Below are positions 1 through 64,000 of a DNA stretch of 64,000 bases, piece after piece. The number at the start of each line of letters is the position of its first letter. The first letter of the stretch is position 1. The position numbers and the translations under genes were made by a program. Below the pieces are notes generated by a model. It ran no database searches. It had not been told where the DNA came from and worked only from the letters and a program-made list of their open reading frames with translations. The DNA comes from Embleya hyalina (lineage in GTDB: Bacteria > Actinomycetota > Actinomycetes > Streptomycetales > Streptomycetaceae), in NCBI RefSeq assembly GCF_003967355.1, contig NZ_BIFH01000018.1, forward strand, positions 336,352-400,351, written 5' to 3'.

Positions 1-1
1 C

Positions 2-268
2 GTCACGGAACGTATCCTGACGGCGGCGGGCTTCACCGACGTCACCTTCACGGACGTACACGAACCCGTCTACTACGGCCCCGACAGCGCCACCGCCTTC
101 GAGGCCGTACGCAGGCTGAAGGAATTCGACGACCGCCTCGCCGGCCTCGACCCCGCCACCGCGGAGCAGGCCCGCACCCGCCTACGCGCCACCCTGGCCG
201 CACACGAGACCGACACCGGCGTGTACTTCGACTCCCACGCCTGGCTCGTCACCGCCCACCGCCCCTGA
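2..268 (+). CDS. SAM-dependent methyltransferase, C-terminal fragment
   Basis: The window opens inside this gene; only the last 88 codons are present, ending in TGA. The residues around ILTAAGFTDV and the following HEPVYYGPD stretch resemble the C-terminal beta-hairpin region of class I SAM methyltransferases of the Streptomyces type, where the last strands cover the substrate pocket. The catalytic Rossmann core and the SAM-binding glycine motif lie upstream of the window, so the family call rests on the tail only. It ends 73 bp before thyA on the same strand. No terminator was seen in that gap. Confidence 0.6.
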   Translation, partial: VTERILTAAGFTDVTFTDVHEPVYYGPDSATAFEAVRRLKEFDDRLAGLDPATAEQARTRLRATLAAHETDTGVYFDSHAWLVTAHRP

Positions 269-341
269 ACCGAGCCCGGGCAGGTGACCCGGCGGACGGG
301 CGTGGATCGCTTCGCGCGAACGACCCATAGACTCGACGGCT

Positions 342-1139
342 GTGTCAGACACCCAATACGAAGACCTGCTGCGCCTGGTACTCGACTCCGGAACGGCCAA
401 GGCCGACCGGACGGGCACCGGTACCCGAAGTGTCTTCGGGCACCAACTGCGCTACGACCTCTCGCGGGGATTCCCGCTGGTCACGACCAAGAAGGTGCAC
501 CTCAAGTCGATCGTGTACGAACTCCTGTGGTTCCTGCGCGGCGAGTCCAACGTCGGCTGGCTGCAGGAGCACGGCGTCACCATCTGGGACGAATGGGCCG
601 ACGCGAACGGCGACCTCGGGCCGGTCTACGGGGTCCAGTGGCGCACCTGGCCCACGCCGGACGGCCGGCACATCGACCAGGTCGCCGAGGTTCTCGACAC
701 GCTGCGCCGGGACCCGGACTCCCGTCGGATGATCGTCTCCGCCTGGAACGTCGGTGAGCTGGCGAACATGGCCCTCGCGCCGTGCCACGCCTTCTTCCAG
801 TTCCACGTCGCCGACGGCAGGCTCTCCTGCCAGCTGTACCAGCGCAGCGCGGACCTGTTCCTCGGCGTCCCGTTCAACATCGCGAGCTACGCCCTGCTCA
901 CCCACATGGTGGCGCAGCAGGTCGACCTCGAACCGGGCGACTTCATCTGGACCGGCGGCGACTGCCACATCTACGACAACCACGTCGAGCAGGTGACCGA
1001 GCAGCTCTCCCGCACCCCGTTCGAGTTCCCCACCCTGCGCCTGCGTCGAGCCGACTCCCTCTTCGACTACACCTACGCCGACGTGGAAGTACTCGACTAC
1101 CGCCACCACCCGGCGATCAAGGCCCCGGTCGCGATCTGA
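342..1139 (+). CDS. thyA: Thymidylate synthase ThyA
   Basis: Converts dUMP to dTMP using methylenetetrahydrofolate, in the cytoplasm. The 265-aa product matches the usual ThyA length (264 in E. coli). It shows the N-terminal RTGTGT loop, the active-site PCHAFFQF motif with nucleophile Cys148, the RSAD phosphate-binding segment and the late DCHIYDNH motif. The start is GTG. There is no Shine-Dalgarno, but a -10-like TAGACT at 328-333 places the transcript start within about two bases of the GTG, so the mRNA may be nearly leaderless. Many streptomycetes rely on the flavin enzyme ThyX, so an intact ThyA is worth noting. A strong hairpin follows the stop. Family call is very secure. Confidence 0.97.
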
Positions 1140-1143
1140 CCCC

Positions 1144-1201
1144 CGCGGCGGCGTCCACCGCCCCGGCCCGGAACGGGCTCGGGGAGGTGGACGCCGCCGC
1201 G
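1144..1201 (+). terminator. Long hairpin terminator after thyA
   Basis: Arms CGCGGCGGCGTCCACC (1144-1159) and GGTGGACGCCGCCGCG (1186-1201) are perfectly complementary over 16 bp. The interval between them also folds (CCCCGGCCCG against CGGGCTCGGGG), giving one extended stem just 4 bp after the thyA stop codon. There is no U tract, as is usual for actinomycete intrinsic terminators. Confidence 0.8.
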
Positions 1202-1269
1202 ACATAGTGCGGACCCCATCTCCCTTTCGGCATGGTTCACCCGATGTCGGATGACGGAAACCTGAGGCG

Positions 1270-1297
1270 ACTCGTGACTCGCGACTCGTGACTCGCC
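1270..1297 (+). repeat. Tandem ACTCGTGACTCGCG-type repeat
   Basis: The stretch before the propeller gene repeats ACTCGTGACTCG twice with a 2-bp join (ACTCGTGACTCG-CG-ACTCGTGACTCG). It lies 24 bp upstream of the chosen GTG start and could be replication slippage or a direct-repeat binding site. Nothing else in the window repeats it. Confidence 0.5.
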
Positions 1298-1320
1298 AGT
1301 GCCTCAGGACGGGAGTGGAC

Positions 1321-2904
1321 GTGCCTGTGTTCAAGGGGAGAGTGCGCATGGCGGCGATGGTCGCCGTCGTGGCGCTGTTGTCGTCCGGCATCGGGGCCGC
1401 CGACGGCGCCGAGGAATCGTACGGTCGTCCGGGCGACTGGCCGACCTGGCAGGGGGATCGCACCGGTTCCCGGCACAACGCGGCGGAGCGGCGGATCAAC
1501 GCGCACACCGCGGGCACGCTGAACCTGAAGTGGGCCTTCGCCTATTCCAAGACCGGCTTCCCGGTCAAGAGCCAACCCGCCGTGGTCGACGGCTCGATCT
1601 ACTTCGGCAGTCCCGATGGGAAGTTCCATGCCCTGAACGCCAAGTCCGGTGCCACCGAGTGGAGTTTCGACCTGAACACGGTCGATCCGAACGGCGTGGT
1701 CATCGACGGCCCGACGGTCGCGCGCGGCAAGGTCTTCTTCGGCGACAACCGGGGCTTCCTGTACGCACTGGACCGCAAGACCGGGCGGGTCGCCTGGGCC
1801 GAGAACACCGAACCGCACGCGGCCGGAATGCACACCAGTTCGCCCGTCTACCACAACGGGCGCATCTACGTCGGCGCGTCCAGCGGCGAGAACATCAACC
1901 CGGACCGCACCTATCCGTGCTGCACCTTCCGAGGCCACATCGACGCCTTCGACGCGGACACCGGCAAACTCGCCTGGCGCCACTACACGGTGCCCGAACC
2001 CCAGGCGGTCGGTACCTGGCCCAGCGGGGCGACCCGCTTCGAGCCGTCCGGCGCGGGCGTGTGGAGTTCGCCGATCATCGACCCGCGTACCGACACCCTG
2101 TACGTCGGCACCGGCCAGCTCTACTCCGGCACCACCGGCGACTTCGACTCGCTGCTCGCGCTCGACGCGCGCTCGGGCGCGGTGCGCTGGAAGCAACAGG
2201 TGACCAAGGCCGACACCTGGCGACTGTTGTGCGGCTTCCCGGACAACGACGGGTACTGCCCGGGGCAACGGGACGGCACCGCACTGGACTTCGACATCGG
2301 AGCGACCCCGAACCTGTTCAAGGTCAAGGGACGCACCATGGTCGGCGTCGGTCAGAAGAGCGGCGTCTACCACGCGTTCGACGCGCGCACCGGCGAGGTG
2401 AAGTGGCGCCGGCAACTGTCCGTACCGATGCCCGGGGGCGGGCTCTCCGGCCTCCAGTGGGGGAGCAGCTACGACGGCACCTCCCTGTACATGGCCACCT
2501 ACCAGGCCAACCCCGGCACCCTGTTCGCGTTGAACCCGGCCAACGGCGACGTGCGGTGGCAGACGCCCAACCCGGCCGACGGCTGCACCACCGGCGGCGC
2601 CGCGAAGTTCCCCAACGTGTGCCGACTCGCGCATACCCCGGCGGTCAGCAGTACGCGCGGACTGGTGTACGAGGGCAGCAACGACGGCAAGATGCGGATC
2701 TACGACGCCCGCGACGGCAAGGTCCTGTGGACCTTCGACACCATTCGGGACTTCGCCGGGGTCAACGGCCTCACCGGTTTCGGCAGCGCGATCTCGGGCA
2801 ACGGCGGGGCGGTGATCGCCGACGGCATGCTGTATGTGCAGGCCGGTTACTATCCGGGCTATCCGAGCGAGCACGGCACCGTGCTGCTCGCCTTCGGGCT
2901 GTGA
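1321..2904 (+). CDS. Secreted PQQ-type beta-propeller protein (polyvinyl-alcohol-dehydrogenase-like)
   Basis: The 527-aa product has a signal peptide (basic FKGRVR, then a hydrophobic MVAVVALLSSG core) followed by a repeated eight-blade-type pattern: DGSIYFGSPDG, LYALDRKTG, IYVGASSGEN, LLALDARSG, FALNPANG and MRIYDARDG. Each blade carries the Trp-docking AxDxxTGxxxW theme of quinoprotein alcohol dehydrogenases. No CxxCH haem site is visible, so it is unlike class II quinohaemoproteins and closer to PVA-dehydrogenase or plain PQQ-like sensors. The exact reaction cannot be stated. GTG at 1321 follows GGGAG at 1311-1315. ATG at 1348 with AAGGGGAG is an alternative that would shorten the signal peptide, and an upstream GTG at 1288 would lengthen it. 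It is coupled to the next gene by a GTGA overlap. Confidence 0.8.
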   Translation: MPVFKGRVRMAAMVAVVALLSSGIGAADGAEESYGRPGDWPTWQGDRTGSRHNAAERRINAHTAGTLNLKWAFAYSKTGFPVKSQPAVVDGSIYFGSPDGKFHALNAKSGATEWSFDLNTVDPNGVVIDGPTVARGKVFFGDNRGFLYALDRKTGRVAWAENTEPHAAGMHTSSPVYHNGRIYVGASSGENINPDRTYPCCTFRGHIDAFDADTGKLAWRHYTVPEPQAVGTWPSGATRFEPSGAGVWSSPIIDPRTDTLYVGTGQLYSGTTGDFDSLLALDARSGAVRWKQQVTKADTWRLLCGFPDNDGYCPGQRDGTALDFDIGATPNLFKVKGRTMVGVGQKSGVYHAFDARTGEVKWRRQLSVPMPGGGLSGLQWGSSYDGTSLYMATYQANPGTLFALNPANGDVRWQTPNPADGCTTGGAAKFPNVCRLAHTPAVSSTRGLVYEGSNDGKMRIYDARDGKVLWTFDTIRDFAGVNGLTGFGSAISGNGGAVIADGMLYVQAGYYPGYPSEHGTVLLAFGL

Positions 2905-5900
2905 ACCGCGCCGGGCGGCATCGACGATTCCTCGGCGCGGCGCCGGTGTGCGCCCTGGCCGTCTCGTTGATCGCCGCCACCACGGCGGCCGGGGAGCCGC
3001 GGGCGAGCGCTCCGGCGGCCGATACGACCGAGGTCACGGTCACCGAGGGCACCAACCTCGCGGTGGCGGCCGCCCCCGGACACGGGCCGTTCGTCCTCGA
3101 TCTCCAGGGACAGCTGTTCTCGCTGCCCCGTGAGGGCGGTACCGCCACGCCGATCGCCGACGAACTGCTCGACCCGTTCCGGCCCGCGATGTCGCCGGAC
3201 GGCCGGCGTGTGGCGGTGCAGTCCTTCGCCGACGGCATGTTCCACATCCGGATCGTCGGGGTCGACGGCCACGGCTCGCGGCAGCTCACCTTCGGCGACC
3301 ACGACGACCTGCACCCCGCGTGGTCCCCGGACGGCACCCGGATCGCGTTCGCGTCCGACCGCGCCGGCGGGCAGGACATCTGGACCGTGGACACGCGCGG
3401 CGGCGAACCTCGCCGGGTGACCACCACACCCACCCAGGAGGCCCAGCCCACCTGGTCGCCGGACGGTCGGGCCATCGCCTACGTCCAGGGCAACACGGTG
3501 GAAAGCGTCGACCTCGAGACCGGGAGCGTGCGCACCGTGGTCCCGGCCGCCGGCGCGTCGTTCGTCACCGCGCCGTCCTGGTCCCCGGACGGGCGCCGGA
3601 TCGCGTTCGTGCGCAACGACCGCTCGGGCGGCACGTTGTCGGTCGCCGAGATCGAGACCGGCGCGATCCGCCGAGTGGGCGGGTACGACGACGTGTTCCC
3701 CTTCCCGGCCCAGTGGTTGTCCGCCGACGAGCTCGCGTACGGCGCCAACGGCCGGGTCGCGGTCTCGCGCCTGGGGACCGGCACGGACGGGAGCGCGACC
3801 GACGACGCCGGGGCCGAGCGCACCGTGCCGTTCTCCGCGACCTTCCGGCTGAAGCGGCCCCACTACCCGCCCAAGAAGCACGACTTCGACTCCCGCGCGC
3901 CGCGCACCGTGCGCGGCATCGTCGGTCCGGCGTTGTCCCCCGACGGCCGCTCGGTGGTGTTCAAGGCGCTCAACGACCTGTGGCTGTCGCCCATCGGCGG
4001 CCGGCCCCGGCGGCTGACCCGGGACGCGTTCTACGAGGTCGACCCGGCCTGGTCGCGGGACGGGACCCGGATCGCCTACGCGTCCGACAAGGCCGGCACC
4101 GAGGACCTGTACGTACTCGACCTCACCACCGGTCGGGAAAGCCGGGTCACCGGCCTGCCCGGCACCGAGTTCGCCCCCGCCTGGTCCCCCGACGGCCACA
4201 CCCTGGCCTTCCAGGACGAGGTCTACCGCACCCTGACCGTGGACACGACCACCGGCACGGTCACCCCCGTGCTCGGCCCCGCCCTGCCGAACGTGCCCGG
4301 TCGCCCGAGTTGGTCGGCGGACGGCAGGACGCTGGCGCTCGCCGTCAACGACGCCGAACGCAACCGGATCATGCTCGCCGACGTCGCGTCGGGCACCACG
4401 CGGTTCGTCGACCCCGCCCCGCTCGGCTCGATCACCACCCGAGGCGACGACGGCCCGGTCTGGTCCCCGGACGGGCGCCGACTGGCCTTCACCATGGACG
4501 GCGCGATCCACGTACTGCCGGTCGACCCGGCGGGCAACCCCACGGGCCCGGCCCGCCGCGTCACCCGGGACGGCGGCGACGCGCCGAGCTGGAGCGGCGA
4601 CTCGCGAACGCTGCTGTACCTGCACAACGGCACACTGCGCACCACGACCCTGGACGCCGGGACCGCCGCCGCGGCGGATGCCGCCGAGGCCGGGGGGCGT
4701 ACCCGCGACATCCCCGTGCGACTCACCTACACCCGCGACCGACCCGACACCCGCATGGTCATCCATGCCGGCCGGCTCTGGGACGGCCACAGCCCGGACG
4801 TGCGTACCGACGTCGACATCGTGGTGGTGGGCGACCGGATCCGCGCCGTCGAGCCGCATCGTGCGCATCGCCCCGGCAAGGACTGGCGGTTCGTCGACGC
4901 GAGCGCGCTCACCGTCACCCCCGGTCTCACCGACATGCACAACCACCAGGAGATGCGCTCGAAATCCTTCGGCGATCGCCAGGGCCGGCTGCTGCTCTCC
5001 TACGGCATCACCACCACCCGCTCGACCGGCGACCCGGCCTACCGCGCGCTGGAGGACCGCGAATCGCTGGACTCCGGCGCCCGGCTGGGGCCGAGGTTCT
5101 TCGCGACCGGTGAGATGCTCGAAGGCACCCGATTCAACTGGGAGTTCGCGCGCCCGGTGCGCGACGAACGGCAGCTCGACCTGGAACTGTCCCGGGTGCG
5201 TGCGCTCGACTACGACCTGGTCAAGACCTACGAACGGTTCCGGGTGGACTGGCAGGGGCGGGTCACCGAGCAGGCGCACCGCCTGGGCATCCCCACCACC
5301 TCGCACTACCTCTACCCCGCCGTCGGCATCGGCGTGGACATGAAGGAGCACCTGGCCGCCCCGTCCAAGTGGGGGTTCGGGTTCGCCCGCGAATCCTCCC
5401 TCGGCAACGTGTACGAGGACGTCTTCAAGCTGGAGGCGGCCGGTGGGATGCCGGTCAGCTCCACGCTGTTCAGCTCCGGTTCGCTGCTCGCCGACGACCC
5501 GGGCATCGAGCACGACCCGCGGGTGCGGGCGCTGTACCCCGCGCAGGAGCGCCAGGCGTTGCACGCCAAGGTGTTGTGCGCACAGGGCCGGGGACCGTGC
5601 GGGTTCCTGGACGGCACACCGGAGCAGGCGCGGCGCGACGTCGGTGTGGCCAAGCGGCTGATCGCCGCCGGCGGCACGGTACTTGCCGGCACCGACGCGC
5701 CACTCGACTCCACCGCCGTCGCGCTGCACCTGAACCTGCGGGCCATGGTCACGTACGGCATGACCCCGTTCCAGGCCCTGCAGAGCGCGACCCTGCTGCC
5801 CGCGAAACAGCTCGGCGTGGCCGACGACCTGGGCAGCGTCGAACCGGGCAAGCTGGCCGACCTGGTGATCACCGGAGGTGACCCGTCCCACGACATCGCC

Positions 5901-5993
5901 GCCCTGGCGGACGTCCGCATGGTGGTGAAGAACGGTGAGGCGCATACCCCCGAGGACCTGATCCGCCCCTTCGCGGATCCGGCTCGCCCGTGA
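2901..5993 (+). CDS. Secreted TolB-like propeller fused to an amidohydrolase
   Basis: The 1030-aa product begins at a GTG overlapping the previous stop by 4 bp. An N-terminal signal peptide (basic NRAGRHRRF then a hydrophobic stretch) is followed by many WD40/TolB-type PD40 blades with the recurring WSPDGxRIAF motif, over about residues 60-570. The C-terminal third is an amidohydrolase barrel: DMHNHQEM gives the metal-binding His680/His682 pair, GITTTRS follows, a Lys lies in LVKTYERF, GTDAPLD provides the usual Asp, and GSVEPGKLADLVI is the closing strand motif. This architecture is known for exported actinobacterial and bacteroidete hydrolases of imidazolonepropionase or prolidase type, but the substrate cannot be read. 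Coupling to a second propeller protein suggests a shared extracellular substrate. Confidence 0.85.
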   Translation: MNRAGRHRRFLGAAPVCALAVSLIAATTAAGEPRASAPAADTTEVTVTEGTNLAVAAAPGHGPFVLDLQGQLFSLPREGGTATPIADELLDPFRPAMSPDGRRVAVQSFADGMFHIRIVGVDGHGSRQLTFGDHDDLHPAWSPDGTRIAFASDRAGGQDIWTVDTRGGEPRRVTTTPTQEAQPTWSPDGRAIAYVQGNTVESVDLETGSVRTVVPAAGASFVTAPSWSPDGRRIAFVRNDRSGGTLSVAEIETGAIRRVGGYDDVFPFPAQWLSADELAYGANGRVAVSRLGTGTDGSATDDAGAERTVPFSATFRLKRPHYPPKKHDFDSRAPRTVRGIVGPALSPDGRSVVFKALNDLWLSPIGGRPRRLTRDAFYEVDPAWSRDGTRIAYASDKAGTEDLYVLDLTTGRESRVTGLPGTEFAPAWSPDGHTLAFQDEVYRTLTVDTTTGTVTPVLGPALPNVPGRPSWSADGRTLALAVNDAERNRIMLADVASGTTRFVDPAPLGSITTRGDDGPVWSPDGRRLAFTMDGAIHVLPVDPAGNPTGPARRVTRDGGDAPSWSGDSRTLLYLHNGTLRTTTLDAGTAAAADAAEAGGRTRDIPVRLTYTRDRPDTRMVIHAGRLWDGHSPDVRTDVDIVVVGDRIRAVEPHRAHRPGKDWRFVDASALTVTPGLTDMHNHQEMRSKSFGDRQGRLLLSYGITTTRSTGDPAYRALEDRESLDSGARLGPRFFATGEMLEGTRFNWEFARPVRDERQLDLELSRVRALDYDLVKTYERFRVDWQGRVTEQAHRLGIPTTSHYLYPAVGIGVDMKEHLAAPSKWGFGFARESSLGNVYEDVFKLEAAGGMPVSSTLFSSGSLLADDPGIEHDPRVRALYPAQERQALHAKVLCAQGRGPCGFLDGTPEQARRDVGVAKRLIAAGGTVLAGTDAPLDSTAVALHLNLRAMVTYGMTPFQALQSATLLPAKQLGVADDLGSVEPGKLADLVITGGDPSHDIAALADVRMVVKNGEAHTPEDLIRPFADPARP

Positions 5994-6008
5994 TCCACCG
6001 TCCGACGG

Positions 6009-6233
6009 TCAGATGGGCTGGATGGCGAACAGGGCGAGGTGCCCGCAGTGCGGACAGCGGAACGCGTCGATCTGCCAACGCTGTTTGCCCATGCGTTTCA
6101 CTCCCCCGAAGGCCCCCCGCTCGATGAAGCCCGAGATCCACAGGGCGTATCCCGGCGAGTATTGACCGTTGTCCTCGATGAACCCGGGCTCCAATCCGAC
6201 GTGTTCACAGTAGGTACAGCGCATGTTCTCCAT
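6009..6233 (-). CDS. Small zinc-ribbon-like protein
   Basis: A 74-aa protein with two CxxC pairs: CTYC close to the N-terminus and CPHC near the C-terminus (FRCPHCGHLALFA). The spacing fits a single zinc ribbon with an inserted middle, and the hydrophobic end may pack onto it. The ATG at 6233 starts MENMRCTYC; a GTG at 6254 preceded by AGG at 6260-6262 would add seven residues. It sits alone, convergent with the amidohydrolase gene (15 bp between stops). I do not recognise a named family. Confidence 0.6.
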   Translation of the reverse strand: MENMRCTYCEHVGLEPGFIEDNGQYSPGYALWISGFIERGAFGGVKRMGKQRWQIDAFRCPHCGHLALFAIQPI

Positions 6234-6320
6234 CGCCCGATCATGGCACGGCACACGAACCTGCCGTTGTGGAAAGCGTGTTCGGGTGATCGACCGGTAT
6301 CGGGCGCCGGGAGCCGGGTG

Positions 6321-7772
6321 TCAGTTCCCACGACGGCGGCGGAACAGGGGCAGTGCCGCGGCGAACGCGGCGGCGGCGCACAGGGCCGCCGCCGCGAACG
6401 CCGTCGCGATGCCGTGTGTCAGTACGTGTTCGGGACTTCCGTCCGAGGACGCGTCGCGGGTCGCGGCGCCGAAGACCGTCACCCACACGGCGAGGCCGAG
6501 GGTGCCGCCGATCCACTGCATGGTCTGGAGCAGACCCGACGCGGCCCCGGACTCGCGCGGGTCGATGCCGGACATTCCGTAGGTGTTCATCGTCGGCATC
6601 GACGCGCCGATGCCGATGCCGATCAACAGAAGCGGCCCCAGGACACCGCCGACATAGGTGTCGTGTTCGTCGAGCCCGCCGAGCCACGCCAGCCCGGTCG
6701 CCACCAGTGCCAGGCCGACCGCCGCCGGCCATGCGGTGCCGACCCGGCGCACCAGTGACGGAGACAGGCGCGCGACGGTGAACTGGCCGACCATCAGGGG
6801 CAGGAAGGCGAAGCCCGCCCGGACCGTGCCGAAGCCGCGCACGTCCTGGAAGTACTGGGCCAGCAGGAACAACACGCTGAACATCGCGGCCCCCGCCGCC
6901 GTGATCGCGGGCAGTACCCGCGCCAGCGTGCCACGGGTGGCCAGGCGCAGCGGGGTGAGCGGTTCGGCGGCCCGCTTCTCGACGCACACGAACGCGATCA
7001 ACAACACCGCGGCGGCGATCAGCGACCCGATCGTGCGGGCGTCCCGCCACTCGTGCGCGGCGGCGCGGATGAACGCGTGGACCAGGGCGCCCATTCCGGC
7101 CGTCGCGGTCAGCGCGCCCGCCACGTCGAACCGTCGTGGCCGATCGGTCCGGGCCCGCGCGGGCTCGGTGATCAACCGTGCCGCGAGCGCGATCACCAGC
7201 GCGCCCAGTGGCACGTTGATCAGGAACACCCAGCGCCACGAGGCGAGATCGGTGATCACGCCGCCCAGAACGAGCCCGACGGAGGCGCCGCCGCCCAGGA
7301 CGGCGGAGTACCAGGAGATGGCCCGGGCGCGAGCCCGGCCGTCGAAGGTGCTGACGATCAGGGCCATGGTGCTCGGTCCCGCGAGGGCGCCGCCGAGGCC
7401 CTGGAGGACGCGCGCGGTGATCAGCCACCAGGCCCACGGGGCGCAGCCGGCGAGCAGGGAGGCGCCGGTGAACACGGTCGCGCCGGCGAGGAAGGCGCGT
7501 TTGCGGCCGAACACGTCGCCGAGCCGTCCGGCGAGCAGGAGGGAGCCGCCGAAGGCCAGGGTGTAGGCGTTGAGGACCCACGACGCGGAGGTGCGCGACA
7601 TGTCGAGCGCGTCGCCCATGCGCGGGAGCGCGAGGTTGACCACCGTGACGTCGATGCCGATCAGCAGCATGAACCCGGTGATGACGGCCAGTACGAGACC
7701 GGGTCGGGGCGCGGGCGGCGCGGATGAGTGGGGTGGTTGCCCGGTGGCGGGCGCGGTGGCGGACGTGGACAT
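6321..7772 (-). CDS. DHA2-family (EmrB/QacA-like) drug efflux transporter
   Basis: The 483-aa product has the length and 14-helix pattern of proton-coupled DHA2 exporters. Motif A appears as GRLGDVFGRKRAF, motif C as VLGGGASVGLVLGGVI, and the first helix carries the typical GIDVTVVNLALPRM. The start is ATG 7772, preceded by GGGGGA six bases away; longer upstream starts run into the operator region. It is divergently transcribed from the TetR gene at 7992 and its promoter contains a TetR-type operator, so drug-induced derepression is the likely control. Substrate unknown. Confidence 0.93.
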   Translation of the reverse strand: MSTSATAPATGQPPHSSAPPAPRPGLVLAVITGFMLLIGIDVTVVNLALPRMGDALDMSRTSASWVLNAYTLAFGGSLLLAGRLGDVFGRKRAFLAGATVFTGASLLAGCAPWAWWLITARVLQGLGGALAGPSTMALIVSTFDGRARARAISWYSAVLGGGASVGLVLGGVITDLASWRWVFLINVPLGALVIALAARLITEPARARTDRPRRFDVAGALTATAGMGALVHAFIRAAAHEWRDARTIGSLIAAAVLLIAFVCVEKRAAEPLTPLRLATRGTLARVLPAITAAGAAMFSVLFLLAQYFQDVRGFGTVRAGFAFLPLMVGQFTVARLSPSLVRRVGTAWPAAVGLALVATGLAWLGGLDEHDTYVGGVLGPLLLIGIGIGASMPTMNTYGMSGIDPRESGAASGLLQTMQWIGGTLGLAVWVTVFGAATRDASSDGSPEHVLTHGIATAFAAAALCAAAAFAAALPLFRRRRGN

Positions 7773-7884
7773 GGTGAATCCCCCGAAGCGTGGTCGTGGT
7801 CGCGGACGCGGACATGGGAATGGGCATGGCATGCCGATGCGCGGGCGTGGCGGGACGGCGCGCACGAGCGCGCAACGCCGCATT

Positions 7885-7902
7885 GGAGACGGTGGCGTCT
7901 CC
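7885..7902. promoter_or_regulatory. TetR-type operator 1 (GGAGAC-N6-GTCTCC)
   Basis: A perfect 6-bp inverted repeat with a 6-bp spacer. It lies between the predicted -10 of the efflux promoter and its start codon, 39 bp centre to centre from a second copy of the same motif. The identical half sites strongly suggest binding by the adjacent TetR protein. Confidence 0.75.
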
Positions 7903-7917
7903 TCTGGTGACACGACG

Positions 7918-7961
7918 AGATTAGGAGACTCTTTGGTCTCTTACAAGCCTTCGGCGATAAT
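7918..7961. promoter_or_regulatory. Overlapping divergent promoters with TetR-type operator 2
   Basis: On the minus strand TTGTAA (complement of 7941-7946) and TAATCT (complement of 7918-7923) are 17 bp apart and point at the efflux gene. On the plus strand TTGGTC (7933-7938) and GATAAT (7956-7961), also 17 bp apart, point at the TetR gene. The inverted repeat GGAGAC-N6-GTCTCT (7924-7941) fills the spacer of the first promoter and covers the -35 box of the second, so one bound repressor would block both. Confidence 0.7.
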
Positions 7962-7991
7962 CGGTGCACGACTTGAGAGAGGTGATCCGCC

Positions 7992-8651
7992 TTGGCCTCC
8001 GCCCCCGACCGCCCGGGTATCCCCGAGCCGCCCGGCCGCGACGCCACGCCCGTGCGGCGTCGTGGCCGGGCGCTCGAACAGGCCATCTTCCAGGCGGTGT
8101 TCGACCAGTTGCTGGAAGTCGGCTACGCGGGCCTGACCATGGACGGCGTGGCGACGGCGGCCGGGACCGGCAAGGCGCCGCTGTACCGCCGCTGGTCGGA
8201 CAAGAAGGCGCTGCTGTCCGACGCCCTCCGCGACCGGCTCCCGGACGCGGACGACGTCGAGATCGTCGGGGACCTGCGCCGCGACCTGCTGGCGGTGCTG
8301 CGGTTCATGTTCAGCGCCTGCACGGTGACCGGCGACCCGGCGCTGCAACTGGCCAAGGCGGAGGCCGACCCCACCCACGACGTGGTCCGCGCCCGGATAT
8401 CCGCACCGGCCCGACGGATGATGCTGGACGTGCTCCGGGCCGGCGAGGCCCGCGGCGAGGTGCGGCCGGGCGCCGCGACCCCGCTGATCGCCCGGGTCGG
8501 CATCGCGGTCGTCGTGTACCAGAACCTCACGGGCCGGGACGGCCTCGACGACGCGTTCATCGAACAGGTCGTCGACGAGGTCCTTCTTCCGCTGGTCCGC
8601 GACCCCGACCGGGCCGCGCCGGGAGGGGGCGGGGAACGGCCGGACCGCTGA
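7992..8651 (+). CDS. TetR-family transcriptional repressor
   Basis: The 219-aa product has the TetR N-terminal helix-turn-helix, with GYAGLTMDGVATAAGTGKAPLYRRW as its recognition region, and a helical ligand domain ending in FIEQVVDEVLLPLV. The start is TTG at 7992 after a GAGAGG ribosome site. It faces the DHA2 efflux gene across a 219-bp gap holding two copies of the same palindrome, which is the classic arrangement of a self-regulating drug-responsive repressor. The ligand is unknown. Confidence 0.92.
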   Translation: MASAPDRPGIPEPPGRDATPVRRRGRALEQAIFQAVFDQLLEVGYAGLTMDGVATAAGTGKAPLYRRWSDKKALLSDALRDRLPDADDVEIVGDLRRDLLAVLRFMFSACTVTGDPALQLAKAEADPTHDVVRARISAPARRMMLDVLRAGEARGEVRPGAATPLIARVGIAVVVYQNLTGRDGLDDAFIEQVVDEVLLPLVRDPDRAAPGGGGERPDR

Positions 8652-8698
8652 GGGCGGGACGCCTTGCGAACAGGCGTGGCCGCCGTCCGGGCGTGGCG

Positions 8699-8734
8699 AC
8701 GGGTACGGACGTCCGGGGGGACGTCCGTACCCGT
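8699..8734. terminator. Bidirectional hairpin terminator
   Basis: A 16-bp perfect stem: ACGGGTACGGACGTCC (8699-8714), loop GGGG, GGACGTCCGTACCCGT (8719-8734). It lies between the convergent TetR and serine protease genes and can serve both. Confidence 0.85.
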
Positions 8735-8776
8735 GCGGTGTGCGACCGCCGTGGGTTCGTTCGGCGGTGTCGGGCG

Positions 8777-8807
8777 TGCGGATCAGGTCGGGATCAGGTC
8801 GGGGTCA
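8777..8807 (+). repeat. Triple GATCAGGTCGG-type repeat at protease 3' end
   Basis: GGATCAGGTCG and GGATCAGGTCG are followed by GGGTCAGG, three near-identical 10-11 bp units in tandem that run into the protease stop codon (TCA at 8805-8807). Probably slippage at the gene end. Confidence 0.4.
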
Positions 8808-10310
8808 GGGCTTGCTCACCCCCAGGGAGTAGCCGCCCGAGCCGCTGTAGGCGAGCACGATGTAGCGGTAGCGGCCGGCGGTTCCGTTGTAGGAGATCGT
8901 CTCGTCCGCTTCCGGAGTGGTGCCTTGGGCCACCGCGTTCCAGGTGGAGCCGTTCCACTTCTGGAGGGTGAGGTCGAAGTCCGCGCCCGCCGGTCCGGTC
9001 AGGCAACCGGTGTGCGTGCCGGACGTGGTGGTCTCGTAGTACGAGTTGTCGGGCTGGGTGGCCTGGGCACCCGACGCGAGGGTGCCGGAGTAGGTGTTCT
9101 GCGCCCCGGCGCAGCCCGTCGGCGGGTTGCCGCCGCCCGTGGTCAGCGTCAGCCCGTAGGTCTGGAGGATCTCGTTGACCGGCTGGTGATAGGTCTCACC
9201 GCCGGACGAGCAGTTTCCGGACCCGCCCGAGGTGACCCCCTGGGCCTGGCTGCCGGAGATGAACGACCCACCGGAGTCGCCCGGTTCGGCGCATACGTTG
9301 GTGCGGGTGAGGCCGGTGACGGTGCCCTGCGGGTAGGTCACGGACGTGTTGTGCTGTTGGATCGTGCCACAGTGCCAACCGGTCGTGGAGCCGGAGCGGC
9401 AGATGGAGGATCCGGCCGGTGATTGGGTGGACCCGGCCACCGGCACCGTGCCGGGATACCGGTTGACCAGCGCGCGCGGGGTCCAGTTGGCGTTCGTGGC
9501 CACCCACGCGTAGTCGTTGCCGGGGAAGGACGATCCCTGGAACGTACCCTGCGCCGCGCCGTTGCCGGTGGTCGTGGAACCGGTCCGGCCGCAGTGTCCG
9601 GCGGTGACGAAGCCGCCCTGGGTGCCGCGGGTGATCGGGAATCCGATGGAGCAGCGGGTGTTGCCGTTGATGTTGTACGCGTCGCCGCCGCGCAGATCGG
9701 CCAGCACGCGTGGTTGCACGGCGGAGGGCAGGATCTCGACCGCGGCGGTGTCGACGCCGCTGTCCGCGACGAACGCGCGGGTGCGGACCGGGTCGTGGGA
9801 CTGGATCACGACCTTGTTGGTCGCGACGTCGACGTACCACAACGGTGTGTCGGCAGGGGCCCGACGCCGTGCGGAGTGGTCGAGTGCCTCGCGGACCCGA
9901 TCGAGATCGCCGAGCGAGTGTGGGACCACTCGCGCGGTGGCGCCGTTTGCCTCGATGGCCCGTACGTCGCGTCGGTCGGTGGTGGCGATCACGAACCGCG
10001 CGGTGTCGCCGCTCAGCCAGGCTCCGGCCCAGTGCGCGCCGAGGCGTTGGCGCAGGAGCGGCTCCTGGACGGCGGCCCGATATTCGTTCGCCAGGCGGGA
10101 TTCGGCGACGTCCCGGGTGAGGCCGAGGTCGCGTTGCAGGGCTTCGACGATGCCTTCGGGGGCGGCGGGGGCCGGCCCGACGGGGACGACGAGGGCGTCG
10201 TCCCCGGAGGAGGGGGGAGTGGGGTCGGCGGTGGCGACTGCGGTGCCGCCGAGGGACAGGACAGTGAGCAGGGCGGCACAGGACGCGGCCGCGACATGCT
10301 TGAGACGCAT
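8805..10310 (-). CDS. Secreted trypsin-fold serine protease with C-terminal PPC-like domain
   Basis: The 501-aa precursor has a signal peptide, then an alpha-lytic/streptogrisin-type propeptide containing QRDLGLTRDVAESRL. The S1 catalytic domain shows the His motif TAGHCG, the Asp in GNDYAWV and the nucleophile in GDSGGSF, with a Cys pair around ICRSG/WHCG. The last ~100 residues after a GGGNPPTG linker form a beta-rich domain (ADFDLTLQKWNGSTW, GRYRYIVLAYSGSGGYSL) resembling pre-peptidase C-terminal domains that bind substrate or are trimmed after export. ATG 10310 follows AGGAG. It acts outside the cell and is likely autoprocessed. Confidence 0.93.
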   Translation of the reverse strand: MRLKHVAAASCAALLTVLSLGGTAVATADPTPPSSGDDALVVPVGPAPAAPEGIVEALQRDLGLTRDVAESRLANEYRAAVQEPLLRQRLGAHWAGAWLSGDTARFVIATTDRRDVRAIEANGATARVVPHSLGDLDRVREALDHSARRRAPADTPLWYVDVATNKVVIQSHDPVRTRAFVADSGVDTAAVEILPSAVQPRVLADLRGGDAYNINGNTRCSIGFPITRGTQGGFVTAGHCGRTGSTTTGNGAAQGTFQGSSFPGNDYAWVATNANWTPRALVNRYPGTVPVAGSTQSPAGSSICRSGSTTGWHCGTIQQHNTSVTYPQGTVTGLTRTNVCAEPGDSGGSFISGSQAQGVTSGGSGNCSSGGETYHQPVNEILQTYGLTLTTGGGNPPTGCAGAQNTYSGTLASGAQATQPDNSYYETTTSGTHTGCLTGPAGADFDLTLQKWNGSTWNAVAQGTTPEADETISYNGTAGRYRYIVLAYSGSGGYSLGVSKP

Positions 10311-10441
10311 GGGGACTCCTGTCGAGGGGGACGACAGAAACGTATCTGCGAGCCGGATGACGAGGTACCTGTCAATCGACCCCCAACACGGCGATATGGA
10401 CGGGTTGTCGGGCAGGCGACCCATGGGCCGGTGGGCCGGGG

Positions 10442-11401
10442 TCAGTTCGCCGTTCCGTAGCCCTCGTGGTCGGCGAGCCAGGCGGCATAGTCCGGGGCCT
10501 CGCGCACCGCCGCCGCGTGTGCGGCACGGGCCTGTTCGGTCACCAGGGACGCGGTGCGCGCGGCGGGTGCGTGCGGATGCCAGCCGATCAGGTGTCGCCA
10601 CGAGAGCGGTGTGCCGGCCAGCGCCACCCTGGCGATGCCCGGCATCGGCGGCATCGTCGCCCGGCACAGGCCGACGGCGCGGCCGACCTGGCTGAGGTAC
10701 ACGCACGCGGCCACGTCCGTCTCGTAGACCGCTCGCGGGGTGAAGCCCGCCCGCGCGCACGCGGTGAAGAAGCAGTCCTCGAAACAACCTTCGCCGGGAA
10801 CCGCGGCCCATCTGTCGTCGGCGAACGCGGCGAGATCCACCTCCCGCTCGCCGGCGAGCCGGTGGTCGAGCGCGAGCATCAGGAAGACCGGATCCGTGCC
10901 CACCTCACGCCACGCCAGCCCACCGCCGTACGCCGGACGGCTCTCGCCGCACGCGCCGAGCAGTACGTAATCCAGTCGTCCGGTCGCCACCATGGCGGTC
11001 AACTCCCGGTTGGACCACGACATGTGTGTGGTCACCGTGTCGGCGTGATGTTCCTCGGCGAGCCGGTCGACCAGACCGCCGAACAGCGGTCCGTGCGTGC
11101 CGCCGAGGCGAAATCTGGGGGTGACCCCCACCCGATTGGCGAACCGGACGGCCTCCTCCTGGAGTTCCCGGGCGGCGGGTAACAACATCCGGGCCCGGTC
11201 CAGCACCAGTTCGCCGAGCGGAGTCAACGTGACCCCCTCGCGGCCGCGCTCGAACAGCGCGCCGCCCAACGCCTTCTCGATCCGTTTGAGTTGCGTACTC
11301 AGTGCCGGCTGAGCCAGACCCAGCACGGCGGACGCGCGGGTCAGACTGCCCGCATCCGCGATGGCCCGAATGGTGCGCAGATGGCGTAGTTCCATGTCCA
11401 T
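10442..11401 (-). CDS. LysR-family transcriptional regulator
   Basis: The 319-aa product opens with the winged helix (MELRHLRTIRAIADAGSLTR, LAQPALSTQLKRIEKALG, LTPLGELVL) and continues into a periplasmic-binding-like effector domain. The start could be ATG 11401 or ATG 11395; neither has a strong ribosome site and the choice changes two residues. It lies upstream of the serine protease on the same strand with a 131-bp gap that probably holds the protease promoter. No divergent partner is present, so its target cannot be inferred. Confidence 0.9.
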   Translation of the reverse strand: MDMELRHLRTIRAIADAGSLTRASAVLGLAQPALSTQLKRIEKALGGALFERGREGVTLTPLGELVLDRARMLLPAARELQEEAVRFANRVGVTPRFRLGGTHGPLFGGLVDRLAEEHHADTVTTHMSWSNRELTAMVATGRLDYVLLGACGESRPAYGGGLAWREVGTDPVFLMLALDHRLAGEREVDLAAFADDRWAAVPGEGCFEDCFFTACARAGFTPRAVYETDVAACVYLSQVGRAVGLCRATMPPMPGIARVALAGTPLSWRHLIGWHPHAPAARTASLVTEQARAAHAAAVREAPDYAAWLADHEGYGTAN

Positions 11402-11465
11402 GCCCGGCAAGGTACGGCCGACCGGCGACGGCGAACAAGATGCCGCCCGGTCGGCCGTGTCGTGC

Positions 11466-12611
11466 TCACCAACCGCGTTTGCAGGCTTCGATGTTCGTGC
11501 GGAGGGTCGCGCCGATCGGGGTCAACGTCTCCGGAACGAAGCCGGCCGTCGCGGAGGCGGGAGCGCCGAGCAGCTCCCACGGGGCGGTCGCCTCGAACGT
11601 GTCGGCGGGTGCGGAAGCGCCCTTGGCGGCGGTCACCCACGTCTTGTGGGCCGTCGGCCCCTGCGCGCCCAGGAGCAGGTCGATGACGAACAGGCCCTCT
11701 GCGCAGGTGATTTGGGGAGCCACGTGGTGCTTCCAGTGGTACGGCGGGTGCATGCGGCCGCCGCCCGGCGCCACCACCCAGCGTTTGCACAGGTGCAGTC
11801 TGGCCCAGTCCGGGCGGGTGTGCTCGAACCACTCGCAGACGGCGTGCGCGAGGAATTCGCAGCCGTCCTGCGTCGGGCTGCGCGGGACGACCAGCGCGCC
11901 CGTGAGTTCGCGCCATACCGAGGTCAGTTCGGCGAGGGTCGGTGCCGGGGTCGCGGGTGCCGCGAGCAGGCCCGCCTTCGCGTCGCACAGCAGGATCACG
12001 TCGGGGACGAGGTCGGCCTGGGAGCCGAGCCAGGTTCGTACCCGGCCGACGCACATCGTGCTCTTGGCCAGGGGCAGGTCGTTGCCGAGTACGAGTGCGG
12101 TTTGACGGAACGTCAGGTGGGGGGTGTCGGGGGTCATTCCGCCGAAGTTCTCGATCCGGTACTCGATGGCCTCCGTGAGCTGTTCCGGCGTCATGTCGGC
12201 GATCGCCGTCGGGCTCAGCTCCACGAACCCCACGTCGGGGGGTGTCGAGGAGTCCGTCCTCGACGCGGCCACGGAAGCCGGGGTGCGAGGGTTGGGCCCG
12301 GTCGAGGCCTCGGCTTCGGCCCGTTCGGCCTGGAGTCGCCTTTGCCGCCGCTTCTCCTCCTCGGCCTCCGCGAGCTTGTGCTCCACCTGTTGCGCGAGGA
12401 GGAAGCCGGGGGGCCTGGTGAAGCGGAAGGGTTGGGGTTGCGGTGCGGGGTCCGGTGCGGGCGGAACCGCCGGTGTGTCCGCCGCGGGTGCGGGATCCTT
12501 GGTGTGTGCGTCGGTTCGGGCGCGTTTGGTGTCGTCGTCCGGGCCTCGCTCGTCCTTCGGCGGCGCGATGCCCTGACCGCTCGGATTCTTCAGATCGCGT
12601 TCGCGTTTCAT
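11466..12611 (-). CDS. Putative protein-glutamine glutaminase-like (papain-fold deamidase) protein
   Basis: A 381-aa protein without a signal peptide. Residues 1-65 are charged and proline-rich, and 70-100 form a probable coiled coil rich in Glu, Lys and Arg. The C-terminal half carries a Cys-His-Asp arrangement: DGCEFLAHAVCEWF (Cys251), then a KRWVV strand, then WKHHVAPQI (His296) and LFVIDLLL (Asp311). This order and the local context match the Chryseobacterium protein-glutaminase fold, which also occurs as toxin domains in polymorphic and secreted effector systems. If correct it would deamidate Gln side chains in target proteins. Starts at ATG 12611 after GGGGGG. No cognate immunity gene lies next to it. 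The fold call is an inference from motifs, so a related cysteine transglutaminase or peptidase remains possible. Confidence 0.55.
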   Translation of the reverse strand: MKRERDLKNPSGQGIAPPKDERGPDDDTKRARTDAHTKDPAPAADTPAVPPAPDPAPQPQPFRFTRPPGFLLAQQVEHKLAEAEEEKRRQRRLQAERAEAEASTGPNPRTPASVAASRTDSSTPPDVGFVELSPTAIADMTPEQLTEAIEYRIENFGGMTPDTPHLTFRQTALVLGNDLPLAKSTMCVGRVRTWLGSQADLVPDVILLCDAKAGLLAAPATPAPTLAELTSVWRELTGALVVPRSPTQDGCEFLAHAVCEWFEHTRPDWARLHLCKRWVVAPGGGRMHPPYHWKHHVAPQITCAEGLFVIDLLLGAQGPTAHKTWVTAAKGASAPADTFEATAPWELLGAPASATAGFVPETLTPIGATLRTNIEACKRGW

Positions 12612-12900
12612 GGATCATCCCCCCGGAAGTCCGTCCACCCTCGGGGCAAGCGTAGCGACGGAAATGTCGGCCGACACGGAAACCGCGATTCCGCTCGGCC
12701 GCGTTCGGATCGGCCCGGTCCGATGACGGATGGCCGGATCCAGGCGCATGCGTGGTACTTTCCAATGTTGCGTCCGCCGAGCACCCCCACGATCGTCCTC
12801 CCGGTGCGGCGGGGTCGGAACTTCCATGCATGGGAGCAGAGTTACCGGGTAGCCGAGGAACGCACACCCGCGCTTCCGGTTACGCGAAGACAGGACACCC
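12612..12900. other. Divergent intergenic region
   Basis: No gene is supported in this 289-bp stretch between the glutaminase-like gene (minus) and the 67-aa gene (plus). It contains a short CCATGCATGG palindrome at 12824-12833 but no repeated operator or convincing promoter pair. Confidence 0.5.
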
Positions 12901-13104
12901 ATGTCGACTCCCTTGATTCTCGGGCGCCGCGCGGAACTTCCCACCGAGCAGCATCGGTCGCGGTTGCCCGAACACCACTACGACCCGATCGCATGCGTCA
13001 ATGTCGTCGCCGACGGCAGACTCCTCATCGACGCGGCGGCCCCCCGCCTGATCGCCGAATACACCCGAACCCAGGAGCCCTCCGGCCTCAAGCACGACGA
13101 CTGA
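12901..13104 (+). CDS. Small 67-aa hypothetical protein
   Basis: A short acidic/polar protein with an ATG preceded by AGGAC seven bases upstream. The centre reads YDPIACVNVVADGRLLIDAA and the tail YTRTQEPSGLKHDD. The pattern Tyr-Asp...Asn-Val-x-x-Asp-Gly followed by a Thr-rich or charged tail resembles small actinomycete proteins seen near regulatory or peptide-maturation genes, but I cannot assign a family. No modification enzyme lies beside it, so a RiPP precursor role is not supported here. Codon use agrees with coding. Confidence 0.55.
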   Translation: MSTPLILGRRAELPTEQHRSRLPEHHYDPIACVNVVADGRLLIDAAAPRLIAEYTRTQEPSGLKHDD

Positions 13105-13113
13105 GCCGAACCC

Positions 13114-13170
13114 CACGCCCCGTCACACCCGCGTACCGGACCGAGATCCGGGCGGGGGCGGCGGGGCGTG
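13114..13170. terminator. Hairpin between convergent genes
   Basis: CACGCCCCG (13114-13122) pairs with CGGGGCGTG (13162-13170), and an inner CCGGA/TCCGG stem lies within. It falls between the 67-aa gene and the ABC-F gene, which converge here. Confidence 0.5.
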
Positions 13171-13196
13171 TCACCGTGCGGCGTATCCGCGCGTGG

Positions 13197-14801
13197 TCAG
13201 GTGAGGGTGATCAGGTCGAGGTAGGTGTCGCTCCACAGGTCCTCGTCCGCGTCGGGGAGCACCAGAACACGATCGGGGCGCAGGGCGTCGATGGCGGACG
13301 GGTCGTGGGTGACCATCACGATCGCGCCCGGGTAGGTGCCGATCGCGGTCAGGACCTCGGTGCGGGACGCGGGGTCGAGATTGTTGGTGGGCTCGTCGAG
13401 GAGCAGGACGTTGGCGCCGGAGTGGACCAGCCCGGCCAGGGCCAGGCGGGTCTTCTCCCCGCCGGAGAGGACGCCGACGGACTTGTCGGCCGCGTCCTTG
13501 GGAAACAGGAACGCGCCCAGTACGTGCCGCACTTCGCCGTCGGTCAGGTGTGGGGCCGCGGCGGCGAGATTGGCCCGGACCGTGCGGGTGGTGTCGAGGG
13601 TGTCGTGTTCCTGGGCGAAGTAGCCCAGGCGCAGGCCGTGTCCGGGTACCACCCGGCCGGCGTCCGGGTGCTCGTGCCCGGCCAGGACGCGCAGCAGCGT
13701 GGTCTTGCCCGCGCCGTTGGGGCCGAGGACGACCAGGCGGCTGCCGCGGTCGACGGCCAGGTCGACGCCGTTCAGGACCCGATGGTCGCCGTAGGACTTG
13801 GTGAGGCCGACGGCGCCGAGCGGCATGCGTCCACATGGCACGGGCTCGGGCAGCCGGATCTGCGCGGTCTTCTCCGTCGGCCGGGTGGGTTCCAGTTCGG
13901 CGAGCATGCGGTCGGCGCGGCGCGCCATGCTCCTGGCGGTGACGGCGGTGGCCGAACGCGCCTTCATCCGGTCCGCCTGGGCGTGCAGGGACGCGGCCTT
14001 GCGCTCGGCGTTCGACCGCTCCCGGGCACGGCGGCGCCGGTCCGCCTCGCGCTGGGTCAGGTGGGTGGCCCAGTCGGTGTTGTGGATGTCGATGGTCGCG
14101 CGTTGCGGGTCGAGGTGGAAGACGCGGTTGACCACGGCGGCCAGCAGATCGGTGTCGTGGCTGATGATCACCAGGCCGCCCCGCCGGCCCCGCAGGAAGG
14201 TGAGCAACCAGGCGATCGCGTCGGAGTCGAGGTGGTTGGTCGGCTCGTCCAGGAGGAGGGTGCCATCGGATCCCGCGAACAGGATGCGGGCCAGTTCGAC
14301 ACGGCGGCGCTGTCCGCCGGAGAGTGCGCCGATCGGCTCGCCCAGGGTCCGTTCGGGCAGGCCGAGTCCGGCCGCCACCCGGGCGGCCTCGGCCTCGGCG
14401 GCGTAGCCGCCACCGGCCTGGAAGGCGGCCTCGGCACGGTCGTAGGCGCGCATCGCCCGCTCCAGCGCGGCGGGCCCGTCGGCATCGGTCATCGCGGCCT
14501 CGGCCCCGCGCAGGGTGCGCAGCACCCGGTCGAGGCCGCGGGCGGACAGGATCCGGTCGGTGACGGTGACGTCGGGATCGGCGGCGCGGGAGTCCTGCGC
14601 GAGGAAGCCGACCGGGCCGGTGTGGGTGATCGTCCCGGCGGTGGGGCGTGAGCGACCGGCCAGGGCGGTCGCGAGGGTGGTCTTGCCCGCGCCGTTGCGG
14701 CCGACCAGGCCGATGCGGTCGCCGGGGGAGACGGTGAAGGAGATGTCGGAGAGCAGCAGGCGGGCGCCCGCGCGCAGCTCGACACCGCGAACGGTGATCA
14801 T
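13197..14801 (-). CDS. ABC-F family ATPase, probable ribosome-protection resistance protein
   Basis: The 534-aa product has two ABC ATPase domains and no membrane segments. Domain 1 has GRNGAGKTTL and LSGGQRRRVELARIL with DEPTNHLD; domain 2 has GPNGAGKTTL and LSGGEKTRLALAGL with DEPTNNLD. The intervening Arg-rich helical linker (about residues 230-300) is the P-site tRNA interaction region. ABC-F proteins of this kind act on the ribosome in the cytoplasm and many actinomycete members displace antibiotics. ATG 14801 has GGAG nine bases upstream. The 80 bp before it hold a 7-codon ORF and a terminator hairpin, a layout known to give antibiotic-inducible expression of ABC-F genes by ribosome-mediated attenuation. 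Confidence 0.9.
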   Translation of the reverse strand: MITVRGVELRAGARLLLSDISFTVSPGDRIGLVGRNGAGKTTLATALAGRSRPTAGTITHTGPVGFLAQDSRAADPDVTVTDRILSARGLDRVLRTLRGAEAAMTDADGPAALERAMRAYDRAEAAFQAGGGYAAEAEAARVAAGLGLPERTLGEPIGALSGGQRRRVELARILFAGSDGTLLLDEPTNHLDSDAIAWLLTFLRGRRGGLVIISHDTDLLAAVVNRVFHLDPQRATIDIHNTDWATHLTQREADRRRRARERSNAERKAASLHAQADRMKARSATAVTARSMARRADRMLAELEPTRPTEKTAQIRLPEPVPCGRMPLGAVGLTKSYGDHRVLNGVDLAVDRGSRLVVLGPNGAGKTTLLRVLAGHEHPDAGRVVPGHGLRLGYFAQEHDTLDTTRTVRANLAAAAPHLTDGEVRHVLGAFLFPKDAADKSVGVLSGGEKTRLALAGLVHSGANVLLLDEPTNNLDPASRTEVLTAIGTYPGAIVMVTHDPSAIDALRPDRVLVLPDADEDLWSDTYLDLITLT

Positions 14802-14815
14802 GAGGTAACGCTCCG

Positions 14816-14860
14816 AAAAAGCGAAAGGACACACTTCTGACGCGGAAGTGGGTCCTTCGC
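14816..14860 (-). terminator. Attenuator hairpin upstream of the ABC-F gene
   Basis: Read on the minus strand, GCGAAGGACCCACTTC pairs with GAAGTGTGTCCTTTCGC (one bulge, one mismatch) around a 7-base loop and is followed at once by TTTTT (14816-14820). It is the only U-tract terminator noticed in the window and it sits between the leader ORF and the ABC-F start, not after a gene. Confidence 0.8.
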
Positions 14861-14883
14861 TAGGAAATTCGGGGCGTAGACAT
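14860..14883 (-). CDS. Leader peptide MSTPRIS of the ABC-F gene
   Basis: A seven-codon ORF: ATG at 14883, TAG at 14860-14862. An AGGGTGG ribosome site lies five bases upstream of the ATG. The stop codon abuts the 5' arm of the downstream terminator, so a ribosome stalled on the last codons would cover that arm and allow read-through. This is the geometry expected for antibiotic-sensing attenuation. The peptide itself need not have a function. Confidence 0.65.
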   Translation of the reverse strand: MSTPRIS

Positions 14884-14994
14884 GCGACCACCCTAACCGA
14901 TACCGCCGGGCCGCCGCGGTTCACATCGTCGAGGCTTCGACACGACCGCCCCCATCGGCCGACTCGCCGACACGGCCGTCGCGGTCGCCTCGCC

Positions 14995-15174
14995 TCAACC
15001 CGCCTGCGGTGAGGGATGTGCCGCGGCCGGTCCCACCGGTGTCGTGACCGGCGCGGATCGGTCGTATTCCGTGGCCGGGTAGACCTGCGTCGCGCCTGCC
15101 GACGTCGCGCCGATCAGGACGAGCAGGGGGGTGGCGGCCAGGGTGAGGGCGATGGCGATGCGGGGTGACTTCAC
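14995..15174 (-). CDS. Small secreted peptide of unknown function
   Basis: A 59-aa protein with a clear signal peptide: Lys/Arg at the N-terminus (KSPRIAI), a hydrophobic core (TLAATPLLVLIG) and an AGA-type cleavage site, leaving about 30 residues (TQVYPATEYDRSAPVTTP). The start is GTG 15174 with AAGGG about ten bases before. No cysteines and no recognised motif. Its role is unknown. Confidence 0.5.
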   Translation of the reverse strand: MKSPRIAIALTLAATPLLVLIGATSAGATQVYPATEYDRSAPVTTPVGPAAAHPSPQAG

Positions 15175-15338
15175 GAGTGATCGACCCTTTCGAGACGACG
15201 GACCGGGCGGGTGGTCGCGATTCCGATGTGTCGACGATGCCGGCCCCGGCCATGGGGGCGTAACCCGCGAAAGTCGGTAATGGTGAGCCGAAGGTTGCCG
15301 ACGGGGGCCGAGGCGGCGTTCGGCGGGGGCGCCGAGCC

Positions 15339-15791
15339 CTACCCGGCCGCCCCCGGGCCCGGCAGGAGGTCGACGTCGGTTGCGTGCATGGGGTTGCCGC
15401 AGTGGGTGCAGCGCAGTTCGGGGTTGCCGATTTCGCCGCACGCGTGATGGCGGTACAGCACCGGTGGGCCCGCCTCGCCCGCGAGCCATTTGTCGCCCCA
15501 GCCGGTCATGACCATGAGCAGGTCGACCAACTCGGTGCCCTTCTCGGTCAGGACGTACTCGTAGCGCGGTCGCCGGTCGTAGGGGCGCCGCTCGAGTACA
15601 CCCTGTTCGACCAGGTGGTTCAGCCGCTCCGTCAGGACCTTGCGGGAGATCCCGAGGTCGGCCTGGAGCTGCTCGAAGCGGGTGACCCCGACCCATACGT
15701 CGCGCAGCACCAGCGGCGACCAGGGCTCGCCGATGACATCGAGGGTTCGGGCGATCGAGCACGCCATTTTGCCGAAGTCCGTCCGTTGCAT
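15339..15791 (-). CDS. HxlR-family transcriptional regulator
   Basis: The 150-aa product contains the HxlR winged helix (CSIARTLDVIGEPWSPLVLRDV, LGISRKVLTERLNHLVEQGVLERRPY, YVLTEKGTEL). Unusually the C-terminal 40 residues carry CGEIGNPELRCTHCGNPM, with Cys residues that could bind metal or sense redox state. A -10-like TAGACT (complement of 15798-15803) ends six bases before the ATG and there is no ribosome site, so the mRNA is probably leaderless. It is divergent from the reductase gene at 15883 and most likely controls it. Confidence 0.92.
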   Translation of the reverse strand: MQRTDFGKMACSIARTLDVIGEPWSPLVLRDVWVGVTRFEQLQADLGISRKVLTERLNHLVEQGVLERRPYDRRPRYEYVLTEKGTELVDLLMVMTGWGDKWLAGEAGPPVLYRHHACGEIGNPELRCTHCGNPMHATDVDLLPGPGAAG

Positions 15792-15812
15792 GGGAGCAGT
15801 CTAGCAATTGGG

Positions 15813-15864
15813 GTTCCCTGAAGGAACTTCAACTGCTACGGTTTCGAAGTCTTCTGAAGGAACT
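15813..15864. promoter_or_regulatory. Operator candidates between hxlR-type and reductase genes
   Basis: CTGAAGGAACT occurs twice as a direct repeat (15818-15828 and 15854-15864), 36 bp apart. The first copy is part of the inverted repeat GTTCC-CTGAA-GGAAC (15813-15827). Both lie between the divergent starts and are the obvious candidates for HxlR binding. Confidence 0.55.
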
Positions 15865-15882
15865 CCAGAGAGGATGTCGAGG

Positions 15883-16476
15883 ATGGGCAAGGTCATCAGC
15901 AGCCACGCGGTGTCGGTGGACGGCTACATCACCGGTCGCGAGCCGGGTCCGGGGCGTGGGCTCGGTACCGGGACGATGCTCTTCGACTGGTACTTCGACG
16001 GCGACACGCCCAGTCGGGTGTTCGACGGCTTCCGGCAGAGCGAGCCGAGCGCGCGGGTCTTCGACGCCCTCGCCGGACGGATCGGCGCGGTCGTGGCCGG
16101 GCGCAACACCTACGAGGACTCCGACCGTTTCGGCGGCGGCAGCCCCCACCCGACGGCCCGACTGTTCGTCCTCAGCCACCGCCCGGCGCCGGAGATCACC
16201 GAGCGGCAGACCCTGATCACCACCGGCGTCGCGGACGCGATCGCCGCGGCCCGCGAGGCCGCCGGCGACAAGGACGTCGCCCTCATGGGCGGCGGCGTCC
16301 TGGCCGAGGGACTGGCGGCGGGGCTCGTCGACGAGGTGATCCTCCATCAGGTGCCGGTCCTGCTCGGCGAAGGCCGCCCCTTCTTCCGGGAGTTGCCCGA
16401 ACACGTGCGCCTGCGCCTCGTCGACGCCGTCCCGGCGCCCGGTGTCACCCATCTCCACTACGCGGTGGAGCGATGA
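15883..16476 (+). CDS. Dihydrofolate-reductase-fold (RibD C-terminal-like) reductase
   Basis: The 197-aa protein has the DHFR/RibD_C fold motifs: ISSHAVSVDGYITG at the start, VVAGRNTYEDSDRFGG in the middle, and DVALMGGGVLAEGLAAGLVDEVILHQVPVLLGEGRPFF at the nucleotide-binding end. Such stand-alone proteins are NADPH-dependent reductases of unknown substrate, not true folate enzymes. ATG 15883 lies eight bases after AGAGAGG; ATG 15874 would overlap that ribosome site. It overlaps the next gene by 4 bp (ATGA). Confidence 0.85.
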   Translation: MGKVISSHAVSVDGYITGREPGPGRGLGTGTMLFDWYFDGDTPSRVFDGFRQSEPSARVFDALAGRIGAVVAGRNTYEDSDRFGGGSPHPTARLFVLSHRPAPEITERQTLITTGVADAIAAAREAAGDKDVALMGGGVLAEGLAAGLVDEVILHQVPVLLGEGRPFFRELPEHVRLRLVDAVPAPGVTHLHYAVER

Positions 16477-16955
16477 CCCCCGCCGCCGATCCGATCGCAC
16501 CGCTCGCCGACCACGAGCACGAGCACGACCACGAGAAGCCCAACCGGAACCGACCCGAGGAGACCACCGCCATGCTGGATCCCGAAGTGCGCCGCGTGCT
16601 CGACGGAACCCCGATCGCCCACCTCGCCACGGTTCTCCCGGACGGCGCGCCGCACTCCGTTCCCGTCTGGATCGGTACGCACGGCGACCACATCGTGATT
16701 TTGACCGGCCCGGACAGCCGCAAGGCCCGGAACCTGCGCCGCGACCCGCGGGTCGCGTTGTCCCTGACACCGCGGGACGACCCGTTTCGGCCGATCGCCA
16801 TCCGCGGCCGGGTCGTCGAATGGCTCGACGGCGACGCGGGCTGGACGGTGGTCGACCGCGTGGCCGCCAAGTACATCGGCCAGGCGTACTCGCGAGACCA
16901 ACGGCGCGTCGTCGCGATCATCGAGGCGGAGCGACAGGCGGTCGGGATGTCGTGA
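16473..16955 (+). CDS. PPOX-class F420/FMN-binding split-barrel protein
   Basis: The 160-aa product matches F420-dependent pyridoxamine-oxidase-like proteins: LDGTPIAHLATVLPDGAPHSVPVW, DSRKARNLRRDPRVALSL and a late AIRGRVVEWLDGD. These dimeric split barrels reduce varied small molecules with deazaflavin. The first 33 residues are His/Glu-rich (DHEHEHDHE) and outside the family. An internal ATG at 16572 with GAGGAG upstream would give the usual length (127 aa). The ATGA overlap with the reductase favours co-translation with that gene. Confidence 0.82.
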   Translation: MTPAADPIAPLADHEHEHDHEKPNRNRPEETTAMLDPEVRRVLDGTPIAHLATVLPDGAPHSVPVWIGTHGDHIVILTGPDSRKARNLRRDPRVALSLTPRDDPFRPIAIRGRVVEWLDGDAGWTVVDRVAAKYIGQAYSRDQRRVVAIIEAERQAVGMS

Positions 16956-16984
16956 CCGGCGACGGCGGGGAGGGCCGGTCGGCG

Positions 16985-17395
16985 CTACGGCCCTGTGGTC
17001 AGGTGGATCAGTCCCGCGTCGGTGTCGCGGAAGCCGCAGGCGTCGAAGTAGAAGCGGCGCAACCCCGGCTCGAAGTCGACGTGCAGCCACTCGCAGCCCG
17101 CCGCGCGCGCCCGCTCCGCCGCCAGCCGGACGACGGCCGTTGCGATGCCGCGACGCTGGTACGAGCCCCGCGTCTTGGTGTCGAGCAGAAACGCGTGGTC
17201 CTCACCGTCCCACGCCACGTTCACGAAGCCGACCAGGAGTCCCGCGCCGTCCCGGGCGCTCACCCAGCCGAGGCTGTGCGGCTCGATCCGGCTCCACCAA
17301 CCGGCGACGGCGTTGCCGCCGTGCGACCGGACGAGGTCGACCATCTCGTCGTCGGTGACGGGTTCGCGCCAGGCGTAGGAGATCGTTTCGCTCAT
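16985..17395 (-). CDS. GNAT-family N-acetyltransferase
   Basis: The 136-aa protein contains the acetyl-CoA pyrophosphate loop (TRGSYQRRGIATAVV) followed by RAAGCEWLHVDFEPGLRRFYFDACGF, the standard C-terminal GNAT motif. ATG 17395 is preceded by GGCGGG. The acceptor is unknown. It lies convergent to the split-barrel gene and downstream of the MFS gene on the same strand without obvious coupling. Confidence 0.88.
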   Translation of the reverse strand: MSETISYAWREPVTDDEMVDLVRSHGGNAVAGWWSRIEPHSLGWVSARDGAGLLVGFVNVAWDGEDHAFLLDTKTRGSYQRRGIATAVVRLAAERARAAGCEWLHVDFEPGLRRFYFDACGFRDTDAGLIHLTTGP

Positions 17396-17467
17396 CCCGC
17401 CAGCATCGCCGGCCCGAGCTTTCGCGCAACTCCTTTTGATCACCCGCACGGCGACGGTCGGCCCGGC

Positions 17468-18661
17468 TCAGCACTCGACGGCGGTCACCGGAACCGATGC
17501 CTTCGGCGCGGCCGTCACGTGGTCGGGGGCGACCGTCCGGCGGACCGAGAGCGCCACCAGGACGCAGGCCGCCAGGCCGATGCCGGCCGCGAGTGCGGTC
17601 AGGCCGCCGCCGCCCAGCGGGCCCACGCTCGCCCCGCCGAGGGCGCCGCCGAGTGATACCCCCAGGTACTGCGCGGAGCCGTTCAGCGAGATGATCACCG
17701 GCGCGTTCGTCGGGTCGAGCGAGATCAGCCGGTGTTGCTGGGACACCACGATCTGCCAGCCGGTCATCCCCCACAACACCAGCACGGCCAGGGCCGCGGG
17801 GTACGCGTGCCGGGCGGCGATGGTCAGCAGCAGCGCCGCGGTGATTCCGGTCACCGCCAGCACCGCGGTGCGGTCGGCGCCGAAGCGGTCCACCGTACGG
17901 CCGGCGAGCGTGGTGCCGAGCACCGCGCCGAAGCCGAATACGAGCAACGCCCAGGCCAGGGGGCCGCCGTGGTCGGCGCCGGCCGGGGCGAGCACGTCGC
18001 CCAGGTAGGGGTAGGCCGTGAAGGCGGCGAGGAAGGCGACGAACGTGACGGACTGGATCAGCAACACCCGGCCGTCGGTCAACGGGCGCAGCCGGTCGCG
18101 CAGTCCGGACACGGGTCCGGCCGGGATCGGGCCGAGGCTGATCGCCATGCCGAGCATCGCCACCGCGCCGAGCCCGACGATCACCCACATCGTGCTGTGC
18201 CAGCCCCGCGCCCCGCCCAGCCAGGTGCCGAACGGCGCGCCCAGCACCAGCGACGCGCTGTTGCCGCCGGAGAGCACCGCCAGCGCGCGGGCCCGCCGCT
18301 CCGGCGGCACCAGGGCCGCGGCACCGGCGGCCGCGTTCGGCAGGAACATCGCCGCACCGGCCGCGGCCAGGAGCCGACTGCCCAACGCGATGCCGTAGTT
18401 CGGGGCGAGCGCGGTGACCACGTTGCCCGCCGTGAACAACGCCATCGCGGTCAGCAACACCCGGCGGCGGGGCCAGCGTCCGGTCGCCGCCGCGAGTACC
18501 GGGGCCAGGATCGCGTAGCCGAGCGCGAACACGGTGACGAGTTGACCGGCGGCTCCGGTGGAGACATCGAGGTCGGCGCCGATGTCCCCGAGGATGCCGG
18601 CGAAGACGAACCCGTCCATGCCGATGGCGAACGAGCCCAGGGCCAGTACGAGGAGCCGCAT
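17468..18661 (-). CDS. MFS transporter (DHA1/Cmx-like, 12 helices)
   Basis: A 397-aa major facilitator with motif A-like ATGRWPRRRVLLTAM and a helix-rich profile throughout. It resembles chloramphenicol/arabinose-type DHA1 exporters. ATG 18661 is preceded by GGAGGTGG. It is divergent from an ArsR-family gene, and the 184-bp gap holds repeated GTCAAAC/GTTTGAC half sites, so the ArsR protein probably controls its expression. Substrate unknown. Confidence 0.88.
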   Translation of the reverse strand: MRLLVLALGSFAIGMDGFVFAGILGDIGADLDVSTGAAGQLVTVFALGYAILAPVLAAATGRWPRRRVLLTAMALFTAGNVVTALAPNYGIALGSRLLAAAGAAMFLPNAAAGAAALVPPERRARALAVLSGGNSASLVLGAPFGTWLGGARGWHSTMWVIVGLGAVAMLGMAISLGPIPAGPVSGLRDRLRPLTDGRVLLIQSVTFVAFLAAFTAYPYLGDVLAPAGADHGGPLAWALLVFGFGAVLGTTLAGRTVDRFGADRTAVLAVTGITAALLLTIAARHAYPAALAVLVLWGMTGWQIVVSQQHRLISLDPTNAPVIISLNGSAQYLGVSLGGALGGASVGPLGGGGLTALAAGIGLAACVLVALSVRRTVAPDHVTAAPKASVPVTAVEC

Positions 18662-18686
18662 GGAACCACCTCCGGGAGACCGCTTG

Positions 18687-18741
18687 GATTGTTTGACGAG
18701 AGTCAAACCGAAGCAGATGCAATGATGGTTGTCAAACAATC
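18687..18741. promoter_or_regulatory. ArsR-type operator cluster (GTTTGAC/GTCAAAC)
   Basis: GTTTGAC-GAGA-GTCAAAC is a perfect 7-bp inverted repeat (18691-18708). The 11-mer GATTGTTTGAC (18687-18697) also has its exact reverse complement at 18731-18741. Three copies of the half site in 55 bp between divergent regulator and transporter genes point to cooperative repressor binding. Confidence 0.7.
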
Positions 18742-18845
18742 AAACGTTCCTGGGCGGCGGGGCCGTGGCGGCGCGCGGACCTGCCGGACGGGGCGGCGGC
18801 GGGCGTCGTGGAGCGCCGTAGGATCGACGCGGGAGGTGAGGCGGC

Positions 18846-19166
18846 ATGACGGAACGCGAACCGTTCCATCCCTCGATCGAGCAACTGCGGCTCGGCGACG
18901 TACTGGGGGCACTGGCGGATCCGGCCCGACTGCGCCTGGTCGAGTTGTACGCCGACAACGTCGAACACTCGTGCGCCGAATGGCCCGAGGAACTGCGCGG
19001 CCTGCACAAGTCGACCGTGTCGCATCACCAGAAGACGCTGCGCGAGATGGGCGTGGTCCGCGTACGGATCGCCGGCCGCAACCGTTATCTGACGCTGCGC
19101 CGAGACGAGTTGGACGCCCGGTTCCCGGGCCTGCTCGACGCGATCCTGGCCAACACCGGCGACTGA
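18846..19166 (+). CDS. ArsR-family helix-turn-helix regulator
   Basis: A 106-aa winged-helix protein: LGALADPARLRLVELYAD, then the recognition helix region HKSTVSHHQKTLREMGVV and the wing RNRYLTLRRDEL. It lacks the classic ELCVCDL metal-binding motif of arsenic sensors. One Cys (HSCAEW) is present at the equivalent position, so metal sensing is uncertain. The ribosome site GGAGGTGA is strong. It is divergent from the MFS gene. Confidence 0.9.
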   Translation: MTEREPFHPSIEQLRLGDVLGALADPARLRLVELYADNVEHSCAEWPEELRGLHKSTVSHHQKTLREMGVVRVRIAGRNRYLTLRRDELDARFPGLLDAILANTGD

Positions 19167-19257
19167 GCGGCCGCGTGGGAGTCGTCGAGGACCGGCCCGG
19201 GGCGACTCGCCGCTCGCCGCCCCGACCGCGAGCATCGTGGGGTACCCGGGCCGCGGG

Positions 19258-19289
19258 TCGGCGGGCCGGCGGATCGCCCGGCCCGCCGA
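19258..19289. terminator. Bidirectional hairpin terminator
   Basis: TCGGCGGGCCGG (19258-19269) and CCGGCCCGCCGA (19278-19289) form a 12-bp perfect stem with an 8-base loop, between the convergent ArsR gene and the ABC permease gene. Confidence 0.7.
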
Positions 19290-19387
19290 GGCGCGAGGCG
19301 GGCGCCGGTGTGCAAGGGTCGAGTGCCCCGAGCGCACCAAGCGCCGCGCCGGGTGCGGTGCGACTACCGCACTGCGTGCGGAAGTTC

Positions 19388-20427
19388 CTACGTCGGCAGC
19401 CCCACCGCCCGTTCCCCGTTCCGGCGTTGTTGAATGACGACGGCGACGACCAGGAGGGCCCCCTGCGCGACGTTTTGCCAGAACGAGTTGACGCCGACGA
19501 CGTTGAGGCCGTTCTCCAGCGCGCCGAGGAGGAACACGGCCAGGAGCGTGCCGCCGACGCCGCCCTTGCCGCCCTTGAGGGCGCAACCGCCCAGCGCGGC
19601 CGCCGTGATGGCCTTGAGTTCCAGGCCCTCGCTGCCGGAGGTGGGCTGGCCGGATCCGGTGCGCGCGGTCAGGATGACGCCGGCGATCGCCGCGACGACG
19701 CCGGCGAGGGCGTACACGGACACCAGATACTTGTTGATGTTGATGCCGGCGAGGCGCGCGGCGGTGTCGTTGCCGCCGATCGCGTAGATGTTGCGGCCGA
19801 TGTCGGTGTACTTGAGCAGGACGTGCACGGCGACGGCGACCACCGCCAACGTCCAGATCTGGACGGACAGTCCGAGGATTTTGCCCCGGGCGACGAAGAT
19901 GAAGAAGTCGTCGCCGAGCACGTAGCCCTGGGCCCGTCCGCCCGCGAGGAGTTGGGCGACACCCTTGTACGCGGCGAGGGTGGCGAGCGTGGCGATGACG
20001 GGGTTGACCCGGCCGTACACGATGACGATCCCGTTGACCACGCCCGCCGCGATGCCGACGCCGATCGCGGCGAGGATGCCGAGGGCGGCATTGCCGTCGG
20101 TGGAGGTGAAGGCCATGGCGCTGACGACGGAGGCGACGCCGGCCTGCGAGCCGACGGAGATGTCGAGCGCGCCGCAGACGATGACCACGGTCTGGACCAC
20201 GGCGAGCAGACCGGTGACCGCGACCGTGTCGCCGATGACGGTCATGTTGGCCCTGGTGAGGTAGCCGTCGTCGAGCCAGGTGAACGTGCCGACGACGACG
20301 ATGAGCGCGCCGATGAGGCTGGTGTTCTGCGCGCCGACGGCGCCGGCGACCCGGCGGGGCAGCGCACGGACGTGGGCGCCGCCGGCGGACGTGGCGGGCA
20401 TCGGCGGCGGCGCGTCGGTCGTGGTGG

Positions 20428-20431
<4 letters not shown>
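19388..20431 (-). CDS. Sugar ABC transporter permease (AraH/RbsC type)
   Basis: A 347-aa inner-membrane permease of the carbohydrate CUT2 class, with about ten helices and the family motif ALDISVGSQAGVASV, then VNGIVIVYGRVNPVIATLATL and YAIGGNDTAARLAGINI. It is the last gene of a three-gene minus-strand transport operon and overlaps the ATPase gene by 4 bp (ATGA). The partner binding protein resembles the arabinose-binding protein AraF, so L-arabinose or a similar monosaccharide is the best guess. Confidence 0.92.
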
Positions 20432-21975
<1,544 letters not shown>

Positions 21976-22193
21976 GGCTGGACCTCGAGGGCGTCTCGGG
22001 AGGTCGCGGCGGCCCGTGGGGGGACGCCGGGTCGCCGCGACCCGTACCGGGCGGTGCGGTCGGAGGTGACGGAGGGGCGGGGTCGTGGTGTCGACGTGCG
22101 CCGTGCCTCGGTGCGGCGGTGCTTCCGCGCGGGCGCGCCCCGGTCAGGGCCGGCGGCCGGCGGGGCGGCGGGGCGGTCGCGAGTCGGGCCCGA

Positions 22194-23255
22194 TCACGTG
22201 CACTTGAGGCCGGATTGTCGCCAGTCGGTGGGGTCGACCATCTTCGTCGTCGCGAACGCCTCGGTGGGGAAGGCCTTTCCGTTCCTGAGTCGATCGACCA
22301 TCGTCTGTACGGCGAGGCCGCCGACCTCGTAGCCGTTGATGAACAGCGCGGCCTTCATCCCGCTCGGCTTGCCGGAACCCCAGTCCTTGCAGGCCAGGTA
22401 GCCGCCCAGTCCCACGCCCACCACGTCGGCGGCACCGTAGCCGCCGTTCTGCAGCGCGGTGACCGCGCCGCTCACGTTCTCGTCGTTGCAGCCCCACACG
22501 ATCCAGTGCTTCACCGAGCGGTTGCCGCTCATCGTGGCCGCGGTTTTGTTCTGCGCGTCGGGCGGGGTGTTGTCGGTGCCGACCTTGAGCACCTTGACGT
22601 CCGCGCCGGTGGCCTGCTTGAACGCCTCGCGGGCGGCGTCGACCCGGTCGGTGCACACGGTCACGTCCTGTTTCCAGGCGGCGATGATCGCGGTGTCGGC
22701 GGGATTCCAGCCCGACTTCCCGAACTCGTCGGCGGCGCGTCGGCCCACCTGGGTGCCCATCTGGGGGCCGCTGAAGCCCACGCGCGGGACGAGTTTGTCC
22801 TTGGCGCACTTGGTCGGGTCGGGGCCGGTGAGGCAGATCTGGTCGTCGGAGGCGAGCAGTGGTGCGCCGCCGTTGCCGGCGATGTCGACGACCTGCGGTC
22901 CCACGGCGGGGTCGGGTACGACGATCACGACGCCGTTGTATTTCTGGGCCATCGCCGCCTGGACTTCACTGACGGCCTTGTTGGTGTCGTTGCCGAGGTT
23001 GACGACCTTGAGGTCGACGCCGAGTTCCTTGGCCTTGGCGCGGGCGCCGTCCGCTTCGTCGACGAAGTACTGCTGGTCGCCCTGCTTTTGCAGGTAGGCG
23101 ACCTTGATCGTGCCGGATAACGAAGCCGGCGGGCCCGAGGGCGAGCCGGGTCCGGCGTTGTCGTCCTTGCCGGACGAGCAGGCGGTGAGCGCCGCGGCGA
23201 ATACGAACGCCGCCACCGTCGCGGCCGTCCGCCGGGTGCGTCTGCGGTGCGTCAT
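22194..23255 (-). CDS. Sugar-binding lipoprotein, AraF-like
   Basis: A 353-aa type I periplasmic-binding fold lipoprotein; the signal peptide ends in LTAC (Cys26). The C-terminal half reads VKHWIVWGCNDENVSGAV then GAADVVGVGLGGYLAC, closely paralleling E. coli AraF (VKHWLIVGMNDST, AADIIGIGINGVDA), which is the basis for suggesting L-arabinose or a close relative. Unusual extra Cys residues (CLTG, KCAKD, TVCTD, WGCND) may form disulfides outside the cell. It is first in the operon; 218 bp separate it from the ATPase gene. Confidence 0.88.
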   Translation of the reverse strand: MTHRRRTRRTAATVAAFVFAAALTACSSGKDDNAGPGSPSGPPASLSGTIKVAYLQKQGDQQYFVDEADGARAKAKELGVDLKVVNLGNDTNKAVSEVQAAMAQKYNGVVIVVPDPAVGPQVVDIAGNGGAPLLASDDQICLTGPDPTKCAKDKLVPRVGFSGPQMGTQVGRRAADEFGKSGWNPADTAIIAAWKQDVTVCTDRVDAAREAFKQATGADVKVLKVGTDNTPPDAQNKTAATMSGNRSVKHWIVWGCNDENVSGAVTALQNGGYGAADVVGVGLGGYLACKDWGSGKPSGMKAALFINGYEVGGLAVQTMVDRLRNGKAFPTEAFATTKMVDPTDWRQSGLKCT

Positions 23256-23360
23256 GATCAGCCCCTGTGAAGGTCGGCGGCCTGCGAGGACCGCGGGGGA
23301 GTGCCGTGACCTGCGGAAGAGCGGGAGGTGCGCATCGGAATCTCCTCGCGCCCGGGGAAA

Positions 23361-23400
23361 GTCGATCTTGTCATCGAAACGTCGATCTTGAAATCGAACA
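23361..23400. promoter_or_regulatory. Tandem DeoR-type operators TCGAT-N6-ATCGA
   Basis: Two 20-bp units in direct repeat (23361-23380, 23381-23400), each containing the inverted repeat TCGAT-N6-ATCGA (23362-23377 and 23382-23397). The 20-bp period puts them on the same face of the helix. They lie between the binding-protein start and its probable promoter. Confidence 0.7.
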
Positions 23401-23554
23401 CACTATGCGTCGTATTCACTCGTAACGCGACTCACATATCTAGCAGTTCAAACATTAACCAACAAGACCCGATTTGGTAAAACTCCTGCCGCGAGCCCTC
23501 CTCACGTGCGGGAATGGCTGTGCGCACGCGCGTATTTCCCGATGCCGAAGTCGG

Positions 23555-23569
23555 GTTCGATAAACGAAC
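23555..23569. promoter_or_regulatory. Third palindrome GTTCG-ATAAA-CGAAC before the DeoR gene
   Basis: A 5-bp-arm inverted repeat related to the TCGA-N-TCGA motif near the transporter, placed just upstream of a -10-like TATGTT (23575-23580) for the regulator gene. This fits autoregulation, possibly by looping with the tandem operators. Confidence 0.5.
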
Positions 23570-23617
23570 ACTGCTATGTTGGAAATTGTTGGATATCCAG
23601 GGGCGGGAGGATCGGGG

Positions 23618-24409
23618 ATGCTGGCACGGCAGCGACAAAACACGATCTTGGAGATGATCGCCGATCAGGGATCCGTCCGGGTCGCCACGCTGGTGCGGAA
23701 ATTCGGCGTCTCGGACATGACGATTCGACGCGACCTCGAGGTGCTGGCCGGGCAGGGACTGATCGCCAAGGTGCACGGCGGGGCGACCTCGCGGGACGGC
23801 AGCTCGACCGAGGAACCGGGGTTCGTCCGCAAGTCCGGGCTCCAGGCCGCGGAGAAGGAGGCGATCGCCCGGCGCGCCGCCGCGATGGTCGCGCCCAACA
23901 GCGCCATCGCGCTGTCCGCCGGGACGACGACCTGGACCCTGGCCCGGCAACTGGTCGACGTCCCCGGACTCACCGTGGTCACCAACTCGATTCCGGTCGC
24001 GGACGTCTTCCACCAATCGGGCCGCTCCGACCAGACGGTGGTGATCGTCGGCGGCGTGCGTACACCGTCGGACGCGCTGGTGGGCCCCGTCGCGGTCGCG
24101 GCGCTGCGCAGCCTCAACGTCGACATGCTGATGCTGGGTGTGCACGGCATCAGTCCGCGCGTCGGATTCACCACGCCCAACCTCCTGGAGGCGGAGACGA
24201 ATCACGCCCTCGTACGCGCGGCCCGCCGCCTGGTCGTGGTCGCCGACCACACCAAGTGGGGCCTGATCGGGATCAGCACGATCGCCCAACTCGGCGACGC
24301 CGACACGCTGATCACGGACTCGGGCGTGCCCCAGGAGGCGCGCGAACAACTGGGCGAGCAGATCGAGGACCTCGTCGTGGTCGACCCGGTCGAGCCCGCC
24401 TCTTCCTGA
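23618..24409 (+). CDS. DeoR-family sugar-responsive regulator
   Basis: The 263-aa product has the DeoR helix-turn-helix (RQNTILEMIADQGSVRVATLV, FGVSDMTIRRDLEVLAGQGLI, KVHGGA) and the sugar-phosphate sensor domain with ALSAGTTTWTLARQL, NSIPVADVF, GVHGISPRVGFTT and ADHTKWGLIGI. ATG 23618 follows GGGAGG. It is divergent from the AraF-like transporter operon, whose upstream region has three related palindromes, so it probably represses transport until an intracellular phosphorylated sugar accumulates. Confidence 0.92.
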   Translation: MLARQRQNTILEMIADQGSVRVATLVRKFGVSDMTIRRDLEVLAGQGLIAKVHGGATSRDGSSTEEPGFVRKSGLQAAEKEAIARRAAAMVAPNSAIALSAGTTTWTLARQLVDVPGLTVVTNSIPVADVFHQSGRSDQTVVIVGGVRTPSDALVGPVAVAALRSLNVDMLMLGVHGISPRVGFTTPNLLEAETNHALVRAARRLVVVADHTKWGLIGISTIAQLGDADTLITDSGVPQEAREQLGEQIEDLVVVDPVEPASS

Positions 24410-24432
24410 CGGGGCATCAGGCGACCGCCACC

Positions 24433-25065
24433 CTACGCGGGGTCGGTGCGCGGGGCCGCCGGCGCGTCCCGGTCCGTCGTCGGGAGCAGGGCGATGCCCG
24501 ACCTGAGCCGCACGGCGCCCGGCAGATCCAGGCCGCATCGGCGACTGGCGACGACCGCCTCCCGCATGGCCAACGTGCCGGTGGTCGTGCAGGTGCCGCA
24601 GCGCAGTGACTCGAGGCGGGCTCGGCGCACGACCGCCAGCATGCCCTCGACCTCGAAGGCGACGGTGAGGCGGAGCTCCAGAGTGCCGACCCGGACACCG
24701 TCGACCGTCAGGTCCACGCAGGGACGATGGGTGGACGTGACCCGGTGGGTGGCCAGCGCGACGACCTCCTCGGTGTCCGGTGCGGCCCGGGTACGCCGCG
24801 CCGCCGCGACCAGTGCGCCGTGCTTGATCCATCCGGCGACCAGCAGGTCGACGAGATCCAGGCTCAGGAAGCCGTCGACCATCGAGGCGACCTCACGCTC
24901 GACGGTCCGGCCGGCGTCGTCCGTGAGCCCTCGGGCTCCGCGTCCGAGCATCGCGGCGACCTCGTGTTCGTGAGCCGCGTCGACCAGCGTTTCCGCGGCG
25001 GCCTCACCGTCGCCGCCGAACAGAAGTTCGCGTACGGACGCGGGAAGCGGCACGGTGTCGGTCAT
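24433..25065 (-). CDS. Hypothetical 210-aa protein
   Basis: No signal peptide or membrane helix. The first half is helical (VRELLFGGDGEAAAETLVDAA, MVDGFLSLDLVDLLVAGWIKHGALVAAARRT). The second half is strand-like (CVDLTVDGVRVGTLELRLTVAFEVEGMLAVVRRARLESL) and is followed by a CGTC pair. It is translationally coupled (ATGA) to the upstream polyproline membrane protein gene, so the two probably act together. Family not recognised. Confidence 0.65.
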   Translation of the reverse strand: MTDTVPLPASVRELLFGGDGEAAAETLVDAAHEHEVAAMLGRGARGLTDDAGRTVEREVASMVDGFLSLDLVDLLVAGWIKHGALVAAARRTRAAPDTEEVVALATHRVTSTHRPCVDLTVDGVRVGTLELRLTVAFEVEGMLAVVRRARLESLRCGTCTTTGTLAMREAVVASRRCGLDLPGAVRLRSGIALLPTTDRDAPAAPRTDPA

Positions 25066-26042
25066 GGATCCACTTCCTCGATGGTCTGTTCACCGGGGTC
25101 CGGGCGCGGCTCCAGCCGCACCGTTCGGCTCGTTCCGCCCGTGTCCACGACGTCCCGCGCACCGTCGGACACGAGGCCCGATCGCATGACGGCGCGGACG
25201 TGTCGACGCGTCCAGCGTGGTCCGCGCCCCCGGCGGAAGACGCCCACGTAGCCCACGAGGGCCACCGCCAGGAAGACGCCGGCCGCCACGCTTCCGATCA
25301 TCCAGCCCGAGCTCGCCCCGGCGCCGGTGCCCGGCACCGCGGTCGCCGAAGTACCGGTCGCGGTCGGCCGGGACGATCCGGCCCCGGCACCCGTCGCGAC
25401 CTCGAACGGGGCGGAGGCGTCGACGCCGCCACACCGTGCCGAAACCTTGTGGGCCCCCTTCGACGCGTCCTTCGGGACCACGAGCCGGACGCTGAAGCCG
25501 CCTCCCTTCGGAGCGGCCGACACATCGCGAGCGGTGAGGGCGGCACCGTCCCACAGGACGTCGACCCGGGATCCGGGACCACACGCCGGGAAGCCCGACC
25601 CGGAGACCGTCACCGTCGTACCGGCGCCACCCTTCGCGGGGGTCAGGACCAGGGCCGGGCGCGATCGTGGATCGGGGGTGGTCGGGGGCGTGGTCCGGCC
25701 GGCCGGCGGTGCGCTCTTCGAAGGCGGCGGCGTCGTCCCCCGAGGACGCGGCGGCACGGGGGAGGGGCCATCCGGCGGATAGGTGACCGGTGGTGGTGGC
25801 AGAACCGGCGGCGGCGGAGGTGGAGGCGGTGGAGGTGGGGGTGGAGGCGGCGGTGGCGGAGGGGGCGGGGGCGGCGGCGGTGGCGCCGGCGGTGGGTTCG
25901 GCGCCACGTGGGTGTGCGCGTAGCCCGGCGGCGCCACGATCCCGGCGCCGACACAGAGCAGAGCACCCAACAACCCCGAGACCACGACGAGTCGCCTGCT
26001 TCGCCCGGTCCCCGGGCGTCGGGTGGGATCCTCGGACTCCAT
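25062..26042 (-). CDS. Secreted polyproline protein with Ig-like domain and C-terminal membrane anchor
   Basis: 326 aa. A signal-anchor region (RRLVVVSGLLGALLCVGAGIV) is followed by HTHVAPNPPPA and then 26 consecutive prolines. More Pro-rich spacer leads to an Ig/IPT-like domain with ALVLTPAKGGAGTTVTVSGSGFPACGPGSRVDVLWDG and a Cys pair (PACG, RCGG). A Ser/Thr/Gly linker precedes one transmembrane helix (GWMIGSVAAGVFLAVALVGYVGVF) and a basic cytoplasmic tail. The rigid proline stalk would hold the Ig domain out from the membrane. All four CCN codons are mixed, so the run is not a simple triplet expansion. ATG 26042. Coupled to the following 210-aa gene. Confidence 0.75.
   Translation of the reverse strand: MESEDPTRRPGTGRSRRLVVVSGLLGALLCVGAGIVAPPGYAHTHVAPNPPPAPPPPPPPPPPPPPPPPPPPPPPPPPPVLPPPPVTYPPDGPSPVPPRPRGTTPPPSKSAPPAGRTTPPTTPDPRSRPALVLTPAKGGAGTTVTVSGSGFPACGPGSRVDVLWDGAALTARDVSAAPKGGGFSVRLVVPKDASKGAHKVSARCGGVDASAPFEVATGAGAGSSRPTATGTSATAVPGTGAGASSGWMIGSVAAGVFLAVALVGYVGVFRRGRGPRWTRRHVRAVMRSGLVSDGARDVVDTGGTSRTVRLEPRPDPGEQTIEEVDP
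25804..25881 (-). repeat. 26-codon proline run
   Basis: On the minus strand a continuous series of 26 CCN codons with mixed third bases. Such runs stall ribosomes unless EF-P acts, so translation of this gene should depend on EF-P. Confidence 0.8.
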
Positions 26043-26220
26043 CACCGCCGTTGCCGATCCTTCCGCGTGTCCGCGACGCGAGAGCGGGCTCGCGACTCGA
26101 TCAGGAGCCGTACGAAAGCGCGTTCGGGTGCGCGACGCACCGACGCGGCTCCCGTCCAGACAAACATGGGCCCGCACGCGTCGCATCCGGATACGCCGGT
26201 ATGGCGCAGCGTCGCCCGGC

Positions 26221-26343
26221 GGCACCTCGATCGCGCGGATCGCGCGGATCGTGCGCGAGGTCGAGTGGAGCCACGAGCACCGGCTGCGCCGCTTCGCCGA
26301 GCAGGTGGGCCCGACGCCCGAGGCGAGTGCGCGGATCGAAATA
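26221..26343 (+). pseudogene. Remnant of an AraC-type DNA-binding domain
   Basis: In one plus frame this stretch reads IVREVEWSHEHRLRRFAEQV then GPTPEASARIE. This matches the second helix-turn-helix of AraC/XylS regulators (pattern xxGWSHRHLxRRFxxQVGxxPKxxAR). No start, N-terminal domain or proper C-terminus is attached, and the reading continues without a stop directly into the GntR gene frame. I read it as a decayed gene end. Confidence 0.45.
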
Positions 26344-26350
26344 TGCGATG

Positions 26351-26379
26351 TTCAAATGTCTGACGTTTGTATGTATGCT
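26351..26379 (+). promoter_or_regulatory. Leaderless GntR promoter with embedded palindrome
   Basis: TTCAAA (26351-26356) and TATGCT (26374-26379) are 17 bp apart. A start seven bases after the -10 falls exactly on the A of the ATG at 26386. The palindrome CAAATGTCTGACGTTTG (26353-26369; 7 of 8 half-site positions match) fills the spacer, as expected for FadR-subfamily autorepression. Confidence 0.7.
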
Positions 26380-26385
26380 CTTTCC

Positions 26386-27096
26386 ATGAAGCAGATCAGC
26401 ACACCGCGACGGTCGGCGAGCCTGGCCTCGCAGCTCGTGGACAGCCTTCGTTCGCACATCGAGGCGGGGGGATGGCCCGTGGGCACCCGGATCCCGCCGG
26501 AGCAGGCCCTCATGGAGGAGCTGGGGGTCGGCCGCAGCACGCTGCGGGAGGCGCTCGGCGCGCTCGTGCACCTGGGTCTGCTGGAAGCCCGGGTCGGGGA
26601 CGGTACCTACGTCCGCGCGTCCAGTGAGCTCCAGTCGATCATGGTGCGGCGGGCGGGTTCCGCACAGCGGGACAACGTTCTCGAACTGCGCACCGTCCTC
26701 GAGGAGTACGCCTCGGGGGCCGCCGCCCTGCGCCGCACCGAGGAGCAACTGAGCCAACTGAGGGAGCTGTTGGCCGACGCCGACGCGGCCTGCGCCGGGG
26801 CGGACGTCGCCGCGGCCGGGAACGTCGACGCGCTGTTCCATCGGGCCGTCGTCCGGGCGAGCGGGAACGACCTCCTGATCGAGGTGTACGACCACCTCGG
26901 CACGGCTCTCACCGCCCACCTGGGCGGCCTGTCGTGGGACACCGCCGGCGCCGAGAGGCATGCCGCCCTGCACCGGCGGCTCGTCGACGCGATCGAGGCG
27001 CGGGACGAGAGCGGCGCGCGCGACGCGGCGGCCGCGATCGTCGGGCTCACCCGCGACCACGAGGCCGAGGTGTCCCGGACGGCGGAGGCGAAGTGA
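26386..27096 (+). CDS. GntR-family (FadR/FCD) transcriptional regulator
   Basis: The 236-aa product has the GntR winged helix (IPPEQALMEELGVGRSTLREALGALVHLGLLEARVGDGTYV) followed by an all-helical FCD ligand domain with the metal-binding residues in RTVLEEYASG, FHRAVVRASGN and HAALHRRLVDAI. There is no ribosome site and the predicted transcript begins at the ATG, so translation should be leaderless. It overlaps the MFS gene by 4 bp (GTGA), forming a regulator-transporter operon. Ligand probably a carboxylate, as in related FCD proteins. Confidence 0.92.
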   Translation: MKQISTPRRSASLASQLVDSLRSHIEAGGWPVGTRIPPEQALMEELGVGRSTLREALGALVHLGLLEARVGDGTYVRASSELQSIMVRRAGSAQRDNVLELRTVLEEYASGAAALRRTEEQLSQLRELLADADAACAGADVAAAGNVDALFHRAVVRASGNDLLIEVYDHLGTALTAHLGGLSWDTAGAERHAALHRRLVDAIEARDESGARDAAAAIVGLTRDHEAEVSRTAEAK

Positions 27097-28331
27097 GCAC
27101 GCGGTCGTCGATATCCCGCCCGCCCGCCGCCGCGACGTCGCCGACCATCGACAGGACCCCGCCCGCCGTGTCGATCGGGCTCGTCTTCGCGATCTGCCTC
27201 GTGGCGGCCAACCTGCGCACGAGTCTCACCGGTGTCGGAACCCTGCTGCCGGCGATCGAGCACGGCAGCGGTCTGACCGCGACCTGGGGCGGGCTGCTGA
27301 GCACCCTCCCGCTGCTGACCTTCGCCGCGACATCGCCCCTGGTGGCCCGGGCCTCGCACCGGTTCGGCAGCGCGCGCCTGCTGGTGGCCGCCCTCGGCGC
27401 GCTGACCGTCGGCACCGTGGTCCGCTCGCTGCCCTCCGTGACCTGCCTGTTCGCCGGGACCGTGATCCTGTCCGCCGCCATCGCGTTCGGCAACGTGCTG
27501 CTGCCCGCGCTGATCAGGCGCAGCGTGCCGGCGCACCGGATCCAGGGCGTCAGCGCCCTCTACATCACGGTCATGGGCGTCACGGCCGCGGTCTCCTCCG
27601 GCATCTCCGCGCCGCTTTCGCACACCCTGCCGGGTTCCTGGCACACCGCTCTGGCCTGGGGTGTCGCGTTCGGTGTCGCGGCGTTCCTCGTCTGGCTGCC
27701 CCGGATGCGGGGCGACAAGCCGCAGACCGGCGAGGTCGTGACCCGCACTCCGGTCCCCTGGCGGTCGCGACTCGCCTGGCAGGTCGCCATGTTCATGGGC
27801 CTGCAGTCCCTGGCCTTCTACACCGCCGTCGCGTGGCTGCCCAGCATCCTGATCCACCATGGCGCCGGCAGCACCACGGCCGGATGGATGCTCTTCCACT
27901 ACCAGGTGGTGTCGCTGGCCTCCGGCAGTCTCCTGCCCCTGTTCACCCGGGGCCGTCACGACCAACGCTGGACCGCGGCCGGGGGTTCGGCCGTGGTGGC
28001 CGCCGGCTTCGTGGTGCTGCTGACCGCCCCCGGGCTGTCCGTCGTCGCGTGCACCCTGCTCGGTCTGGGTGGTGGTGTGTGCCTCGTCCTCGCGCTGACC
28101 TTTCAGAGCCAACGCGCCGGCAGCGCCGGCGAGGTCGCCGCGCTGGCGGGCATGGCGCAGTCCATCGGTTACCTGGTGGCGGCGTCGGGGCCGCTCCTCC
28201 TCGGCATCCTGCACGACGCCACGAACAGTTGGACACTGCCGCTCGTGGTCCTGGTCGTGCTCTGCGTCGCGATGGCGGCCGCCGGGTACGGCGCGGGCCG
28301 GGATCGCCAGGTGCGGTACTCCGCTCCTTGA
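27093..28331 (+). CDS. MFS transporter of the CynX/NimT family
   Basis: A 412-aa, 12-helix transporter whose start matches cyanate/2-nitroimidazole carriers: LVAANLRTSLTGVGTLLPAI, GLLSTLPLLTFAATSPLVARASHRFGSAR and SYGVAFxVxW-like features around WLPRMRG. Start GTG 27093 overlaps the GntR stop. CynX-type proteins move small anions or act as exporters; the substrate here is unknown but is likely the GntR ligand or its precursor. A strong hairpin follows. Confidence 0.9.
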   Translation: MSTRSSISRPPAAATSPTIDRTPPAVSIGLVFAICLVAANLRTSLTGVGTLLPAIEHGSGLTATWGGLLSTLPLLTFAATSPLVARASHRFGSARLLVAALGALTVGTVVRSLPSVTCLFAGTVILSAAIAFGNVLLPALIRRSVPAHRIQGVSALYITVMGVTAAVSSGISAPLSHTLPGSWHTALAWGVAFGVAAFLVWLPRMRGDKPQTGEVVTRTPVPWRSRLAWQVAMFMGLQSLAFYTAVAWLPSILIHHGAGSTTAGWMLFHYQVVSLASGSLLPLFTRGRHDQRWTAAGGSAVVAAGFVVLLTAPGLSVVACTLLGLGGGVCLVLALTFQSQRAGSAGEVAALAGMAQSIGYLVAASGPLLLGILHDATNSWTLPLVVLVVLCVAMAAAGYGAGRDRQVRYSAP

Positions 28332-28338
28332 CGAAGTG

Positions 28339-28368
28339 GGCGTGCGCGTCGGGTGCGGCGCGCACGCC
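28339..28368 (+). terminator. Hairpin terminator after the MFS gene
   Basis: GGCGTGCGCG (28339-28348) and CGCGCACGCC (28359-28368) make a perfect 10-bp stem with a 10-base loop, 7 bp after the stop codon. Confidence 0.75.
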
Positions 28369-28449
28369 GGCGGCCGCGGTGTTCCCGCGTCGACGGCCCG
28401 CCCGCACCCGTCGCCGGCGGGCCGGGGGAGTGATCACCCTCCTTCGAGT

Positions 28450-28970
28450 TCCACGCGCACGGTGGCGCCGGGGCAGAGCGTACTGGTCAACGGGGCGGGC
28501 GGCGCGGTGGGCAGCCTCGTGGTACAGCTCGCGGTCGACGCGGGAGCGAACGTCACGGCGGTGGACGCGCCGCGGCACGCGGACCGGCTTCGGGGCTACG
28601 GTGTGGACCGGGTCGTGGGTCCCCTCGATCTCGCCGAGGGTCCGGCCGCCGTGGGTGGTCCGTTCCATGTCGTGGTCAACCATGTGCGGGTCTCGCCGGA
28701 GGAACTCGCGCGGTTGTCGGACTACGTCGCCGACGCCGGGGTCGCGGTCAGTACGGCCGGGCCGATTCCCGAGGATCCCGCCCGGTCGGTGCGCAGCGCG
28801 AGCCTGTGGGTCCGCAGTGACGCCGGCCGGCCGAGCTGGTCGCGAGGGTGGATGCCGGCAGGCTGCGGCTCCACATCGCCTCCCGTCGCACGGTGGCCGA
28901 GTTGGCCGCGGTGCACGAGGACGCCGGGGCCGGGCGGCTGCCGGGGAAGACGGTTGTGATCGTTCCCTGA
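28450..28970 (+). pseudogene. Broken MDR-type NAD(P)H oxidoreductase
   Basis: The frame at 28450-28830 encodes the Rossmann part of a zinc-independent quinone-reductase-like dehydrogenase: VAPGQSVLVNGAGGAVGSLV, then DAGANVTAVDAP. About 28830 the homology moves to another frame, which reads ELVARVDAGRLRLHIASRRT and AGRLPGKTVVIVP to a TGA at 28968-28970, the normal end of this family. The N-terminal GroES-like domain (about 120 residues) is missing upstream, where only a terminator hairpin is found. Truncation plus frameshift make it non-functional as an oxidoreductase. Confidence 0.75.
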
Positions 28971-29104
28971 CCCGAAGCGGCCCGGCCCGGCCCGGTCGAC
29001 GGGGTCGGCGCGGTTCGTGCGGAGCGCGGGTGCCTCGACGGGTGCCCGCGCTTCGTTGTTCGACGGTGAGGAGTCGAACGTGCCCGGTTCGGTCGGGCGG
29101 AGTG

Positions 29105-29851
29105 TCAGCCCAGTTGGGTGTAGCGGGTCAGGGCGGTGCGGAAGGAGGTCGGGTGTACGGCCAGGGGGTCGGTGTAGGGGTTGCGGAGCTGCAGGACGAA
29201 CAGGACGGCGAAGGCGATGATCGCGCCGACGAAGGCCAGGGCGGTCGCGTGGCGGCGGTCCGCGGTCGGGCCGACCAGGGCCGGGAAGACGATCGCGAAC
29301 ACGCCGGTGACGATCATGGCGACCGGGAGCACGATCGGGGTGATCGAGGACGGGTCGGCGAGGCGGGCGTGGCGTTTGACGTACAGGTCGGCCACCGCCG
29401 CCTCGGTGTCGGCGGTCCGGTCGTGCGCCGTGGCGGCCAGGGCGGCGACGCGGGAGGCGATCAGGTCGAGTTGGCGCCACGCGCCGGGGGTGTCGTGCCC
29501 GTCGGCCAGTGCCGGCCACTCCTTGTCGATCACCGTGTGGGTGTAGTCGCGCAGTCCGGCGCGCACGGCCTCGCGGTCGGGGGCCGGGAGCGCTCCGGCC
29601 GCCGCGTAGGTCTTGGTCAACACCCGGGCCTCGTCGCTCGCGTGTTGGCGGACCGTGGCCTGGAGCTCCCACGCGCCGACGATCTGAAAGCTCGTCAGCA
29701 GCACGAAGGAGGACAACACGGCGCCACCGCAGAAGGACAACAGTTGACCGTCGGTTCCGCTCGACCTCGTCTTGTCGGCACGGCTCAGGAGCACGAGGGC
29801 GCCCGCCGCGACGCCGGCGCCGAGCAGGGCGGCGAGGATCCACAGGATCAC
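29105..29851 (-). CDS. DUF4239 family membrane protein
   Basis: 248 aa with two N-terminal and two or three C-terminal membrane helices (LWILAALLGAGVAAGALVLL, FCGGAVLSSFVLLTSFQIVG; PIVLPVAMIVTGVFAIVFPAL, ALAFVGAIIAFAVLFVLQL). Between them is a helical cytoplasmic or extracellular domain with the conserved EARVLTKTYAAAG and RDYTHTVIDKEWPAL motifs typical of DUF4239 (bestrophin-like). Start GTG 29851 overlaps the preceding gene by 4 bp. Function unknown. Confidence 0.82.
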   Translation of the reverse strand: MILWILAALLGAGVAAGALVLLSRADKTRSSGTDGQLLSFCGGAVLSSFVLLTSFQIVGAWELQATVRQHASDEARVLTKTYAAAGALPAPDREAVRAGLRDYTHTVIDKEWPALADGHDTPGAWRQLDLIASRVAALAATAHDRTADTEAAVADLYVKRHARLADPSSITPIVLPVAMIVTGVFAIVFPALVGPTADRRHATALAFVGAIIAFAVLFVLQLRNPYTDPLAVHPTSFRTALTRYTQLG

Positions 29852-30507
29852 GGGCGCACCCCACGTCGGCTCGGGCCCGGCAGCAGCGCGGCGAGGGCGG
29901 CGGGCAGGATCGATACGACGAGGGCCGGGACGAACCCGTCGGCGAAGCCCGGAAGCGCGGCGTCGTCGTCGGGCGGCGCGGCGGCGAGTCGCGAGGGCCG
30001 GGACGCGGGCGGCGGTTCGGCGGTGGGCGCCCGGGTGTTCGGCGGCTCCGGGGTGGGGGCCGCTTCGACGGGGGCATGGGCGCGGGCGGGGGTGTCGGCG
30101 CCGGCGGGCGTGGCGGGAGGCGGCGCTCCGGTGCGGCTCGGCGCGGCCGAGGCCCGCTCGGCCGCCGGCGGGCGGGTGCTCGGCGGACGGGACGGCCGGG
30201 CCGCCGGGGGCGATGTGGCGGGCCGGCTCGGACACCCGCATCCGGGTCGTACGGTCACCGCGACGTCGTCGCCGATCCGGACCGAGGTCACCACCCCCGG
30301 CTGATACACGACGTGCACCCGGCCGGCGTGTACCTCCGTGCGCGTCGCGCCGGGCCCGGTCCCGTCGGGTGGTCGGTCCTCGGCCGGCACGGTCACCGCG
30401 ACGGCGTCGTCGGCCGACGCCTCGAACGCCGCACCGCTCGCGGCCAGGACCGGCAGACAGACGCACACCACCAGCAGACACCGAGCCGCGCATCGAGGGT
30501 TGCCCAT
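29848..30507 (-). CDS. Secreted/anchored proline-rich protein coupled to the DUF4239 gene
   Basis: 219 aa with a signal peptide (CAARCLLVVCVCLPVLAASG), a strand-rich segment (TRTEVHAGRVHVVYQPGVV, IGDDVAVTVRPGCGCPS), about 90 residues of Pro/Ala/Thr-rich linker, and a C-terminal hydrophobic helix (VPALVVSILPAALAALLPG) followed by SRRGVRP. The helix-plus-Arg end resembles a membrane anchor. ATG 30507 has no clear ribosome site. It is co-translated with the DUF4239 membrane protein. I do not recognise a family. Confidence 0.6.
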   Translation of the reverse strand: MGNPRCAARCLLVVCVCLPVLAASGAAFEASADDAVAVTVPAEDRPPDGTGPGATRTEVHAGRVHVVYQPGVVTSVRIGDDVAVTVRPGCGCPSRPATSPPAARPSRPPSTRPPAAERASAAPSRTGAPPPATPAGADTPARAHAPVEAAPTPEPPNTRAPTAEPPPASRPSRLAAAPPDDDAALPGFADGFVPALVVSILPAALAALLPGPSRRGVRP

Positions 30508-30958
30508 GGCATCAGAGTGACCACGCCGTCTCGACGCACCATGACGAACACGATCGAAACCCCACCTTCGAGTGACATACCGCGAGGGCGGGCATCCGCC
30601 CGTCCGCACCCGCCGCGACGAGTAACCGTTCCGGGCGGCGTGTGTGGCGCCAGGCGCGGCGACCGGCCGGCCCACCACCGGGAATCCGACGGCCCACCCC
30701 ATCAGGCAAGGACATCGCGGTGCGACGGCCGCGGAAGCTTCCGCGCCCCCACACACTCCGAACGCGGGCGACGCCGCGGTGGGAGCGCGGCGCGACGATC
30801 CCGAGCCGCCGGTGCCCTCCGGCGACGAAACCGGCCGACCGCATTGCCGACGCGACCCACCACAGGGGCGGAACGGGTCCGCTTGTAGGGGACTCGCCGT
30901 GCCGGTGAGGGGTGGGTCGGGGGTTGGGTGGGGGTGCGGGGGCGGGGATGCTGTCGCC
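30508..30958. other. Divergent intergenic region
   Basis: 451 bp without a supported gene; open frames here lack start context. The last 55 bp before the glycosyltransferase are extremely G-rich (listed separately). Confidence 0.5.
30907..30948 (+). other. G-run tract with G-quadruplex potential
   Basis: Six to seven runs of three to five G separated by 1-4 bases (GAGGGGTGGGTCGGGGGTTG, then GGTGGGGGTGCGGGGGCGGG) on the coding strand, ending 11 bp before the glycosyltransferase ATG. It satisfies the common G3+N1-7 pattern and would lie in the 5' leader if the promoter is upstream. Confidence 0.55.
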
Positions 30959-32224
30959 ATGCGTGTTGCTCTCATGACGTCGGGTTCCCAGGGTGATGTC
31001 GCTCCGTTCACCGGCCTGGGGGCCGGGCTGCTCGCCGCCGGGCACAAGGTGACCCTGGTGACGCACGGGCGGTTCGAGCCGTTGGTGGCGGATACGGGGA
31101 TGCGGTTCCACGCGTTGCCGATCGATCCGCAGGAGCAGATGCGTTCGGAGAAGGGCCGGGCGCTGCATCGCAGTAACACCGGCGCGGGGAAGCTGGTCCG
31201 TGTCTTGGCGCTGGCCCGTTCGTTGGCGTGCGAGATGGCCGACGGTCTGGTCGAGGCCGCGCAGGGGCACGACGTGATCGTGGCCTCGGCGTCGTTGGCG
31301 CCCGCGGCGAGCACGATCGCCCTGGGCCTGGGGGTGCCGTGCGCGGGGGCCTATTTGCAACCGCTGCACCCCACGCGGGAGTTCGCGCCGGCGATGGTCT
31401 CGGAGCGTTCCCTGGGAGGGGTGGGCAATCGGCTGGCGGCGCATGCCGTCGACGTCGCCCTCGACCGGGTCTACACCGATGTGACCCGCGACCTCCGCGA
31501 GCGCCTGGGGTTGCCGGCGGCCGGCCCGACCACGGCGCGCCGGGCACGGGAGCGTCGAGGCTGGTCGGTGGTGTACGGGTACAGCCCGATCGTCGTGCCG
31601 CGGCCCGCCGACTGGCGTCCGGGGTTGGACCCGGTCGGCTACTGGTGGCCGTACGACTCGCGCGAACTCCCCGCGACGGTCGAGGATTTCCTTCGGGCCG
31701 GTCCGCCGCCGGTGTTCGTCGGCCTGGGCAGCGCCACCGTTCCCGATCCCCGACGGGTCAGCGAGCAGGTCGTACGCGCGCTGCGGGCCGCCGGTCTGCG
31801 CGGGATCGTACAGCGAGGGTGGGCCGATCTCGGCGCCACGGGCGACGACATGCTCACCGTCGACGACGTCCCGCACCACCTGCTGTTCCCCCGCGTGGCC
31901 GCGGTCGTCCACCACGCCGGGGCCGGTACCGCCGCCGCCGGGCTGCGTGCGGGAGTGCCGAGCGTGCCCGTGCCGATCCAGTTGGACGGCGCCTTCTGGA
32001 GTGATCGACTCGTGCGACTCGGCGTCGCACCGGCCGCGGTGCCGCTGCGTCGACTCACCGCGGACACCCTGCGGGCGGCCCTCGTCGAGGCCACCGGTCA
32101 ACCGCGCTACCGCGACCGCGCCGGCGCGATCGCCGCGCGGCTCGCCGCGGAGGACTCCGTCGGACCCGTCGACGCGTTGGTGGGCCGGCTCGCGGGCGGC
32201 GGCGGGGCGAGTCGTCGCGGTTGA
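30959..32224 (+). CDS. GT1-type glycosyltransferase (UGT/sterol-glucosyltransferase-like)
   Basis: The 421-aa protein has the GT-B fold start MRVALMTSGSQGDVAPFTGL and the nucleotide-sugar binding end VVHHAGAGTAAAGLRAGVPSVPVPIQLDGAFWSDRL, including the HxGxGT signature. This resembles enzymes that glycosylate lipids, sterols or macrolides. ATG 30959 lies 11 bases after a GGGG run. No natural-product cluster surrounds it, so the acceptor is unknown; resistance by glycosylation or membrane glycolipid synthesis are both possible. Confidence 0.88.
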   Translation: MRVALMTSGSQGDVAPFTGLGAGLLAAGHKVTLVTHGRFEPLVADTGMRFHALPIDPQEQMRSEKGRALHRSNTGAGKLVRVLALARSLACEMADGLVEAAQGHDVIVASASLAPAASTIALGLGVPCAGAYLQPLHPTREFAPAMVSERSLGGVGNRLAAHAVDVALDRVYTDVTRDLRERLGLPAAGPTTARRARERRGWSVVYGYSPIVVPRPADWRPGLDPVGYWWPYDSRELPATVEDFLRAGPPPVFVGLGSATVPDPRRVSEQVVRALRAAGLRGIVQRGWADLGATGDDMLTVDDVPHHLLFPRVAAVVHHAGAGTAAAGLRAGVPSVPVPIQLDGAFWSDRLVRLGVAPAAVPLRRLTADTLRAALVEATGQPRYRDRAGAIAARLAAEDSVGPVDALVGRLAGGGGASRRG

Positions 32225-32540
32225 CCGCGATCGGTCGTCGTCCCGGACCCCCTCCCGACTCCGCGAGATCCTTCCGCGGGCCGGCCGGGGCGCCGCCGGC
32301 CGGCACCGGTCGACTCGGGCCCGTGAGCACGGACGTTCGGCAGGTGGACGGCACCCGCCACCTGCCCGACCGGCACGTCACCGTCACCCACGCCGCGCCG
32401 ACGGTGCGCCGGACCGACGCGCCCACCGGGCACCGCCCGCTGCGGTGGGCGAACGCCGTCGCGTGGATTGTCGGTTGGGGCACGTAGCGTTCGAGGTGTC
32501 GGGGGTGGGCCTCGAATTCGCGGAGTCGTGAGGGGAATTC
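32225..32540. other. Intergenic region
   Basis: 316 bp between the glycosyltransferase and the 108-aa gene on the same strand. No gene, repeat or convincing operator seen. It probably contains the promoter of the 108-aa/DUF6745 pair. Confidence 0.45.
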
Positions 32541-32867
32541 ATGTATCGCCAGGGTGACATTCTGCTGCTTCCCGTCGACGAGGGCGCCGTGCCCGTCGGG
32601 GTGACCGGGTTGCCGGCCAAGCCGCGGGACGGGCGTGGCCGGATCGTGCTCGCGCTGGGTGAGGTCACCGGGCACGCGCACGCCGTGGTGGGGGCCGGCA
32701 CGTTGTTCCTCGACCCGGAGCCGACCACCATCGGTCACCTCAAGCTCGATGCCCCGACCCGGCTCGTGCACGAGGAGCACGCGACGATCTCGCTGCCCAA
32801 GGGCTGGTACAAAGTGGTTCGCCAGCGCGAATACATCCCGGGCGCGGTCCGCATCATCGCGGACTGA
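32541..32867 (+). CDS. Hypothetical 108-aa protein paired with DUF6745
   Basis: A compact beta-rich protein: MYRQGDILLLPVDEGAVP, then VLALGEVTGHAHAVVGAGTLFLDP, then HEEHATISLPKGWYKVVRQREYIPGAVR. The repeated His residues (GHAHAV, HEEHA) could bind metal, as in a cupin-like or small hydrolase fold. It lies 45 bp upstream of the DUF6745 gene and probably shares its transcript. Similar small genes appear to accompany DUF6745 genes in other actinomycetes, from memory. Function unknown. Confidence 0.65.
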   Translation: MYRQGDILLLPVDEGAVPVGVTGLPAKPRDGRGRIVLALGEVTGHAHAVVGAGTLFLDPEPTTIGHLKLDAPTRLVHEEHATISLPKGWYKVVRQREYIPGAVRIIAD

Positions 32868-32912
32868 CCCGCCGCCTCGACCGCCGACCCGCCACCTCCC
32901 CGGGAGCCTTCC

Positions 32913-34130
32913 GTGACCGCCGCCCCGACCGTCTTCCCGCAGCTCACGCTCGCGCACCGGGCGACCCTCGCCGAGTCCGCCGACGTGTGGGCCGAGGTCG
33001 CCGCGGCCGCGCGGCCCGCCGATCGGGACGCCGCCGAGCGCGGCATCCGGGCCGCCTACCGGGCGGCCGGGCTGGCCGAACCCGGCAAGATCCTGTGGTA
33101 CGCGTCGCCGCTCGCCGCCGCCGTGGCCGCGACCGTGGTGTCCGGCGCGTTCAAGCCGCAGGAACTCGCCGCGCTGCGGCTGCCCGTGCGGGCCCCCATG
33201 GGGTCGCGCGCCGGGGCGAGCGTGCGCGACCGGATCCGGTCGGCGAGTTGGGAACGCGCCCGGGCCGACGCGGTCGCGCTGCTCGGCCACACCGGCTGGG
33301 CGCAGGCCTGGGGCGAGATCGCGGAACGCCTGTGGGACCCGACCACGAGCCTGTCCGCACGCATCCGCGACGGCATCGAGGAGGCCGTGCTGTCCGCGAC
33401 CGGTACCGACCGCGGCCCGGCCCGGCGGGGCACGGTCACCCCGACGGCGCCCGTGGCCCGGGAGGCCCGTGCCGCGACCCTCGACGCGCTCGGCGGCCAG
33501 CACGACGCCGCCTGGCTCGCCGCGTTCGACGGCCTGCGGCGGTGCTTCCCGCGACTGGACGCCGCCCCGTCGGCGACTGCGCTGGACGCGGTCGCCGAGG
33601 TCGCGCGGTCCGCGGGCTGGTGGTGGCCGTACGAGAACGTCGTCCTGGTCGCCGAACGCCCCACCCTGCTGCACCGCGACGAGTCCGCGCGCCTGCACAA
33701 CGGCGAGGGCGCCGCGCTGGCCTTCCCCGACGGCTTCGCGCTGCACGCGTGGCGCGGCATGCCGGTGCCGGCCGACTTCGTGACCACCCTCGGCCCGGCC
33801 GGCGGCGCGCTGAACGCCCGGCGGATCCGGGACGAGGACAACGCCGAACTCCGTCGCGTCATGCTGGAGATCTACGGCTACGACCGCTACCTCGCCGAGG
33901 TCGGCGCCCGCCCGCTGCACCGCGACGAGATCGGTGTGCTGTGGCGCATCGAACTGCCCGGCGACGAGCCGATCGTGATGGTCGAAGTGCTCAACTCCAC
34001 GCCGGAGCCCGACGGTTCCGTCCGGGTCTACTGGCTGCGCGTCCCGCCGACCACGCGCACCGCCCGCGCCGGCGTGGCCTGGACCTTCGGCCTGACCGAA
34101 CAGGAATACCGTCCGGCCCGGGAGACCTGA
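32913..34130 (+). CDS. DUF6745 domain protein
   Basis: 405 aa, soluble. The middle and C-terminus carry the DUF6745 features: WWWPYENVVLVAERPTLLHR, RLHNGEGAALAFPDGFALHA, RRVMLEIYGYDRYL, and RTARAGVAWTFGLTEQEYRP. Function unknown. GTG at 32913 follows GGGAG. It faces the STM4011-STM4015 operon head to head at its 3' end (28 bp between stops), and both deal with uncharacterised protein families. A link is suggested only by proximity. Confidence 0.75.
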   Translation: MTAAPTVFPQLTLAHRATLAESADVWAEVAAAARPADRDAAERGIRAAYRAAGLAEPGKILWYASPLAAAVAATVVSGAFKPQELAALRLPVRAPMGSRAGASVRDRIRSASWERARADAVALLGHTGWAQAWGEIAERLWDPTTSLSARIRDGIEEAVLSATGTDRGPARRGTVTPTAPVAREARAATLDALGGQHDAAWLAAFDGLRRCFPRLDAAPSATALDAVAEVARSAGWWWPYENVVLVAERPTLLHRDESARLHNGEGAALAFPDGFALHAWRGMPVPADFVTTLGPAGGALNARRIRDEDNAELRRVMLEIYGYDRYLAEVGARPLHRDEIGVLWRIELPGDEPIVMVEVLNSTPEPDGSVRVYWLRVPPTTRTARAGVAWTFGLTEQEYRPARET

Positions 34131-34158
34131 GCCGCCGACGGGGCGACAGGCGGCGGAA

Positions 34159-35112
34159 TCAGGCGGTTTCCGGGCCGGCGCCGGTCGGCCGAGGCGCGCC
34201 GCCGGCCGGGTGCGGCCCGGTGCCGTACCCCGCCGGAATGCGCTCCAGGATCCCGCCCGCGAAGACGTCGTACAGCGGCAGCGCGTCCATGTGGACATAG
34301 CCGATGTGGCAGTCGCACAGCGGGCGCGGGCACGGGCGGCGCCCCAGGGCCGCGCGGAACGAGCCGTCGTAGAGGTTGCCCAACACCTCGGGTACGAAGT
34401 GGCAACGACGCACCACGCCGTCGCCGTCGACGCTGACCACCGTGTCCCCGGTCCGGCACGCCGCGCCCGCCGAGACGTGGGCGTGCCGGCTGAAGCCGAA
34501 GTGCGGGTCGAGGTCCGTCCACGCCGCGGCCTCGGCGTCGGTGTACGTACGGCCCTCGGCGGCGTTCACCCACAGGTACACCTCGGCCGGCAGGTCGCCG
34601 CGCAACCTCCGGGCGGCGGCCAGGTGTTCGGGAAGGCCGACGATCCCGACGGCGAAGCGCACGCCGCGCGCGCGGAGTTCGCGGCAACGACCGAGGAAGC
34701 GCTCGTACGGGACCTGGTCCGGGTGATACGTCCCCCACAGCGCCAACCGCCGCAGGTCCGCCGCCTCGGTCCACGACGGCCGGGCGCCCAGGTTCGTCTG
34801 CACGGCGACGCGGTCCACGTTCGGCAGATGGGTCAACTCGGCCAGGGTACGCCGGTACCAGGGCCGGACCAGTGCCTCGCCCCACGGCGTGAACAGCACC
34901 GAGATCCGCTCCGGGGCCGCCGCGATCCAGCCCGCGAAGCGCGTCAACGCCCGGCGGTCGGCCGTCAGTCGCGCACGCGAGTCGCGGCGTTTGGCGAACG
35001 GGCAGTAGCCGCAGTCGTAGTCGCAGGAGGCGAGCGGTCCGCGGTACAGGATCGTCAACGGCCGCGCGGCCTCGCGGGCCGAGGCGAGGGAGAGCGACGG
35101 CGGCACGCTCAC
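34159..35112 (-). CDS. STM4011-family radical SAM protein
   Basis: 317 aa. The N-terminal cluster motif CDYDCGYC (Cys30, 34, 37) binds the radical 4Fe-4S cluster, followed by barrel features such as LFTPWGEALVRPW and RVAVQTNLGARPSW. The C-terminus adds Cys in ACRTGD, RCHFVPEVLGNLYDGSF and CPRPLCDCHIGYVHM, a SPASM-like set that may hold an auxiliary cluster; SPASM enzymes often modify peptides or proteins. GTG 35112 overlaps the STM4012 stop by 4 bp (GTGA). Last gene of the operon. The reaction has not been described as far as I know. Confidence 0.88.
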   Translation of the reverse strand: MSVPPSLSLASAREAARPLTILYRGPLASCDYDCGYCPFAKRRDSRARLTADRRALTRFAGWIAAAPERISVLFTPWGEALVRPWYRRTLAELTHLPNVDRVAVQTNLGARPSWTEAADLRRLALWGTYHPDQVPYERFLGRCRELRARGVRFAVGIVGLPEHLAAARRLRGDLPAEVYLWVNAAEGRTYTDAEAAAWTDLDPHFGFSRHAHVSAGAACRTGDTVVSVDGDGVVRRCHFVPEVLGNLYDGSFRAALGRRPCPRPLCDCHIGYVHMDALPLYDVFAGGILERIPAGYGTGPHPAGGAPRPTGAGPETA

Positions 35113-36452
35113 CGTGCCCGATACCCGTCCATGAGCGCGGCCGCGGCCGAGGAGAACAGCGCCGGACCGATGGCGTCGGACCGGCCGAGGCCGTCCTCGG
35201 TGAGCGCGACACGATCCGTGTCGACACGCAACAGACCGCGGTCGGCGAGGGGTTCCAGCTCCCGGGCGAAGTCCGCGGCGGCGTCGGAGTCGAACCGGGC
35301 GCGGTACTCGGCGACGTCCAGCCCGTCGGCCTGGAGCAGCGAGGTGAGCAGGTGCCGGCGTTTTTGCTCGGCCGCGTCGAGACGGTAGCCGAACCGGGCC
35401 CGGGAGAAGGCGTCCCGGTCCAGGGCGACGTATTCGTCGATGATGCCGCGGACCTCGCCCACGTTCACCGCGTAGTCGAACGAATAGTGCAACTCGCTCG
35501 TGTAGGACCGGGCTCCGCAGCCCAGCCCCACCATGCCGTCGCGCTGGCACCGGTACCCGGTGTCCGGGTCGGCCGGGGCACCGGCGCGGCGGAACATCCG
35601 CATCGACACCTGCTCGTATCCGGCCGCGCGCAGGTGGTCGCGGCCCGCGCGGTAGAGCGCGAGCCGGTCGTCGTCCCAGTCGGCGCGCGAGACGGCGCGT
35701 CGGCCCAGCCCCGTGAGCGGGCGCACGTAGAGCGGGTACAGGTAGATCTCCTCGGGCCGCCAGGCGAGCGCCGCGTCGAGGGAGTCGAGCCAACTGGCGT
35801 GCGTCTGGCCGTCGATGCCGTAGATCAGGTCGATGTTCAGCGTCGGGACGGCCGCCTCGCGGATCGCGGTGAGCGCCGCCTCGACCTCGGCGCGCTTCTG
35901 CGGCCGCCCGGCGGCCCTCGCCTCCGCGTCGAGGAACGACTGCACGCCGATGCTCACCCGGGTCGTGCCGTGCGCGGCCAGGACCGCGAGCCGGTCGGGT
36001 GTGGCGGTCGCCGGCGAGGTCTCCACGGACAGCGGCATGGATCCGAACTCGGCGCCCATCACCTCGGCGGCGATGCGGAACATCCGGGTCAGCTCGGCGG
36101 CTTCCAGGTAGGTCGGTGTGCCGCCGCCGATCGCCCCGACCGCGAACCGCGCGTCGGGGACGGCCTCGCGTACCGCGTGCGCCTGCCGTTCCAGCGCGTC
36201 CAGGTAGCGCGCCACCAACTCCTGCGGCGCGCCGGTGCGGGTGAACAGGTTGCAGAACCCGCAGCGCATCTCGCAGAACGGTATGTGCAGGTACAGGAAC
36301 AGCGCGGACAGGTCCTGCCCCGCCCACACGTCGCGCAGCGCGGGCGCGGGTTCGAGCGGTCGGTAGGCGGTCTTGTGCGGGTACGAGTAGACGTATCCGG
36401 TGTACGGGGACCCGATGGCCACGGACGGGGCCTCGGCGGCGGTCGGGGCCAT
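35109..36452 (-). CDS. STM4012-family radical SAM protein
   Basis: 447 aa, HemN-like. The motif LHIPFCEMRCGFC gives Cys60, Cys64 and Cys67 for the radical cluster. It continues with GAIGGGTPTYLEAAEL, RVSIGVQSFLDAEARAAGRPQ, NIDLIYGIDGQT and a HemN-type C-terminal wing. Despite the HemN resemblance the gene is embedded in an operon unrelated to haem, so coproporphyrinogen oxidation is unlikely. It overlaps STM4011 downstream and follows STM4013 after 107 bp. Confidence 0.9.
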   Translation of the reverse strand: MAPTAAEAPSVAIGSPYTGYVYSYPHKTAYRPLEPAPALRDVWAGQDLSALFLYLHIPFCEMRCGFCNLFTRTGAPQELVARYLDALERQAHAVREAVPDARFAVGAIGGGTPTYLEAAELTRMFRIAAEVMGAEFGSMPLSVETSPATATPDRLAVLAAHGTTRVSIGVQSFLDAEARAAGRPQKRAEVEAALTAIREAAVPTLNIDLIYGIDGQTHASWLDSLDAALAWRPEEIYLYPLYVRPLTGLGRRAVSRADWDDDRLALYRAGRDHLRAAGYEQVSMRMFRRAGAPADPDTGYRCQRDGMVGLGCGARSYTSELHYSFDYAVNVGEVRGIIDEYVALDRDAFSRARFGYRLDAAEQKRRHLLTSLLQADGLDVAEYRARFDSDAAADFARELEPLADRGLLRVDTDRVALTEDGLGRSDAIGPALFSSAAAALMDGYRAR

Positions 36453-36559
36453 GGGACGGGTACCTCCGGACGTGCGACGGGCATGGCGACGAACCCCGCG
36501 AGCCTAGGCGGCGGGCCCGACACGGTGGGCGCCGGGGCGGCGGGCACCCGGGGCGGTGC

Positions 36560-37429
36560 TCACCACTCGCCGGGGGCGAGGGTGAAGTGGGCGTACGGGA
36601 CCGTCCACACCACCTCGTGGCCGAGCCGGTGGCCGGTGTAGCCGTCCTCGCCGTAGGCCGTGCCGTGGTCGGACGTGACGATCGCGAAGCACGGACGGCG
36701 GCTGCTCATCGCCCGGAACAGCCGGCCGATGTGCCGGTCCACGTACTCCAGTGCCGCGGCGTGCGTCTCCCGGGTGTCGCCGGCGGCCGGGTCGGCGCCC
36801 GCCAGGTGGAACCAGTTCGGCTGGTGCAGCGCCGAGACGTTGACCAGCAGGAACAGCCTCCGGTCGGAGTCCAGCGCGCCGACCACCCGCTCGGCGCACG
36901 CGACCTGGGCCTCGAACGAGGTGGGCGAGGCGACGCCGAGTTCCGGATCCCAGTGGCTCTCCGCGAACATGCCGGGCAACACCGAGCCGAGCGCGCCCCG
37001 CTTGTCGAAGAACCCGACGCCGCCGACGCAGGCCGTGTGGTAGCCCGCGGCGGCCAGCGCGGTCGGCAGGTCCGCGTCGTCGAAGACCCACGTGTGCGGC
37101 GCGGTCGACTCGCTCCCGCCGAACCGGGCGGCGAACAACCGCGGATGCGGACCCTGGCCCACCGGCGTCGGCAGGAAGCCGGCGAGGAAGGCGGTGTGCG
37201 CGGCGAACGTGAAGCTTCCCGGCGTGTGCCGCCGTTCCCAGCGGCCGTCCGGGAGCACCCGGGCCAGGTTGGGCAGGCGCCCCGCGGCGACGAGTTCGGC
37301 GGCGACGTCGTAGCGCAGCGTGTCCAGGGTCACCATCAGCAGGTCGTGCCGGCCGACGACGGCGTTCATGTCCGCGGGCGCGGATCGGCCGCTGCGCTCC
37401 CCGGGTTCGGGCGATGGTGGTGTCGTCAT
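36560..37429 (-). CDS. STM4013-family sulfatase/alkaline-phosphatase-fold hydrolase
   Basis: 289 aa. The fold is shown by LLMVTLDTLRYDVAAEL near the N-terminus (metal Asp36), a Thr/Ser nucleophile region GSFTFAAHTAFLAGFLPTP, and the late metal motif IVTSDHGTAYGEDGYTGHRLGH. There is no signal peptide, so it acts in the cytoplasm with the other operon proteins. Starts at ATG 37429, overlapping STM4014 by 4 bp. It may hydrolyse a phosphate or sulfate ester, or transfer a phospho group, in the unknown pathway. Confidence 0.88.
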   Translation of the reverse strand: MTTPPSPEPGERSGRSAPADMNAVVGRHDLLMVTLDTLRYDVAAELVAAGRLPNLARVLPDGRWERRHTPGSFTFAAHTAFLAGFLPTPVGQGPHPRLFAARFGGSESTAPHTWVFDDADLPTALAAAGYHTACVGGVGFFDKRGALGSVLPGMFAESHWDPELGVASPTSFEAQVACAERVVGALDSDRRLFLLVNVSALHQPNWFHLAGADPAAGDTRETHAAALEYVDRHIGRLFRAMSSRRPCFAIVTSDHGTAYGEDGYTGHRLGHEVVWTVPYAHFTLAPGEW

Positions 37430-38589
37430 GTCGGGCACGGAACTCGATCCTCGTCTCGTGGCGCCGCACCGGTGGATCCGGCCGGCCGCCAACCTTCCAC
37501 CAGGGCGTGGACCTGCTCCCCCCACGTGTCCCGACCCCGGCGCAGCACACCGGGCAGCAGGTCCCCGAACGCGTTGACCTCGCCCACGGCGTGCCGGCGC
37601 CGATCCACCGCGAACAGCAGGTCGACGCCGACGTGCAGCGTACGGGGGAAACACTCGGCCGCCCGGACGCAGGTCGCCATCGCCCGCGCCCAGGCGTCCT
37701 CCCCGACGGAGCGACGCACGGCCGCGACGTCGCCGCGCGCGTTGCCCAGGTGCAGGTTCGTCATCGGCGACCGGCTCGACCGGGCCACGACGTGCGTGGC
37801 CCGCCCCGCGACGACCAGGACGCGCAGGTCGGTCGCGCGCCCGTCCAGGGTCAGCTTCGGCAACCACGCCTCGACGTGCAGGCCGTCCGCGTCGCAGTCC
37901 GCGCCGAGCGCGTCCACCAGCGCCGCGACGTCGGCTTCGTCGCGGTATCTGCCGATCCGCAGCGAGTTGTACAGGGCGATGCCGCCCGCCTCGCGCACGA
38001 GTTCGACGGACGTCGTCGCCTGGACGCGCGTCGTTCCGTGCGTCTCCAGGGCCACCACACCGGACGCCGAAGACCCGTGCGGCGGCTTGACGAACACCCG
38101 AGGGCAGCGCGCGTCGGCCATTCGCCGCCGCAGGTCGGCGTACGACCGCACCGGCGCCGTCGCGGGCCCGGTCAGCGCGCGCGGCAGCGGAACGTCGTGC
38201 GCCTCCAACAACGAGTGCGCCCGGCGCTTGTCGAACATCACCGCGATCTCCCCGGCGTCGTTCACCGACCACGCCCCGGGGGAGGCCGCCACGGCGGCTT
38301 CGATCCGCCCGAGCGCGGCGACGAACGCGGCATGCCGGGCGCTGCCGCCCTCGACCCGGAACGGGTCGGCGGGCGCGCCGCTCAGCAGCGTGTGCACGTC
38401 CGCGTCCTCGCCCGGCGAGTCGATCCGCACCGGCCCGGCGGGGAAGACGAGCGGCTCCCGGGAGAGGACGTCGCGCCAGGCGACCAACCGCGGCTCGGGC
38501 AGCCCCGCCGCCTCGGCCGCCGCGGCGAACCCGGCGACGCGGCGATGGCCGGGATTGCCCACGACGGTGACGGCGGGACGTTCGATCAC
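37426..38589 (-). CDS. STM4014-family ATP-grasp-like protein
   Basis: 387 aa. The order of motifs fits an ATP-grasp ligase: DKRRAHSLLEAHDVPLPRAL, then the lysine strand RVFVKPPHGSSASGVVAL, then DLRVLVVAGRATHVVARSS, then the magnesium-binding end HVGVDLLFAVDRR with GEVNAFGDLLPG. Such enzymes form acyl-phosphates and join carboxylates to amines, including on peptide C-termini or side chains. GTG 38589. It sits 22 bp after the first STM4015 paralogue and overlaps STM4013 by 4 bp. Confidence 0.85.
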   Translation of the reverse strand: MIERPAVTVVGNPGHRRVAGFAAAAEAAGLPEPRLVAWRDVLSREPLVFPAGPVRIDSPGEDADVHTLLSGAPADPFRVEGGSARHAAFVAALGRIEAAVAASPGAWSVNDAGEIAVMFDKRRAHSLLEAHDVPLPRALTGPATAPVRSYADLRRRMADARCPRVFVKPPHGSSASGVVALETHGTTRVQATTSVELVREAGGIALYNSLRIGRYRDEADVAALVDALGADCDADGLHVEAWLPKLTLDGRATDLRVLVVAGRATHVVARSSRSPMTNLHLGNARGDVAAVRRSVGEDAWARAMATCVRAAECFPRTLHVGVDLLFAVDRRRHAVGEVNAFGDLLPGVLRRGRDTWGEQVHALVEGWRPAGSTGAAPRDEDRVPCPT

Positions 38590-38611
38590 GCCGTCACTCC
38601 CGCGCGGCGGG

Positions 38612-39589
38612 TCATTCGGAGACCTCGGTGTAGCGGCCCGAGCCCCAGTCCCGCAACTCCTCGGAGCGGCCGATGTCGACGGTGACCCCGTGCGGGCGCA
38701 ACGTCGCCCGCAGGCGCTCGGCCATCGGGTCGGACACGAAGTGGTGGTGGACGCGCAGCGTCTTCAGGTGGGTGAGCGGCTGACCGGCGAGCAGCGCCTC
38801 GGCGCCTTCGTCGCCCAGGGTACCCATCGACAGGTCGAGGGATTCCAGGCGGGCGGTCAGCGGCGCGGCGGCCACGGCCGCGGCGACGGCGTCCTGGATC
38901 TCACTGTTCATCAGGCCGAGCCGGCGCAGCGCCGGGACGCGTACGCCGGACAGCAGCTCCGCGAGGTCGTCGACGGTCGCGGTGCCGCCGTACCGGTCGA
39001 CGCCCAGCCAGATCTCCAGGCTCTCCAGCGCCGGGAGGTCGCAGAGGCCGATGGCGCCGACGAGGCGCGCGGACAGGCCGCCGCTCTCGAACCGCAGGGC
39101 ACGCAACGCGTCGTGGCGCAGCGGCTCCAGCGCCGGCGCGGTGTCCGGGTTGCCGTCGAAGGCGCCGCCGCGCACGACGAGTTCTTCCAGCCGCGGGTAG
39201 GCGCGCAGCACCGGGGTGAGGGTGCCGATGCTCATCCACGAGATCTCGGACTCCTCCTGGACGACATCGCCGAGGAACAGGTGCCGGAGGTTCGGGAACC
39301 GGTCCACGTGCTCCACCAGGAGCCCGAGCGCGGGACTCTCGGCGGACAGGTCGTCGGTCCAGCACCCACACAGCAGCGCGGTGACCCGGGTGGTGTCCAC
39401 GGTGTCGAGGAAGTACCGGAACCGCTTCTCGAATTCGGCCTCCTCGTCGTCCCACGGGTCCACCCGGAGGCGCCAGGCGACGGCGTCCGGCGGGTCGCCC
39501 GGCGTGCTCGACGTCGCGGTGGAGTCGCGGGGCGGGAGGTCGACGACGGGCAGGCCGCCGAAGTGCGGGGTGAACTCGTAGAGCGACAT
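38612..39589 (-). CDS. STM4015-family leucine-rich protein, copy 1
   Basis: 325 aa. An N-terminal segment containing FGGLPVVDLPP and a domain with WRLRVDPWDDEEAEFEKRFRYFLDTVDTTRVTALL are followed by leucine-rich repeats (PNLRHLFLGDV, YPRLEELVVRGG, ALESLEIWLG, PALRRLGLMNSEIQDAVAAAVA, LESLDLSMGTLGDEGAEALL). It ends after a short linker with SGRYTEVSE. The paralogue 79 bp upstream is clearly homologous and has the same final motif. Most likely a binding scaffold or the substrate of the operon enzymes. Confidence 0.88.
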   Translation of the reverse strand: MSLYEFTPHFGGLPVVDLPPRDSTATSSTPGDPPDAVAWRLRVDPWDDEEAEFEKRFRYFLDTVDTTRVTALLCGCWTDDLSAESPALGLLVEHVDRFPNLRHLFLGDVVQEESEISWMSIGTLTPVLRAYPRLEELVVRGGAFDGNPDTAPALEPLRHDALRALRFESGGLSARLVGAIGLCDLPALESLEIWLGVDRYGGTATVDDLAELLSGVRVPALRRLGLMNSEIQDAVAAAVAAAPLTARLESLDLSMGTLGDEGAEALLAGQPLTHLKTLRVHHHFVSDPMAERLRATLRPHGVTVDIGRSEELRDWGSGRYTEVSE

Positions 39590-39668
39590 GTGCTGTTCCT
39601 GGCTTCCGGGCGGGTTCGGACGGCCGGGCGGCGGGGCGCCTGCGGCCGGTGGCGGGTGTGCGGGTCGC

Positions 39669-40652
39669 TCACTCCGCGACGGCGATGTAGCGCCAGGCCT
39701 CCTCGCCGTCGTCGTCGGCCTGCTGCGGGTCGCCGAGGTCGAGCGCGAGGCCGGGTGCCGAAAGGGCCGCGGTGAGTCGTTCCCGCATGGCGGGGGTGAT
39801 GAAATGGTGGCTGAGGTTGAGCACCCGCAGGTGTCCGAGGGGTTGACCGATGAGCAGCGCCTCGGCGCCCTCGTTGCCCAACGCGCCCATGGACAGGTCG
39901 AGTTCGGTCAGCCGTCCGAGCACGGGGGACGCCGAGACCGCGGCCGCGACCTCGTCCTGGATCTCGCTGTTCATCAGGCCGAGTCGGGTGAGCGCGGGCA
40001 GGCCGCCGGCGCGCAGGATGCCCTCGATGTCGCGGACGGTCGCGTCGCCGCCGTACTCGTCGGTGCCCAGCCACAGCTCCAGCGTGCGCAGTGCCGGGAA
40101 GGTGCTCGCGCCGACCGCGCGCACCACGCGCGCGGGGAGTCCGCCGGTGCGGAACTCCAGGTGCCGCAGGCTCTCGTGGCGCACGGGTTCGAGCACGAGG
40201 TCCTGGCCGCCCTGGACGATCAGCGTCTCCAGCCGGGGAAACGCCTCGAACAGCGGCGTGATGTCCGACTGGAGGATCCACGAGATCTCGTTCTCCTCCG
40301 GCGTGATGTCGCCGAAGTAGAGGTGGCGCAGCGCCGGCAGCCGGTCGGCGGCGTCGACGAGCGAGCGCACCGCCTCCTTCGAGTCCTCGCCCGGCTCCCA
40401 CATGCCGACCAGCACGGCGGTGACCAGCGTGGTGTCGACGGTGTCGAGGAAACGCGCGACGTGCTCGGTGAACTTCTCCGAGCTCGGATACCCCTCGATC
40501 CGCAGCCGCCACGCCGCGTCCGCCGCGGCGGGGAGCGGCTTCGCGTTCCTCGCCGCCGCGTTGTCGGCCCGCGTGGCCTTGGGGTTCACCATCGGGTTGA
40601 GCTCGGCTATGGGCAGTCCGGCGAACCGCTCGTCGCCGTCGTAGTTCGACAT
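39669..40652 (-). CDS. STM4015-family leucine-rich protein, copy 2
   Basis: 327 aa, co-linear with copy 1: FAGLPIAELNP at the start, WRLRIEGYPSSEKFTEHVARFLDTVDTTLVTAVL, the same repeats (LRTLELWLGTDEYGGDATV, GLMNSEIQDEVAAAVSAS, LSMGALGNEGAEALLIGQPL) and an acidic linker DDDGEEAW ending in RYIAVAE. It is the first STM401x gene and begins 42 bp after the PucR stop on the same strand. Two copies with conserved repeat faces but different linkers suggest functional specialisation. Confidence 0.88.
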   Translation of the reverse strand: MSNYDGDERFAGLPIAELNPMVNPKATRADNAAARNAKPLPAAADAAWRLRIEGYPSSEKFTEHVARFLDTVDTTLVTAVLVGMWEPGEDSKEAVRSLVDAADRLPALRHLYFGDITPEENEISWILQSDITPLFEAFPRLETLIVQGGQDLVLEPVRHESLRHLEFRTGGLPARVVRAVGASTFPALRTLELWLGTDEYGGDATVRDIEGILRAGGLPALTRLGLMNSEIQDEVAAAVSASPVLGRLTELDLSMGALGNEGAEALLIGQPLGHLRVLNLSHHFITPAMRERLTAALSAPGLALDLGDPQQADDDGEEAWRYIAVAE

Positions 40653-40694
40653 GGGCCATGCCTACCAGAGCCCGGTGACCGCGGGGCGGGGGGT

Positions 40695-42308
40695 CTACCA
40701 GTCGAGCCGGCCGCCGAGGCGCAACCGCAGCCACAACACCAGCCGTTCGTCCGGGTCGGCGAGATCGAACCCGAAGATCTCGGTGGCCCGGGAGAGCCGG
40801 TAGCGGATCGTGTTCGGGTGTACGGACAGCAGATGCGAGGCGGCCGCGACATCGCCGTCGGCGTCCAGGTAGGCGAGGATGGTGGGCGCGTAGGTGGTGC
40901 CGTGTTCCAGGTCGTGGGCGCGGATCGCCGGTCCGAGCCGGCGGGGGACCACCTCGTGCGTGGCCAGCATCCCGGCCAGCGCGGACAACGTCGCGCCGGC
41001 CCACATCTCGTCGATCGAGGCCACCTGGCACGGTTGTGGATCACCCGGCCGCTCGGACAGCGCGCGCAGCACCAGATCCGCGTCGGCGCGCGAACTCTCG
41101 ATCGAGCGCAGTTCCTGGACGGGCGAGCCGAGTCCGGCCCGGACGGGCACCCGCAGCGCGCTGTGCGCCCGCCGCGCGATGTAGGCGACGAGTTCGCGGT
41201 GCGCGTTCGGCGACGGTTCGCTCGGGAGCAGCGCGTAGACCGTTCCGTCGATCAGCGCGCAGCCGTGTCTGCCGTAGCGTGCCTCGCAGTGCAGGCTCAC
41301 CAGGTCGGCCAGCCGGGTGGCCGCGTGTGCGGTGAGCGCGTCCTCGGCGTCGACCGAGGCGACGGCGAACGCGGCCATGGCGACGGGCAGGTTCGGGTCC
41401 AGACCGAGCTGTGGGGCCACCGCCGTGACACTGCTCGGATCGGCCAACAACCGCCGCAGCAGGTCGGCGTACCTGCGCCGGACGGCGGACTCCGTGGTGC
41501 GGGCCGCGAGCAGGTGCAGCGCGACGTTGTCCGCCACGTCGGACAGGGCCTGTTCGGCGGCGGAGTCCAGGTGTTCGCCGGCGTCGACGACCCAGATCGA
41601 CCCCAACACCTCGCTGCCCACGCGGACGGCGACACCGAGCCGGGGAAGTCCCCCGGGAACGGCGGGGAAGCGGCAGGTGCGCCCGAGCCGGGTGAGCACC
41701 CGGTACTGCTCGTCGTAGTCCGGGCCGTCGGGCACCTGGAGGCCGAGGATGCCCTGGCGGCGGCCCTCGTCGACGGCCTGGCCGGGCAGGGTCGAGTAGG
41801 CGAGGATGCGCCGGTGCGGATCCTCGATCACGGTGGCTCCGCCGACCATGCCGGCGATCGCGTTGGCCAACGCGAACAGGTCGCCGAAGGCCGGGGCGCC
41901 CGCGGCCTGCCCGAAGCGCACCGTCGGGGTGAGGGCCGAGGAGATCATGGCGTCCAGGTGATGCCAGGCCACCGCCTCGTTGGCGGCCAGGAGCACGATG
42001 CCGGCCTGTCGGGCGGCTTCCACCAACGCGGTGACCGGCTCGCCGAAGCTCTTCACCACCAGGCACGTGTACCCGGCCTGTGCCGCCGAGCCGATCAGGT
42101 CCGTCGCCCGTGCCTCGTCCATCCCCACGCCGACGGCGAGCAGGATCGCGTCGGTCACGGCGGGGAGGGGCAGCGGGGCGCGTCGCTCGTAGATGAGTAC
42201 GCCCGAGACCGGCACCGGTTTTTCCGGCGGGTCGGTCAACGGCCGCAACAGGGACGAGCCCAGTACCTCCAGGACCTGTCCGAGATCGGGAACCCCGGTA
42301 CCGAGCAT
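40695..42308 (-). CDS. PucR-family transcriptional regulator
   Basis: 537 aa. The N-terminal PucR domain (VSGVLIYERRAPLPLPAVTDAILLAVGVGM) and a central GAF-like region with GGATVIEDPHRRILAYS are followed by the C-terminal HTH_30 with LSVHPNTIRYRLSRATEIFG. PucR-type regulators sense nitrogen or peptide-derived metabolites. ATG 42308 follows AAGGGG. Its promoter region contains copy A of a 120-bp repeat also found before the peptide transporter and racemase genes, so it is the best candidate regulator of that regulon. It may also read through into the STM401x operon (42-bp gap). Confidence 0.9.
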   Translation of the reverse strand: MLGTGVPDLGQVLEVLGSSLLRPLTDPPEKPVPVSGVLIYERRAPLPLPAVTDAILLAVGVGMDEARATDLIGSAAQAGYTCLVVKSFGEPVTALVEAARQAGIVLLAANEAVAWHHLDAMISSALTPTVRFGQAAGAPAFGDLFALANAIAGMVGGATVIEDPHRRILAYSTLPGQAVDEGRRQGILGLQVPDGPDYDEQYRVLTRLGRTCRFPAVPGGLPRLGVAVRVGSEVLGSIWVVDAGEHLDSAAEQALSDVADNVALHLLAARTTESAVRRRYADLLRRLLADPSSVTAVAPQLGLDPNLPVAMAAFAVASVDAEDALTAHAATRLADLVSLHCEARYGRHGCALIDGTVYALLPSEPSPNAHRELVAYIARRAHSALRVPVRAGLGSPVQELRSIESSRADADLVLRALSERPGDPQPCQVASIDEMWAGATLSALAGMLATHEVVPRRLGPAIRAHDLEHGTTYAPTILAYLDADGDVAAASHLLSVHPNTIRYRLSRATEIFGFDLADPDERLVLWLRLRLGGRLDW

Positions 42309-42315
42309 TCTCACC

Positions 42316-42435
42316 CCTTTGGCCGGCCACACAAAGCATTCGGGGAATCTCTGGATCGGCGTCACATGTCCCCGGCCGATCCGGGCGCCACGCTTTCCGC
42401 ATGCACAATCCGGCAGGCGGGCGGCGGGCACATCC
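42316..42435 (-). repeat. 120-bp shared element, copy A
   Basis: Read on the minus strand toward PucR, this matches 50856-50975 (plus strand) without gaps over 120 bp with about 16 differences. The best conserved blocks are GATTGTGCATGCGGAAAGCG and CCAGAGATTCC-x-CGAATGC and CCGGCCAAAG. In this copy the end supplies the PucR ribosome site. A 23-codon ORF (42362-42433, minus) lies inside. Confidence 0.85.
42362..42433 (-). CDS. Possible conserved 23-aa micropeptide in copy A
   Basis: ATG...TGA ORF whose product starts MCPPPACRIVHAES and ends SAGDM. Compared with the copy B ORF, all four nucleotide differences in its central part (HAESVAPGSAG) are synonymous third-position changes, which hints at selection on the peptide. 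No good ribosome site precedes it, so it may instead be a conserved DNA or RNA element. Confidence 0.35.
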   Translation of the reverse strand: MCPPPACRIVHAESVAPGSAGDM

Positions 42436-42611
42436 AGTGACCGTACCTGCAACGACCCCATGGAGCGCAACCGACCGCAGTCGGCCGTGACGGGCCGAAT
42501 GCCGCCGGTGACCGCCGACCGTTTGCCCGCTCGCGGATATCGAAATCCGTATCCGTCGGGCGTTATCGATTACGGCACATGTATGAGTGCTGTGCTGCAG
42601 AAGGAGACATT

Positions 42612-43727
42612 GTGCGATACAGGACGAGTGCGGTCGTGGCCTTGGCGTGTGCGGCCTCTTTGCTGACGGTGCCGACGAAGGCGGGCGCGGCGCCGCAGTG
42701 TGACACCACGCCCATCCGGACGGCGATGAAGGCACTGGAAGGTGTCGGCGCCACGGGGATGAGCGTGACGGTGAAGAGCCCGAACTGTGGGGTCCGCACG
42801 GGCGGTGTCGGCCTCGCCGATCGCAGAACGGGCCGCAAGGTCGTCGGCGACGAGCACAGCCGCATCGGCAGCGACACCAAGACCTGGACGGCCACCGTCG
42901 TGCTGCAACTCGTCGGCGAGGGCCGGATCGGTCTCGACGACACCGTGGACGACTACCTGCCGGGTCTGATCCGCACCAGGCTCTACGACGGGCGCACCAT
43001 CACGATCCGACAGCTTCTGCAGCACACCAGCGGCCTGCCCGACTACCTGGACGCGCCGTTCTGGGAGGACGAGGAGGCGCACCGCTGGGATCACATCGAG
43101 CCCCTGCAGACGGTCCGGCAGGCGCTCGCCCTGCCCAGGCCCGAGCGCGCGCCGTCGGGCTTCGCCTACTCCAACACCAACTACAACCTGGTCGGTCTGA
43201 TCGTCAAGGAGGTCACGGGCCGCAGCATCGCCACCGAGATCGAGGAGCGGATCATCGCACCGCTCGGACTGTGCGAGACCGAATGGGCCGGCGATCGCAC
43301 CACCTTGCCCAAGCCGGAGTTGCGCGGTTACGTGGAGCGGGGCAAGACCCTGGTGGACCGGACCGAATGGAACACCTCGGAGGCCGACGCGTCGGGCGCG
43401 CTGATCTCCGACGGTGCGGACACCACCACCTTCTGGACCGCCCTGTTGACCGGGAAGCTGCTGGCCCCGGCCCAACTCGCGGAGCTGAAGAAGACGGTCG
43501 CCGAGGACGTCGCGAACGAACGCTACGGCCTGGGCGTCGAGCGCCACGAGCCCTACCCGGGCTTCGTGCTGTGGGGACACAGCGGCAGCATGTCCAGCGG
43601 CCACAAGTTCCGGAACGCCGTCACCGACGACGGCCGACGGTCGGTGACCCTGCTGATCGGCTCGGAGTCGTTCGACTCGGACCGGGTGGACGCCATCATG
43701 AGCAAGCTCCTGCGCGACCTGCGCTGA
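42612..43727 (+). CDS. Secreted serine DD-peptidase / beta-lactamase-fold hydrolase
   Basis: 371 aa with a signal peptide (VVALACAASLLTVPTKAGA). The three active-site elements of class C beta-lactamases and DD-peptidases are present: SDTK (SxxK), YSNTN (YxN) and GHSGSM (HxG). Also QHTSGLPDY and LVGLIVKEVTGRSI. GTG 42612 follows AAGGAGA. Likely substrates are D-Ala-containing peptides or D-amino-acid amides or esters outside the cell. It is divergent from PucR and near the oligopeptide importer and a D-amino-acid-type racemase, which together suggest peptide salvage. A hairpin terminator follows. Confidence 0.9.
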   Translation: MRYRTSAVVALACAASLLTVPTKAGAAPQCDTTPIRTAMKALEGVGATGMSVTVKSPNCGVRTGGVGLADRRTGRKVVGDEHSRIGSDTKTWTATVVLQLVGEGRIGLDDTVDDYLPGLIRTRLYDGRTITIRQLLQHTSGLPDYLDAPFWEDEEAHRWDHIEPLQTVRQALALPRPERAPSGFAYSNTNYNLVGLIVKEVTGRSIATEIEERIIAPLGLCETEWAGDRTTLPKPELRGYVERGKTLVDRTEWNTSEADASGALISDGADTTTFWTALLTGKLLAPAQLAELKKTVAEDVANERYGLGVERHEPYPGFVLWGHSGSMSSGHKFRNAVTDDGRRSVTLLIGSESFDSDRVDAIMSKLLRDLR

Positions 43728-43737
43728 CGGAGACATC

Positions 43738-43771
43738 ATCGCGGCGGGGCCGGTTTCGGCTCCGCCGCGAT
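43738..43771 (+). terminator. Hairpin terminator after the serine hydrolase
   Basis: ATCGCGGCGG (43738-43747), one G-T pair, GCCG, loop GTTT, CGGC, CCGCCGCGAT (43762-43771): a 15-bp stem 10 bp after the stop codon. Confidence 0.8.
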
Positions 43772-43832
43772 GCCGTGTGATCGGTCGGTGCGGTCGGTCG
43801 GCGCGGTGCGTCGTGGCGCCCTCCCGGGCGGG

Positions 43833-43964
43833 GCAGCGGTCGACGGCGCGGCGCGGGACCGCGTTGCCGTCGGCGGTGACCACGAGCTCCCACCAGGCGC
43901 CGTGAACACGCTCGAAGCGGTGGCGACCCAGGAGTTCGGCGACGTGGCGGACGGCGTCGGGTAT
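43833..43964 (-). pseudogene. Possible C-terminal remnant of an MBL-fold hydrolase
   Basis: One minus frame reads IPDAVRHVAELLGRHRFERV then HGAWWELVVTADGNAVPRRA, resembling the last helices of actinobacterial metallo-beta-lactamase-fold hydrolases (pattern F-x-R-V-x-GAWW...A-x-x-R). The metal-binding HxHxDH core is absent and no proper start or stop frames the segment. Confidence 0.35.
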
Positions 43965-44080
43965 TCGGGGATGTGGTTCGCGTAGCCGTGAGGGCGGGTA
44001 CGCCGCCGGCCCCTCATACGGCAGCCGAGCCTCGGACTCGATCCCAATCCCCCGCAACACCCGCAGCCCGCCCTCCGCAG

Positions 44081-44137
44081 CGGCCCCGCGCAGTCTCGTC
44101 GCGGTTTCCGCGCCGGCCCCGCGCAGTCGCGTCGCGG
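44081..44137. repeat. Imperfect tandem repeat, 33-bp period
   Basis: Two 24-bp units (44081-44104 and 44114-44137) differ at one position and begin CGGCCCCGCGCAGTC. In a minus frame they encode ATRLRGAGAET-ATRLRGAAAEG, an 11-residue repeat; a third degenerate unit may follow toward 44170. Confidence 0.6.
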
Positions 44138-44418
44138 CCCCCACATCGGCGCCGCGTGGCCACGCAGCCCCATCCCGGGCTCCGCATTGTGGCCGCGTGT
44201 CACACGCTCCCGCGTCGTGGCCTCCGCGTCGGCACCGCGCGGCCCGTGGTGTCGAGCAGCGTGCTCTTGCCGGTGTCGATGTCGCCGACCGGCACGACCG
44301 CGCCCCCGCAGCCCCGGGTGGCGGTGCGGACCGGGGCGGCGAGGGCGGCGGTGTGGGGTGATCGTCGTGCGGTACGAAGGTCGACTCGTCCGGGGCCGCG
44401 GCCACGCCCGCACGGGCG

Positions 44419-45585
44419 TTACCGACGAGTCGGTACCACCTGCGCCGTGCCGGCCACGCCGCTGTCCCGCGGGGCCCGGTCGACGGCGTTCTCCGGGTGA
44501 TGGCACGCCACTTGTTGTCCGGGCCGCAGCTCCTCCAACGGCGGCTCGGCCGTCGTACACACCGTCGTCGCCTTCCAACATCGGGTGTGGAAGCGGCAGC
44601 CGCTCGGCGGGGCGATCGGCGACGGCACGTCGCCTTCGAGCCGCACGCGCTCGCTCCGGTCCTTTCTGCGCCGCGGGTCCGGGATCGGGACGGCCGACAT
44701 CAGCGCCTTCGTATACGGGTGCATCGGCGCCCGGTAGAGCAGTTCGCGGTCGGCGAGTTCGACGATCCGGCCGAGGTACATCACCGCGATCCGGTCCGAG
44801 ACGTGCCGGACCACGGACAGGTCGTGCGCGATGATCACGTAGGTCAGACCCAGTTCGCGCTGCAGGTCGTCCATGAGGTTGACGACCTGGGCCTGGATCG
44901 ACACGTCGAGCGCGGACACCGGTTCGTCCGCCACCACCAGCTTCGGCCTGAGGGCGAGCGCGCGGGCGATGCCGATGCGCTGGCGCTGACCGCCGGAGAA
45001 CTCGTTCGGGTAGCGGTTGTAGTGCTCGGGACTGAGGCCGACCACCGACAGCAGCCGCTGCACCTCCTTCTTGATGCCGCCCTCGGGCTCGACGCCTTGG
45101 AGCCGGAAGGGGGCGCCGATGATCGTGCCCGTGGTGTGGCGCGGGTTCAACGACGAGTACGGGTCCTGGAAGATCATCTGCACGTCCCGGCGCAGCGGCC
45201 GCATGCCCCGCACGCCGAGGCGCGTGATGTCCTCGCCCTCGAACTCGATCGTGCCCGCGGTCGGTTCGAGCAGGCGGGTGATCAGCCGGCCCATCGTCGA
45301 CTTGCCGCAGCCCGATTCGCCCACGACACCGAGCGTTTCGCCCGAGCGCACCTCGAAGTCGACGCCGTCGACGGCGCGCACCGCGCCCGCCCGGCGTTGG
45401 AGGAGGCCCTTGCGGATCGGGAAGTGCTTCCGCAGCCCGGTCACCTTCAGCAAAACCTCGCCGGGGGCGGCGTCCTCGGCGCGGCCGGCCGTACGGCCGG
45501 GGTCGGACGAGCCGACCCCACCGTCCCGTTCGCCGTCGCCGCGTACAGGGTTGCTCACTGCGTCGTCCTCCGCGTTCTCGCTCAC
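44419..45585 (-). CDS. Oligopeptide ABC transporter ATPase OppF-like
   Basis: 388 aa. Walker [12 protein letters not shown]-loop [11 protein letters not shown], signature [17 protein letters not shown], Walker [16 protein letters not shown], and the C-terminal oligopeptide extension with [16 protein letters not shown]. The Cys cluster there matches the iron-sulfur-like site of DppF/OppF proteins. GTG 45585 overlaps oppD by 4 bp. The last ~30 residues are variable. It is the last gene of the transporter operon. Confidence 0.93.
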
Positions 45586-46679
45586 AACCTCGGCGCAATC
45601 TCTTCGGTCCAGATCCGCTCCCGCTGCTCCCGGGTCAGGTGGCAGGCGGCCCAGTGCCGGTCGCCGACCTCGGTCGGCTCGGGGCGGATCGTGCGGGTGA
45701 CGTCGTCCTTCGGTACGTCGGCGTACGGGCAACGCGGGTTGAAGGCGCAGCCGGACGGCAGGTTGATCAGGGACGGCGGGGAGCCGTCGACCGGGACCAG
45801 TCGGTCCCGCTGCTCGCGGTCGAGGCGCGGCATCGAGCCGAGCAGACCCCAGGTGTAGGGGTGCCGGGGCTCGTGGAACACCCGCTCCGCCGGGCCTCGT
45901 TCGACGCAGCGGCCGGCGTACATCACCAGGATGTCGTCGGCGAGTTCGGCGACGACGCCCAGGTCGTGGGTGATCACGATGACCGCGGAGCCGAACTCCT
46001 TCTGCAGGTCCAGGACGAGGTCGAGGATCTGCGCCTGGACGGTGACGTCGAGGGCGGTGGTGGGTTCGTCCGCGATGAGCAGTTCGGGGTTGTTCACCAG
46101 GGACATCGCGATCATCGCGCGCTGGCGCATGCCGCCGGAGAACTCGTGCGGATAGGCGTCGACCCGCTTGTCCGGTTGCGGGATGCCGACCCGGTCGAGC
46201 ATCTCCACCGCCCGCTTGCGGGCGGTCTTGCGGTCGACGTCGTGGTGGATCCGGTACGCCTCGACGATCTGCCGGCCGATCGTGTAGTACGGGTGCAGCG
46301 CGGACAGCGGATCCTGGAAGATCATCGCCATCCGGCGGCCCCGCAGCCCGCGTACGTGTTCGGGGCCGGCCGACAACAACTCGGTGCCGTCCAGCCAGAT
46401 CTCGCCGGAGATCCGCGCCTTGCGCCTGCCGTACTGCCCGGTCGTGTGCAGGCCCATGATGCCGAGCGAGGTCACCGACTTGCCGGAGCCCGACTCGCCG
46501 ACGATGCCCAGCGTCCGGCCCTTCTCCAGTTGGAAGCTGAGCCCGTCGACGGACTTGACCAGGCCGTCGTCGGTCGGGAAGTGCACCCGCAGGTCGCGCA
46601 CGTCCAGGAAGGGGCGCGGCGCGGTCGAGGCGCCGGCGGGCCGTTCGGAGACGGCGGTGCTCGTGTCGGGGATGGTCAC
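45582..46679 (-). CDS. Oligopeptide ABC transporter ATPase OppD-like
   Basis: 365 aa. Walker [12 protein letters not shown]-loop [10 protein letters not shown], signature [15 protein letters not shown], Walker [16 protein letters not shown], and the C-terminal peptide-transporter motif [16 protein letters not shown] 46679 overlaps oppB and its own stop overlaps oppF, each by 4 bp, so the two ATPases and the permease are made in fixed proportion. Confidence 0.93.
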
Positions 46680-47674
46680 GCGAGCCTCACTCGGGGGTCG
46701 ATCACGGCGTAGAGCACGTCCACCAGGAGGTTGGCCAGCAGCACCGAGAGGGAGGTGATCAGGACGACGCCCAGGATGATGGGCAGGTCCTGGTTGCGGA
46801 TGGCGTTCAGTACGGCCTGGCCGAGGCCGGGCAGGTTGAACGTCGACTCGGTGAGGATCGCGCCGCCGATGAGGGCGCCGAGGTCCATGCCCAGCATGGT
46901 CAGGATCGGCGTCATCGTGGAGCGCATGGCGTGCTTGCCGATGACGGTTCGCTCCGGCAGGCCCTTGGCGCGCGCGGTACGGATGTAGTCCTCGCCCAGG
47001 ACCTCCATCATCGTGGCGCGGGTGATGCGCGCGTACATCGCCGCGTACAGGAAGGCGAGGGTGATCCACGGCAGGATCATGCCGCCGAACCAGCCGCCGG
47101 GATCCCGGCCGAACGGCACGTACTGCGCGTCGAGCCACTTCAGTCCGAACGCGAAGGTCGCCAGCGAGAGCATGCCCGTGAAGTAGATCGGCAGTGATAC
47201 TCCCGCGAGGGCGGCGACCATCGCGCCGCGGTCCCACAGGCTGCCGCGCTTGAGCGCGGAGAGCACGCCCGCCGCGACGCCGAAGACCAGCCACAACACG
47301 GCGGCGCCGAGCGCGAGTCCCAGGGTCACCGGGAAGCGGTCGGTCAGCACCGGCCAGACGGCCTGTTCGCTCTTGAACGAGTAGCCGAAGCACGGCGCGG
47401 AGCAGTGCACGACGTCGCCGCCGGTCGAGTAGGTGCGGCCCGCGAAGATGCCCTTGAAGAACTCCCATGCCTGGATGTGGATGGGCTCGCTCAGGCCGAG
47501 CTTCTCCCGCACGGCCTCGACGGCGGCGGGGTCGGCCTGCTTGCCCACGAAGCTCGCGGCGATGTCGACGCCCGTCCACTTGGGGACGAGGAAGAAGATG
47601 CCGAAGACCACCATGATGATGACCACCAGCATCACTGCGGCGGCGAACAGCCGCCTGATGAGGTAAGTGAGCAC
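46676..47674 (-). CDS. Oligopeptide ABC transporter permease OppB-like
   Basis: 332 aa, six membrane helices, starting [20 protein letters not shown] as usual for DppB/OppB. The EAA loop is [20 protein letters not shown], followed by [21 protein letters not shown] chose GTG 47674 because the longer frame to 47734 would run through a 12-bp hairpin; neither has a strong ribosome site. An extra Cys pair ([12 protein letters not shown]) in the first outer loop is noteworthy. Confidence 0.9.
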
Positions 47675-47697
47675 AGCTAACGGCCCGCTGCGGAGCA

Positions 47698-47727
47698 CGG
47701 GCCGCCGGGACTTCCCCCGGCGGCCCG
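47698..47727 (-). terminator. Intra-operon hairpin between oppA and oppB
   Basis: CGGGCCGCCGGG (47698-47709) and CCCGGCGGCCCG (47716-47727) form a perfect 12-bp stem with a 6-base loop, 60 bp after the oppA stop. Such stems commonly stabilise the binding-protein mRNA and cut read-through so that the binding protein is made in excess. Confidence 0.65.
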
Positions 47728-47786
47728 CGGTCACGCCGCGCCGGCCTTCACCTGCCTTTCGTGCCGTTCGACGGGTGTGCCGGGGT

Positions 47787-49595
47787 TCACTGCGACGACT
47801 GCGAGGACTTCGACGACTTCGAGGACTTGGCGGAGTTCACGCCGAGGCTGATGAAGTCGTAGCCGTTGTACGCGTCCGTCATGTAGACGTTGGTGAGTCG
47901 GCCGCCGCGCCAGTTCAGGTACTTCTCGTAGGTGAAGGGCAGGTAGTACGCGCCCTCCATGACCTTGTGGTTGATCTGCGTGGCGATCCGGACCTTGGCG
48001 GCCTCGTCGGGCTCCTTGGCGTAGGCGTCGAAGAGGTCGTCGATCGCCTTGTCCTTGATCAGGGCGTAGTTGACGTTGCCGCTCTCCAGGACGTACTTGC
48101 CGTCCCACAGCGGCCGGCCGAAGCCCTGGACGGACGGGAAGTCCGCGGCCCAGCCGTCGATGACGATGCCGTAGCCCTTCTTCGCCACGTTGTCGGGGCT
48201 GCCGACGATGCCGGAGGTCTGCGAGCCGTCGTACTGGTCGATCTGCGCGTCGATGCCGATCTTCTTCAACGACGCCTGGAGCGACTGGGCGGTGGCCACC
48301 TCGACCGGCTTGTTGTTGCGGACGGCGATGGTGGTGGTGAACCCGTCCGGCTTGCCGCAGGCCGCCAGCTCCTGCTTGGCCTTGGCCACGTTTCCGTTGC
48401 GGTCGGCGCCGGCCATGTCGAACGGGTCGTACGTGACGCCCTGGGCGCCCGGGACCGTCGGCGGCAACATGTTGGTTCCGATGTCGCCGCCGGCGACGGG
48501 ACCACCGCGCGCGGTCTGCAGGGACAGGTGGTCGGCCCCGTGGATGACCGCCCTGCGGCAGTGCTCGTTGTCGAACGGCTTCACGTTCTGCGGGAAGGTC
48601 GCGTAACGCACGTACCCGGAGAGCGGGTTGTCCAGGTTGCCCTTGTGCTGCTTGAGCGCGGTCTGGCGGCCCTGCGGCGACAGACCGGATTGGCCCAGGT
48701 CCAGGTCGTAGTCGCCGGCGATCAGTCGCTGGTCCATGTCGTTGGCGTTGGAGAAGAACTTGACGTCGACGGTGTCCGGGTAGGCCTTGCGGATCGGGTC
48801 CGAGGCTTCCTTCCACTGCGGGTTGCGGACCAGTTGCAGGTCCTTGCCCGGGTCGTAGGACTCGAACCGGTACGGGCCGCTGGAGAACGGACGCAGGCCG
48901 TACTTGGACTTGGTGTCCTTGTCCTGACGCACCGGGGAGGCGGAGGGGATCGCGAGCATCTGCGGGAAGTCGCTGTTGCGTTGCGGCAGTCGGAAGACGA
49001 TCGTCCTGTCGTCGGGTGTCTCGACGGCCTTCAGACCCAGTTTGTCGGCGGACTCGTCCTGGTACGGGCCGTGATACTCGCCGTCGGGGTCGAGGATGTC
49101 CTTGAGGTAGACCGGACCGCCCGACAACACGTCCTGCGCCCACTGGCGTTCGATGCCGTACTTGACGTCCTTGGAGGTGATCGGTTTGCCGTCCTCCCAG
49201 GAGACCTCGTCGCGCAGGGTGAAGGTGTAGGTCCTGCCGTCGTCCGAGACCCTGCCCATGTCGGTGGCGAGGTCGGGTGTCAGTGTCGCGCCCGCCTTGC
49301 CCGGCTCGGTCTTGTAGGTGACCAGTTGGCGGCTGTAGTACCGCATGAAGTTCCAGGCGAAGCCGTAGTAACTGCGGGTGGTGTCCCACGAGTCGCCGTC
49401 CTGGGTGGCGGCGAACCTCAGGGCGCCGCCCTTGGTGGTGCCGGCGTTCACGACCTTGGTGGTGGCGGCGTCGTAGCCGACCCCGCTCGTCTTGTCGCCA
49501 CCGCCGCCGCACGCCGTCGTGGTCAGCAGTCCTGCGACCACGGCCGCAGCGGCCAGTGCCTGCGTGCGCCGCCGTGAGGCGTGTTGGGTAGTCAC
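47787..49595 (-). CDS. Oligopeptide-binding lipoprotein OppA-like
   Basis: 602 aa SBP family 5 lipoprotein. The signal peptide ends LLTTTAC with lipidated Cys29. The family core includes YDAATTKVVNAGTTKGGALR, LVTYKTEPGKAGATLTPDLA, YTFTLRDEVSWEDGKPITSKDVKYGIER and GYGIVIDGWAADFPSVQGFG. The extreme C-terminus is a Ser/Lys tail (KSSKSSKSSQSSQ). It captures peptides outside the membrane for the OppBC channel. GTG 49595 lies ten bases after GGAGG. Confidence 0.93.
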   Translation of the reverse strand: MTTQHASRRRTQALAAAAVVAGLLTTTACGGGGDKTSGVGYDAATTKVVNAGTTKGGALRFAATQDGDSWDTTRSYYGFAWNFMRYYSRQLVTYKTEPGKAGATLTPDLATDMGRVSDDGRTYTFTLRDEVSWEDGKPITSKDVKYGIERQWAQDVLSGGPVYLKDILDPDGEYHGPYQDESADKLGLKAVETPDDRTIVFRLPQRNSDFPQMLAIPSASPVRQDKDTKSKYGLRPFSSGPYRFESYDPGKDLQLVRNPQWKEASDPIRKAYPDTVDVKFFSNANDMDQRLIAGDYDLDLGQSGLSPQGRQTALKQHKGNLDNPLSGYVRYATFPQNVKPFDNEHCRRAVIHGADHLSLQTARGGPVAGGDIGTNMLPPTVPGAQGVTYDPFDMAGADRNGNVAKAKQELAACGKPDGFTTTIAVRNNKPVEVATAQSLQASLKKIGIDAQIDQYDGSQTSGIVGSPDNVAKKGYGIVIDGWAADFPSVQGFGRPLWDGKYVLESGNVNYALIKDKAIDDLFDAYAKEPDEAAKVRIATQINHKVMEGAYYLPFTYEKYLNWRGGRLTNVYMTDAYNGYDFISLGVNSAKSSKSSKSSQSSQ

Positions 49596-49675
49596 GATCT
49601 CGGATCCTCCGGGTTGGATGAGGGACCCCGGGTGAAGTGCCCGGGCCCGCCTCGGGTGGCCTCGGGTACGGCGCC

Positions 49676-50707
49676 TCAGCGCGAGCTCTTGGGGTCGAGC
49701 GCGTCGCGCACGCCGTCGCCGAAGAGGTTGAAGGCAAGAACGGTGGTGAAGATGGCCACGCCCGGAACGATCATGTACAGCGGATCCGAGTCGTAGTAGT
49801 CGATCGCGTTCGAGAGCATCTGTCCCCACGAGGCGGTGGGCGGCTTGACGCCCACACCCAGGAAGCTGAGCGCGGCCTCGGTCAGGATGTTCGTGGGGAT
49901 CATCATCGTCGTGTAGACGACGATCGGGGCCACGAGGTTGGGCAGCAGCTCCTTCGCCAGGATGTGCAAACGCCCGGCGCCCAGCGCTCTGGCGGCCTCG
50001 ACGTACTCGCGTTCGCGCATCGACAACGTCTGGCCGCGCACCACCCGCCCGATGTAGGGCCATCCGAAGAAACCGATGACCAGGATCATCACGAAGACGC
50101 GGACGCTCGAACCGGTCATGCCCAGCATGTCGTTCGGCATGACCGAGACCAGCGCGATGATGAACAGCAGTTGTGGGAAGGCGAGCAGACCGTCCATGAC
50201 GCGGCTGATGGCGGCGTCCACCCAACCGCCGAAGAAGCCCGCCACGATGCCCAGGACCGTGCCCAGGACGACCGCCACCAGGGCGGACAGGAAGCCGACG
50301 AGCAGCGAGATCCGGGCGCCGTGGAGGATGCGGGCGAAGATGTCCCGGCCGTTGACCGGTTCCACGCCCAGCAGGTGCTCGCCGCTGATGCCGCCGAGGG
50401 AGCCCTTCGGGGTGCCGAACAGCGGGTCGATCCGGTCCTCGTGGAAGACGTCCGGATCCTGTCCGACGAGGTTCGAGATCACCGGCGCGAGCACCGCGAT
50501 CACGATGAGCGCGAGGATGACGGCGCCGCCCGTCAGGGCCAACCTGTCCCGCTTGAGCCGTTCCCAGGCGATCCGCGCCGGCGAACGGCCCTGTACGGGC
50601 CCGGTGTCGCCCCCGACCGCCGCCGCTTCGTCGACCGCGCCGGGGGCCGCTTCCGCGACCGGGCTCGGGGCCGCTTTCGCGGTCGGCTCGTGCAATGGTG
50701 CCGTCAT
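49676..50707 (-). CDS. Oligopeptide ABC transporter permease OppC-like
   Basis: 343 aa. After a Pro/Ala-rich 45-residue N-terminus the permease core follows: RLKRDRLALTGGAVILALIV, GVEPVNGRDIFARILHGARIS, EAA loop EAARALGAGRLHILAKELLP and TEAALSFLGVGVKPPTASWG. It precedes oppA, an unusual order (C-A-B-D-F). ATG 50707. The divergent 700-bp region upstream holds copy B of the shared 120-bp element. Confidence 0.92.
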   Translation of the reverse strand: MTAPLHEPTAKAAPSPVAEAAPGAVDEAAAVGGDTGPVQGRSPARIAWERLKRDRLALTGGAVILALIVIAVLAPVISNLVGQDPDVFHEDRIDPLFGTPKGSLGGISGEHLLGVEPVNGRDIFARILHGARISLLVGFLSALVAVVLGTVLGIVAGFFGGWVDAAISRVMDGLLAFPQLLFIIALVSVMPNDMLGMTGSSVRVFVMILVIGFFGWPYIGRVVRGQTLSMREREYVEAARALGAGRLHILAKELLPNLVAPIVVYTTMMIPTNILTEAALSFLGVGVKPPTASWGQMLSNAIDYYDSDPLYMIVPGVAIFTTVLAFNLFGDGVRDALDPKSSR

Positions 50708-50855
50708 CTGACAGGGACCCCTCTCGACCGGCGCCGGCCGGACCGTAATGGATGTGCACCGGGCGCGGGACGACGACCTCACCGCTCCGCGGAGCTCGGC
50801 CATCGGACCGGAGCGCGGTTTCGCCACCGCTTACACCGGCACTTCCCGCGGGGCG

Positions 50856-50975
50856 GGATGTGCCCGCCGTACGTTTGCCGGATTGTGCATGCGGAAAGCG
50901 TGGCCCCTGGATCCGCCGGAGGCATGTGATGCCCGTCCAGAGATTCCTCGAATGCTTTGTATGTCCGGCCAAAGA
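50856..50975 (+). repeat. 120-bp shared element, copy B
   Basis: Plus-strand copy of the element found at 42316-42435 on the minus strand. Relative to oppC it points away; relative to the GNAT gene it points toward it, 430 bp upstream. It has the same conserved blocks as copy A and a 23-codon ORF at 50858-50929. Confidence 0.85.
50858..50929 (+). CDS. Possible conserved 23-aa micropeptide in copy B
   Basis: Product starts MCPPYVCRIVHAES and ends SAGGM; it differs from copy A only at Tyr/Pro, Val/Ala and Gly/Asp. GGGGCGGG precedes the ATG almost directly. The synonymous differences relative to copy A support coding, but the short length and poor ribosome spacing keep confidence low. Confidence 0.35.
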   Translation: MCPPYVCRIVHAESVAPGSAGGM

Positions 50976-51407
50976 GGCGCGCCGGCGTGATACCGGGAGG
51001 CCCGATCCCGGAAAACTCCCGGAATTACCGGATACGGCCGGGCCCGAGCCGTGCGGGGGCACGGGGATACCGAATTTCCGGCCCCGGCGAATTCCGCCGC
51101 GGGGTGGGCCCGCCCCGGTTGTTCCGGTGTACAAATCGGCGTGCATATCCCGGTAGCCCGAAACAAAGGCGCGGGAACCCCGGCGGTTTTAACCTGCCGA
51201 AGTGACGTGAACGCGTTCGGCCACGGCCCACCACGGGGACGGCTTCCGTGCGGCCCGATACGGCAACCACCCCGCCGGGGTGGGGTGTTCCGCGCCGGGC
51301 GGTCCCGGCGCGGCCGGCCGCGCCGCGCACACCGATCACCCACATGCCATCACCGCCACCGTGCCGGCCCCTGCCCGGCCGCCGGCCCACCCAGTCGGAG
51401 CACTGCG

Positions 51408-52205
51408 ATGAACGGATCCACAATCCGAGAACTGCGCATGATGGAGGACCTCGACGCCGTCAGCCTCCTGTATGCCGGCATCTGGGGTTCCCGGCCCGGC
51501 AACTCACCCATCTCCGCCGAGGTCATGCGGGCGCTCGCGCACACCGGGAACTACGTGGCGGGAGCGTACGAGGACGGCCGCCTGGTGGGGGCGTCGGTCG
51601 CCTTCTTCGGCGAACCCGTCGGCACCAGCCTGCACTCGCACATCACCGGCTCCGTCGTGGGGCGCGGCGTCGGCCTCGCCCTCAAGATGCACCAGCGGCA
51701 GTGGGCGCTCGACCATCGACTACGGCGCATCACCTGGACCTACGACCCGCTCATCCGCCGCAACGCCTACTTCAATCTGACCAAACTCGGCGCCCTGCCG
51801 GAGGACTACCTGCCGTCCTTCTACGGCGCGATGCACGACACCATCAACGGCGGCGACGAGTCCGACCGGGTCCTGGTCGCCTGGGACCTCACCGCGCCCA
51901 CCCCGCCCGAGGCGATCGAACCGCCGCTCGGCGCCGCCCACGGCGTCCGCAATCACCGGGGCCGCCCGGAGATCGCCGCGACCGACGCCGAGACCGTACT
52001 CGTCGACCTCCCCGACGACATCGAGGCCCTGCGCCTCACGGACCCCGGCACCGCCCGGGCCTGGCGGCTGGCCGTGCGGACCACCCTGGGCGGTCTGCTC
52101 GCCGAGGGCGCCCGCGTCGTCGGCTTCCACGAACGCCGCCGCTACGTGGTGCGGCGCACCATCACCCCCCGTGTCCGACCCCCGCACAGGAGCCACCAGT
52201 CATGA
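51408..52205 (+). CDS. GNAT-family N-acyltransferase paired with NSAR/OSBS racemase
   Basis: 265 aa. N-terminal GNAT domain with MMEDLDAVSLLYAGIWGS, then SVAFFGEPVGTSLHSHITGS and the CoA-loop region VGRGVGLALKMHQRQWALDH, RITWTYDPLIRRNAYFNLTKLGALPEDYLPSFYG. This subfamily is typically next to N-acylamino-acid racemase genes, where it N-succinylates (or acylates) D-amino acids so that the racemase can epimerise them. ATG 51408 has GGAG eight bases before. It overlaps the racemase gene by 4 bp (ATGA). Confidence 0.85.
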   Translation: MNGSTIRELRMMEDLDAVSLLYAGIWGSRPGNSPISAEVMRALAHTGNYVAGAYEDGRLVGASVAFFGEPVGTSLHSHITGSVVGRGVGLALKMHQRQWALDHRLRRITWTYDPLIRRNAYFNLTKLGALPEDYLPSFYGAMHDTINGGDESDRVLVAWDLTAPTPPEAIEPPLGAAHGVRNHRGRPEIAATDAETVLVDLPDDIEALRLTDPGTARAWRLAVRTTLGGLLAEGARVVGFHERRRYVVRRTITPRVRPPHRSHQS

Positions 52206-53311
52206 AGACGAAGATCGCCGGCATCGAACTGCGTCGGATCGCGATGCCGCTCGTCGCCCCGTTCCGCACCTCCTTCGGCGTGGAGACCACGCGCGATGTG
52301 CTGCTGGTCCGCGTGGTCACCGCCGACCACGAGGGGTGGGGCGAGTGCGGGGCCATGTCCGAGCCGCGCTATTCCTCCGAGTACGTGGACAGCGCCCAGC
52401 ACGTGCTGCGCAGGTTCCTGATCCCCGCCCTGCCGAGGGACGGCCTGGACGTGCACGAGGTGGCCCGGGTCCTGGCGCCCTTCACCGGCCACCGCATGGC
52501 GAAGTCCGCGCTGGAGACCGCGGTGCTGGACGCACACCTGCGCGCCGCCGACGAGTCCTTCGGCTCCTACCTGGGCGCCGCGCGGGACCGGGTCCCCTGC
52601 GGCGTCTCGGTCGGGATCATGGACTCCGTGCCCGAACTCCTCGACGCCGTGGAGCGGTACATCGCCGAGGGCTACGTCCGGATCAAGCTGAAGATCGAGC
52701 CCGGGTGGGACCTCGCGCCGGTACGTGCCGTGCGCGAGCGCTTCGGCGACGATCTGCCGCTCCAGGTCGACGCCAACGCGGCCTATACCCTCTCGGACGC
52801 GCAACACCTCGCCGGACTCGACGACTTCGGCCTCCAGTTGATCGAACAGCCCCTGGCCAACGACGACCTGGTCCGGCACGCCGCGTTGGCCAGGTTGCTG
52901 CGCACCCCGATCTGCCTGGACGAGTCCATCACGTCCGCGGCCGACGCCGCGGCCGCCGTCTCCCTCGGCGCCTGCTCCGTCGTCAACATCAAGCCGGGCC
53001 GCGTCGGGGGCTATCTCGAGGCGCGCCGCATCCACGACCTCGCCCGGGCCCACGGTGTCGCCGTCTGGTGCGGCGGGATGCTGGAGACGGGCATCGGCCG
53101 CGCCGCCAACGTGGCCCTGGCCGCGCTGCCCGGCTTCACCCTCCCGGGCGACACCTCCGCGTCCGGCCGATACTTCGCCACCGACATCACGAAGCCGTTC
53201 GTGCTCTCCGACGGTCACCTCGACGTCCCCGCCGGCCCCGGCCTCGGTGTCGCGCCCCTGCCCGACGTCCTCGACGCGGTGACCACCTCGGTCGAGTGGA
53301 TCAAGGTGTAG
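52202..53311 (+). CDS. N-succinylamino acid racemase / o-succinylbenzoate synthase family enzyme
   Basis: 369 aa, enolase superfamily. The catalytic KxK pair is Lys162/Lys164 (RIKLKIEPG), metal ligands Asp190 (QVDANAAY), Glu215 (LIEQPL) and Asp240 (CLDESI), and the second base is Lys264 (NIKPGRVGG). These lie one residue from the positions I recall for the Amycolatopsis NSAR. Menaquinone genes are absent nearby and the GNAT partner is present, so racemisation of N-acylamino acids is favoured over menaquinone synthesis, although the enzyme may do both. No M20 deacylase lies in the window to complete the D-to-L pathway. Confidence 0.9.
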   Translation: MKTKIAGIELRRIAMPLVAPFRTSFGVETTRDVLLVRVVTADHEGWGECGAMSEPRYSSEYVDSAQHVLRRFLIPALPRDGLDVHEVARVLAPFTGHRMAKSALETAVLDAHLRAADESFGSYLGAARDRVPCGVSVGIMDSVPELLDAVERYIAEGYVRIKLKIEPGWDLAPVRAVRERFGDDLPLQVDANAAYTLSDAQHLAGLDDFGLQLIEQPLANDDLVRHAALARLLRTPICLDESITSAADAAAAVSLGACSVVNIKPGRVGGYLEARRIHDLARAHGVAVWCGGMLETGIGRAANVALAALPGFTLPGDTSASGRYFATDITKPFVLSDGHLDVPAGPGLGVAPLPDVLDAVTTSVEWIKV

Positions 53312-53327
53312 GGCGCGCGGCCGGGGC

Positions 53328-54887
53328 TCACCCGTTCGTGGTCGGTACCGCGCGGTTGCGGAACCACATCTCCTGGAGCAGGGTCAGTGCCGCCAGCACG
53401 GCCAACACGGTCCACAGGAGTTCGGTTCGGGTGTCGGCGCCGAGTCCGCGACAACCGCGCAGCGCGTCGAGGCCGGTCAACCACATGCCCGCCGCCACCA
53501 CCCCGCCGTTGGCGCCCCGTCCGCGTGCCCGCACGTACACGAGGAGCAGGACCAGCGCGGCGACCGCCTGTACCGGCCGCTGGGCGGTGCCGTCGAAGTG
53601 CCCGGTGAACAGGGAGCCCAGGTCGCTCCCGGTCCACGACGGGTCTTCGGGAGCCTTGACGGCGAGCGAGCCGGCCAGTACGCCCCAGGCGATCAGCGCC
53701 GACAGGCGCGCGCACGTCAACAGCAGCACCGCCGCGAGGATCCACGCGTAGCGGGCCGCCGCGCCGAGCGCGTCGGGGGTGCCCACCGACCACAGCAGTA
53801 CGCAGCCCAGCACGGCGAGCACGCCGTCCGAGGTCGGGTCGAACCGCACCGCCCACGCGCTGCGGCGAGCGCCGGCCGGATCGGCGAGCCGGCGCGGTTC
53901 CGGTTCGACCACGATCGTCGGCGCGAGTCGGGGCGCCGGCACCGCGGTCCTCGCCTCGGCGAACGTGTCCGCGTCCCGGGTCGGCTCGGCCGGCGGCTGC
54001 CGCGGGGTCGGTTCCACGGTGCGTCCGGGCAGAGCCGCGAGCATCGCGGCCGCGTCCGGGAACCGCTCCGCGGGTGTCTTGCGCAACGCGCGCGAGACCA
54101 CGGCGTCGACCGCGTCCGGGAGGTCGCCGCGCAGCGTGGACGGCGCGGCCGGCTCCCGGTACAGGTGCTGGTGCATCACCGCGAACGGTGAATCCGCCAC
54201 GAACGGCGGTCGCCCGGTGAGCAGTTCGTACATCAGGCAGCCGACCGCGTACAGATCGGCGCGGCCGTCCACCGGATCGCCCTGGATCTGCTCCGGGGAC
54301 AGGTAGGCGGGCGTGCCGATCGCGGCGCCGGTCACGGTCAGGCGGGTGGTCGTCTCGGCGAGAGCCTTGGCGATGCCGAAGTCCAACACCTTCACCGCGC
54401 CGGACGGCGTCACCATGATGTTCGACGGTTTGATGTCCCGGTGGATCAGGCCGCGTCGATGGCTGTAGGACAGCGCCGCCAACACCTCGGCGGCGATGGC
54501 GAGCACCCGCTCCGCCGGCAGCGGGCCCCGGGCGAGCGCGTCCACGAGGGTGTGGCCCTCGACGAACTCCATCACCAGGAACGGCAGCGTCTCGCCGTCG
54601 CCCGCCGGGTCGTCCTCGGCGACGTCGTGCAGCATCGCGATCCCCGGATGGGCCAGCGCCGCGACCGTGCGCGCCTCGCGGTGGAAGCGCCGGCGGAACT
54701 CCTGATGTTGCGTCAGGTCCGGGGAGAGCACCTTGACCGCGACGGTGCGCCCCAACCGCCGGTCCAGTGCCCGGTACACCTCGCCCATGCCACCGCGGCC
54801 CACCCGCTCGTCGAGTCGGTAGCGGCCCGCCAGCACCTGTCCCGTCATGGCCGCCCGCCCCGACGTCGCGATCCGCTCGTCGTCCAT
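53328..54887 (-). CDS. Membrane-anchored serine/threonine protein kinase (PknB type)
   Basis: 519 aa. The kinase domain (about residues 22-285) has the GRGGMGEV loop, Lys52 in VAVKVL, the HRDIKPSN catalytic loop with Asp151, DFGIAKAL and GTPAYLSPEQ. A Pro-rich linker leads to five or six predicted helices (LAVLGCVLLWSVG, YAWILAAVLLLTCARL, AALVLLLVYVRA, LLWTVLAVLAALTLL), an unusual multi-pass tail instead of PASTA repeats. ATG 54887 (alternative 54848, MTGQVLAGRY). It converges with the racemase gene (16 bp). Confidence 0.93.
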   Translation of the reverse strand: MDDERIATSGRAAMTGQVLAGRYRLDERVGRGGMGEVYRALDRRLGRTVAVKVLSPDLTQHQEFRRRFHREARTVAALAHPGIAMLHDVAEDDPAGDGETLPFLVMEFVEGHTLVDALARGPLPAERVLAIAAEVLAALSYSHRRGLIHRDIKPSNIMVTPSGAVKVLDFGIAKALAETTTRLTVTGAAIGTPAYLSPEQIQGDPVDGRADLYAVGCLMYELLTGRPPFVADSPFAVMHQHLYREPAAPSTLRGDLPDAVDAVVSRALRKTPAERFPDAAAMLAALPGRTVEPTPRQPPAEPTRDADTFAEARTAVPAPRLAPTIVVEPEPRRLADPAGARRSAWAVRFDPTSDGVLAVLGCVLLWSVGTPDALGAAARYAWILAAVLLLTCARLSALIAWGVLAGSLAVKAPEDPSWTGSDLGSLFTGHFDGTAQRPVQAVAALVLLLVYVRARGRGANGGVVAAGMWLTGLDALRGCRGLGADTRTELLWTVLAVLAALTLLQEMWFRNRAVPTTNG

Positions 54888-55107
54888 GCCGTACGCCCCC
54901 ACCGCTCGCCCCCACGGATGTCCGCCGTGCGCGACACCCGACGAACGCCACGCGCCCGTCGTGGTATTCGACGTCCGGCCGGACCCGGTTGTGGCAGCAC
55001 CGCGCGCATGCGGCCGGAAATTTTGCGCCCGGCCGTCACAGACCGCGCACTCCCGTCGTCCGATACCAGTGCCGGCACCACTCGCCGCCCGAGGACCTGG
55101 AGAACCG

Positions 55108-56670
55108 TTGACCCCGCTGCACCGCCCCGGCGCCGCCGTCGTCACCGCCGCCGCGACCGTCCTGTTCGTCGCCGGGGGCGGCGTGGCCGCCGCGGCCCCG
55201 CTCGCCGCGTCCGACGACGGCGGTCGTCCGGTGTGGGTCGTCGCCGGCATCGGCCTGCTCGTCGCCGTCTCGCTCGCGCTCACCGTGGTCTCCTCGATCA
55301 CGCTCGCCTGGATGTTGCACGCCTGGCGCACCCCGGAGACGATGGCGGCCACCCGCTTCGACGCCCCCGACCTGCCGCCCGCCCACCGCTTCTCGCTCCT
55401 GGTGCCCGCCCGGCACGAGGAACCGGTCCTCGGCGCCACCCTCGATCGCCTCGCGGCCGGCCGGCATCCGAACGTCGAGATCCTCGCCATCGTCGGCCAC
55501 GACGACCCCGGCACCGAGGCGGTCGCGCGGGCCGCCGCCGAACGCCACCCGAACCTGATCCGCGTGGTGATCGACCACACCGTGCCCAAGACCAAACCGG
55601 CCGCGCTGAACACCGCCCTCGCGCACGTCACCGGCGACGTGGTCGGCGTGTTCGACGCCGAGGACGAGGTGCACCCCGAACTGCTCCTGCGGGTGGACGC
55701 GTTCATGCGGGACAGCGGTGCGGCCGTGGTCCAGGGCGGGGTGCAACTGGTCAACCTGGACAGCAGTTGGTGGGCGCTGCGCAACTGCCTCGAATACTTC
55801 TTCTGGTACCGCAGCCGCCTGCACTTCCACGCCCACGCGCGGTTCGTCCCGCTCGGCGGCAACACCGTCTTCCTGCGCGCCGACCTGATCCGCGAGGCCG
55901 ACGGCTGGGACGCGGGATGTCTGGCCGAGGACTGCGAGTTGGGCGTGCGACTGTCCGCCGACGGCGCCGACATCGCGGTCGCCTACGACCCCGAACTGGC
56001 CACCCGCGAGGAGACGCCGCCCACGATCGCCGCGTTGATCCGCCAACGCACCCGCTGGGACCAGGGTTTCCTCCAGGTCTTCCGCAAGGGCGAATGGCGC
56101 CGACTGCCGTTGTGGACGCAACGCGCCCTGGCCCGCTACACGTTGGCGATGCCCTTCCTGCAGGCGTTCTCCGGGTTGATGATCCCGGTCTCGGCGGCGC
56201 TGATGATCTGGGCGAAGGTACCCACGCCGGTCATGCTGACCAGTTTCCTGCCGCTCGCGCCGACCTTCGTGACCCTGGTCGTGGAGGTCTGCGCGCTCGC
56301 CGAGTTGAGCAAGTCCTTCGCACTGCGGGCCCGCGCCCGGGAGTACATCCTGCTCGTCCTCGGCACGTTCCCCTACCAGGTGCTGCTCGCGTTCGCGGCG
56401 GTGCGCTCGGTGTGGCGCGAACTCCGGGGCGAGCGCGGCTGGGAGAAGACGGCACACGTGGGCGCGCACCGGGTCGGACCCGCGGCGGTCGAGGCCGCCG
56501 GCGAACCCGTCACGGTGGTGCTGCCCGCCGGCGCCGCCGCCGTGACCCTGGTCAAGTCCCCGACGCCGGGCCCGCTCGCCGGTTCGGACGGCGCCGCGCC
56601 CCACCCCGACCCGGAGACCGTCCGGGCCGCGGCCGGCGACGAGGCGCCCGCCCCGGAGCGCGAGGGATGA
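55108..56670 (+). CDS. GT2-family membrane glycosyltransferase
   Basis: 520 aa. Two N-terminal helices precede a GT-A domain with SLLVPARHEE, VFDAEDEVHPELL (DxD-type motif), VVQGGVQLVN, FVPLGGNTVFLRADL, LAEDCELGVRL and RQRTRWDQGFLQV, followed by three or four C-terminal helices. The ED and QxxRW motifs mark a processive or hyaluronan/cellulose-synthase-like enzyme. TTG 55108 follows GGAG. It overlaps the GT39-like gene by 4 bp, so both probably build one surface glycan or glycolipid. Confidence 0.88.
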   Translation: MTPLHRPGAAVVTAAATVLFVAGGGVAAAAPLAASDDGGRPVWVVAGIGLLVAVSLALTVVSSITLAWMLHAWRTPETMAATRFDAPDLPPAHRFSLLVPARHEEPVLGATLDRLAAGRHPNVEILAIVGHDDPGTEAVARAAAERHPNLIRVVIDHTVPKTKPAALNTALAHVTGDVVGVFDAEDEVHPELLLRVDAFMRDSGAAVVQGGVQLVNLDSSWWALRNCLEYFFWYRSRLHFHAHARFVPLGGNTVFLRADLIREADGWDAGCLAEDCELGVRLSADGADIAVAYDPELATREETPPTIAALIRQRTRWDQGFLQVFRKGEWRRLPLWTQRALARYTLAMPFLQAFSGLMIPVSAALMIWAKVPTPVMLTSFLPLAPTFVTLVVEVCALAELSKSFALRARAREYILLVLGTFPYQVLLAFAAVRSVWRELRGERGWEKTAHVGAHRVGPAAVEAAGEPVTVVLPAGAAAVTLVKSPTPGPLAGSDGAAPHPDPETVRAAAGDEAPAPEREG

Positions 56671-58346
56671 CCCGCGGCTCGCGGCGCGGCGACCTCCGTC
56701 TGCTGATCCCGCTCCTCGCGCTGTCCGCGCTCGCCCAGGCGCACGGGATGACCCGAACCCCGCAGTACACCGACGACGAGGGCACCTACGTCGCCCAGGC
56801 GTGGGCGGTGCCGAAGCTGGGCGCGCTCGGCCACTACACCTACTGGTACGACCATCCGCCGCTGGGCTGGCTCCAGTTGTCGGTGTGGACCACACTCACC
56901 GACGGCTTCGCCCGCTACGACAACGCCGTGTCGGCGGGCCGCGAGGCGATGCTCGTCGCGCACGTGATCGCGGGCGCGCTGTTGTGGACGCTGGCCCGAC
57001 GCGCCGGACTCTCCCGGCCGGGCGCCGTCGTCGCGCTGGGGCTGTACGCGTTCAGCCCGCTCGCGGTGGCCTTCCACCGCATGGTCTACCTCGACAACAT
57101 CGCCGTCGTCTGGCTGCTCGCCGCGCTCGTGCTCGCCTACAGTCCACGGCGCCGGTTGTCGGCGTACGCGGGCGCCGGACTGTGCCTGGGCATCGCGATC
57201 CTGAGCAAGGAGACCTTCCTGCTCGCCGCGCCGCTGGTGGTCGCCGTCGTATACCGGCGCACGCCGCGATCGTTGCGCCCGTACGCGACGGCCGTCGCCG
57301 GGGCGATGACCACGCTCGTCCTGGGCGCCTACCTCCTGGTCGCGATGCTCAAGGGCGAGTTGTGGCCGGGCCCCGACCACGTCAGCCTGTGGCATGGCGT
57401 CGCCTTCCAACTGTGGCAACGCCCCTCGGGCGGCAGCCTGTTGGACCCCGGGAGTCTGACCCGGACGACCGTGGACCTGTGGCTGCGCCGCGATCCGGTG
57501 CTGCTCTCGGGCGGGTTGCTCGCGGCCGTGGTCGTCCTGCTCGCGCGCCGGCGCGCGGACCTGCGCCCGTGGCGGGCGACCGCCTGGGCCCTGGTGGCCG
57601 CCGCTGCGCTGTCGCTGCGCCCGGACGGCTATGTGCCGGTGCCGTACGTGGTGATGCTGCTGCCGCTGTGCGCGTTGCTGGTCGGGGCGTTGGTGGACGG
57701 CGGGTCGCGGACGGCTCGCGCATCGGCGGAATCGGGGTCGAATCCGGATCCGGGTCCGACCCCGCATCCCGCGCCGGCGCAGGAGCCCGTACCGGTGTCG
57801 TGCCGGGAGGCGACGCCTCGGGCGGCGGCGCCGGCGGTGGCGCCGCCGACCGAACCCGGGTCGCCCGATCGGGGATCGCCGGGCGCGAGCGGGATCGCCG
57901 CGCGGCGTCCGGGCGGCGTGCGGGTCGACCGTCCCGCCGTCGATCCGCGGGCCCGGATCGTGATCGCCTGCGCGGCCGCGCTGCTGGCCGCGCACTGGGC
58001 CCAACCGCTGCTGCGCGCGCCCGACGACGTCCGGCCGATGGCCGAGGCACGGAGCTGGCTGGAGGCGCGGATCCGGCCCGGGGAACGGGTGTTGGTCGAC
58101 GACGCGATGTGGCTGGACCTGGTACGGGACGGGCTGGACCGCGAGCGTGTGGTGTGGTTCACCAAACCCGGCGCCGACAGCGACGTGTCCTCGCGCCCGG
58201 AGGACTACCGCTACCTCGTGGCCACCGAGTCCATGCGGGCCTTCCAGCACGACCTGCCCAGTCTGGCCGAGGCCCTGCGCCGTTCGACGACCGTGGCGGT
58301 CTTCGGCACCGGGCCGCAGCGCGTGGAGGTGCGTCGGATCAGCTGA
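56667..58346 (+). CDS. GT39/ArnT-like polyprenyl-phosphate mannosyl-type transferase
   Basis: 559 aa. The first loop has the acidic motif YTDDEGTYVAQAWAV (DDE, catalytic Asp/Glu of GT-C enzymes), then YWYDHPPLGWLQLS, and about ten membrane helices including FSPLAVAFHRMVYLDNIAVVWLL and GIAILSKETFLLAAPLVVAVV. A Pro-rich soluble insert (about residues 355-420) precedes a final small domain with RVLVDDAMWLDLVRDGL. It transfers sugar from a lipid carrier outside the membrane. ATG 56667; its 3' end overlaps the sigma factor gene by 8 bp on the opposite strand. Confidence 0.86.
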   Translation: MTRGSRRGDLRLLIPLLALSALAQAHGMTRTPQYTDDEGTYVAQAWAVPKLGALGHYTYWYDHPPLGWLQLSVWTTLTDGFARYDNAVSAGREAMLVAHVIAGALLWTLARRAGLSRPGAVVALGLYAFSPLAVAFHRMVYLDNIAVVWLLAALVLAYSPRRRLSAYAGAGLCLGIAILSKETFLLAAPLVVAVVYRRTPRSLRPYATAVAGAMTTLVLGAYLLVAMLKGELWPGPDHVSLWHGVAFQLWQRPSGGSLLDPGSLTRTTVDLWLRRDPVLLSGGLLAAVVVLLARRRADLRPWRATAWALVAAAALSLRPDGYVPVPYVVMLLPLCALLVGALVDGGSRTARASAESGSNPDPGPTPHPAPAQEPVPVSCREATPRAAAPAVAPPTEPGSPDRGSPGASGIAARRPGGVRVDRPAVDPRARIVIACAAALLAAHWAQPLLRAPDDVRPMAEARSWLEARIRPGERVLVDDAMWLDLVRDGLDRERVVWFTKPGADSDVSSRPEDYRYLVATESMRAFQHDLPSLAEALRRSTTVAVFGTGPQRVEVRRIS

Positions 58347-58941
58347 GCGGGACGCGCCCCGCGGGGACGTCGGCGCTCTCGACGGTGTCGGGGACGGCCA
58401 GCAGTCGGGTCAGCGCGACCCGACCGCGGGCCACCCACGAGCGAGCGTTGGCCTCGCTCACGCCGCACACCTCGGCGATCTCGGGATAGGGCATCGCCAA
58501 CAGGTGGCGCAGCAGTATCGCGGTGCGATGGCCCGGTGGGATCAGCGCCAACGCCCGCCGCAGCCGGTCCCGTTCGGCGACACCGTCCTCGGGGCCGGCG
58601 ATCGCGCCCAGGTCGGCGTCGGTGCGGTCCGGGTCGGGCAGCGCCACCGTACGCGGCCTGCGTTCGTCGTGTCGGGCGAAGTCCACGCCGGTGCGGTGCA
58701 CGATGGCGAACAGCCAGGTACGCAACCGCGCGTCGCCGCGGAATCCGGCGGCGCCGTGCCAGACCTTGATCCATACCTCCTGCACCAGGTCCGGGACCTG
58801 CTGCCGGTCGGCGCACCACCGGGTGGCGAAGTTCCACACGTCGGTGCCGTAGCGGGCGACCAGTTGTTCGAACGCCGCCGCGTCGCCGCGCGCCACCGCC
58901 GCCGCCAACTCGGTGTCCGACGCCCGTTCGTCGTCGTGCAT
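58339..58941 (-). CDS. ECF-family RNA polymerase sigma factor
   Basis: 200 aa. Region 2 contains AFEQLVARYGTDVWNFATRW and DLVQEVWIKVWHGAAGFRGDARLRTWLFAI (the -10 recognition helix); region 4 contains RLRRALALIPPGHRTAILLRHLLAMPYPEIAEVCGVSEANARSWVARGR. The fold is complete. No anti-sigma factor with a zinc motif is adjacent; an 84-aa protein gene lies 106 bp upstream on the same strand. ATG 58941. Confidence 0.93.
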   Translation of the reverse strand: MHDDERASDTELAAAVARGDAAAFEQLVARYGTDVWNFATRWCADRQQVPDLVQEVWIKVWHGAAGFRGDARLRTWLFAIVHRTGVDFARHDERRPRTVALPDPDRTDADLGAIAGPEDGVAERDRLRRALALIPPGHRTAILLRHLLAMPYPEIAEVCGVSEANARSWVARGRVALTRLLAVPDTVESADVPAGRVPLS

Positions 58942-59047
58942 GTCGTGTTCCTCCCCCCGCCGGCCCGAGCCCGCCCGAACCGGCCCGCCCCACCCCGAGG
59001 TTTGGCCCCATGACGCGGGCCCCCACCCGTCGCCCCCTCGAATCGGC

Positions 59048-59302
59048 CTACCGCCCGGGGTTCGGCGGCCGATCCGTGCGCGGTTCGCGAACGGCCGTCG
59101 CGATCACGTGCGCCCAAAACCCTACCGGCGGCGCGGGCCCCCGCGCGGCCGTCAAGCGCAACTGCAACGCGGCCTTTTCCTCGTCGGTCGGCCGGGCGTC
59201 CGGCTCGGCGGCGGCGAGCGCGTCCATGTCCACCCATCCGGTCGCCGTGTCGATCGCGACACCCCTACCCGAACCCGACCGGAAACCGTTCTCGTGCCCC
59301 AT
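59048..59302 (-). CDS. Hypothetical 84-aa protein upstream of the ECF gene
   Basis: Starts MGHENGFRSGSGRGVAIDTA, then WVDMDALAAAEPDARPTDEEKAALQLRL and a tail with FWAHVIATAVREPRT. The ribosome site GGGGAGG is seven bases before the ATG, much better than average in this window. It lies upstream of the sigma factor on the same strand, so it could be a co-expressed regulator, but there is no HxxxCxxC anti-sigma motif. Function unknown. Confidence 0.6.
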   Translation of the reverse strand: MGHENGFRSGSGRGVAIDTATGWVDMDALAAAEPDARPTDEEKAALQLRLTAARGPAPPVGFWAHVIATAVREPRTDRPPNPGR

Positions 59303-59457
59303 GCCGTCGCCTCCCCGGACTCGATTCACACCCCGCACGCACCCGACACGCGGAGCGACCAACCCCTACGTTAAGGCTCGCCCCGCACCGCGCGGCAGGG
59401 CCCGTCGGCGCGGGGGCGGGAGGTTCCGGACCAACCGCTCTCGACGCCAGGCTCGTG

Positions 59458-59477
59458 TTGCATCAAAGGCATACAAT
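59458..59477. promoter_or_regulatory. Palindrome overlapping the XRE-cupin promoter
   Basis: TTGCATCAAAGGCATACAA (59458-59476) is an inverted repeat (TTGCAT/ATACAA, one mismatch), and its right arm is part of the -10-like TACAAT (59472-59477). The predicted transcript start falls on or one base before the ATG at 59485. This suggests a leaderless, self-repressed gene. Confidence 0.55.
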
Positions 59478-59484
59478 GTTGCCC

Positions 59485-60078
59485 ATGACGCAAGAGGATG
59501 GAGAGCTGGACAGCCTCGTACGCCAACGCATCCGTGCCCTACGGGTGGCTCAGGGCTGGTCCCTGGAGGAATTGGCCCGCCGCGCCAACCTCAGCCAGTC
59601 CTCACTGAGCCGGATCGAGAACGGCCGGCGCCGGCTCGCGCTGGACCAGCTGGTCACCCTCGCCCGCGCGCTGGACACCTCGCTGGACCAGCTCGTGGAG
59701 ACCGCCGCCGACGACGTCGTCGTCAGTCCGATGATCGACGGGGCGCACGGCCTGATGCGCTGGCCCATCAAGGGCGACCCCGGCATGAGCGTGGTGCGTC
59801 AGCGCATGACGGAGCCGCCGCCGGAGAATCCGGCGCGGATGCGCGCCCACCCCGGCCGGGAATGGCTCGTCGTGCTGTCCGGCACGGCGATCCTGATGCT
59901 GGGCCATCGCCGCTTCCGCATCGAGACGAATCAGGCCGCCGAGTTCCCCACGATGTTGCCGCACGCGATCGGTACGGCCGGCGGGCCCTGCGAGATCCTG
60001 GGCATCTTCGACCGCGACGCCCGCCGCGGCCACCAGCGCGAGAGCGGCGACTCCGACGCTCGCGGCGCCGGCGAGTGA
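59485..60078 (+). CDS. XRE-family regulator with C-terminal cupin domain
   Basis: 197 aa. Helix-turn-helix RIRALRVAQGWSLEELARRANLSQSSLSRIENGRRRLALDQLVTLARAL, then a cupin with MRAHPGREWLVVLSGTAILMLGHRRFRI and AAEFPTMLPHAIGTAGGP. Such regulators bind a small metabolite in the cupin barrel. I chose ATG 59485 because the -10 lies seven bases before it; ATG 59476 would be inside the promoter. No ribosome site, so probably leaderless. Confidence 0.88.
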   Translation: MTQEDGELDSLVRQRIRALRVAQGWSLEELARRANLSQSSLSRIENGRRRLALDQLVTLARALDTSLDQLVETAADDVVVSPMIDGAHGLMRWPIKGDPGMSVVRQRMTEPPPENPARMRAHPGREWLVVLSGTAILMLGHRRFRIETNQAAEFPTMLPHAIGTAGGPCEILGIFDRDARRGHQRESGDSDARGAGE

Positions 60079-60208
60079 CATCGCGGACGGCGTGGCGTGC
60101 GCCGGGCGGGGCCGTCGGCCGGCCCGGCGCGGGAGGTCCAGCGGATGCACCCCGCGCGAACGAGTGTGACGCTGGAGTGCGGGATCACCACGTTCGAGGA
60201 GGGCCACG

Positions 60209-60394
60209 ATGTCCGTCATGGACAAGCTCAAGCAGATGCTGAAGGGCCACGAGGACAAGGCCGGGCAGGGCGTCGACAAGGCGGGCGACTTCGTCGACGA
60301 CAAGACCCAGGGCAAGTACAGCGGCCAGGTCGACACTGCCCAGGACAGGCTCAAGGACCGACTCGGCGGGGATCAGGACACTCCGCCCCGGTAG
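60209..60394 (+). CDS. MT0933-like antitoxin-family protein
   Basis: 61 aa: MSVMDKLKQMLKGHEDKAGQ, then GVDKAGDFVDDKTQGKYSGQ and VDTAQDRLKDRLGGD. This matches the Rv0909/MT0933 antitoxin family, helical and Lys/Asp-rich. In mycobacteria a cognate toxin gene follows; here the next gene is a convergent collagenase and the downstream 42 bp form a terminator, so the antitoxin is an orphan. It may act as a small stress protein, as CsbD-like proteins do. ATG with GGAGGG six bases away. Confidence 0.85.
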   Translation: MSVMDKLKQMLKGHEDKAGQGVDKAGDFVDDKTQGKYSGQVDTAQDRLKDRLGGDQDTPPR

Positions 60395-60409
60395 CGGGGG
60401 AGGCTCACG

Positions 60410-60451
60410 CGGCGGTCCCCGCCATCCGACATCGGATGGCGGGGACCGCCG
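60410..60451. terminator. Strong hairpin terminator
   Basis: A 20-bp perfect stem, CGGCGGTCCCCGCCATCCGA (60410-60429) against its complement at 60432-60451, with a 2-base loop. It lies between the antitoxin-family gene and the convergent collagenase gene. Confidence 0.9.
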
Positions 60452-60511
60452 TCGTGCTCGGGGTGGGGTTTTGGTGATCCGTCCCGGTTCAACGGTTGCC
60501 GGCGGACCGGC

Positions 60512-62875
60512 TCACTTGTATCGCGTGCTCGCGGTCACGCCGTCGAAGGCCTGCGCGGCGGCGAGGGTGAAGTAGACCCAGCCGGACGGCGGATCCGTGA
60601 TCGTCACGGTCTCGCCGTTGCCGGCGTTGGTGGACTTCGCCCGGTAGTCGGTCGTGGTGGCCCAGGTGCCGCCGCCGTAGTACAGGTCGGCGTTGCCGGT
60701 GCCGCCGCCGGTGGTGATGGTCAACTCCTCGACGCCGGCGGGCAGGTACAGGAAGTGGTAGCTGTAGTCGCCGGTGCCGGCCGCGAGGTTGTCCCGGCGG
60801 CAGTTCCCGTCGAACTGCCGGGGGTCGGCGTCGGTGCACAGGGGAGTGGCCGCCGCCTCCGGCAGCGGGCCGCAGTCGGCGGTGGCGCAGGTGGTCGTCA
60901 GCCAGTTGGCGAAGTCGGCGTCGTAGCGGGTACCGATGGTCTGTTTCAGGAAGGTGCGGGCGCCGGCCCAGTCGCCGGTGCGGTACTTGGCGAGCACGGT
61001 CTCGACGTCGGCGGGGTGCGCCTGGAGCATGTAGCGCACGGCCAGCCAGCCCCAGCGGTAGACCCGGGCCGAGTTGACGTCGGGGTCGTCGTCCTGGTCG
61101 TAGACGGTGTCGAAGAGTTGGCCGAGGGTGTAGGTCTTCCGTCCGGCCGCGGCGATCGCGTCGGCGTTGCGCTGGTCGCGGTAGCCGTACGAGATGTTCT
61201 CGGCGATGCCCTCGACCCACCAGATGGTCGGTGTGGTCATGCCGGCCTCGAAGTCGCCGTACATGTTGTAGCGGCCGTCGAGGTAGTGGGTGTACTCGTG
61301 GTTGAGGTTCCAGATCTGGAAGGAGGGACGCAGCCAGTCGGCCTCGTGGGCGATGAAGCGGGCCTGGTTGCCGGGCAGGTTCGGGTCGCCCTCCTCGTAC
61401 GTGCCGCCGTTGTCGACGTCGATGTCGTAGATGGCCCAGCCGTAGAGCGAGTACTGGGTGTAGTCGTCGAAGACGACGACCTCGAGGTTCGTGTTCACGT
61501 CGCCGGGGATCGCGCCCTTGTCGCCGATCACCCGGTGGAAGTAGGCGTCCTGGTTGATCAGACTGGTGCAGGTGCCGGTCAGTTGCGCGGGGGACATGTC
61601 CTGGGCACGAATCCTCAGGTTCGGACCACAGGTGTGCCGCGTCGGCAGAACCACCGGGAGCACCCGGGCACCCAGGTCGCAAATGGCGTACGCCGCACAG
61701 TTGTCGCGGTCGAACTCGCGGGTGTACCAGGCCAGGTTCATGGTGATCGGTCCGGTGGGGCCGATGTTCGGGTAGCGGTTGATCAGGTCCTTCAGCAGCG
61801 GTCGGACCCGATCCTTCAACTCGGGGATGTCCAGGGCGTAGCCGAGGAAGCGGCCGACGTTGCTCACCACGTCGAGGCGGTTCAGCTGGGCATTGTTGCG
61901 GGTGATGAAGTCGGCCCAGGTGTTCGCGATGGTGGGGTCGGCCTTGAGGGCGGCCCGCCAGCCGCGGGCGTCGTTCCGGGCCTTGAAGCCGTTCTCGGCG
62001 ACCCACTCGACGTGCGCCACGGCGAGGGTCATCCCGTCGGGCCAGCCGGCGTCGTAGCCGGAGAGGAGCCACTTGACGACGCCGGCGTACCGGCCGGCCG
62101 TGCGGGTGCTGTCGATCAGCGTGACGACCTCGTTGAGGGTCGCGCCGTTGGCGTCGGTGACGTCCCTGCTGTGCGGGGACGCGAAGAAGGCGTCCAGTGC
62201 GGCGCGGGCCGCGGTGTCCAGTGCCGGGCCGTAGGCGCCGACGGCGTTCGTGTTGTTCTCCTGCACGTAGTAGCCGGCACGCAGGAACAGCACCAGCTGT
62301 CCGATGGAGGTGTCGTTGGTGCCCGGGTAGGCCGCGGAGGCGTCGCGGAGCGCGTCGGCGACGGTGACCATTTTGGTTTCGCGGAAGGCCGTTCCCGCGG
62401 ACTCGCCGGTGAGGTTGAACAGCGGGTAGGTGCACGTGACGTCGGGAAGGGCCACGAGCCGGCGGATCAGCTCGGCCCCGGTCGCGTCGATCACTCCGGA
62501 CAGGTCGCCGCAGCCGCCGGCGGCGGCCGGGAACCGCCCGCCGTCCGTGCCGGGTTCGGCGGTCGGGGCGCCTACCCGGGCGGACTCCTCGGTGCCTTCC
62601 TGCGCGGAGATGTCGAAGCCGGAGGCGTCGGCGCGGGCGTCGGGTGACTTGGGGACCGGGATCGATCGGGGCGCGGTGGGCGGGGTCTTGCCGGTGCTCG
62701 CGTCGGCCGAGGCGGTGGTGGCCCGGGGTGAGGCTTGGGTCTGGGTCTGGGTCCGGGTCTGGGTGTGGGGTTGGGCCTGGGCCTGGGGAGCGAACAGGCC
62801 GAGGGTCAGGAACAGGGCCATGCCGAGCGCGGGGAGTCTTCGCGCGTGGGCCGTCGATATCCGGGAGAGACGCAT
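60512..62875 (-). CDS. Secreted M9-family collagenase
   Basis: 787 aa. Signal peptide (ALGMALFLTLGLFAPQAQAQ), then a Gln/Thr low-complexity tract (HTQTRTQTQTQ), the M9 activator-like helical domain, and the peptidase domain with zinc motif HEYTH (526-530), the third ligand Glu555 in WWVEGIAENISYGY, and a C-terminal PPC-like domain (LAAGTGDYSYHFLYLPAGVE). Collagenases of this type cleave collagen or related fibrous proteins outside the cell. Four Cys pairs probably form disulfides. ATG 62875 after GGAGG. A 29-bp dyad lies 55 bp upstream. Confidence 0.92.
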   Translation of the reverse strand: MRLSRISTAHARRLPALGMALFLTLGLFAPQAQAQPHTQTRTQTQTQASPRATTASADASTGKTPPTAPRSIPVPKSPDARADASGFDISAQEGTEESARVGAPTAEPGTDGGRFPAAAGGCGDLSGVIDATGAELIRRLVALPDVTCTYPLFNLTGESAGTAFRETKMVTVADALRDASAAYPGTNDTSIGQLVLFLRAGYYVQENNTNAVGAYGPALDTAARAALDAFFASPHSRDVTDANGATLNEVVTLIDSTRTAGRYAGVVKWLLSGYDAGWPDGMTLAVAHVEWVAENGFKARNDARGWRAALKADPTIANTWADFITRNNAQLNRLDVVSNVGRFLGYALDIPELKDRVRPLLKDLINRYPNIGPTGPITMNLAWYTREFDRDNCAAYAICDLGARVLPVVLPTRHTCGPNLRIRAQDMSPAQLTGTCTSLINQDAYFHRVIGDKGAIPGDVNTNLEVVVFDDYTQYSLYGWAIYDIDVDNGGTYEEGDPNLPGNQARFIAHEADWLRPSFQIWNLNHEYTHYLDGRYNMYGDFEAGMTTPTIWWVEGIAENISYGYRDQRNADAIAAAGRKTYTLGQLFDTVYDQDDDPDVNSARVYRWGWLAVRYMLQAHPADVETVLAKYRTGDWAGARTFLKQTIGTRYDADFANWLTTTCATADCGPLPEAAATPLCTDADPRQFDGNCRRDNLAAGTGDYSYHFLYLPAGVEELTITTGGGTGNADLYYGGGTWATTTDYRAKSTNAGNGETVTITDPPSGWVYFTLAAAQAFDGVTASTRYK

Positions 62876-62929
62876 GTGCGGGGGCCTCCGGAGCTGTTGT
62901 GGTCGCGTGCCGGGACGCGACCTTCCGAT

Positions 62930-62959
62930 GTGCGACATGTAACATGGCACATGTCGCAC
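62930..62959. promoter_or_regulatory. 11-bp-arm dyad upstream of the collagenase
   Basis: GTGCGACATGT (62930-62940) and ACATGTCGCAC (62949-62959) are a perfect inverted repeat around an 8-bp spacer. It starts 55 bp before the start codon, at a position expected for an operator near a promoter. No regulator gene lies beside it. Confidence 0.7.
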
Positions 62960-63224
62960 TGCGCCGGAAGAGTCTCGACCGTAATGCCGGCCGCCACGCC
63001 TGAAACGCCGTCATATCGCGCGCCCCGAAAGGGCGTTGGTCCACACATTCGGCCACGCGGAAGAATCCGGTGACCCGTACCCGGCCGGGCGGGGGAGCGG
63101 TTTTCGGCGAAGGTGCGCTCGGGTCTCTTCGACCCGAAGCACGATGGCGTGTGCCTCGGGGGTCCGGGGCGGGGCCCGTATCCCGGGGGCTCGCCCACCC
63201 GTGGGCGGTGGCAGGATCGAAGCC

Positions 63225-63767
63225 ATGGCGAGCGTTTTCGGCGACTTTGAGCTGACCATGGACGAACTGCGCGTCGTGACGCGCTACGTGGCGGAGAGCG
63301 CGCGCGACGTCCTGCCCGTGTTCGAGGAGGCTGTTCCGGGCGACCCTCGCCCGCGCGCGGCGCTCGACGCCGCATGGGAGTTCGTCGACGGCGCGAAGCG
63401 GACCAGGCTGCAGCGCGTCACCTCGCTGAACGCGCACCGGGCCGCGAAGGACGCCGGCACCGAGGCGGCCCGCCTGGCCGCGCGGTCCGCCGGCGACGCG
63501 GCCTCCGCCGCGTACCTGCACCCGATTTCGCGAGCCACCCAGGTAGGACACATCCTGCGCGCCGCCGCGAGTGCCGCCCGCATCGGCGAACTGGGCGCGG
63601 GCGGCGACCCCGCGGTCGGGGACGCGCTGATCGAACAGGCCCGGCGACGGGCCACGCCGGAACTGGTCTCCGTACTGCTGCGATACCCCCTCGCGCCGAC
63701 CTCGAGGAATCGCGTCGGACAGCTCATGAGCGCCCTCGACGCCGCTCTGCGGAACACCGAGCCGTGA
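63225..63767 (+). CDS. Imm5-family immunity-like protein
   Basis: 180 aa, all-helical. LTMDELRVVTRYVAESARDV, then EEAVPGDPRPRAALDAAWEF, AHRAAKDAGTEAARLAARSA, GDAASAAYLHPISRATQVGH and DALIEQARRRATPELVSVLL closely follow the Imm5 pattern (immunity partners of polymorphic toxins). Such genes are also found alone in actinomycetes. No toxin gene is next to it; the only toxin-like gene in the window, the glutaminase-like protein, is 50 kb away. ATG 63225 lies ten bases after AGGA. Confidence 0.75.
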   Translation: MASVFGDFELTMDELRVVTRYVAESARDVLPVFEEAVPGDPRPRAALDAAWEFVDGAKRTRLQRVTSLNAHRAAKDAGTEAARLAARSAGDAASAAYLHPISRATQVGHILRAAASAARIGELGAGGDPAVGDALIEQARRRATPELVSVLLRYPLAPTSRNRVGQLMSALDAALRNTEP

Positions 63768-63943
63768 CGGGCCGTGCGGAGGAGGGCCCGGCGTCGGCGT
63801 CCCGTCGGCGTCGCGACCGCGAACGTGCCCAGGCGTGCGCGGGGGTGGGGACAGGCCCACCGGGGTCCGGGGCGCAGCGCCATCGTCGTGGCGCCGGGGC
63901 GGCGGGACGCTGGACGCGCAGTCCACGAAACGGAGTGTCGTCC
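63768..63943. other. Intergenic region
   Basis: 176 bp, no gene or repeat seen. Confidence 0.4.
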
Positions 63944-64000
63944 ATGAACAGCCCCACACGACGGACCGTCCTGCGCGGCGGCGCGCTCGCGGCGGGCGGG
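63944..64000 (+). CDS. N-terminus of a Tat-exported protein (partial)
   Basis: Only 19 codons lie in the window: MNSPTRRTVLRGGALAAGG. The RRTVLRGG motif followed by a hydrophobic Ala/Gly core is a twin-arginine signal peptide. GGAG precedes the ATG by nine bases. The mature protein cannot be identified. Confidence 0.75.
   Translation, partial: MNSPTRRTVLRGGALAAGG

What the first reader, a model, noticed from the sequence alone, without database searches (positions are those of the whole stretch)
34159..40652. STM4011-STM4015 operon: two radical SAM enzymes, ATP-grasp and sulfatase-fold proteins with two LRR paralogues ending in RY-x-x-V-x-E
Six co-directional, mostly overlapping genes encode the uncharacterised STM4011-4015 families. 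Seen in sequence: both LRR proteins end in the motif RY-x-x-V-(S/A)-E (RYTEVSE and RYIAVAE) after a short variable acidic or polar linker, although the linkers differ. Known: radical SAM plus ATP-grasp pairs often modify a conserved C-terminal core on a larger leader protein. Inference: the LRR part is a recognition or carrier domain, the C-terminal tail is the modified segment, and STM4013 acts on a phosphate or sulfate intermediate.
Basis: partly seen in the sequence, partly recalled or inferred. Interest (0 to 1): 0.8.

Follow-up and report, generated by a model that had tools for sequence, protein, structure and literature searches.

The report
LRR protein as probable small-molecule carrier
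A gene set found in many bacterial phyla seems to attach and modify something on the last amino acid, almost always glutamate, of a leucine-rich-repeat protein, which would make that protein an unusual new kind of chemical carrier; this is inferred from sequence and predicted structure, not shown by experiment.

Summary
In detail: six same-strand genes, all above the NCBIfam cut-offs for STM4011-4015, with two STM4015 paralogues ending in RYIAVAE and RYTEVSE. Only two of five junctions overlap.

STM4014, modelled at pLDDT 93, matches ArgX bound to LysW best; graspetide ligase PsnB, LysX and RimK are also high. LysX and ArgX build amides on the C-terminal glutamate of a carrier protein. STM4015-STM4014 stay together even in the six genomes where the operon is broken. 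Best reading: STM4015 is an LRR-scaffold carrier loaded at its terminal Glu by STM4014. STM4011 and STM4012 then act on the load.

STM4013 probably has a threonine nucleophile, not the sulfatase cysteine (weak alignment, invariant Thr), so phosphate is likelier than sulfate. HAD phosphatase fusions and an APS-kinase-like neighbour agree.

Against: AlphaFold models the tail as ordered, no releasing peptidase was seen to recur, and no substrate is known. A homologue structure, PDB 2ra8, exists uncharacterised. No experiment was done.

The parts
39669..40652 (-). STM4015 family LRR protein A (327 aa), proposed carrier; C-terminus ...WRYIAVAE
   Evidence: NF038076 349.6 bits; AlphaFold pLDDT 92.9, LRR fold
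38612..39589 (-). STM4015 family LRR protein B (325 aa), paralogue; C-terminus ...GRYTEVSE
   Evidence: NF038076 342.7 bits
39669..39695 (-). last 8 codons plus stop of LRR-A: conserved tail with terminal Glu
   Evidence: 93 of 94 distinct STM4015 tails end in Glu; terminal Glu invariant in 71 of 71 rows of A9
38612..38638 (-). last 8 codons plus stop of LRR-B: conserved tail with terminal Glu
37426..38589 (-). STM4014 ATP-grasp ligase (387 aa), proposed to load the terminal Glu of STM4015
   Evidence: NF038074 413.8 bits; model pLDDT 92.9, top PDB match ArgX with LysW
36560..37429 (-). STM4013 alkaline-phosphatase-superfamily enzyme, probable Thr nucleophile
   Evidence: NF038075 412.9 bits; T74 invariant in 48 of 48; aligned to the choline-sulfatase Cys in a weak N-terminal alignment, 6.7 bits; F-T-x-x-x-H in 85 of 86
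35109..36452 (-). STM4012 HemN-like radical SAM enzyme with HemN_C domain
   Evidence: NF006067 631.5 bits; PF04055 and PF06969; PDB hits HemN 1olt and NocN 9p2u
34159..35112 (-). STM4011 radical SAM enzyme with a SPASM-like C-terminal cysteine region
   Evidence: NF038073 384.3 bits; profile matches SkfB, E 3e-4; fused to HAD-IIB in other clades
32913..34130 (+). DUF6745 protein, convergent partner of the operon in many relatives; role unknown
   Evidence: PF20530 331.2 bits; within about 8 kb of the operon in 21 of 24 operon-bearing relatives
32541..32867 (+). 108-aa protein paired with DUF6745; no Pfam match at E <= 1
   Evidence: found beside DUF6745 in 9 of 9 loci that have DUF6745 (three of the nine helped to build the search profile)

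Best explanation
STM4015 is an LRR-scaffold carrier protein. STM4014, a LysX/ArgX/RimK-like ATP-grasp ligase, activates a carboxylate of its C-terminal Glu (the gamma-carboxylate if it works like LysX) and joins it by an amide to the amino group of a small molecule or amino acid. STM4012 (HemN-like) and STM4011 (SPASM-like) then carry out radical chemistry on the load or next to it. STM4013, helped in some clades by a HAD-IIB phosphatase and an APS-kinase-like enzyme, adds, moves or removes phosphate. Several paralogous carriers share one enzyme set. Shown: gene content, conserved order, near-invariant terminal Glu, structural group of the ligase. Inferred: loading, the linkage, the order of steps, the nucleophile of STM4013, the product and how it is released.
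For: Terminal Glu in 93 of 94 named-record tails and 59 of 63 distinct tails from the window genome and unnamed relatives (the two sets share one genome). Foldseek of the STM4014 model: rank 1 is ArgX with LysW (3vpb, E 6.8e-12); PsnB is rank 3, DcsG 6, LysX/ArgX with LysW-gamma-AAA 9, LysX 14. Profile against PDB sequences: LysX 7e-6 and RimK 5e-5 are the best. LysX links its substrate to the gamma-carboxyl of the C-terminal Glu54 of LysW, and the same residue of Natrinema ArgW is crucial in vivo (PMC10433800, passages). STM4015 is acidic (mean net charge -28.9, 97 sequences) while STM4014 (+1.7) and STM4011 (+4.0) are neutral to basic, in line with the electrostatic recognition described for amino-group carriers (PMC9303977, passages). 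STM4015-STM4014 adjacent in 79 of 79 loci holding both (78 by script, L042 by annotation); where the operon is inverted in part or split between contigs the pair stays together in 6 of 6 genomes. 24 of 24 relatives with STM4012 and STM4014 over cut-off also have STM4015. Tandem or scattered paralogues mostly keep the tail. STM4014 has Arg or Lys in 97-100% of rows at 8 columns (some of them surely for ATP); in STM4015 the best Arg/Lys column reaches 86%.
Against: AlphaFold places the last 7 residues at pLDDT 94, so the tail may be docked on the LRR and its conservation may partly be structural. I saw no LysK-like releasing peptidase among the recurrent neighbours, but one search printed only families shared by at least three loci, 25 at most, which I named by eye. 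TM-scores to ArgX are moderate (0.57 by query, 0.75 by target, rmsd 5.2), PsnB ranks third, and inositol-pyrophosphate kinases (rank 20) precede RimK (rank 25). STM4012 (-6.9) and STM4013 (-1.9) are not basic. In the LRR plus ATP-grasp pairs L128-L130 the ligase keeps only 5 or 6 of 18 invariant residues. Three relatives (G008, G024, G039) have STM4015 without the enzymes over cut-off. Four of 63 relatives' tails lack Glu. STM4015 shares neither fold nor EDWGE motif with LysW.
Confidence: 0.45

Rival explanations
1. RiPP-like modification: the radical SAM enzymes modify residues inside the tail (aromatic at -6 to -8, hydrophobic at -3), and STM4014 crosslinks the Glu like a graspetide ligase; STM4015 is a precursor with a very large folded leader.
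For: PsnB, a graspetide ligase bound to its precursor, ranks third for STM4014. STM4011 has a SPASM-like region matching the RiPP maturase SkfB. Multiple paralogues with a shared tail are typical of precursors.
Against: Within the tail only the terminal Glu is near-universal; no Ser, Thr or Lys acceptor is invariant, and Tyr at -6 is lacking in 37 of 94 tails. The tail is modelled as ordered. I saw no leader protease among the recurrent neighbours listed (by eye).
Confidence: 0.25
2. The tail is a structural C-cap or latch that folds onto the LRR and docks enzymes; STM4015 is a scaffold or sensor, and the four enzymes act on a free, phosphorylated small molecule that STM4014 ligates.
For: High confidence of the tail in the model (pLDDT 94). 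Conserved residues along the LRR (W85, D115, E122, W125, Y200, D233, S254, H283). N-terminal WGR domain on STM4015 in 5 of 9 proteins scanned, all from Bacteroidota and myxobacterial-type loci. STM4013 also occurs without an LRR in the fetched stretch of L045.
Against: A cap would not obviously need Glu exactly at the terminus; the LRR body has no invariant basic partner for it. The tail outscores the linker and the body.
Confidence: 0.22
3. RimK-like protein modification: STM4014 appends one or more amino acids to the C-terminal Glu of STM4015 as an end product that changes LRR function, with no small molecule released.
For: RimK is among the best sequence matches and is in the fold list (rank 25). 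No releasing peptidase was seen to recur (by eye).
Against: Does not explain two radical SAM enzymes and STM4013, present in 74 of 88 loci together with STM4014 and STM4015; LysX and ArgX match better than RimK.
Confidence: 0.08

Closest known systems
LysW / ArgW amino-group carrier proteins with LysX / ArgX
   Same: Carrier ends in Glu; acidic carrier; dedicated ATP-grasp ligase of the nearest structural group (PMC10433800 passages)
   Different: STM4015 is a roughly 300-aa LRR protein, not a zinc-ribbon; tail is RY/F-x-x-V/L-x-E, not EDWGE; radical SAM and phosphate enzymes in place of kinase-reductase-aminotransferase steps (recalled); no LysK-like peptidase seen
Graspetide ligases (PsnB, MdnC type)
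   Same: ATP-grasp ligase on a peptide carboxylate; PsnB ranks third by fold
   Different: No invariant Ser, Thr or Lys acceptor in the tail; radical SAM enzymes accompany it
Pearlins (TglA, TmoA carrier peptides)
   Same: Chemistry built on the C-terminus of a ribosomal carrier by amide linkage, with a radical SAM step in one case (PMC9303977 passages)
   Different: Loading there uses a PEARL and aminoacyl-tRNA; here an ATP-grasp enzyme; the carrier here is a folded LRR
NCBIfam STM4011-STM4015 families
   Same: Every protein is a member above cut-off
   Different: The family names assign no specific function
PDB 2ra8, Q64V53_BACFR
   Same: Solved STM4015 homologue (profile E 1.2e-100) whose sequence reaches ...DDYSYPMITE
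   Different: Named 'uncharacterized protein'; the entry runs 8 residues beyond the Glu (354 of 362), presumably a tag (recalled), so the terminus was not free

Membership tests
STM4015 family (NF038076) | Score over the curated cut-off of 275 bits | tested here: met
   349.6 and 342.7 bits
Amino-group carrier system (LysW/LysX) | Carrier ends in Glu at the very C-terminus | tested here: met
   93 of 94; 71 of 71 in A9; 59 of 63 in relatives
Amino-group carrier system (LysW/LysX) | Small zinc-ribbon carrier with EDWGE motif | tested here: not met
   LRR fold and different tails; so it is not a LysW family member
Amino-group carrier system (LysW/LysX) | Dedicated ligase of the LysX/ArgX group | tested here: inconclusive
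   Best fold match and best profile match, but 16% identity to ArgX and 16.9 bits against a LysX_arch cut-off of 275.6
Amino-group carrier system (LysW/LysX) | Amide bond from the terminal Glu to a substrate amine | not testable with these tools
   Needs mass spectrometry
Graspetide | Conserved acceptor (Ser/Thr/Lys) and donor (Asp/Glu) in a core peptide | tested here: not met
   Donor Glu yes; no invariant acceptor in the last 12 positions
Formylglycine sulfatase (for STM4013) | Cys or Ser in C/S-x-P/A-x-R at the nucleophile position (motif recalled) | tested here: not met
   [CS]x[PA]xR anywhere in 6 of 86 sequences, with Cys in 1 of 86; F-T-x-x-x-H in 85 of 86; Thr aligned to the choline-sulfatase Cys, weakly (6.7 bits)
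Radical SAM, HemN class (STM4012) | CxxxCxxC site plus HemN_C domain | tested here: met
   PF04055 68 bits, PF06969 37.2 bits; three cysteines invariant in the 7 rows of A5
SPASM radical SAM (STM4011) | C-terminal SPASM domain | tested here: inconclusive
   PF13186 reached only 18.5 and 17.2 bits in 2 of 5 fused relatives (cut-off 21.5) and was not reported for the window protein; SkfB profile hit E 3e-4; five invariant cysteines in the region in 7 rows

The most novel reading that the evidence does not exclude
A previously unrecognised carrier-protein chemistry spread over about nine bacterial phyla, including gut Lachnospiraceae and Bacteroides, Paenibacillus, cyanobacteria and Salmonella. 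An LRR protein carries a covalently bound, phosphate-bearing small molecule on its terminal glutamate while two radical SAM enzymes remodel it, and one enzyme set serves several LRR carriers, some encoded elsewhere in the genome.
Probability: 0.35. Interest if true: 0.85.

Novelty: new variant of a known kind. Interest (0 to 1): 0.62.

Why it matters
The five families are widespread and named only by Salmonella locus tags, with no specific function assigned. If the terminal Glu of STM4015 is the loading site, one MS experiment opens the pathway, and it would be the first case I know of in which a folded LRR protein serves as a covalent biosynthetic carrier (recalled; the searches showed none, though one search listed only 15 of 210 papers). 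The solved but undescribed structure 2ra8 could be re-read at once with this question.

Tried and rejected
Sulfatase reading of STM4013: held unlikely, for the Thr at the nucleophile position and the absence of the Cys motif in 85 of 86 sequences. Defence system: PADLOC gave only one weak hit, 25 bits, for the HemN-like protein. Terminal Glu as a by-product of ATGA gene overlap: rejected, since both GAA and GAG are used and the tail is kept with 79- and 22-base gaps in the window and in solitary LRRs. Minimal LRR plus ATP-grasp pair (L128-L130) as proof of a ligase unit: weakened, because the ATP-grasp there has lost most invariant residues. Solitary LRRs: no clear common neighbour (10 loci read by eye; only 6 neighbour proteins from four of them went to Pfam). 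Literature: only two papers mention the locus tags; one was seen as a single passage listing STM4013.S in a sigma-54 binding table (PMC3844500), the other (PMC2784778) only in the listing. PMC10433800, PMC9303977 and PMC9062424 were seen as passages. Rows dropped before counts: ORFs running off contig ends and tails with identical last 30 residues, for the unnamed set, hits under 150 bits, open ORFs and identical last 40 residues. A genome-wide motif search in G000 was planned and not done. The third structure comparison and the viral library were not used.
Full report
What is there. The window comes from a 12.05 Mb genome, probably Embleya (Streptomycetaceae), since the nearest named protein matches are Embleya records (77% and 75% for STM4012). 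Six minus-strand genes encode two STM4015 paralogues, STM4014, STM4013, STM4012 and STM4011, all above curated NCBIfam cut-offs. Gaps are 79, 22, -4, 107 and -4 bases. Converging on them are a 108-aa protein and a DUF6745 protein.

Spread and order. Of these 88 loci, 74 hold all five families and 71 of the 74 have them on one strand in the order 4015-4014-4013-4012-4011; the other three are L085, L111 and L118. By my reading of record titles the STM4015 proteins come from nine phyla. STM4015 and STM4014 are both present in 79 loci and adjacent on one strand in all 79; the script counted 78, and the annotated genes of L042 overlap. In L085, L111 and L118 the pair is turned round as a unit. L059, L060 and L073 lack the pair, but their genomes hold it together on another contig. 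So the two travel together in 6 of 6 broken operons. Two further loci with neither (L076, L090) are short contigs, L107 and L054 have STM4015 but no STM4014 hit, and L045 and L047 have only STM4013. L055 has STM4015 and STM4014 but no STM4013 hit, and four loci end before STM4011. Among 61 genomes of the window's kin (itself included), 27 have STM4015 over the cut-off, 24 have STM4014 and the same 24 have STM4012; the three with STM4015 alone are G008, G024 and G039. In an even sample of the phylum, 6 of 396 genomes, the window's own among them, have STM4015.

The tail. Of 94 distinct complete STM4015 C-termini, 93 end in Glu. The exception, in L113, reads RYCSVAD and runs on for five residues. 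Position -3 is L, V or I in 91 of 94; R at -7 in 63; Y at -6 in 57. Actinobacterial tails read RYVAVSE, Paenibacillus WRYPSLTE, Lachnospiraceae YMNAMLTE, Bacteroidota YYPMITE, cyanobacteria RYCSVAE, as examples. In 63 distinct tails from the window genome and unnamed relatives 59 end in Glu; three tandem copies end in RYVGIGA or RYLGIGA and one solitary copy in RHVHFGV. Five tandem copies in G030 and six in G004 stand before one enzyme set, and further solitary copies elsewhere in those genomes keep the tail. By relative entropy with 26.6 effective sequences, the last 8 positions average 2.64 bits, the linker 1.91, the LRR body 2.17; the terminal Glu is 12th of 279 positions. The linker is 40% Asp plus Glu.

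STM4014. The window protein was modelled on a 61-row alignment: pLDDT 92.9, pTM 0.91. Foldseek against the PDB gave 383 chains at E <= 0.001, 50 of them shown: ArgX with LysW first (E 6.8e-12), then PsnB with its precursor (rank 3), D-cycloserine synthetase DcsG, LysX/ArgX with LysW-gamma-AAA, LysX, inositol-pyrophosphate kinases, RimK and D-Ala ligases. An independent profile search of PDB sequences puts LysX first (7e-6) and RimK next (5e-5), and the LysX alignment shows a shared D-x-R ... R-x-S ... I-T-N stretch. LysX joins the amino group of its substrate to the gamma-carboxyl of the terminal Glu54 of LysW, and the same Glu of Natrinema ArgW is crucial for arginine synthesis in vivo (PMC10433800, passages only). 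RimK extends the C-terminal Glu of ribosomal protein S6 (recalled).

The other enzymes. STM4012 matches HemN and the methyltransferase NocN. STM4011 has three cysteines of a radical SAM site and five later invariant cysteines in seven aligned sequences; its profile matches SkfB. STM4013 matches sulfatases and nucleotide pyrophosphatases, chiefly in its C-terminal half. In the weak N-terminal alignment to choline sulfatase (6.7 bits) Thr stands where that enzyme has its catalytic Cys; that Thr is invariant in 48 of 48 and F-T-x-x-x-H occurs in 85 of 86 sequences, the 86th being a fragment. In 32 of 81 STM4011 sequences the protein is longer than 400 aa; 5 of 5 that I scanned carry a HAD hydrolase domain. 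In Salmonella a Cof-type HAD gene overlaps the end of STM4011 by 16 bases. In 7 of the 25 Paenibacillaceae loci a gene of one similarity cluster follows STM4011 directly; the one that I scanned is adenylyl-sulfate-kinase-like (PF01583, 183.7 bits). All this speaks for phosphate chemistry somewhere in the pathway, but which compound is phosphorylated is unknown.

Mechanism. I commit to the carrier reading at 0.45: STM4014 loads an amine on the terminal Glu of STM4015, the radical SAM enzymes modify the load, and STM4013 handles phosphate. The charge pattern fits in part: STM4015 averages -28.9, STM4014 +1.7, STM4013 -1.9, STM4012 -6.9, STM4011 +4.0; recognition of acidic carriers by positive enzyme residues is described for amino-group carriers (PMC9303977, passages). 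The strongest point against a free swinging tail is the model of STM4015: residues 321-327 have pLDDT 94. The LRR body has no Arg or Lys column above 86%, which leaves the conserved Glu without an invariant basic partner there, while STM4014 has eight columns at 97-100%, some of them surely for ATP.

Known or new. The families are known by name only. Full-text searches for the locus tags, for SEN3798-3802, and for radical SAM with leucine-rich repeat and ATP-grasp found no functional study (in one search none of the 15 papers listed, of 210, held the words leucine-rich repeat); that library lacks most subscription papers. A solved homologue, 2ra8, exists, and a search for its code found no paper. 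I rate this a new variant of a known kind: it would work like an amino-group carrier system but is not a LysW family member.

Noticed in passing
window 32541-34130: 108-aa protein and DUF6745 protein: DUF6745 lies within about 8 kb of the operon in 21 of 24 operon-bearing relatives, and the pair lies beside it in Deinococcus, Methylobacterium and Chloroflexota. The Deinococcus DUF6745 protein has weak LRR matches before or in the domain. Role unknown.
   Followed up: partly
window 40695-42470: PucR-type regulator ends 42 bases before LRR-A on the same strand; the same neighbour is present in the sister genome G002 (L011).
   Followed up: partly
L128 7909-9872, L129, L130: Second locus type: an STM4015 LRR with intact tail next to a degenerate STM4014-like ATP-grasp gene; in L128 a HAD-IIB gene is divergent to it and a trypsin-like protein follows.
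   Followed up: partly
L045 7848-11297: Streptomyces albidoflavus plasmid: STM4013-like protein with a MoaA-like radical SAM, a dTMP-kinase-like protein, a 159-aa protein and a NUDIX hydrolase, without LRR or STM4014 in the 20.7 kb fetched.
   Followed up: partly
L096, L119, L085, L111, L118: STM4015 proteins of Bacteroidota and myxobacterial-type loci carry an N-terminal WGR domain (5 of 9 scanned).
   Followed up: partly
L132 6834-7703; L135 7417-9021: Solitary STM4015 genes followed by a Y_phosphatase3 gene in G024 and by a Peptidase_M14 (zinc carboxypeptidase) gene in G030 C18; the latter could bear on release but was seen once.
   Followed up: no
L118: Record labelled Comamonas has the gene arrangement and tails of the Myxococcus locus L111; the label may be wrong.
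   Followed up: no
G014:C1:818335-819717: STM4012 match falls in three pieces, the middle one in another open frame, so it may be disrupted or misassembled.
   Followed up: no
window 42579-43727: Serine beta-lactamase-family hydrolase (PF00144, 168.5 bits), below the cut-off of each of the 25 NCBIfam models shown of 35.
   Followed up: no
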